Assembly: GCA_016936955.1 (NCBI GenBank)
Contig: JAFGWW010000289.1
Location: forward strand, 1 to 32,877
Length of the DNA stretch: 32,877 bases
Source: Planctomycetota bacterium
GTDB taxonomy: Bacteria > Planctomycetota > SZUA-567
Reading direction: 5' to 3'
The notes beneath the pieces are model-generated. The model ran no database searches and was not told where the DNA came from. It saw only the letters and a list, made by a program, of their open reading frames with translations. Position numbers and translations under genes: made by a program. Of this stretch, positions 1 through 32,877 are shown piece by piece (positions within the stretch are counted from its first letter, which is position 1; the number at the start of each line of letters is the position of its first letter).

Positions 1-99
1 AAAGACGGGCAATATCGTTTCCTGATCGGCATTACCGATGAGGCCGAAGCGACAATGGCTTACGAACTGGCTCCGGGAACAGATGCCGAGCAGAAGTAA
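1..99 (+). CDS. C-terminal end of a protein truncated by the window edge (…DGQYRFLIGITDEAEATMAYELAPGTDAEQK*), function unknown
   Basis: Open frame 1 from base 1 to TAA at 97-99; no start inside the window. Confidence 0.5.
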   Translation, partial: KDGQYRFLIGITDEAEATMAYELAPGTDAEQK

Positions 100-177
100 A
101 CGCTCAGCGGCGCACAGTATGGGTCATCATGGTTTGCGGATGAACAATGAATAATCCGGTGCTTGTTGCGCCACAAT

Positions 178-1452
178 TCAATGGGTTTCATCGGCCATGT
201 TTTCCCCGTTCGTTTCACGGAGACGGAAAGCGCACCAAGTTACGATTCCCGAGAGCAGGAACATGACGCCGAAGACGGCCAGGTATGATTTCCCGCTATA
301 GACCCAGAGATCGCCGATCTGCTGGGGAGGATAAAGGTTCATCAGGAAGCCAACCGCATTTCCCAGCAGGGCGACAGTTATATAGCAACTGAAATTGAGC
401 AGGCTTACCGATACGCCGCTGAATTTCGCCATATTTGTTTCACGCAATAAAGGCACCGCGATGGAGGAGGTGCTGGCGGTGAAAGACAGTAGGCAAAGAA
501 GGGCGGCAATCCATGCTGTACGAATCTCCAGCAGCAAAAGAACAGTAAGGCTGGCGAAGACCAGAAGGCAGGTGACGCCCACAATCCGCACAAAGATCTG
601 GCGACGATTACCAAGCATGCGGCTGAGTATTGCAAAGCCCAAACCTGAGAAGGCCGAGATCACGCCCATTACCGACAGGATACATGCCGCATTGCCAGAC
701 GACATCTGGCAGTAATCCTCGAGAAATTTCTTTCCGATCACAGTTTGCAGAACGTAGTAAAGGCCGAAATTGATTCCGGTGAAAAGGAAAAGGTAGAGAT
801 TGTGCCGCTTGGCCAAGACTGTACGGAAGGGGGTGGAGCTGAAGGGGAGTTCTTTTGCCGGAGCCGTTCTCATGCTCCCTTTGGCGAGAAGAAAAATAAG
901 ATAGAAAAAAACCGTTCCTGCTGCCACTGCAAGCAGGGTGTCGCGCCAGCCGAAGTGGTTAACACAGACAACCAGCGGAGCGTTTGCGATAATTCCCCCG
1001 GCGTACCCGATGAGGATGAGTACGGAAAGAAAGATGGTGAAATTCTTGTCGAATACACGCATGATCTCCCGGACCATGCTCAGGTAAAGCGCACTGGCGC
1101 CCAAACCGGTCAACACCCGGCTCAGATACAGCATGGTCAGCGTATGGGAAAGGGGAAAGAGGAAGGAGCCGATGCAGAAGAGAGCCGCACCGAAAGCGAT
1201 TACGCGTCGGCCGGAGTAACGGTCGACCAGCAGACCGATCCCGAGTTGGCACAGGGCGTAAATATACATGAACGACGAGCCGAAGGCGGTAATGTAAGGT
1301 GCGGAGACATGCAGCTCCTGCTGCAGGACATCGAAGATCGAGCCGGGAATGGCTACGCGCTGGATGTTGGCAAAGAAGTACAGCGCCGTCCCGCTGATCA
1401 GTAGGCCAAGTAAACGGTAACGGCGCGGTATCCTATCAGGAAAATAATGCAT
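178..1452 (-). CDS. MFS transporter
   Basis: 424 aa, about 12 hydrophobic segments; MFS-like motif LVDRYSGRRVIAFGAALFCIGS after the second TM. Confidence 0.85.
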   Translation of the reverse strand: MHYFPDRIPRRYRLLGLLISGTALYFFANIQRVAIPGSIFDVLQQELHVSAPYITAFGSSFMYIYALCQLGIGLLVDRYSGRRVIAFGAALFCIGSFLFPLSHTLTMLYLSRVLTGLGASALYLSMVREIMRVFDKNFTIFLSVLILIGYAGGIIANAPLVVCVNHFGWRDTLLAVAAGTVFFYLIFLLAKGSMRTAPAKELPFSSTPFRTVLAKRHNLYLFLFTGINFGLYYVLQTVIGKKFLEDYCQMSSGNAACILSVMGVISAFSGLGFAILSRMLGNRRQIFVRIVGVTCLLVFASLTVLLLLEIRTAWIAALLCLLSFTASTSSIAVPLLRETNMAKFSGVSVSLLNFSCYITVALLGNAVGFLMNLYPPQQIGDLWVYSGKSYLAVFGVMFLLSGIVTWCAFRLRETNGENMADETH

Positions 1453-1461
1453 GATGGGATG

Positions 1462-2421
1462 TTAATCTTTTAGCTGCAGGACAACCTTGCCGATATTTGC
1501 GCTGCCTTCGAGAATGGCATGCGCATCAGCCGCGGCTGCGATGGGAAGCACTTTGTGAATAACCGGACGGATGTCACCTGCCTTGATCTTCGGCCAGATT
1601 TTTTCCTGAAGCTGGCCAAGGATTAGGCCTTTCATTTCGTTGCTTCTGCTCCGGAGCGTACTTCCGATCAGGCGCAGGCCACGCTTGAGGATCGGGCGCA
1701 ATGATATTTCGGCATGCTCCCCGCCGAGGGTGGCAACAAGGATCCAGCGCCCGCCAAGGGCGAGCTTTTCCAGATTCTCGCCAAGCCCTTTTCCGCCAAC
1801 GCAGTCGAGTACGATATCCACGGGGTTCTCATCCAGAGCCTTGCCAAGGTCGTCGGTCTTGCGATTGACAATGATGTCTGCCCCGAGGTTCTTCACCGCT
1901 TTTGCTTTTTCGTCCGAACTGACCGTCGTTATTACTTTCGCGCCGCAAGCCTTGGCGAGTTGAATTGCGGCTATGCCGAGCCCACTTGCTCCGGCATGAA
2001 CCAGAACCGTGTCCCCCTCTTTCATTCCGGCCTCGAGATAAAGATTCAGATAGGCTGTGGCGAAAACTTCAGGAAGGGAAGCTGCCTCTTCCATGCTAAG
2101 GCCATCAGGCATGGACATCACCATCCCCTCCGGCACGACAACCCGCTCCGCATATCCGCCGCCGCCGAGGAGGGCGCATACCTTGTCACCAATTTTCCAG
2201 CGGCTGCCCTTCACAGCTTCAATAACAATCCCCGCAACCTCCAGTCCCATCCATTTCGGCCATCCCGGAGGGGGCGGGTATTTCCCCGCGCGTTGCAGCA
2301 GATCCGCCCTGTTCAGCGCCGCCGCATGAACCTCTATAATAACCGTACCCTCGCGGATGACCGGGTCGGGCACATCACTCCAGTTGAAATTCTTTTGCTC
2401 GTCGATCAGCATGGCTTTCAT
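1462..2421 (-). CDS. NAD(P)H:quinone oxidoreductase-like (zinc-independent MDR, PIG3-like)
   Basis: Motifs AALNRADLLQRAGKYPPPPGWPKWMGLEVAG and VLVHAGASGLGIAAIQLAKACGAKVI typical of the quinone-reductase branch of MDR. Confidence 0.88.
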   Translation of the reverse strand: MKAMLIDEQKNFNWSDVPDPVIREGTVIIEVHAAALNRADLLQRAGKYPPPPGWPKWMGLEVAGIVIEAVKGSRWKIGDKVCALLGGGGYAERVVVPEGMVMSMPDGLSMEEAASLPEVFATAYLNLYLEAGMKEGDTVLVHAGASGLGIAAIQLAKACGAKVITTVSSDEKAKAVKNLGADIIVNRKTDDLGKALDENPVDIVLDCVGGKGLGENLEKLALGGRWILVATLGGEHAEISLRPILKRGLRLIGSTLRSRSNEMKGLILGQLQEKIWPKIKAGDIRPVIHKVLPIAAAADAHAILEGSANIGKVVLQLKD

Positions 2422-2423
2422 AA

Positions 2424-3551
2424 TTACTCTCCAAGGGGATGACTGCGGGTCGCAAGGGGGAATGAAACAGCTTTCCGTTCCAGAGAAGAAGCATACACGC
2501 CATAGATCATCTCAAGCGCGATCGTTGCATCATGGACGCTGCAAACTGGCTGCCTGTTCTCTTCAATAGCCTGCATCAGGTTGATTGCGGCAAAGCGGTT
2601 GCCGTCGGCGAAATAGTGCGCAGGTTGGGGGCCGTAGTTTTCGTAATCAAGCGGCTGCGTCCCGGCGGGAAGGGTTCGGTCCTCGACAAGATCAACTGCT
2701 TCGTATTGCGATTCATCTTCCGGCGGCAAGGCTGAACGAGTGAGGCGCAGGTTTCTGTCCTGATCGTAACGTACGCTGATAGCCCCTTCAGTGCCGACAA
2801 CCGTGATGCCCATGCGAACCTTGTTTTTATAGAGGCCGCGTCGGCTCTCAAAAAGTCCATTCACGCCGCCATTGAATTTGAAGGAAGCCCAGACACTGTC
2901 CCCGGCGCAAAGTCCGATCGGCTCGGTGGTTGGCGTACGATCCTTTACAGTGATCGGCCGGTCCTCAAAGCGCACATCACTGAATACATATTCCGGCGTC
3001 CCGAACAGGAACGTGAACAGGTCAAGGATATGGGTGCCCAGCACCATCATGTCCTCGCCACCGCCGCGTTCATCCTCCTTCCCCCGTCCATATACGGTGA
3101 GAGGTGCGCCGATGTCGCCGCCTTCGATCATCGCCTTGACCGTACGGAAGACCAGCGCATGCCGCGCCAGATGGGCGACAGCTATCCTGATGTTGTGCTT
3201 TGCCGCCAGCTGCTCAATCTCATCCGCTTCCTGCAACGACGCGACAAGGGGCTTCTCGCAGAGAATATGGCAATTGCTTTCCGCTGCTGCCTTGATAATC
3301 TCATAGTGATCGCCCGGAAGGCGCGAGCAGACACTGACTATATCCGGCTGTTCGCTCTCAAGCATCTCCCTATAATCGGTGTAATGGCGTGATGCGCCGA
3401 TCTGTTCCATGCGGGGCGCAAGATTATCGCAATTCTGATCGACCAGAACCTGCTCGACATCGGGCAACCCTGTAAATGACAAATGAGTTCCGTGGTCACC
3501 CTTACTTTTCTGCTTCGTGTCGAAAACAACGCCGACTTTCCATTTCTTCAT
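2424..3551 (-). CDS. Gfo/Idh/MocA family oxidoreductase
   Basis: Rossmann-type N-terminus, CEKPL motif, family-type C-terminal domain; 4-nt overlap with the upstream SDR gene. Confidence 0.88.
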   Translation of the reverse strand: MKKWKVGVVFDTKQKSKGDHGTHLSFTGLPDVEQVLVDQNCDNLAPRMEQIGASRHYTDYREMLESEQPDIVSVCSRLPGDHYEIIKAAAESNCHILCEKPLVASLQEADEIEQLAAKHNIRIAVAHLARHALVFRTVKAMIEGGDIGAPLTVYGRGKEDERGGGEDMMVLGTHILDLFTFLFGTPEYVFSDVRFEDRPITVKDRTPTTEPIGLCAGDSVWASFKFNGGVNGLFESRRGLYKNKVRMGITVVGTEGAISVRYDQDRNLRLTRSALPPEDESQYEAVDLVEDRTLPAGTQPLDYENYGPQPAHYFADGNRFAAINLMQAIEENRQPVCSVHDATIALEMIYGVYASSLERKAVSFPLATRSHPLGE

Positions 3552-4309
3552 TTCTCGCCATCCTCCGGCTTGGTTCCCAATGTGCGGCCGCCGTCAATAA
3601 GATGGTTCTGACCGGTAATATAAGCAGCTTCGTCGGAGCAGAGATAGCAGATCAGGCCGGCGATTTCGTCTGCGGAGCAAGCCCGTTTCAGGAAAGTGGC
3701 TTCGCCCAGTTTTTCCATGCCCGGTCTGGTGGCGACGGCACCGGGGGCAACCGCGTTAATGGTTATCCCGTATTCGCCGTACATCATGGCCAATGATTTT
3801 GTCAGCGAGACAATCGCCCCTTTTGTGGCGGCATAGACAGGGATGCGCGGCATTCCCACTACCCCGGTAATGGAACTCAGGTTTACAATCCGGCCATATT
3901 TTTTCTCGATCATCGCCGGAATGACCTCCTGTATGCTGATTATCGCGCTCTTGAGATTGACGGCGATCTCCCAGTCAAGCTGCTGGTCATTCTGTTCAAG
4001 AAAGGGGACAAACTTTCCCAGGGCACTGCAACTGCCGCCCGCATTGTTGACGAGGATATCAATGTCGCCAAACTTACTTTTCACTGCGTCAATCATTGAA
4101 ACGATTTCATTGTGTTTGCTCATGTCTGCCGGAACAGCCATTGCCTTTCCGCCGGAACTGCAGATCTCCGACACCACCTCTTCCGCAGCAGCTTGATTGA
4201 TATCGTTGACAGCCACCGCTGCGCTTCCCGCTCCCAAACGTAACGCAGTTGCGCGGCCGATGCCTTTTCCTGCCCCCGTTACAAGGGCTATCCGATTTGC
4301 ATATCTCAT
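3548..4309 (-). CDS. Short-chain dehydrogenase/reductase (SDR paralog 1)
   Basis: TGAGKGIG, NNAGG, YAATK motifs; C-terminal LIDGGRTLGTK. Confidence 0.93.
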   Translation of the reverse strand: MRYANRIALVTGAGKGIGRATALRLGAGSAAVAVNDINQAAAEEVVSEICSSGGKAMAVPADMSKHNEIVSMIDAVKSKFGDIDILVNNAGGSCSALGKFVPFLEQNDQQLDWEIAVNLKSAIISIQEVIPAMIEKKYGRIVNLSSITGVVGMPRIPVYAATKGAIVSLTKSLAMMYGEYGITINAVAPGAVATRPGMEKLGEATFLKRACSADEIAGLICYLCSDEAAYITGQNHLIDGGRTLGTKPEDGEK

Positions 4310-5094
4310 GCTTTCCCCTTTCCCGTCGGCCCGAGGGTTCTGCCGCCATCGATGGTGTAATTTACTCCCGTTATGAAATCCGCCTCGGAAGATGCAAGAA
4401 AGGAGACCAGTGACGCCACCTCATTCTGCGAACCGCTGCGCTTCAGGTAAGTTCCCTCTGACGTTTCTGTGCCGGCAGGATCGGTTGATCGGGAAATGAG
4501 CCCGGGTGAGATGCTGTTCACCGTCACGCCACAGGGGCCGACCTCCATCGCCAACGCCTTTGTCATGGCAACCACCCCGCCCTTTGCTGCGGAATAGTCG
4601 ACGCGATTGATAATTCCGACTTCCGCCGCAATGGAAGCAATATTGATAATTTTACCCGAGCGCCGCTCAAGCATATGGTGGAGCAGCGCCTGGGTAAAGC
4701 GCATGGTTCCCATCAGATTAAGATTTATCACCCATGACCAAACCTCTTCCGGCGCGTCCTTGAATTCCGAAAGTTTTCCGAGAAGGGCAGCGCTGCCCCC
4801 AGCGTTGTTAACCAGAATATCGACCTGCCTCAGGTCAGACAGGATCTGCTTCGCAACATCCCTGACCTCGGCGCTGTCAGTGACATCGGCCTTGTATGCG
4901 AAGGCTGTACCGCCCTGCGCGCGAATATCAGACGCCACTTTTTCCGCATTCTCCTGTTTCAGATCAGTCACCACAACCCGGGCGCCATCATCTGCGAGGC
5001 GCAGGCAGATTGCCCGACCAATTCCACCACCAGCTCCTGTCACAACGACTGTCTTTCCTTGCAATATCATGTCATCAACCCTTATTTTAGTCAC
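4306..5094 (-). CDS. Short-chain dehydrogenase/reductase (SDR paralog 2)
   Basis: TGAGGGIG, NNAGG, YSAAK motifs; C-terminal TIDGGRTLGPT. GTG start at 5094 or ATG at 5070. Confidence 0.92.
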   Translation of the reverse strand: MTKIRVDDMILQGKTVVVTGAGGGIGRAICLRLADDGARVVVTDLKQENAEKVASDIRAQGGTAFAYKADVTDSAEVRDVAKQILSDLRQVDILVNNAGGSAALLGKLSEFKDAPEEVWSWVINLNLMGTMRFTQALLHHMLERRSGKIINIASIAAEVGIINRVDYSAAKGGVVAMTKALAMEVGPCGVTVNSISPGLISRSTDPAGTETSEGTYLKRSGSQNEVASLVSFLASSEADFITGVNYTIDGGRTLGPTGKGKA

Positions 5095-5842
5095 CCTTTA
5101 AACCCAGACTTCGCCCACCATCAATCGCCAGATCCTGCCCCGTAATAAAATCCGAATCCGGCAGGGCAAGGAACAGTACTGCACGCGCTACATCATCCTG
5201 CGTGCAAACACGATTCATACAGGAAAAGCGATGGGCGAAAGACTTCTCATCATCAAGCTTATCACGAGAGACCAAACCTGGCGAGACGCAATTAACATTA
5301 ATATTGTATCGGCCTAGCTCAAGGGCAAGGGATTTTGTGGCAGCAATAATACCTCCTTTGGCTGCTCCATACTCAACCTGCTTCTTTTTACCTCCACGCG
5401 CCACAATTGAGGTAACATTTACAATCGTGCCCTCTTCAGCCTTCACCATAATCGGTGCTACAGCACGAATGCAGTACAATGCACCGAAAAGGTTAACATT
5501 CAGTATCCAATGGATAACATCTAGGGATTGGGTGTAATACTCCGCTAGTTTTTCCCTTGCACTTCCACCCGCGCAATTTACCAGAATACTTACTTGGCCC
5601 AGCTTTTTTCCGACCTCATCCACTGCCGACGCAACAGCTTCGTAATTTGTTATGTCAACCGGGAAAGGGGCGGCCTCGCATCCCTTGTCGAGCAGTTCCT
5701 TTGCCACCTTATCTGTTGAATCGACGGTAAGATCGAAAACAGCTACCTTGGCCCCCGCTTCCGCCAGATGCAGGCAGATGGCGCGACCAATTGCGCCGCC
5801 CCCACCTGTAACAATGGCTACTTTCCCTTCAAGCTTTTTCAT
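5087..5842 (-). CDS. Short-chain dehydrogenase/reductase (SDR paralog 3)
   Basis: TGGGGAIG, NCAGG, YGAAK motifs; C-terminal AIDGGRSLGLKGD. The ORF extends to 5887, but ATG at 5842 follows an AAGGAAAC RBS-like sequence. Confidence 0.92.
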   Translation of the reverse strand: MKKLEGKVAIVTGGGGAIGRAICLHLAEAGAKVAVFDLTVDSTDKVAKELLDKGCEAAPFPVDITNYEAVASAVDEVGKKLGQVSILVNCAGGSAREKLAEYYTQSLDVIHWILNVNLFGALYCIRAVAPIMVKAEEGTIVNVTSIVARGGKKKQVEYGAAKGGIIAATKSLALELGRYNINVNCVSPGLVSRDKLDDEKSFAHRFSCMNRVCTQDDVARAVLFLALPDSDFITGQDLAIDGGRSLGLKGD

Positions 5843-5873
5843 GATCGTTTCCTTTTGCGCAAGCTCTGATGTT

Positions 5874-6896
5874 TTATAAAAACGCATTCTCCGGATATCC
5901 GCACGCCCTCAGCAGGCATTCCTGCAGGAGCAACTCATGTTCAAGTGAATAAGGGTTTTCTTTTGCGCCACGGATAACAGCGGCCAGCTCTGTAAGCTGA
6001 TCGGTATAGCGGTCATGCATCTGGTCGAAGACGACTTCCTGCGCGCCAGCCTTATACCCTTCCCGCTCTTTCGCCAAGGTCATGCGCAGTTTTGGCAGAC
6101 ACTTGTGGGGCTGGTTGAACGGTTCGATAGGATTGATTTCAATCGTCCCCTCGTCGCCGCATACAGTCATCTGGCGGCGAAGAAAACCGTTTACCTCTAC
6201 CACCGTGGTGCGCACAACAGCCGTCGCATATTCATACTCCAATACAGCCATGCCGTTGTCGAATAATGAATCGGTCTCGGGGCGCGTCTTCTTGAGGAAG
6301 GGCACAATATTATCCGGCCGCCCCATCATGAGCAGGACAAGGTCTATCAGGTGCCCGCCGAAAATATAAAAGGCGCCGCCATGATATTTCGAGAGCCAAT
6401 CGCGGTACGGTTGCCCGTCCATCCTGCTCATGACCGCATCAATCTCGAAGATCCGCCCGAGCCAACCCTCCCTTACGGCTTTCAGGCAGAACTGAATGGC
6501 AGGATTGCCCCTGAACATATATCCCAGCTGAACCGTAAGGTTTCTTGCGCCTGCTTCATCAAGCACGGCCTTGAATCCGGCTATGGTCTCACCCGCGGGC
6601 TTGTCCATATGGATGTGCTTGCCTGTCTTGAGGCACCGGAGAGCGACCGCATTCAGATCCGGCACATCAGGCTCCACCGATATGGCCTGCACGTCATCCA
6701 TGCCGAGGAGCTCCTCTTCCGTCAACCACGGAAGGTTTTTGTAGCCGGGGAGGTCGCCCCGCTTTTCCCGCCATTCCGGACTCTCCTCGACAATGCCAAC
6801 TACCTCAAAAGTATCCGGGAGTTTACGAAAAGCGCACATCTTCTCGTGGGCGTGGTTGTGCCCAATCCCGATCTGCCCTACCTTGATTTTTTTCAT
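5874..6896 (-). CDS. Gfo/Idh/MocA family oxidoreductase
   Basis: N-terminus VGQIGIGHNHAH, MDKPAG motif, C-terminal substrate-domain-like sequence (GGAFYIFGGHLIDLVLLMMG). Confidence 0.88.
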   Translation of the reverse strand: MKKIKVGQIGIGHNHAHEKMCAFRKLPDTFEVVGIVEESPEWREKRGDLPGYKNLPWLTEEELLGMDDVQAISVEPDVPDLNAVALRCLKTGKHIHMDKPAGETIAGFKAVLDEAGARNLTVQLGYMFRGNPAIQFCLKAVREGWLGRIFEIDAVMSRMDGQPYRDWLSKYHGGAFYIFGGHLIDLVLLMMGRPDNIVPFLKKTRPETDSLFDNGMAVLEYEYATAVVRTTVVEVNGFLRRQMTVCGDEGTIEINPIEPFNQPHKCLPKLRMTLAKEREGYKAGAQEVVFDQMHDRYTDQLTELAAVIRGAKENPYSLEHELLLQECLLRACGYPENAFL

Positions 6897-7069
6897 ATTT
6901 CAAACCCTTTGATGCCGGATTTATTCACCAGGTTCAATATTGCCTGATTCAATACATATAAAGCGATAATCGATTGCACAAACCGCTGCTCCAGATATAC
7001 TGTTATGATGACAGTACAATATAAATGCTGATATAACAATGCACGGACACGTCGATTGGATGCACTTTT

Positions 7070-7906
7070 ATGGCAGTTACAACATTTCCCCAACTTGAGA
7101 AGACAATCCCCCTGGTGGAAGTGCAAATTCACCAGATTGCGGTGAAGAAATTCCATTATCATGATACTGGAGTGTTCCCCTACAGCCTTCTCATCTCGGT
7201 TCTTGATGCGCCCGATGATGCGACAGATTTTTTTCTGAACTGCCGCACCGGGGAGAAAACCAGACTGCAAGCCGGGCATGCCTACATTCTCCCGTGCCAG
7301 CTTCCGGTCAAATATGAGCGTACTCCAGACGTAACCGGTGTTACCATGCGCTTTAATCTGACTTTCTTCTGGGGGATAGATATTTTTGACGGGCATGGGA
7401 CGGTTGAGGATATTCACGCGCCGGACTTTATATCAATGCTGCAAAAGGTACTTCTGAGGCCAGAAGGTGCAGAGCCTAGCGAGAGTGAACTTATCAAGTC
7501 AGCCCTTGCGCTTAAATCGGAAGTGGGAAGGTTATGTCTGTCACGCTGGCCGGAGCGTCTGGACAGGATTTCACCGAAGATGTGGAAATACGAAGCAGTC
7601 TTTCTTTATGCAAAAGAGCATGGTGACGCATCCCTCAATGTAGCCAGACTCGCCGACATTTTTGGGGTGCGGCAGGACGTCTTCTCAAGATCTTTCAGCC
7701 GGGACGTGGGCATTGCGCCGAAACAGTATATCGCGGATGTCCTGCTCAGAAAGATAAGCGCGTATCTACTAACTTCTAAACTTAGCATGAAAGAAATCGC
7801 CCACCAACTAAAATTCAGTTCCGAATACTACATGTCGAGGTTTTTCAAAAAGCACACCAGCCTCTCGCCTACAGATTTTAAAAAACAGGTTTTGGGAAAA
7901 CAGTAG
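7070..7906 (+). CDS. AraC family transcriptional regulator
   Basis: C-terminal double HTH: LNVARLADIFGVRQDVFSRSFSRDVGIAPKQYI…SMKEIAHQLKFSSEYYMSRFFKKHTSLSPTDFKK. Confidence 0.9.
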   Translation: MAVTTFPQLEKTIPLVEVQIHQIAVKKFHYHDTGVFPYSLLISVLDAPDDATDFFLNCRTGEKTRLQAGHAYILPCQLPVKYERTPDVTGVTMRFNLTFFWGIDIFDGHGTVEDIHAPDFISMLQKVLLRPEGAEPSESELIKSALALKSEVGRLCLSRWPERLDRISPKMWKYEAVFLYAKEHGDASLNVARLADIFGVRQDVFSRSFSRDVGIAPKQYIADVLLRKISAYLLTSKLSMKEIAHQLKFSSEYYMSRFFKKHTSLSPTDFKKQVLGKQ

Positions 7907-8050
7907 ATAGCAAAGCAGCGCCACTTCAGGCGGATTCAAATGGGATAACCAACCCCATAGAGAGTTTGCGTGTTATTTATCTGTACCTATATAAAGGATT
8001 TATTAACACATCATGAGAGTTTGTCAGGAGTCATTCATATGTATAATATG

Positions 8051-8076
8051 ATTATTGAAATTGATCAATAATTTCA
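8051..8076. promoter_or_regulatory. Overlapping palindromes upstream of the second araC-type gene (possible operator)
   Basis: ATTATTGA-aattga-TCAATAAT (8051-8072) and TGAAATT-gatcaat-AATTTCA (8056-8076) overlap. Confidence 0.35.
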
Positions 8077-8185
8077 TCTTAACTTTACATTTACAGTAAA
8101 ATAAGGCAATAAGATAATATAGAAGAGTGGTGGTGTGGATTGTCTATTTGTATATTTATACTAAAAGAGATTTGGGGAGACAGGA

Positions 8186-9064
8186 ATGAGCGCGCCGGAA
8201 GTTGAGTTGGGTGATTTGCTGCGCCGCTCTCTGAGTTGGCGGTATAGTGATGGAAGCCATTTTCAGAAGGTCTGCCATCCTGAAGGCGATTGGCGGATGC
8301 CCCCCTTCATGGTAATCGTCTGCCCTATGCGTGGTGAATATTATAGTCGTATCGAAGGGCCGGGCGGGTCTGAAGCCGTGACAGTTAAAGCGGGGCAAGC
8401 CTTGGTGGTTCCTCGTGGTGTGCGCCACACAGTGTCCATGCCGGGGGGCGGGGTTCTTCACCATGCGCATATTCAATTTATGCTTCTGGGCGGTAATGAT
8501 CCCCTGAGTTTTTTCAAGGTGCCATCCGTGCTCAGCGGCCGACCCGCAAAGGAGCTGGCCGCTGTGGTTAGAGACCTGCATATAGCACAGACCGAACCTG
8601 CGGGGCAGGAGCCGGTTCGGCTGGCTATCAGCCGGCAGTACATGGGATATAGGATTCTGGAATTGATTGCTGCTGCATCGGAGAAGCTATCACAATCTTC
8701 CCAGCGTTTATTGGAATTGCATCGCCTTGAATCGGCGCTGCGTTTCATGGAGGATAATCTTGGCGCAGCGATAAACCGTCGCGATCTGGCCCGGCGCGCG
8801 AATCTTTCAGAAACCCGGTTTCATTACGTATTCAAATACGCAACCGGTTTGGCGCCCCTTGCATATCTTAAAAAAATCCGCATGAACCATGCCCAGACTC
8901 TGCTCTTCCAGACCGACCTGCCCATAGGTGAAATCGGCGAGAGCATCGGCTACCCAGACATATTTCATTTCAGTAAAATATTCAAGCAATTCTGCGGGCT
9001 TAGCCCCAGCCGTTATCGTTCCGACACTCGCGCACAATTACAGGAATCGACCAGGCGGGAATAA
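8186..9064 (+). CDS. AraC family transcriptional regulator with cupin-like N-terminus
   Basis: TVKAGQALVVPRGVRHTVSMPGGGVLHHAHIQF (cupin-like) and RDLARRANLSETRFHYVFKYATGLAPLAYLKKIRMNHAQTLLFQTDLPIGEIGESIGYPDIFHFSKIFKQFCGLSPSRYR. Confidence 0.92.
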   Translation: MSAPEVELGDLLRRSLSWRYSDGSHFQKVCHPEGDWRMPPFMVIVCPMRGEYYSRIEGPGGSEAVTVKAGQALVVPRGVRHTVSMPGGGVLHHAHIQFMLLGGNDPLSFFKVPSVLSGRPAKELAAVVRDLHIAQTEPAGQEPVRLAISRQYMGYRILELIAAASEKLSQSSQRLLELHRLESALRFMEDNLGAAINRRDLARRANLSETRFHYVFKYATGLAPLAYLKKIRMNHAQTLLFQTDLPIGEIGESIGYPDIFHFSKIFKQFCGLSPSRYRSDTRAQLQESTRRE

Positions 9065-9071
9065 GCACCGA

Positions 9072-9098
9072 AAGCAAGATGCCTACTCCATCTTGCTT
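9072..9098. terminator. Hairpin downstream of the araC-type gene (AAGCAAGATG-7 nt-CATCTTGCTT); possible terminator without a clear T-run
   Basis: Perfect 10-bp inverted repeat just after the stop at 9064. Confidence 0.5.
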
Positions 9099-9186
9099 GC
9101 ATAAAGACCGGAATCTTTATCAAAGCGCAAATTCACAGGAAATGTTATATCCCGGTCAGGTTATGCGCTGGCTCTGCAAGGCAAAG

Positions 9187-9216
9187 AAATGGCCGCCGGA
9201 AACCCGACGGCCATTT
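9187..9216 (-). terminator. Terminator-like hairpin (AAATGGCCG…CGGCCATTT) between convergent genes
   Basis: 9-bp perfect inverted repeat with A/T flanks in the convergent intergenic region 9065-9253. Confidence 0.6.
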
Positions 9217-9253
9217 AACCTGATATTCAAAAGGAAAAGGCGTTGTTATGGTC

Positions 9254-10660
9254 TCAGGCGTAATCGCCGAAGATCAGGGCCATCGGATAATCCTTGAGGG
9301 GAAGATTCTTGAACATCCGGTGCCCGCGGCCGTTATCATCAACCATTGATTCCGGAATGGAGTAAACATTTCCGTCAAGTAGATCAACCAGCGCAGCTTT
9401 ACCCGGAATGGCAGCAACTTCAAGTGTGATGGTTGATTCGTATTCGGTAGTCATCAGTTCCGTCGGGCGCCAGTAAACAAATGCGCTTGACCCTGTCTCT
9501 TTGCGAAAACCTCCGAACAGCAGATCCGAGCGGCCATCTTCAATGCGCATGATCCGATTTGAATGATGCTTATGGATCAAGACAGGCAATTCAACATGCT
9601 CTACTGATTCGCGGAACATCGCGGCAATTACCTGCAGAGTCCGGTATGATGGCTTGGGCGAATATTCGCCGGTTGAGATTCCGTTTTCATCAAACTCTGC
9701 ACTCAAGACGCCAAAGTAGCCATAGTCAAGATAGCTAGCCTTGTCTCCCACCGTTCCGTTCAGCGCTTCAATCATATCCATGCACGAGAAGTAAGAGGCG
9801 AATTTGACGTCGTCAAAGAGGTCAGCCATCATGTGCCGCGCCATGAATTTTGCCTGACGCCTTGGTGTCCAGGCTCCACCGGCAAGTGCGCCCGCACCAT
9901 CGCTGCGTGATTGGGTGCCCGTCTCCCCCTGAATAATTTCCATATTTGGATTGTAAGCGTGGCACAGGGCCCGCATAGCCTTCACCCGGTTAAATCCTTC
10001 CCGCTCATCAGTGTTGTATGCGTGATAGGAGAATGCATCCATATATTCTGCTGCGCCGGCTTGAAATACATCATTGAGCCAGTTAAGTCTATCAAGGCAC
10101 ATCACCCCGCCGATGACCTTCGCATCCGGATCACCTTCCTTTACCGCGAGTGCCGTCGCTTTTACAAACTCGCCGTACTCGGTTCCGCTGGGGCCGTGTT
10201 TCCAACACCACCCCCCGTCAGGCTCATTCCAGACTTCATACCATTGCACCTTTTCTTTATAGCGCTGCGTTACTGCGACAACATATTTATGCCATGCCTG
10301 CCTTTCTGCTTCGCTGGAAATAGGGGGGCATCCGACGGCGCCGAAGACCTTTTGAGCAGCCTCAGTATAGAGTCCATTGCCATAACACAGGCAGATCCAT
10401 GGCTGCAATCCTCTCTGGATAAGGTTGTCGACAATTGAATCAAGCCAGGTGAAATCATAAACCCCTTTTTCTTTTTCCGTACGGGCCCAGCCTGATTGAA
10501 TGCGGATCCATTTGACGCCGAGTGCAGCGACTTTGTCATACGCCTTCTCCGGATCAAAGACATCCCGGTCCAGTTTTTCAAATCCCAAACCGATTGGGGA
10601 AGAACTTACCTGAATGGACGGCACCGCTTCAACCTGCCGTTCGACCTGTAAACGCTCCAT
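9254..10660 (-). CDS. Glycoside hydrolase, (beta/alpha)8-type, GH39/GH5-like; no signal peptide seen
   Basis: WYEVWNEPDGGWCW (acid/base-type NEP) and EIIQGETGTQS (nucleophile-type GE) motifs; AGGAGG RBS upstream of ATG at 10660. Confidence 0.75.
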   Translation of the reverse strand: MERLQVERQVEAVPSIQVSSSPIGLGFEKLDRDVFDPEKAYDKVAALGVKWIRIQSGWARTEKEKGVYDFTWLDSIVDNLIQRGLQPWICLCYGNGLYTEAAQKVFGAVGCPPISSEAERQAWHKYVVAVTQRYKEKVQWYEVWNEPDGGWCWKHGPSGTEYGEFVKATALAVKEGDPDAKVIGGVMCLDRLNWLNDVFQAGAAEYMDAFSYHAYNTDEREGFNRVKAMRALCHAYNPNMEIIQGETGTQSRSDGAGALAGGAWTPRRQAKFMARHMMADLFDDVKFASYFSCMDMIEALNGTVGDKASYLDYGYFGVLSAEFDENGISTGEYSPKPSYRTLQVIAAMFRESVEHVELPVLIHKHHSNRIMRIEDGRSDLLFGGFRKETGSSAFVYWRPTELMTTEYESTITLEVAAIPGKAALVDLLDGNVYSIPESMVDDNGRGHRMFKNLPLKDYPMALIFGDYA

Positions 10661-10798
10661 GATGATCCTCCTGAAAAATATTGTGGAATGTTGTTATCAA
10701 GATTATGGAAATCTAGTAGAGAAGAGAGTTCTATAGCGTTTGCGAGTTCACCGATTTAGTGCCTGCAAGTTTTGTGATTTTATTGTGGGCATTGTCTT

Positions 10799-12637
10799 TT
10801 AAGCATCAGCAATATTGTCAATGTCCATGTCGCAACTCTTCATGTGGTTGGAGCAAACAGTTGTGTGATAGCCGTTCGGATAAATGTTTTCGCTTATCGT
10901 TACCTCGCGACAGCCATCAAGCCAGAATGACTCTTTCTGAAAGGCAAAGGGCTTGAACTTTGTGCTTTTGGCTATTGTGTTCTTGCTGAACACCAACCCG
11001 CGCACGGAGCGGGCGCGCACTAGTGGCTGGTCATAAGTATCGAACTTGTTGTTTACAATTCTGATGTTGCGATGATAGGGTTCATCCTCAGTCCCTTGGG
11101 GTTGATGGGATGGGGTGATGGTAATTATGCCGCCTCCCCATTGCCACCGTTCCTGTGTAGACGCTCCGGAACTGAGACAGTTATCGAAGATATTGTTCTG
11201 GATAAGAACATCCTCGACGCCGCCAGATTCGTACCAGTGTAACGTGTCGCCTTCGAAAAGAATGGCGGCCCCCGCAGTGGCAAAATAATTATTTTCGATT
11301 ACCACTTGACCTGGAACCGTAACCAGAACGCCTCGCGCCCGATGTTTTCGCAGAATGCGACAATTGCGGAGAATGAAGAGATCTGGATTCCAGGTTTTGT
11401 TTTCAAAGACATCGCCTTCAACTACATCATCAGGGATAGGCCCGGCAAAACTGACAATCCATTCCCCTTCCTTGTTTGTGGAAAGTCCCCAGCCAAGATT
11501 TATCCCGTTATTGAGCTGGGTTTCTGATTTTGCCAAAGGATGCGTTGCCGGCATCCGTTCTATTGCGACAACCTTCAATATCTCTTTACGCTGAACATCA
11601 TCCTGCCTTACAACCCAGACTTCGTCATTGATGCCCCAGCAATCCGCACGTATGACTTTTACAGTGTGTGAATCTATCTTTTCGATCATCACGCTGTTAC
11701 GCCCGTGAATATTCAAAAAGTCATCGCCATGCCCTGCCATTTCGACATTTTCAACGATGATATCACCCTTACAATGTATAAAGTGTATCCCGTCAGCAAC
11801 TCCGCTGAATACTCGCCCTTTGGATGCGTTGGGAATAATCCGGAGCCCGTCGATATTCAGGTTTTCAGTACGTGAGGCAACGACACCGCCACTCAAAACG
11901 TGGTAAAGCGTCATGTTGCGTATGGATACATTACGCGATTCGACTATGTCGATTCCTTTAACAATATAACGCCCATGATTAAGGGCGACGTATGTTCCCT
12001 TTGGAGCCATCCAGCGCGGGGAGGTCTTGAAGCTTACGATTTTATCGGAAATCTCACACACTTCACAATCCGGGCCAAGGTTGAAAGGATTATCCCGGAT
12101 CTGTGATGGTATTTCTTGGGTTTCGGCATCATACGCGTCGTGATAACAGTCAGAAAGAGGCCGTGGGTTGCCCCAATCCTGACCTGTGCCAAAGAAGCGT
12201 CCATTCTGGATTACATATGGATATTGGATTCGGTCAATTTCAATATCAACGTGGTCGGCGGTGCATTCCGCAATACGCCCCTGCGTAATGTAAGGCCTCT
12301 CCCAGTCGATGCTGAACCCTTTGATCTCAATGTTGTTTGAGCGTTCGATCCGGAAAGGCATAACATAGCCATGACAGATCAGCTCTGCGCCGTTCCCGTT
12401 GATTGTGAGGTCGGAACATTCCTGAAGGTTGAACGCTATGCTTACTTCTTCTTCAGGTTGATGGTGAAAATTATATTGCCCCGGCTGAAAGTTTATTTCA
12501 GCAGATTTACCTTTGCATGCAGCAATCATTTTACGAACAGGGAGTATGAGATTATAGCCTGTGTCCGGGAGAATCCCGAAATCTTCCGGGTTGATGTTTA
12601 CCGGGAGCACGTGAGATGAGTCCATATTACTTTCCAT
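10799..12637 (-). CDS. Right-handed beta-helix glycosidase, GH110 (alpha-1,3-galactosidase)-like; no signal peptide seen
   Basis: FSIDWERPYITQGRI, VLSGGVVASRTENLNIDGLRI, GVADGIHFIHCKGDIIVENVEMAGHGDDFLNIHGR resemble GH110 conserved regions. The ORF extends to 12670 from TTG; ATG at 12637 is more likely. Confidence 0.7.
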   Translation of the reverse strand: MESNMDSSHVLPVNINPEDFGILPDTGYNLILPVRKMIAACKGKSAEINFQPGQYNFHHQPEEEVSIAFNLQECSDLTINGNGAELICHGYVMPFRIERSNNIEIKGFSIDWERPYITQGRIAECTADHVDIEIDRIQYPYVIQNGRFFGTGQDWGNPRPLSDCYHDAYDAETQEIPSQIRDNPFNLGPDCEVCEISDKIVSFKTSPRWMAPKGTYVALNHGRYIVKGIDIVESRNVSIRNMTLYHVLSGGVVASRTENLNIDGLRIIPNASKGRVFSGVADGIHFIHCKGDIIVENVEMAGHGDDFLNIHGRNSVMIEKIDSHTVKVIRADCWGINDEVWVVRQDDVQRKEILKVVAIERMPATHPLAKSETQLNNGINLGWGLSTNKEGEWIVSFAGPIPDDVVEGDVFENKTWNPDLFILRNCRILRKHRARGVLVTVPGQVVIENNYFATAGAAILFEGDTLHWYESGGVEDVLIQNNIFDNCLSSGASTQERWQWGGGIITITPSHQPQGTEDEPYHRNIRIVNNKFDTYDQPLVRARSVRGLVFSKNTIAKSTKFKPFAFQKESFWLDGCREVTISENIYPNGYHTTVCSNHMKSCDMDIDNIADA

Positions 12638-12736
12638 TGCTGCTTTTCCCTGATTATGAAGGGTACTCAAACAAGCCCTTCAGTGCGAAATAATATATCA
12701 GTGCTCTGAATTTACCCGAAAATTTATGACTTGATG

Positions 12737-13903
12737 CTACTCGCTCACGATGCTTTTTGCTTCCTTCGGCCGTATATCTGTGAGGTCGCCACGGTAATGC
12801 CGCAGGTCTTTTGGTGTATAGGGATGGTTTCCAATTGCGTCGGGAATGATATCAACCCCAAGCCCGGGTTTGTCTGGAATCAGCATGCAACCATCTTCTA
12901 TTTTAACCTGTTCGGTTGAAATTTCTGAGCGCCATGGCACATCAGAGCTCATGGTCTCGATAAAAGCAAAATTGGGCGTGCATGCGGCAAGCTGCAGCGT
13001 TGCGGCGTTTGCTACAGGACCGCTTGGATTGTGCGGGCAGAATGGGATGTGATGACATTCCGCCATAGCCGCTATTTTCCTCAGTTCCATAATGCCGCCA
13101 GCATGCGACACATCGGGCTGGATAAAGTCTGCGCAGCCGAGGCGGAAGAATTCGCGGAATTCATAGCGGCTGTATAGACGCTCACCCGCGGCGATTGGCA
13201 CATTTACCTTCCTCCTCAACTCCGCCAGCCCTTCCTTGTTATCCGGAGGAAGCGGCTCCTCAAACCATAGAATATTGAAACGCTCCAATTCCTTTGCAAT
13301 GCGGATTGCAGTGGGAACATTAAAGCGTCCGTGGCCTTCGATAAGGATCTCAACTTCATCACCTACTGCGTCGACAACAGCCTCTACGCATTGTATGGAC
13401 GCGGTAAGTTCCTTTTTGTTTATGGTTTGCCATGCCGAGCCGAAAGGATCCCATTTAAGCCCTTTGAATCCGGCAGTGACCGTTTCTTTTGCTTTCGCCG
13501 CAAATTCGTCGGGCCTTTTTGCCGGGGCGAACCAGCCGTTAGCATAGCAGGGGATTCGATCCCTTACCTTGCCGCCAAGCAGTTGATATACCGGCACACC
13601 GAGGTCTTTTCCCTTGATATCCCAAAGCGCCATCTCGACAGCCGAGAGGGCGCTCATCAGCACAGGCCCACCCCGCCAATATGCGTCCCGGTATGTGTCG
13701 TGCCAGAAGGCCTCGATGTCATGCGGGTTTTTACCGACCAGGTATCGCTTCAGTTCCAGGATTGCCTGCGCTACCGTGAGTTCACGATATTCAAGAGTTG
13801 CCTCCCCGACGCCATAAATTCCTGAGTCGGTTTCAACCCGGCAAAAGACCCAATTGGTGCGATAGCAATGGCATATATAGGTCTTGATGTCGGTGACTAT
13901 CAT
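12737..13903 (-). CDS. Mandelate racemase/muconate lactonizing enzyme family protein, galactonate-dehydratase-like
   Basis: WRGGPVLMSALSAVEMALWDIKGKDLGVPVYQLLGG, EGHGRFN, WFEEPLPP, AAGERLYSRYEF, QPDVSHAGGI; ATG at 13903 chosen over the longer ORF. Confidence 0.88.
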   Translation of the reverse strand: MIVTDIKTYICHCYRTNWVFCRVETDSGIYGVGEATLEYRELTVAQAILELKRYLVGKNPHDIEAFWHDTYRDAYWRGGPVLMSALSAVEMALWDIKGKDLGVPVYQLLGGKVRDRIPCYANGWFAPAKRPDEFAAKAKETVTAGFKGLKWDPFGSAWQTINKKELTASIQCVEAVVDAVGDEVEILIEGHGRFNVPTAIRIAKELERFNILWFEEPLPPDNKEGLAELRRKVNVPIAAGERLYSRYEFREFFRLGCADFIQPDVSHAGGIMELRKIAAMAECHHIPFCPHNPSGPVANAATLQLAACTPNFAFIETMSSDVPWRSEISTEQVKIEDGCMLIPDKPGLGVDIIPDAIGNHPYTPKDLRHYRGDLTDIRPKEAKSIVSE

Positions 13904-14601
13904 AACGATATTTCCTTTCCTGATGACATTGCGTATGAGTTGATCCCGGACGTTTTGCATCCTTCTATGAACATGGATGGGTCTGCCGTGTTTTCCTTGA
14001 AAAGGCCGTAGTGCATGGGTAAGGCGAGTTGAGGTTTCAGGGCTTTAACCAGACCCAGAGCCTCCGAATCGCTCATGTTTCCCATGCGCCCATTAATGCA
14101 TATCATGACCGTGTCGGCTTTTCTTGTGGCGTCGTTAAGCAGTTCTTCCGAATAGTTGCTGTCCCCGCTCAGGTAAATATTTCTGCCTTCCGCAGCTATG
14201 AGCAAGCCGATAGCTTCGGGATCGGAATGGAAGGCAGGCACAGCCGTGATGGTAAAATCTCCGCAAACAAGGCTATCGCCCTTTGCCAGCAAAAAGCAGC
14301 GATCAGGATTCAGGCCAAGTTTATGAAAATGGGTGATACAGCTTTTGGGGCCGACGAAATTGCACTCTGGATAATGGCTGGCGATATCGACTATGGTCTG
14401 CGGATCAAGGTGGTCAAGATGGTCGTGAGTGCACACCAGCCAGTCCGGGCGCAGGTCTTCAAGTTCCATGGGAAAGTCAACCAGCCGTGTAAGCCCATGG
14501 TTGCGCTCAAGAAAATCGCTCATATAGGGGTCGATCAACATCCGGGTTTTCTTACTCTGGAAAAGAAAGCTGCCCTGAGTCATCCATGTTGTTTTAATCA
14601 T
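13900..14601 (-). CDS. MBL-fold metallohydrolase, UlaG-like (possible sugar lactonase)
   Basis: THDHLDHLDP (HxHxDH), SGDSNYSEE, MHYGLF; 4-nt overlap with the downstream MR/MLE gene; ATG at 14601 chosen. Confidence 0.83.
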   Translation of the reverse strand: MIKTTWMTQGSFLFQSKKTRMLIDPYMSDFLERNHGLTRLVDFPMELEDLRPDWLVCTHDHLDHLDPQTIVDIASHYPECNFVGPKSCITHFHKLGLNPDRCFLLAKGDSLVCGDFTITAVPAFHSDPEAIGLLIAAEGRNIYLSGDSNYSEELLNDATRKADTVMICINGRMGNMSDSEALGLVKALKPQLALPMHYGLFKENTADPSMFIEGCKTSGINSYAMSSGKEISL

Positions 14602-14620
14602 TTTGTAAATTCTCCGAGAT

Positions 14621-15406
14621 TCAGTGATCACAGCCGACGGGCAGGTGCTGGGCGCTGCATCCGCCATCAACAACCAGCCTCGCGCCGGTTATGTTTGCCG
14701 CTTCGCCAGAAGCCATGAACATTACGGCGTTTGCCACGTCGCGCCCGCTGGCTTCCTTGCCGAGTGGGATGTTATTGTGCCTGATCTCAGCAATCTTCGG
14801 GTCAAGCACATTCCAGCGATCAGTATTTATGTAACCGGGAGCGACCGTGTTTACGTGTATGCCGTAAGGGCCGAGATCAACCGCCATGGCTCTTGTGAAA
14901 GCGTCAATCGCGCCTTTTGTCATTACATAGGCGCTGCGGTTGCGAATGGCGCGTTGTGATGTGTTGCTGCTTATATTGACAATAGCACCAAGGCCCTGCT
15001 TGACCATTATTCTGGCAGCTTCGCGGGCGCAAAGAAAATACCCGAGTATGTTTGTGCTAACAACCGCGCGGAGCTCTTCGGACTTGACTTTGTGCAGGGG
15101 GCCACCAATGCCTTGTATTACAGCATTGTTTACCAGAACATCCAGCGAGGAGCTTTCATTCCTGATTTTATCAAACATGGCAAGAATCTGGTTCTCGTCC
15201 GTTACATCGAAGGCTGCGGCGCGGACTTCACCACTAGCTGCGGAGGAGGTAAGTTGTTCTATTGCGCTCTCGACTTTGTCTGCTGTCCTGCCGTTTATGT
15301 AAACAGTTGCGCCAGCTTCGAGAAATGCCTTGGCAATCTCATATCCCGTATTCCTTACGCTCCCCGTGACAAGAACCGTTTTACCTGTGAAGTCGAAGGC
15401 GCCCAT
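14621..15406 (-). CDS. Short-chain dehydrogenase/reductase
   Basis: TGSVRNTGYEIAKAF, NNAVIQG, ISSNTSQRAIRNRSAYVMTKGA, VDGG; SDR catalytic residues present. Confidence 0.92.
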   Translation of the reverse strand: MGAFDFTGKTVLVTGSVRNTGYEIAKAFLEAGATVYINGRTADKVESAIEQLTSSAASGEVRAAAFDVTDENQILAMFDKIRNESSSLDVLVNNAVIQGIGGPLHKVKSEELRAVVSTNILGYFLCAREAARIMVKQGLGAIVNISSNTSQRAIRNRSAYVMTKGAIDAFTRAMAVDLGPYGIHVNTVAPGYINTDRWNVLDPKIAEIRHNNIPLGKEASGRDVANAVMFMASGEAANITGARLVVDGGCSAQHLPVGCDH

Positions 15407-15588
15407 GCTCTCTCCTGTATAAAGTGTATGGCAAGCCAGCAGCCATCCCTACACGCCAAGAGTACAACATAGCCTGTATCACGCAAATAATCATAGGCCA
15501 TTAAATTATAATATTGTGCCAATAATTCAAGCCGATATAATTGACTTTATGGAATTGGCGGTACGACTGGTTTAAGAATGGAGCCGAG

Positions 15589-16437
15589 ATGCTGCATAGA
15601 GTGCGGATGGATGGAGTGGCACGTATAGTAGATTTCCCTTATAAAATATGCGAACTGGGAACAGTCCGGTCGCTTCCACAGCAAAACAATCATTTTGTAT
15701 ATGAGGACAAAATGGAGGTTACCTTGCGCTTAAGTTCTGGAGCCGAGCTTGCTGAGGATATAATTGACGGGAAGCCACACTCAACCCCCTTTCCGAATGT
15801 GGTTATAAAACAGCCGGGAATGTCGCATAGATATTCTGTGGAGGAGTCGCGCGAAGCGGTGTATTTCTCTTATCCGGCCGAGCAGGTTGAGGCGTTACGA
15901 AAGGTCAATCTGTTGCCGGAAGGCAGTATCCAGCTGTTTGAATTGACTCCACGATTGAAATATCTTGTCAGACAAATGATCGGATTGATGGAGAAGTCGA
16001 GAAATTATGGTGTTGCCGACAGGATTGATTTGCTTGGAGTGGAGATACTCGAAGAACTGAAGCTGCAGGGGCAAAGTGAGAGCATGAATGATAATAGAAG
16101 CCGGATAATGCAGCTTGCCTCATATCTGCAGATCAACTTTACGGAAGATCTGGACCTTGATGAGCTTGCACATAAGTTCAGCTTCTCCCGCCGCACCATG
16201 TTCAGGCATTGGGCCAATTATTTCCAGATGTCGCCTGTCCGCTATATCACAAATCTGAAAGTGGAAGAGGCAAAAAGGCTGCTCTTTGAAACTGAAATGG
16301 ATATTGCCTCGATCAGCGAATATCTGAACTTCAACGAGATCACATACTTCTGTACCGTATTCAAAAAGGAAACAGGATTCACGCCGAATGAATACCGTAA
16401 ACAAGAGGCGATCAAGAAAGTGGACCTGGATAATTGA
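15589..16437 (+). CDS. AraC family transcriptional regulator
   Basis: LDLDELAHKFSFSRRTMFRHWANYFQMSPVRYITNLKVEEAKRLLFETEMDIASISEYLNFNEITYFCTVFKKETGFTPNEYRK; ATG at 15589 preceded by GGAG (ORF opens at TTG 15541). Confidence 0.9.
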   Translation: MLHRVRMDGVARIVDFPYKICELGTVRSLPQQNNHFVYEDKMEVTLRLSSGAELAEDIIDGKPHSTPFPNVVIKQPGMSHRYSVEESREAVYFSYPAEQVEALRKVNLLPEGSIQLFELTPRLKYLVRQMIGLMEKSRNYGVADRIDLLGVEILEELKLQGQSESMNDNRSRIMQLASYLQINFTEDLDLDELAHKFSFSRRTMFRHWANYFQMSPVRYITNLKVEEAKRLLFETEMDIASISEYLNFNEITYFCTVFKKETGFTPNEYRKQEAIKKVDLDN

Positions 16438-16778
16438 ACCGGTTGCGAACTGTTTCCGGAAACAAATCCGGAGGGTATGGGCTCTCCAGCAAGGACGAGG
16501 CGAAAGCGTATCCCGGCAACCCTCTGGATAATCTGGAGCCCCTTGCGCAAAGTGCGATTCCGCTCCTTGTAATATATGGAGATGCCGACGAGGCTTTACC
16601 GATATTAGAGAATTGCGTGCCATTGATTGAAAAATACCGCCAAATCGGGGGGCCAATCGAGGTCATTGTAAAACCCGGCGGCAAGCACCACCCGCACTGC
16701 CTGGGAAATCCTGAACCGATCGTGAGATTTGTGAAAAAGAGCCGTCCTTGCCAGTGCCTGGGCTTGGACAAGCGCTAG
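16434..16778 (+). pseudogene. C-terminal remnant of an alpha/beta-hydrolase-type esterase
   Basis: NPLDNLEPLAQSAIPLLVIYGDADEALPILENCVPLIEKYRQIGGPIEVIVKPGGKHHPHCLGNPEPIVRFV resembles the C-terminal half of such hydrolases (GDAD, HHPH); the N-terminal half with the nucleophile elbow is absent. Confidence 0.65.
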
Positions 16779-16806
16779 AGCAGCACAGATACAGGCAAAT
16801 CAACGG

Positions 16807-17631
16807 TCAATAAGGCGTGAATGTCCTTATCGCCAATTGCCCGTCGGTCCATGCTTTCATGCACGGGTTGCAATAATCTTCTCGAAGGAAAAGAAGATCC
16901 TCGCCTTTTAATGTTTCCACATGGCCGTCAAAGAGGGCAACTCCCATGTCGCCATCATGTCTGGCATAGCTTGGATACCAATCGCTTGAGGTGCTGTTAA
17001 TCCCGGCAATGTGGGCCGTTGCCTCCCAGTATGACGCATTGCCGGAGCTGTTCCGTATGGAATGCAAATCGCTGTAAACCGGGGGTGTGTCAATAAAGAC
17101 TATAAGCCGCGTGCTACGGTTGAAACGCTGTATCTTGGAAGCCTTCTGCGGTTCAAGTTTTTTTGCCCCTCCCGGCGTCTCCCCAAAGGTAAGTATGTTC
17201 AAGCCATAGTTAATCTTTTTGCTGTCGTAAGCATAGTTTGGTTCGGCTGGGCAATGGAAGAGAGCTTCCCCCATGCCATAATCCTTTGCGAGGACCTGGA
17301 ACCAGAAACGGTTATAGCGATAGGTGGTGAGGGTCCAGTCATCAAAATCCGAGATATACATTGCATTGCCCATGCACATCTGTTTTTCCTGACTGACGCA
17401 TGAAAGCTTTCTGGCTGAATTATATGCATTCTGAAGTGCGGGAAGAAGCAGGCCGGCCAGGATGCTGATAATGCTTATCACTACCAGCAACTCGACAAGG
17501 GTGAAGGCTTTGATGCGGAGATAGAGGCAAGAGCGCGCCTCTATCCTTGTTCTCCGCACCATGCATTCGGCTGCAATACTTCCGCAACTTTCCGGATAAT
17601 GATTATTGACCTTCACCATCTCATTCATCAT
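16807..17631 (-). CDS. Type II secretion-like pseudopilin (prepilin-type N-terminal cleavage/methylation, H-X9-DG type)
   Basis: [38 protein letters not shown]-terminal [13 protein letters not shown] fits H-X9-DG exactly. Confidence 0.92.
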
Positions 17632-17640
17632 CGACTCCAA

Positions 17641-19698
17641 TTATTTCATTGGATTTACAAGCAGCCCGCGGGTCCTGTACTGGTACATGTTCTCGCCGAT
17701 TTCTCGTGCAGCCCTTGTCATTTCAGGATACGGGGTATCAGCAACGTCCACAAACCCTATCTGATATCCTTCACCGTCCCAGCGGCCTGTAAGGGGCTGG
17801 TCCCTGAACTGGAACCAGTGCGTCCCCACTATGTTCGGGTGCACGAGGGCAGCCTGTACAAATCTGGTGTATGCAATTGCGCGGTCCTGCTGGGTAACGC
17901 CGGCCCAGCAAAGCCCCGGAGAGAAGAGCCCGCGGTCATATACACCAAAATGAAATTCGCCGACAAGGACCGGCATGTCAACGAAGTTATCTACCGGAAA
18001 GTTGGCCGGGGTGTGTGAGTAAATATTTACCGTCATGACGTCACAGTACTTTGCGCAAGCCGCGCTTACTACAGGCTCAACGCTTTCGGTGGAAAGGAAG
18101 CGGCAACCGAGATAAAGACGGTGAGGTGCGGCAGTTTTAATTGCATCATTACATAGCTGAAAATAGCGTTCCGCTGTTTTCTTCAGGAAGTTCATGGAGT
18201 CTTCTTCCAGAGCGTCGCTTCGGGGAGGGAATGATGTGCTCTGAAGAAGTTCATCCCAGCTTGCATATGAAGTATTCCATGCCTCATTGAGTTTTGCTAT
18301 GGTCTCGTACTTTGCTTCCAGGTCTTTCGCCCACTCCTGCTTTGCAGCCTGCGATGGCTTGCACTTTACAACCTCATCAACAAGGGCTACGTGATATGTA
18401 TCCTTGTGCCAATTGCCAAACCTGATTTCGTTGTCGATGAAATAACCAATGCACATCGGGTCCTTGAGTGACTTTGCAATTGAAGAGCTCTTTTTGCTGG
18501 CTTCGGAGATAAGATTTTTCATTGCCTCGACGTATTTCTGGTCATAGACATCGTTGAATTTCAACTTTCCGATACGCGGCAGGTTATTCCTGAAATCAGA
18601 TAACTGCATGGTATACGGCATTGAACTGCGCACAAGAAAATCATTGCTGCCCCAGTTGCCGGCGCTATTGATTCCCCATGTGAGCATGCGTTTAGTCAGG
18701 TTTGTGAAGAACTCCTCATGGTAGTCTTCTTTGCCATATTTGAGTTTCAGGTTGTCATCGGTAAAGGGCAGGCTTTTACGCCCATCATTGCCGTTTTCGA
18801 ACCATTTTTCGTGTTTATTCACAGAGGTGGAGTCGGTGTGGGGATATAAAACATCAATGCCCTGGGAAAAGAAGAGCTTTCCTTCCGGGTCGACAAACCA
18901 CCATTTGCCCTGATACTTTTCGACGCGGAAATATCCTGTTGCCTTGAGTTTCGGCCCGTTCTTCCATCCGCCATATTTATTCCACTGCGATGGCCGTTTG
19001 ACAGTTGCAAGCTCCTTCTCTTCCTCAATGCGGTTCTTTACCATATCCTCAGGCGAATGAATTTTCTCCGGCCATTCTTCATGGGCATACTGTCCGTAGC
19101 GGTCGACAAAGGGGAAGAACCCTTCTTTCATCGGACCCTTATCACCCTCGACAGTTCCTGCAAGGTGGATGTTTGAAAGCTCGCAATTTACAAGGCCTGA
19201 TTTATTTGGTTCATAGCTCCATTGCATGAAAAACTCTACTGCAACTATCTTGTCAGTGTCGATGCTTCTGGGGGCAGGGACATCTCTTTCCGGCGAGCGG
19301 TTGTAAAAGGGATGAGGAATGCGCATGACGAGAGTGCGCTTTTCGCCAGGATTAAGCGCTATGCCAATAACAGAGTCTTTCCTTCTTCCTTGTTGTGAAG
19401 TCAACTGCATGTTCAAGCGTAACTGAAGGCTCTCGCCCTTGTTTTTTATATCAACCGAAATGTATTTCCATTTCGACCAGTCCCATGTGCCTTGCCCGTC
19501 CGGAGGTACGATCTTCATGGATGCACGCGGATCATCGAAGGCCAGAGTGATAGTGTTGTCGGCAATGCTGGCTGTTGCGCCATGATGATACTGTAATTGC
19601 TGCTGTGTAATGCTTAAGGCTTCCGTAGTTTCGGCTGCATAGGCGATAGTCGATAATAAAAGTATCGCTGTGAGTGTGAAAAGATTCCTGATTTTCAT
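17641..19698 (-). CDS. Secreted glycoside hydrolase, GH50 agarase-like
   Basis: Signal peptide MKIRNLFTLTAILLLSTIAYAAE; FRVEKYQGKWWFVDPEGKLFFSQGID, CIGYFIDNEIRFGNW, VLVGEFHFGVYDRGLFSPGL, HWFQFRDQPLTGRWDGEGYQIGFVD. Confidence 0.75.
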   Translation of the reverse strand: MKIRNLFTLTAILLLSTIAYAAETTEALSITQQQLQYHHGATASIADNTITLAFDDPRASMKIVPPDGQGTWDWSKWKYISVDIKNKGESLQLRLNMQLTSQQGRRKDSVIGIALNPGEKRTLVMRIPHPFYNRSPERDVPAPRSIDTDKIVAVEFFMQWSYEPNKSGLVNCELSNIHLAGTVEGDKGPMKEGFFPFVDRYGQYAHEEWPEKIHSPEDMVKNRIEEEKELATVKRPSQWNKYGGWKNGPKLKATGYFRVEKYQGKWWFVDPEGKLFFSQGIDVLYPHTDSTSVNKHEKWFENGNDGRKSLPFTDDNLKLKYGKEDYHEEFFTNLTKRMLTWGINSAGNWGSNDFLVRSSMPYTMQLSDFRNNLPRIGKLKFNDVYDQKYVEAMKNLISEASKKSSSIAKSLKDPMCIGYFIDNEIRFGNWHKDTYHVALVDEVVKCKPSQAAKQEWAKDLEAKYETIAKLNEAWNTSYASWDELLQSTSFPPRSDALEEDSMNFLKKTAERYFQLCNDAIKTAAPHRLYLGCRFLSTESVEPVVSAACAKYCDVMTVNIYSHTPANFPVDNFVDMPVLVGEFHFGVYDRGLFSPGLCWAGVTQQDRAIAYTRFVQAALVHPNIVGTHWFQFRDQPLTGRWDGEGYQIGFVDVADTPYPEMTRAAREIGENMYQYRTRGLLVNPMK

Positions 19699-19806
19699 GC
19701 AATCTCCCTTAGCTTTGGTTTTGATATGTGACAATGAACTTTTCCGTGCCGGGACTGCCAGGCACAAGGTGTGAGGCGCATGTTGCCGAAGGAACGCAAA
19801 ACCGGG

Positions 19807-20784
19807 TCAGGTCAAATCCAGAACCGATCCGCGTTCAATAAGCTTTACTTGCATCTCTATTTTTTGCAGCTTCCCAAGATCGTCCTGCAGTACGATCTCG
19901 ACCGCTTTTTCTGAAATTTCCCGCAATGGAGAGGCTATGGTTGTGAGAGATGGGCGCATGAATTCCGAGATGCCGGGGTTTTCAAAGCCCATGAGCGAGA
20001 TATCATCGGGTACCTTCCTGCCTACGAGTTCCTGCAATATCCAGTTTACCTCCAAGACCTTCATGTCTTCCCCGGTAACCCACAGGGCCGTGCATTTTGC
20101 ATCGAGCATCTGCTTTATCGCAACATGAACAGGCAATGTGTTCGGGATTTTGAGAAGCCCATGTTCGGCATCGATGCCACCCGCTTCCAGCGCTTCCCCT
20201 ACTCCGTCGGCACGGCCAAGGCCGGAATAATCGGTCTCATGGAATACCGCTATTTTCCGGTGCCCCTTGCTCATCAGGTAATCCCCGGCCAAACGCCCAG
20301 TTGCCCGGCAATCGAGATAAACGGTATGGAAATATTCCGAATGGTTATCGCTCAGCCAGACAATCGGAAGGTTCTTCATCTTTCTGAGCAGATCAATAGT
20401 CTGCTGCTCCCAAGCTACGCCTATAATCCCGTCAAACCAGTTGTCATCAAGGTTGCCAAGATTGTCCTCGGTAATCATCGTGATCCCGGCATCAGCTTTA
20501 GAAAGGGCGAAGCTTGTATACTGCATTACCGAGTTTACATAACCGCCCATACGGGTCTTCCATGGCGGTTCTGTAACAATGGCAATCTGCTTTTTCCTTA
20601 CCCCCACCCGCGGCCGGAAGCCTAGTTCGCGCGCTACGGATAAAACCCTGCTCTTGGTCTCGGATGGTATGGATGCGCTGTTGTTGAAGACACGGCTAAC
20701 GGTGCCTGTTGAGACATTGGCCTGCTGCGCCACCTCAACCAGACCGCTCGGAGCTTCCTGCGCTTTAGTATGTGATTTTGCCAT
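19807..20784 (-). CDS. LacI family transcriptional regulator
   Basis: VEVAQQANVSTGTVSRVFNNSASIPSETKSRVLSVARELGFRP HTH and periplasmic-binding-protein-like domain. Confidence 0.94.
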   Translation of the reverse strand: MAKSHTKAQEAPSGLVEVAQQANVSTGTVSRVFNNSASIPSETKSRVLSVARELGFRPRVGVRKKQIAIVTEPPWKTRMGGYVNSVMQYTSFALSKADAGITMITEDNLGNLDDNWFDGIIGVAWEQQTIDLLRKMKNLPIVWLSDNHSEYFHTVYLDCRATGRLAGDYLMSKGHRKIAVFHETDYSGLGRADGVGEALEAGGIDAEHGLLKIPNTLPVHVAIKQMLDAKCTALWVTGEDMKVLEVNWILQELVGRKVPDDISLMGFENPGISEFMRPSLTTIASPLREISEKAVEIVLQDDLGKLQKIEMQVKLIERGSVLDLT

Positions 20785-20898
20785 TGTTTCTCTTCAAATT
20801 AGCATGTAGAAAACAGTGAAAATCTCTGTGCTGACATAGTAGAAAGTACCACAGGATTACTCGTTGTCAAGAGGTAAGCGCAAAAATTACAGCATCAA

Positions 20899-20911
20899 TG
20901 CAAAAATTGCA
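20899..20911. promoter_or_regulatory. Palindrome TGCAAAAATTGCA upstream of the lacI-type gene (possible operator), with partial repeat GCAAAAATT about 20 bp away
   Basis: TGCAA-AAA-TTGCA at 20899-20911; GCGCAAAAATTAC near 20878. Confidence 0.4.
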
Positions 20912-21155
20912 CAAAGTTTAGCAGGTACACTCTGCCCCGGCGCTTTATGCGTAAAGTATTGGCATAATGTTGTTTGTAAAATTAAGACGTGGCATTTACC
21001 TCTTTGCTTTCCTGTTTTACCTGAAATGCATCTTTAGTTGCCGATTTTTACTGTACTTCTACGCTCAGTTCAGGCGACTTGCGCAGAGTAGTACGGTTGA
21101 GTTAGCTATAATTAAGCGTTTAACCGGCCGTTCATGCCTATATGCGAGAATTATG

Positions 21156-21195
21156 TTGACAAACCGGCATTTGTAGGCATACTGTAGTTGTACAG
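21156..21195 (+). promoter_or_regulatory. Sigma70-like promoter (TTGACA-18-TACTGT) with overlapping inverted repeat CTGTA-gttg-TACAG
   Basis: -35 TTGACA 21156-21161, -10 TACTGT 21180-21185; IR 21182-21195 just upstream of the GntR-LacI gene. Confidence 0.6.
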
Positions 21196-21210
21196 AAAAT
21201 GGAGTGCTTA

Positions 21211-22311
21211 ATGGCTGCATACAGAAAGCTTGATTCGAGCAATAAATCTATCCCGTCCTACATTCAGCTGAAGCAGATTTTGGCTGCAGATATAGCGGAT
21301 TCTGATAAAGAGTTCCGCCTTCCAAGCATACGGCAATTAATGAAGCGACATAAAGTGAGCCAGACGACAGTCGAAAAGGCTCTCTTTGAATTGGAGTCGG
21401 AGGGATTAATCCGTCGGGGTGGAACGATGGGTAATTATGCCGTTCCCTATAAGGAAAAACCCGATGTCGCTCCGACTTCAGGTGATGGCGGCCTGGTTGG
21501 CATACTGGTTCACGATCAGATCAATTTCTTCCCTAAAATTGTCCGTGCCGCAAAAGAGCATCTATCACGTAAAAATTATTACCCCCTCGTATATTCATCC
21601 GGCAATAACCGTGAAAGCGTGGACGCCTTCGTCGATATTCTCAAGCAGAACCATGCGGCAGGCGCGATTGTCGTTCCCCGCGTATGGTGCAGGGAATCTC
21701 TGGATGCGCTAAGTGAGTCAGAAATACCGTTCGTATTTGCAACGGAAGATCTCGATGGTTTCGATGTCGACTGCGTAAGGTGTGATGATCAATTTGGATT
21801 CAGGATAGCGACCGAACACTTGCTTGACCTTGGCCATAAAAATATCGGCATATTCCTTTCCGAGGGAGATATTGCCACAGCCCGTCGCGACGCCTATATG
21901 CAAACTTTGGCCGATAGGGGCGTTAAATTCAACCCGTCCCTTTGCTGCATGCAAAAAGCTGGAGTGAATATCAAGCGTGTATTGGAAATGAAAGAGAAAC
22001 ACGACATTACGGCGGTCATACTCAATAATGACGTGTGGGCAGTTGAGCTTTATTGGATGCTGCTCGGGGCGGGCATTAAGGTTCCCGATGACCTCAGTAT
22101 AGTGGGTTTTGATGATTCTGAAATTTCAAAAGTGAGCAAGATTCAACTGACAACAGTCGCCCAGCCGTTGGCGGAAATTGGTCGAACGGCGGCCGACAGA
22201 TTAATTGACGTCATGAGCGGAAGCGAAACGAGACCGGGCAAGGTAATTCTTAAACCGGAACTTGTCGTCAGGGAAACAACCAGGGCTCTGGATGTTGCGG
22301 CCAAGGTTTGA
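21211..22311 (+). CDS. GntR-type HTH fused to LacI-type sugar-binding domain (AraR-like regulator)
   Basis: LPSIRQLMKRHKVSQTTVEKALFELESEGLIRRGG (wHTH) then LVGILVHDQINFF…PDDLSIVGFDDSEISKVSKIQLTTVAQPLAEIGRTAADRL; ATG at 21211 has GGAG RBS (ORF opens at 21199). Confidence 0.9.
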   Translation: MAAYRKLDSSNKSIPSYIQLKQILAADIADSDKEFRLPSIRQLMKRHKVSQTTVEKALFELESEGLIRRGGTMGNYAVPYKEKPDVAPTSGDGGLVGILVHDQINFFPKIVRAAKEHLSRKNYYPLVYSSGNNRESVDAFVDILKQNHAAGAIVVPRVWCRESLDALSESEIPFVFATEDLDGFDVDCVRCDDQFGFRIATEHLLDLGHKNIGIFLSEGDIATARRDAYMQTLADRGVKFNPSLCCMQKAGVNIKRVLEMKEKHDITAVILNNDVWAVELYWMLLGAGIKVPDDLSIVGFDDSEISKVSKIQLTTVAQPLAEIGRTAADRLIDVMSGSETRPGKVILKPELVVRETTRALDVAAKV

Positions 22312-22330
22312 GCGTCAGGCGGAGGTGTAT

Positions 22331-22978
22331 ATGATGTTCAAGAGAGGTTTACATGCCTTTACGCTTGTAGAGCTTCTTGTGGTCTGCTCGGTAATCAGCA
22401 TTCTGGCGTCGCTTTTACTGCCGGCCCTGCAAAGAGCCATGACCTCTGCGCGCACCATAAAATGCGCAAGCAACCTGAAGCAGATGGGTGTTTTTGAGCA
22501 GTTTTATATCGATCAGAATGCTGGTTCATTCCAGCAGATTAAAATAGGTGGTGGCTCGCCGACATGGCGAGACCCGATTATAGAAATTGCGTTTGATGAC
22601 AGCAGATATGTTGATGAGGGTGATGTCAAAAATATCCGTGACCACATATTCCGCTGCCCGGAAGCGAATTTTGTGACGGGGAGCAATTCATGGAATAACC
22701 TGAAGGTTTATGGAGGCAACGCAAACCTCAGCGCAAAAAAGAGTTCTATGTTCCCCAAGCCGTCCATGACGCTTTTCTCGCTGGATGCATCCTATGCAAG
22801 CGGGAATAATGCCATCGCCACAGCCTATACCGACCCTACTGTCTGGTTCCGGTGGCGCCATGGTGATGAGAATAAACTGAATATCGTATGGCTTGACGGG
22901 CATGTGGGGCCGTACTTGATCTGGGATTACACAAAAGTATCGATGTCTCAGGCATTCAATCCGTACTACACTCCATAA
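22331..22978 (+). CDS. Type II secretion-like pseudopilin
   Basis: [46 protein letters not shown]-terminal WRHGDENKLNIVWLDGH variant; GGAGG RBS before ATG 22331. Confidence 0.9.
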   Translation: MMFKRGLHAFTLVELLVVCSVISILASLLLPALQRAMTSARTIKCASNLKQMGVFEQFYIDQNAGSFQQIKIGGGSPTWRDPIIEIAFDDSRYVDEGDVKNIRDHIFRCPEANFVTGSNSWNNLKVYGGNANLSAKKSSMFPKPSMTLFSLDASYASGNNAIATAYTDPTVWFRWRHGDENKLNIVWLDGHVGPYLIWDYTKVSMSQAFNPYYTP

Positions 22979-23013
22979 AAACAATCTATCCATGTCCTGT
23001 TAAAGGAGAACCA

Positions 23014-25869
23014 ATGCTGCGCCAATTCATATTTTCGCTGACCATACTTCTTGTTGCCATTACTGCCAAGGCCGGAGATGTCAAGCTGGAGCTTGGTACC
23101 AAAAAATTCACTGTTGCCGAGAACGGAACAGTATCAATTGCCGACGATGAAAACGGCACATTGTTGAACATCAGCCTTGCATTCTATGCCCCTGGATGGG
23201 TGAAATGCAGTCAGGCAAGCGCCGCAGACGTCAAGGCAGACAAGAAGGGGAAAAATAAGTACACATTCAAAGGGACGATGGAAACCAAAAGCAGCGGCTC
23301 GTCCACCTTTGCGCAAAGGGTTGCGAAGGAAGACGGTAAGTTGACAGTTGAGTTCGAGCTTGTCGGCGGCAAGAGTTTCACGCTCGAAAAGCAACAACAC
23401 CCTTTTGTGGATATTGCACTATTCAAGAAATATTTTGCTGATAAGGAGATCGGCCTGAGCGGACATGTTTTCAAAATGCCCGTGAACAACAAACATGCCT
23501 GGGGCGCGAACCTTTCATTCCCTTCATGCAAACTCAACATCCTTAATGACCCGATCAGAGGATACAGTATCTGGAAAGGCAGTTATAAGGATGAATATGA
23601 TCACGTGCGTATCGTATTGAATCAAAGCGAGAAGGATAAATGGAAATTATCCCTTACCGTAGAAGAGAAAGAATGCAAAGCCACGGATAAGGTCGAAGGG
23701 AAAGAAGCGGTTTCATATCAGGCGGAATTCAATAAATATGACAAGGAGAAAATTGAGGCATATTCAAGGGTGCTGAACTACCCGATGATTGAAGGTGCTG
23801 ATGCAGCTTATCCCAGAAAACTCCTCGCAGACGTCATGAATAATGGCTCGCGCTCTAACCTTGACTCGGTTGAGGATTGGCTCGGCGCCTACTCCACATT
23901 CATAAACCTATCGGACCGCTACAATCATCTCTCTATATATGACACTCAAAAGAAAAAGAGCGTAATTGATGATCTGAGTTCAAAGTATGCGGCGTCCGTA
24001 ATTCTGCTCAATAAAGGCGATCTGGATGCGTTCTACAAGCTTTCCGCAGAACTTCTTGATGCAATCAGCACCGCTTTTGCCAAAGCCAAAACAGAAACCG
24101 GCTCCTCTCCATATCCAGGCACCTGCATCAACACAACGGGCTGGCTGAAACGTTTTGAGTATGCCGGGTTCAAGAAAAACCCTGCAAAATGTTTTGTTTC
24201 CATCCCGTCACCATGGAGTGTCACCTTCAGCAACGGCGACAGTCTTACGCTCCTCAAACAGGAAATCCCGGAGAATGAATTCAGCACCAGAGATGATTTT
24301 GCTCTCAAATCAAGCTGGGTTACCAACCAATGGATAGGAAGCGGTAAATATACGTTCTCCGTCCTAAGTCCGTTAATCGGCATCGAAGGCGTACCGGAAC
24401 TCTACATCAGAAGTGACGATTTCGATTTCTCATCGGTCAAGCTGGCCGTGTCTGAAACCGATTTGACCGCACTGGGCATCGACAAGGTGCTTGGCGCAAT
24501 GCAAACCAGTTGGCTTCTGATCCCGAGCAAAGACAGCGGATATCTGCTTGTCATATTCGGGAATAAGCCCCGTGAGGCGGATGCCGGAAAGAATTATATT
24601 TCCTTCAAGGGAATAGCGGGATCGTTTGCAAGGCTCATGAAGTTGCCTGCAATAGACAATCAAGCCGAACTTATTGGCGAGTGCAGGTTCTGGGCTTCTG
24701 TTGCCCTCGCAATGCCTGTTCAGGTTATTGAAAGCCGCAAAGACAACACGATCACGTATGAGTATGTCCATGAGGAAAAGGAGAGTGAATGGGGTGACAC
24801 GGCGCGTAAGATCGCTCCCATACCGTCTCTTGCCCTTTGCGCGGGAATCGAGATCCAGGACTCAAAGAAAACCCACATATCCACGGGCTTCGGGAGCTAT
24901 GAATATACAGAGGGCGAAAGGCTGTCCTTCAATTCCCTTAATCCCAAACTGCATGTATGGCGCGGGATCAATGTCAAGGTAACAGACGGCGAGGAGAAGC
25001 TCACAAAATTCAAAGACATGGGGGCAACGTGGGTCCGGGTATTCGTCGGTAATAAATGGAAGGATCACGAGGAAGGATACAGGGTTATCGAAGAATTCAT
25101 AACACTGGCGCAGAAGGTTGGCCTGAAAGTGCTGCTCGACCCGCACGACTTTGTCTATTCAGTTGATAAATGGGTTCCCGAGGTTCCCGATGAACCCGAA
25201 AAAATACAGAGCTATATTGATATGTGGGGGAGACTAAGCCAGATAAGCATGAAATATCCCGGCGTTGTTGTGGGGTATGATATTTACAATGAGTTGAAAG
25301 TCAAGACGAGTAAAGCCGGTTGGGATAGCTGGAGCGGACTTGCCAACAAGGTTATAACGGAAATACGAAAGCATGACGCCAAAACCCCGATATACATGAC
25401 TGGCATCTGCATGGCCAACCCTGAAGGATTCACTTTTGCTCAGCCTATCGCTCAGGATGCGGTCTATTCCTTCCACTATTATCTTCCCCATTCTTTCACC
25501 CATCAGAAAATCGATCACAAAAGCAGCAGGGCTCCTTTTGCGTTTTATCCCGGCTGGCTTCCAGGCTACGACTGGGGCAAAACCCACTATGGCCCGGGTC
25601 GGATGGATTGGTGGGATCGCTGGAGCATTGGCGCCGGAATGTGGCCCGTATTCCAGTTTGCGGCTCAAAACAAGGTTCGCATGCACTGCGGAGAAGTTGC
25701 CCCGATAGGATATTGTAAAGAAAAAGCCTCAAAGTCCGCAGCATACTGGACGCAGGATTCCATCGACTGGCTTGAGCGATATCAATTCGACTGGAACCTG
25801 TGGAACCAGGGGTTTGGACTCAACATACCGGAGGTAGTTCCCGTAGTTGAAAAAGCCTGGAAGCGATAA
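23014..25869 (+). CDS. Secreted multidomain protein with C-terminal GH5-like (cellulase-type) domain
   Basis: Signal peptide MLRQFIFSLTILLVAITAKAG; HVWRGINVKVTDG, VGYDIYNELKV, SFHYYLPHSFTHQ, MHCGEVAPIGY; AAAGGAGAA RBS. Confidence 0.8.
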   Translation: MLRQFIFSLTILLVAITAKAGDVKLELGTKKFTVAENGTVSIADDENGTLLNISLAFYAPGWVKCSQASAADVKADKKGKNKYTFKGTMETKSSGSSTFAQRVAKEDGKLTVEFELVGGKSFTLEKQQHPFVDIALFKKYFADKEIGLSGHVFKMPVNNKHAWGANLSFPSCKLNILNDPIRGYSIWKGSYKDEYDHVRIVLNQSEKDKWKLSLTVEEKECKATDKVEGKEAVSYQAEFNKYDKEKIEAYSRVLNYPMIEGADAAYPRKLLADVMNNGSRSNLDSVEDWLGAYSTFINLSDRYNHLSIYDTQKKKSVIDDLSSKYAASVILLNKGDLDAFYKLSAELLDAISTAFAKAKTETGSSPYPGTCINTTGWLKRFEYAGFKKNPAKCFVSIPSPWSVTFSNGDSLTLLKQEIPENEFSTRDDFALKSSWVTNQWIGSGKYTFSVLSPLIGIEGVPELYIRSDDFDFSSVKLAVSETDLTALGIDKVLGAMQTSWLLIPSKDSGYLLVIFGNKPREADAGKNYISFKGIAGSFARLMKLPAIDNQAELIGECRFWASVALAMPVQVIESRKDNTITYEYVHEEKESEWGDTARKIAPIPSLALCAGIEIQDSKKTHISTGFGSYEYTEGERLSFNSLNPKLHVWRGINVKVTDGEEKLTKFKDMGATWVRVFVGNKWKDHEEGYRVIEEFITLAQKVGLKVLLDPHDFVYSVDKWVPEVPDEPEKIQSYIDMWGRLSQISMKYPGVVVGYDIYNELKVKTSKAGWDSWSGLANKVITEIRKHDAKTPIYMTGICMANPEGFTFAQPIAQDAVYSFHYYLPHSFTHQKIDHKSSRAPFAFYPGWLPGYDWGKTHYGPGRMDWWDRWSIGAGMWPVFQFAAQNKVRMHCGEVAPIGYCKEKASKSAAYWTQDSIDWLERYQFDWNLWNQGFGLNIPEVVPVVEKAWKR

Positions 25870-25995
25870 TCAGCGCAGCGGTGCGGTAAGGTAATTGTGC
25901 TCGTCACTGAAATAACACAGCCATGTCCGCTGTTCGCGCCCGTCGTCGCCATACATCGCGATTGCGGACAGAATATCATAAATGCCCCATGCTTG
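25870..25995 (-). pseudogene. Short C-terminal gene remnant (LQAWGIYDILSAIAMYGDDGREQRTWLCYFSDEHNYLTAPLR*)
   Basis: Protein-like 42-codon stretch on the minus strand ending in TGA at 25872-25870, bounded upstream by an in-frame stop. Confidence 0.35.
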
Positions 25996-26198
25996 CAATC
26001 ATGGCAACTAGTCACATGAAAAATACCAAACCCTATTTCACAGATAACCTGGTAAGGCCAAGATAATGACATATCCAAACAACGCAAAAGCTATTTTTTT
26101 GTCACCACCAGCATTGATAGCTGTCGCTACTTTTGTTCAGCTAAAGATCGCTAACGCAGTATAGCCCGCCTTACCTGTCAAAATTTGAAAGGTCCCAT

Positions 26199-26705
26199 GA
26201 CTGTACTCGTTATCGGGTGCTTGGATTGTATGGTCATCGCATCGCAGGTAACACACTGATGTTTCTTGAAAGAGTAATCGAAGAAATGCATTTCCCGGTT
26301 CAGCGAATTCAGACCGACCGGGGGCGAGAATTCTTTGCTTATAAGGTGCAAGAGCGAATGCTCGATTGGGGTATAAAATTCAGGCCTGTCAGACCGGCTT
26401 CCCCACATCTTAACGGCAAGGTTGAGCGGTCGCAGAAAACAGATCTGGAAGAATTTTATGCGATTCAGGACTTGAGCGATCCTGAATTGTCAGATCGCCT
26501 TGATGAATGGCAGCATTACTATAACTGGGAACGTCCGCATGGCAGCTTATCAGGCAAAACGCCCATGGAGCGCTACTGCGAATTATCTTCCCATACACCA
26601 ATTCAAGATGATGTTGACAAACTTTTTGATCCTTCGAAGGAGCGGATAAGAGAAATGAATTATCGTAAGGATCTGGAGCTTTCAAGGTTGAAAGGATGTC
26701 TATGA
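26199..26705 (+). mobile_element. Truncated IS481-type (DDE) transposase, C-terminal part only
   Basis: DCTRYRVLGLYGHR…RIQTDRGREFFAYKVQERMLDWGIKFRPVRPASPHLNGKVERSQKTDLEEFYA…WQHYYNWERPHGSLSGKTPMERY; N-terminal HTH and first part of the catalytic core missing. Confidence 0.85.
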
Positions 26706-26751
26706 ATCACACAAGATAGCCAATACTGCAAGAGTATTCTCTATATATCCT

Positions 26752-28620
26752 TCATCTACTCTTTGATAATGTGTATTTCTTCGTAACCTCGTCAAAAACG
26801 AGCAATTTTTTGTTTTCCTCATACCACTTAACAATATATGCATAATCCCCCTTTACTCCGGTAAGATCACATATGATTCGCCTGATTTCTGGTTTGGCAT
26901 AGGAATCTTGCTCCGTTGAAGTTAACGGCGTCACGAGCTGCTCAAGAGCGTCCTTATTTCCTCTCGGCGCCAATATCTTTGCAACAGGCACCAATTCCCA
27001 TCCGCCTTCAGTTTTTAGCCTATCCCAAAGAGATTGTAACGCAGGCTCCAACTCAAAGCCGGGAAGATTTTTCACGCTTTCGAAAGTCATATGAGGATTT
27101 AAGCCATTTACCAAATACCATTTCAGATCATTATAGGCCGAGGGATCTTCCAAATTTGCCACTGCTTGAATCCACTCAGTCCTAATGAAATCTTTGCGCT
27201 TACTCATCTCTTTAACAAGAATATCCTTGGCGTCTATTTCCCAACTGCGTGACAGGATAACTTTTATCAGGTCTTTGTTATTTTGCAAATTGCCAATAAT
27301 CAAACTTTTATTGCTATCATCAGCGAGATTATCAATTGCTTGGCATAAACGCCAACTTGAAACTCCCTCGTAAAAGGGAAGCGCGTCAATAAGCAGTGGG
27401 ATATTATTCTTCCCAACTTTCATTAACATATAAACTTCTATAGAATCTTCTTCGTTGAAGCCATTATGCGATTTGGTTACGCCAAGAACGTTATCAATAT
27501 AATCGCGCACCTGCTCCACGGTTGGGTTATCCGCCAAGACAATCTTGCGGAGTTCTTTTGGATCAAAGGCATTTTCACGGTTAACGATCATTGACCCAGA
27601 TCCAACCTGTACCGGCGGGAAAGGTCGATTTGAAGTAATTAAGGAAATCGTATTCGAATCCACGTAGTCAGAAACTTTTAGTTCAAGCTTTCTCGAATCT
27701 TTAGGCCAATTCTCCTCCACAGTCATCATATGGGATCCGTTTGTATCGGCAAAGACGAGAAAGACTTTTGATGGAAGGCGCTGCTCACCGTTGCTTCTCT
27801 CCAGCATCCGGTTTATTTTCTCTGAGTCACTATCAAAAGACCAAATACGCTTAGGCCAGAGTTTCTCAGAAGATGTCTTTTTTGCATCTTCAAGAGCGCT
27901 AGTGATAACATATCCTGAATACATCCACTCAGCGGATGTGTCATTATTAATCGTAAGACGATATGGCTCATCAAACTCTGCGAGCATTACATGTTGAATA
28001 ATTACAGCAATGATAAGGATAACAACGGGAATCAACGCTAGCAACCACATCGAATGGTGACAAACAATTGGTTGCGCTAAAGTTCCACTTCGTTCTGCTT
28101 CCCTCATGCGTACAAGTGCCCGGATAATCCGCGAACGGAAAATGCAGAACCCAAGAGCCAGAACGATAGAATAAAACAGGGACAAAATAGAGAGGGCTAA
28201 ACCATTTGCCAGCTCATCGGGGCTATCAGTGCCTGAAATCAGCATTCTAACCAAACCAATTAAGGCACCAGCCGAACCTGCAAGAATTGAAAGGCGTATA
28301 CCAGTGGAAAATATATCCTCAGCTATGGTGGCTTCTCTTTCTGAACGCACATAACCTTTAACTGCACACCACAAAGCATTATAAGGCTGACGCATACCAT
28401 GCCCAGCAAGCAACCCACCTAACACAATACCGCCCACTACAGGCATGAATGGCAGATCAATAAAGACAGGTATGTTCTCAACACCAAAACCAAATATTAC
28501 GTAAGCTATCAGTATAAGAGATAAGCCACCTATCGCAGACCAGTCCCCGATAGAGACCTTCTGGAGCTGAATCTCTTCTGGCGTGTCATTAATCTTTTTC
28601 TGTGCTTCCTCACTCATCAT
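26752..28620 (-). CDS. Membrane protein with MotA/TolQ/ExbB-like region and long C-terminal helical-repeat-like domain
   Basis: Several TM segments (LSILAGSAGALIGLVRMLIS…LALSILSLFYSIVLALGFCIF) like MotA/TolQ/ExbB, another TM (WLLALIPVVILIIAVIIQHV), then about 400 aa soluble. Start at ATG 28620 (RBS-like AGGGCAAGGGAG); the ORF opens at 28752. Confidence 0.6.
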   Translation of the reverse strand: MMSEEAQKKINDTPEEIQLQKVSIGDWSAIGGLSLILIAYVIFGFGVENIPVFIDLPFMPVVGGIVLGGLLAGHGMRQPYNALWCAVKGYVRSEREATIAEDIFSTGIRLSILAGSAGALIGLVRMLISGTDSPDELANGLALSILSLFYSIVLALGFCIFRSRIIRALVRMREAERSGTLAQPIVCHHSMWLLALIPVVILIIAVIIQHVMLAEFDEPYRLTINNDTSAEWMYSGYVITSALEDAKKTSSEKLWPKRIWSFDSDSEKINRMLERSNGEQRLPSKVFLVFADTNGSHMMTVEENWPKDSRKLELKVSDYVDSNTISLITSNRPFPPVQVGSGSMIVNRENAFDPKELRKIVLADNPTVEQVRDYIDNVLGVTKSHNGFNEEDSIEVYMLMKVGKNNIPLLIDALPFYEGVSSWRLCQAIDNLADDSNKSLIIGNLQNNKDLIKVILSRSWEIDAKDILVKEMSKRKDFIRTEWIQAVANLEDPSAYNDLKWYLVNGLNPHMTFESVKNLPGFELEPALQSLWDRLKTEGGWELVPVAKILAPRGNKDALEQLVTPLTSTEQDSYAKPEIRRIICDLTGVKGDYAYIVKWYEENKKLLVFDEVTKKYTLSKSR

Positions 28621-28654
28621 TGCTCCCTTGCCCTTGAGATATTTATCTGAACGC

Positions 28655-28691
28655 CGTGCCTGCAAGGTTAGGGGCAGGTCGGCAAGGCACG
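28655..28691 (-). terminator. Inverted repeat CGTGCCT…AGGCACG between two minus-strand genes (possible terminator/processing hairpin)
   Basis: 7-bp perfect stem downstream of the stop at 28731; no T-run. Confidence 0.35.
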
Positions 28692-28730
28692 CAAATGGCA
28701 CCTGATTGGCTTCGGAAAGCGCAGCTTTAA

Positions 28731-30647
28731 TTAATGATTTATCCAGCCGCATACGGTAAAAGACCTGTCACCCTGTTGGCCAGAGCGGGGAGCCAGGTCT
28801 GCGCCAGATAAATCCTTTGCCTTGCCATCCATGCTCGCGCGGATGTATATCGAATAGTCGCTGTCGCGGAAGTTCTCGCTGGTGAAGGAGAGGAATGCCT
28901 CTGAGTTTTTGACTATGTATGGGATTGCCTGCGGCAGAGGGTTCATCTTGGTCGCCGAGATATAATTGTATGCTCCCAGCAGTTCGGTTTTGGCCTTGTT
29001 GGTTGTTGCGATGAAGGGGGCGGGTCCTTCCGTCTTGAAACCGAGTATCCACAGCCTGCCGACATCATTGGTTACCTGCGCTTCCGATCCGTCCCCTTCC
29101 CAATTTTCCGGGTTGAACTGCCGGGCCCAGACCGATTGATTCCGGAACTCCCATCCCGGCAGGAATGTATCTTCAATAAAAACCTTGCCATTCGCCATCC
29201 TGGTGTTCCGATATGAGCGTGCATGTCCGCCATTGCCAACCCATCCGCCGCAGTGCCGTATAACCAGCGGCTTGGGCGAGTTATTGAGCAGTAACAGTTC
29301 GCCCGGATATTGGGCGTTGAAAAACATGTGGTCGAGAAAGAGGGGTTTCTTTCCATCTGTCTTGTCTATCTGGAAGAGGGGGCGGGGATTATCGATATTG
29401 GAAAACTCCTCCTTGGCTCCGCCAAGATTTATCTCAGCGCCAAAGCCGAAAATCTGTTTGACCTTGCCCCGGATTATAACGGTATTGGATATGAAATAGA
29501 TGCGTTCATTGCGAAAGTAAATGGTGGACTTGCCTGCATCGATTGCCCTTTGTATTGCCGCAGTATCGTCTTTTTCGTCAGGTTCCCTTTCTCCGACCAC
29601 CTGCCAGTCGTCGGGATTGCTATTGACGTACGAGGGTGTTTCTTCTACCGGGATAAGAGCGGCTCCAGACGTGTTGCCGGGAAAAGCGGGGAAGGCGATA
29701 GTGTCTTTGCTACTGGCTGGCATATCTGTTCCGCGCACGGTCATCTCGGGCTTGCGGTATCCTTCGATAAAAACATTGCGAAGCAGTATATTGCCGTTGC
29801 ATTGAATGGCTGGTTTATCAGGCGCAAGGCCAATGAGTTTCGAATCAACCATGGTCAGCACCCCGCGGCTACCGGTTATAAGGGCAGCCGGTACCCGGTT
29901 GCGGCTGATCAGGTTGCGTACATGAAGCAGATTCTCGCTAATGCGAAGGCCGCAGACTGTCTGGCCGGACAGGTCGAGCCTCTCGATTGTAACTCCATAC
30001 TGCACATCCCCGATATCAATGCCGGTTTGAAAACCGAAGATGCGGACGTCTTTTATCAGGCCGGGGCCGGGAATTTTCCGGCGTAAAGAAATGCCTGCCA
30101 CTCCGTCGCCAATAATGGATACCCGGCCGATTGTTCCGTGGTTGCTGACTGCCCATTCCACTCCCTGCGCCCCCGGGTTGCCGTTGCCGGTGTGGATTGT
30201 CAGGTCGAAAATATTGTTTCTAAACGCCTTATTGCCGCCACCGCCGGGTCCGTCCCCCTCTTGTTGATGGGAACCGGTCATCAGAACCGCCATTGGTGCT
30301 GATGGATCGCCAAAGCCGGTGGCTTTATCGGAAAGCCGGATCAGTGTTTTGTCGCGCCCTGCGCCCTGTAGTGTAAGTTGGGCGCGCCACTTTCCCGTTT
30401 TGTCTATAGCCTTTAAAGTGCGGTTGATATTGTATGTGCCGGCCGGGAGAAAGATGAATCGGCCCGTGCCGGCATTGTCTGTGATTGCCTTCTGTAATGC
30501 GTCGGTATCATCAGCCCCGTCATCCGGAACGGCGTTGTATGGTGACTTGGTTACATCAACCACAGCGTCGGAAGGAAAATAAGGCTCTTCGGCCTTAGCG
30601 AAGGGTGCAAGGCTTATGGCCAAAAATAGTACGGCGATAATTCGCAT
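28731..30647 (-). CDS. Secreted pectate-lyase-superfamily protein with two tandem beta-helix (GH55/PF12708-like) domains
   Basis: Signal peptide MRIIAVLFLAISLAPFAKAEE; VPDDGADDTDALQKAI…FLPAGTYNINRTL and a second EPDEKDDTAAIQRAIDAGKSTIYFRNERIYFISNTV. Confidence 0.78.
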   Translation of the reverse strand: MRIIAVLFLAISLAPFAKAEEPYFPSDAVVDVTKSPYNAVPDDGADDTDALQKAITDNAGTGRFIFLPAGTYNINRTLKAIDKTGKWRAQLTLQGAGRDKTLIRLSDKATGFGDPSAPMAVLMTGSHQQEGDGPGGGGNKAFRNNIFDLTIHTGNGNPGAQGVEWAVSNHGTIGRVSIIGDGVAGISLRRKIPGPGLIKDVRIFGFQTGIDIGDVQYGVTIERLDLSGQTVCGLRISENLLHVRNLISRNRVPAALITGSRGVLTMVDSKLIGLAPDKPAIQCNGNILLRNVFIEGYRKPEMTVRGTDMPASSKDTIAFPAFPGNTSGAALIPVEETPSYVNSNPDDWQVVGEREPDEKDDTAAIQRAIDAGKSTIYFRNERIYFISNTVIIRGKVKQIFGFGAEINLGGAKEEFSNIDNPRPLFQIDKTDGKKPLFLDHMFFNAQYPGELLLLNNSPKPLVIRHCGGWVGNGGHARSYRNTRMANGKVFIEDTFLPGWEFRNQSVWARQFNPENWEGDGSEAQVTNDVGRLWILGFKTEGPAPFIATTNKAKTELLGAYNYISATKMNPLPQAIPYIVKNSEAFLSFTSENFRDSDYSIYIRASMDGKAKDLSGADLAPRSGQQGDRSFTVCGWINH

Positions 30648-30764
30648 TGTATTTTCCTTTCCGTGAAGGAATAAAGCGTGCACCTGAGACGCTGCAAATA
30701 AGCGATAGATACATAAAGCCTTGTTTCTTGAACATTGTCAAGGGGATTAATATGGCGTGCTGTG

Positions 30765-32078
30765 TTAATAAAACGAATGTGGACGAAGTGGATAAAGTCG
30801 TGCCGCACAATCCGACTCTTTATCCCCGGTCAGGATAGTATTAATATAAGGCTGTGAGGCCAGAATCTCTTCCGGTATTTTGTACTTTTCCGGTAAGCCC
30901 TGGTGTAACTGGATGTCAAGCAGACTGCGGTGTGACGCCCAGGCCCAATCGCCTTTCGCAAAGCCATAGTAGAACGGGTTAAGGTATTTCTTATCGTCGG
31001 TAACGTAGTACATATAGACAAAAGCCGAATCCGCTTTGAAATTCAAGGGACGATTGGTGCGGTAGGTTATTTTGCTGTCGGCTGGATAGATCTTGTCTGG
31101 CCACTTATCCTCACTCATGTGCGACAGGTATGCGTCAAATACCTCCCGCAGAAACTTTAGCGCCTCTGGATTCTGATTATACCAGGCCACAGTCAAGGCA
31201 GTGTGGACCATCATGAAATAGGAGTCGTCCTCATAGTGCCAGTCATCCCCCTCGCCGTCATTGAGATATCCAACATGGTCGGCATCCTGAAAGAAGTAAC
31301 GCTTGCCGTCTGGAGCGATCCTGGTAATTTTCTTCAGCGAAGCGATACTTGCCAGACAGCGCTCAATATATATCGGGTCGCCGTAATACAGGCGCGGCAT
31401 GGTCGAATAAAGATTTACGCCATCCTCATAGGCATGAAGAGGATCGCGCTTGACCAGATTAAGGCCCTCGCGCATTGATACGGCATTGGCGTGTTCGGCA
31501 AGGAGTTGATATGCCTTACGCAAGCGCTCTCCTTCAGGACCGCTGTCGCACATGGGGTAACACTGGAAATTCATGAGCAGGCAGGTGTCGTCATTAATTG
31601 TGCCGCCGAATTCACCATTATCGGAAAATTGCTTTAGCGGGATCACTACCTGCTGCCAGCTTGCTGAGTCATCATCAATCTCCGGTATCCAAGGCGCACA
31701 GTTAGCGCTTTTGTCTGTGCCGCTTTCCTTGTCTATCAGTTGCAGGCCAGTCAAATCCATGCTCTCGGTACGGTTGACAGCAAAGGACAATGCCCCGGTT
31801 TGCCAGTATGACGTCAGATCAATTGCATCTTCCTTGAAAGCGTAATCACCTCCTGCAAAGGTAACGTTACTTGTGACTTTGAGGCTGGCATTGCCGTCAG
31901 GCCCCTTATTGTCTGCATCAACAATCAAGGCAAGTGTTTTCCAGGAATTCACCTTTACCTTGGCCGGGATCGCTCCGGAGAAAATGTCGATCGTCGCCAA
32001 ATCTTCTGCCATGACCATGCCTGGCAGTAACAGGATACTGATAATTATTGTTGCGAGGAATGACTTGATTGTCTGCAT
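30765..32078 (-). CDS. Secreted protein: CBM-like N-terminus plus helical (alpha/alpha-barrel glycosidase-like) domain; possibly 3'-truncated
   Basis: Signal peptide MQTIKSFLATIIISILLLPGMVMAED; DLTSYWQTGALSFAVNRTESMDLTGLQLID (CBM-like); DGEGDDWHYEDDSYFMMVHTALTVAWYNQ; abrupt C-terminus DCAARLYPLRPHSFY. Confidence 0.6.
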   Translation of the reverse strand: MQTIKSFLATIIISILLLPGMVMAEDLATIDIFSGAIPAKVKVNSWKTLALIVDADNKGPDGNASLKVTSNVTFAGGDYAFKEDAIDLTSYWQTGALSFAVNRTESMDLTGLQLIDKESGTDKSANCAPWIPEIDDDSASWQQVVIPLKQFSDNGEFGGTINDDTCLLMNFQCYPMCDSGPEGERLRKAYQLLAEHANAVSMREGLNLVKRDPLHAYEDGVNLYSTMPRLYYGDPIYIERCLASIASLKKITRIAPDGKRYFFQDADHVGYLNDGEGDDWHYEDDSYFMMVHTALTVAWYNQNPEALKFLREVFDAYLSHMSEDKWPDKIYPADSKITYRTNRPLNFKADSAFVYMYYVTDDKKYLNPFYYGFAKGDWAWASHRSLLDIQLHQGLPEKYKIPEEILASQPYINTILTGDKESDCAARLYPLRPHSFY

Positions 32079-32325
32079 GTGGTTACCTTTGTCTGAAGAG
32101 AAAAGTTTGTATCGTATATATGATAAGACGGGGGCCGGGATCATGCCGTTTCCCGCTTGCGCGACACGGCATGCATGCTTACCATATATGACAACAGGGA
32201 TGCAGGGATAGATATAGGGTAAGTTCAAGTTTTAGCTGTCGTTTCTTGTGCTGAAACACACCGGCCGGAGCCTGGCTGGCAACGTAAACGTCGGTGCCAC
32301 TACGGAGTAAAACAGGAAATGTTAA

Positions 32326-32742
32326 ATGGTGAACGAACTTAAATTTGCATTAAAAGAAGAGTTTTATTATGGATTGCCCAAAAAGTTTTGTAGTTACATA
32401 GGCGATGATGCTATTCTAAAGTGCTGCGATTTGAATTGTAATGCCGATAATGAAGTGTCATTTGGTGTTGATGAATGCAATAAATTAGTTATAAAAGGTC
32501 CTTCTGGTAATTTTATTATTGACCGCTCTTATGTTAAATGTTTTGCCGTTGCTAAAAATACGTTTGGCGATTACGAATTTATCGTTTTTGAAGTGCAGTT
32601 TAAATCGTTAAATGTTAACGGTGGAGTGGCATTGATTAAGGCGCCTTGCGAAGAAGCGAAGTACATGGTAGAAAGCATGGAAAGTATTGCACAAAGCTTA
32701 TGTATACCGATTGTTATCTATCCTGATGTTGCGAGTTTATGA
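32326..32742 (+). CDS. Hypothetical protein, AT-rich, Cys-rich
   Basis: 138-aa ORF with AT-rich third positions; AGGAAATGTTAA before ATG; no family recognised. Confidence 0.6.
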   Translation: MVNELKFALKEEFYYGLPKKFCSYIGDDAILKCCDLNCNADNEVSFGVDECNKLVIKGPSGNFIIDRSYVKCFAVAKNTFGDYEFIVFEVQFKSLNVNGGVALIKAPCEEAKYMVESMESIAQSLCIPIVIYPDVASL

Positions 32743-32836
32743 CATTGTAAGCATGGCGGGTAATATGCCGTTAACGCCGTGCTAGCAGCCGCAAGAGCGC
32801 TTGCCCGCCTCTAACCATACCGCGCTTGATTTTCAG

Positions 32837-32869
32837 GCCTTTCCCGGGTGCGGGGAGGGCTTTTTTTGT
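32837..32869 (+). terminator. Rho-independent terminator
   Basis: GCCTTTCCCG-ggtg-CGGGGAGGGC: 10-bp stem allowing G-T pairs, followed by TTTTTTTGTT. Confidence 0.8.
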
Positions 32870-32877
32870 TGTAAGGG

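Follow-up and report, generated by a model that had tools for sequence, protein, structure and literature searches.

MotA-type proteins have been treated as A subunits whose genes typically adjoin the gene for a B subunit, and the flagellar A subunits have been described as structurally uniform (PMC12505986). Those of the flagellar FIT group, which includes MotA and PomA, are distinguished from the GIT group of ExbB, TolQ, and AglR, for which A subunits bearing additional domains at the N and C termini have been reported (PMC12505986). Partial deletions of the torque-generating interface (TGI) in MotA abolish motility in E. coli (PMC12505986), and Pro173 and Pro222 of E. coli MotA regulate the conformational changes of torque generation (PMC6677748). 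In Campylobacter, the periplasmic solenoids PflA and PflB position and scaffold stators (PMC12222027). Here, we describe a planctomycete gene that combines a MotA-type membrane module with a helical-repeat domain.

A MotA-type membrane module in a 622-residue protein

The window analyzed, a DNA stretch of 32,877 nucleotides, is contig C104 of a 3.66-Mb genome that comprises 506 contigs and is 61% complete. The gene at 26752..28620 on the minus strand runs from 28620 to 26752 and holds 622 codons plus a stop; it is a real gene frame, encoding in order a membrane module that we call mini-MotA, a fifth transmembrane helix, a middle domain, and a HEAT-type domain. Because a ribosome-site-like AGGGAG stretch lies at 28628-28623, 5' of ATG codons at 28620 and 28617, we favor one of these two as the start; an alternative in-frame ATG upstream would carry the ORF to 28752, within the neighboring gene. 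GC (0.41-0.45) and GC3 (0.39-0.43) are low through all three modules and well below those of the neighbors (GC 0.48-0.53; GC3 0.56-0.59 in three of them), and with a transposase fragment alongside, horizontal gain of the gene is possible. The uniformity of these values, unlike those of the neighbors, also argues against an assembly chimera of two genes. That the fusion was seen once, in a single incomplete genome of 506 contigs, would fit such an artifact, but the one open frame and the existence elsewhere of a five-helix mini-MotA with a C-terminal extension (L026:7268-8323) leave it scarcely credible.

The original prediction assigned the N-terminal third to a TolQ/MotA-type proton-channel subunit. 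A membrane module of the MotA/TolQ/ExbB type is indeed recovered by both family profile and fold search, at residues 20-186 (28063..28563, minus strand), with four transmembrane helices and a shortened loop between the second and third. Scored alone, the window protein is sub-threshold for Pfam MotA_ExbB (PF01618; 17.5-20.4 bits versus a cut-off of 22.9), and NCBIfam returned PomA/MotP only, at 13-14 bits; four relatives pass the PF01618 gathering cut-off. Used as a query, the window protein retrieved its own genome's flagellar MotA as well as stand-alone proteins of 160-350 aa in relatives, from which we built a profile, A3. This family profile gave the strong relationship that single-sequence Pfam shows weakly, matching MotA and PomA among PDB sequences with E values of 1e-11 to 7e-4 and retrieving neither ExbB nor TolQ from the PDB. 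A structure model of the module, for which the alignment contained no MotA, has a transmembrane core with pLDDT mostly 80-94 and is poor in the remainder; in a fold search of the PDB, its best 20 matches are all MotA or PomA (probability 0.72-1.00, with 12 of 20 at 1.00, although E values are only 0.007-0.18), and ExbB/TolQ rank lower. The N-terminal third is therefore related to flagellar MotA/PomA rather than to ExbB/TolQ, and only the MotA half of the earlier assignment holds. With the GIT group it has in common a condensed cytoplasmic loop, but its fold matches to ExbB/TolQ are weaker, PDB profile matches to them are absent, and no ExbD/TolR gene is adjacent.

When A3 was searched against the phylum, MotAs of ~260 aa were matched in two segments, TM1-TM2 (profile positions ~8-72) and TM3-TM4 (~90-155), and since the MotA cytoplasmic loop lies between them, the module corresponds to MotA minus most of the 2-3 loop. 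On the minus strand of the window, hydropathy and charge count place TM1, periplasmic loop 1 (ENIPVFID), and TM2 at residues 28-75 (28396..28539); loop-length comparison identifies residues 76-107 (28300..28395) as the remnant of the cytoplasmic, torque-generating loop of MotA; and the Pfam MotA_ExbB stretch covers TM3, periplasmic loop 2, and TM4 at residues 108-165 (28126..28299). The spacing between TM2 and TM3 is thereby ~32 aa, versus ~100 aa in the MotA of the same genome. What had been read as a TM hairpin proved to be part of a protein with five hydrophobic helices. The fifth (TM5, residues 188-211; 27988..28059, minus strand) is present in other mini-MotAs too. Lys and Arg number 3-4 in each predicted cytoplasmic loop and are missing from the two predicted periplasmic loops; the predicted topology is N-in, C-out, with TM5 bringing the C terminus, and hence the HEAT repeats, into the periplasm. 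This topology agrees with the exported appearance of homologs of the C-terminal module. ZorA, of the Zorya anti-phage defense, likewise consists of a MotA-type module and a long extra part; that part is cytoplasmic, and ZorA works with ZorB. A PADLOC search with the window protein gave no match, none to a ZorA profile included.

We compared functional residues in an alignment of 26 MotAs and 12 mini-MotAs. A Pro and a Thr in TM3, two Thr in TM4, and a Pro at the end of TM4 are invariant in 26 of 26 MotAs; in the window protein, the residues corresponding to P, T, T, T, and P of MotAs are I, A, S, L, and F. Neither the TM3 Pro nor the second TM4 Thr is retained in any of the 12 mini-MotAs, the TM4 Pro is kept in one, the TM3 Thr in five, and the first TM4 Thr in four, and an aromatic plus acidic motif (F/Y-x-D/E) occurs in periplasmic loop 1 of all 12. 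Because all five TM3 and TM4 prolines and threonines are replaced, ion conduction by the window protein is unlikely; it probably does not conduct ions, and the designation as a proton-channel subunit is unlikely to hold. Together with the short loop and fifth helix, the lost residues, the predicted periplasmic C terminus, and the lack of an adjacent gene for MotB (with its plug) separate it from MotA/PomA, with which it shares the four-helix fold, the sequence of TM1-2 and TM3-4, and the periplasmic loops. The same comparison bears on a further idea, in which the protein is a functional motor subunit powered by ion flow: it would use the resident MotB, or an ExbD encoded at a distance, and set the HEAT domain in motion much as TonB is driven by ExbB/ExbD. 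Such a motor could draw on the retained MotA fold, on the TM3 Thr kept in some stand-alone relatives, and on an ExbD gene (G000:C244) at a contig edge with no visible ExbB, but the replacement of both prolines and all three threonines, the role of Pro173/Pro222 in torque generation by E. coli MotA (PMC6677748), and the lack of an adjacent B subunit make it very improbable.

Mini-MotAs and the resident stator

Mini-MotAs are apparently a small, undescribed family of loop-less four-helix MotAs that form a clade apart from MotA. Stand-alone members of 160-350 aa occur in the same planctomycete order, and nine order-level mini-MotAs from five genomes group as one clade in a tree that is limited by long branches. 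In the AU test, a scenario in which every mini-MotA arose separately from its own-genome MotA was rejected (delta lnL 155, p-AU 7.5e-5), a rejection that long-branch attraction could favor. Scanning the genome contigs with the single window protein found nothing, and a two-sequence alignment found only the two copies in G005, a relative of the same family. A second, divergent mini-MotA in the window genome (L072:2397-2915) is encoded beside hydF and has FIEPQS.AIV in common with the resident MotA. In genome G007, three mini-MotA genes stand in a row (L026:7268-9467) without MotB or ExbD beside them, and the first (L026:7268-8323) encodes the fifth helix and a predicted periplasmic extension of ~140 aa. 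More distant loop-less MotA-like proteins from other planctomycete families (L073:4148-4789, L074:7141-7815, and L075:1069-1611) branch closer to MotA than do the order-level mini-MotAs and may represent separate loop losses.

The family is diverse, fast-evolving, and patchy, and the low GC of the window gene lies next to a transposase remnant, features that would suit decaying, functionless MotA duplicates, one of which had run into a HEAT gene. Against decay stand the 622-aa open frame, the conserved periplasmic residues, the repeated presence of the fifth helix, and a dN/dS of ~0.21 between two G005 paralogs, indicative of purifying selection, and we consider it unlikely.

Exactly one MotB_plug protein is encoded in each of the five order-level mini-MotA genomes, adjoining full-length MotA, and no B subunit is adjacent to the mini-MotAs of these genomes. 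The only MotB found in the window genome, itself 61% complete, is G000:C472, beside full-length MotA. No MotB or ExbD gene was found in the window, in line with the first note; the ExbD matches of this genome lie on other contigs and none on C104. Most ExbD genes are near ExbB genes, and two exceptions, G000:C244 (at the contig edge) and G005:C31:15726, leave a distant orphan B subunit conceivable. Elsewhere in the window genome, an ExbB is followed by three ExbD matches (L040:269-1851, G000:C346). The neighbors of mini-MotAs vary by genome (LarA-like, SocA-like, LpxB, HydF, and aminopeptidase), and no flagellar genes were recognized near those order-level mini-MotAs whose neighborhoods were read.

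By identity, the MotA of the same genome ranks first for seven of the nine mini-MotAs and second for the other two (exact permutation 1/120, resting on five genomes), and amino-acid composition explains 0.05 of the 4.5-residue excess shared with it. Residues private to a mini-MotA and its own MotA, relative to other MotAs, are concentrated in TM1 (19 versus 8.75) and periplasmic loop 1 (36 versus 11.5); the cytoplasmic segment shows no such excess (11 versus 11.5). For the window protein, the signal is marginal (38 identities, with 37 to the next MotA). In the three stretches compared, only 25-44% of the residues shared with the own MotA use the same codon, which disfavors a recent gene conversion from motA. 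We take the resemblance as a hint that mini-MotAs co-evolve with the resident stator; partial conversion long ago, or an effect of long branches on the tree, is a possible alternative source.

The HEAT-type module and its relatives

Beyond the membrane, the original prediction described a soluble region of ~400 aa with helical repeats. The repeats were borne out for the last ~270 aa, and the first ~140 aa (residues 212-350; 27571..27987, minus strand) constitute a separate middle domain with no Pfam match and an AF2 pLDDT below 50. Homology of this domain with the L026:7268-8323 extension was considered and set aside, the match not being significant. Residues 351-622 (26755..27570, minus strand) form an alpha solenoid of HEAT type, with a WYEENK..L.FD...KY motif at its end. 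A profile search of this module found HEAT and designed HEAT (alphaRep) proteins with an E value of 2e-8, and AlphaFold (AF2) predicts, with a mean pLDDT of 91, an almost all-helical solenoid of ~16 helices in antiparallel pairs. Its HEAT_2 score is below the Pfam cut-off, and since Foldseek comparison of the model to the PDB gave weak matches (best E 0.047), the label HEAT-type rests on profile and model. The fold and repeat signal are those of HEAT_2/alphaRep-type solenoids, but the repeats are divergent, carry their own C-terminal motif, and belong to a distinct exported planctomycete family.

Homologs of the module are ~320-520 aa long, most of them having a signal-peptide-like start followed by coiled-coil-like segments, and elsewhere they look like stand-alone exported proteins. 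Two neighboring copies occur in G151 (L087), and a 654-aa frame in another genome (G310:C165:2262-3872) contains two modules. The module was found in 17 of 392 phylum genomes. Within the order it occurs in 4 of 18, all four among the five mini-MotA carriers (p 0.0016, or 0.006 without the window genome; p 0.0002 and 0.002, respectively, in the phylum sample, all ignoring kinship). The fusion itself had been called unusual, and the homolog search detected it in this one incomplete genome only. No description of such proteins or of a membrane-HEAT family was found in the libraries and papers searched, a coverage outside which most subscription papers fall. Fusion here and co-occurrence elsewhere suggest a functional link between mini-MotA and the HEAT-type module.

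Genomic setting and possible roles

The flanks are as first described. On one side, a convergent transposase (rve_3) fragment occupies 26217-26705; on the other, the upstream same-strand gene at 28731-30683 encodes a pectate-lyase-like beta-helix protein. A second upstream same-strand gene encodes a protein with weak carbohydrate-binding matches, and sugar metabolism accounts for most of what remains of the window (GH39/GH42/GH5-type enzymes, an MFS transporter, GFO/IDH/MocA oxidoreductases, and LacI/AraC/GntR-type regulators). The gene at 22337-22978, which directly follows that of a GntR/LacI-type hybrid regulator and precedes that of a GH5 enzyme, encodes a pseudopilin-like protein carrying a prepilin methylation motif. 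The 26752..28620 gene follows, on its own strand, genes for secreted carbohydrate-related proteins. This position, the loss of ion-path residues, and the lack of a conserved flagellar neighborhood fit a nonflagellar reading in which the MotA fold is only an anchor: the helix bundle would oligomerize in the membrane and carry a HEAT scaffold in the periplasm, perhaps for the use of polysaccharides. However, the relatives whose neighbors were typed are not near carbohydrate genes, and the resemblance to the own-genome MotA falls in the periplasmic loop; we regard the anchor as a possibility of some weight, though not the leading one.

The window protein is very likely a non-conducting mini-MotA with a periplasmic HEAT-type domain. 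As to its role, our tentative preference, held at somewhat less than even confidence, is a pseudo-stator that presents a periplasmic HEAT scaffold and acts on the resident MotA/MotB. This MotA paralog has shed its torque-generating loop in the cytoplasm as well as its ion-path residues while retaining the four-helix fold and periplasmic face, and a gained fifth helix would, given the predicted topology, display the ~270-aa solenoid in the periplasm. The MotA fold may mediate assembly, either of the protein by itself or alongside MotA, while the HEAT domain may bind a periplasmic partner. The likeliest target would be the resident flagellar MotA/MotB, positioned, latched, or regulated from the periplasmic side. 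PflA/PflB offer a working analogy, as inner-membrane-associated periplasmic helical solenoids that position stators, but they are TPR rather than HEAT proteins and lack a MotA fold, and we claim no homology.

The pseudo-stator reading draws on the MotA-specific matches, the replaced Pro/Thr, and the retained F/Y-x-D/E; on the single MotB beside MotA, with none beside mini-MotAs, in genomes that carry full-length MotAB in five of five cases; on an own-MotA resemblance strongest in TM1 and periplasmic loop 1; and on the co-occurrence of the two modules, the exported-looking C-module homologs, and the dN/dS value. Weighing against it are the occurrence of the fusion in one incomplete genome, the marginal own-MotA signal of the window protein, the lack of recognized flagellar genes near the order-level mini-MotAs read, the location of the gene in a polysaccharide-degradation region, the long branches, and the five-genome permutation. 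More speculatively, and rather doubtfully at present, mini-MotAs in general might be non-conducting, rotor-blind regulatory stator subunits that enter, or attach to, the resident MotA/MotB complex via the periplasmic face, mixing working and idle A subunits, with the one described here bearing its own HEAT scaffold. A MotA membrane fold without rotor interface, ion path, or partner gene would demonstrate that reuse of the stator fold does not require the motor, and mini-MotA offers a candidate natural regulator of stator assembly that can be tested directly.
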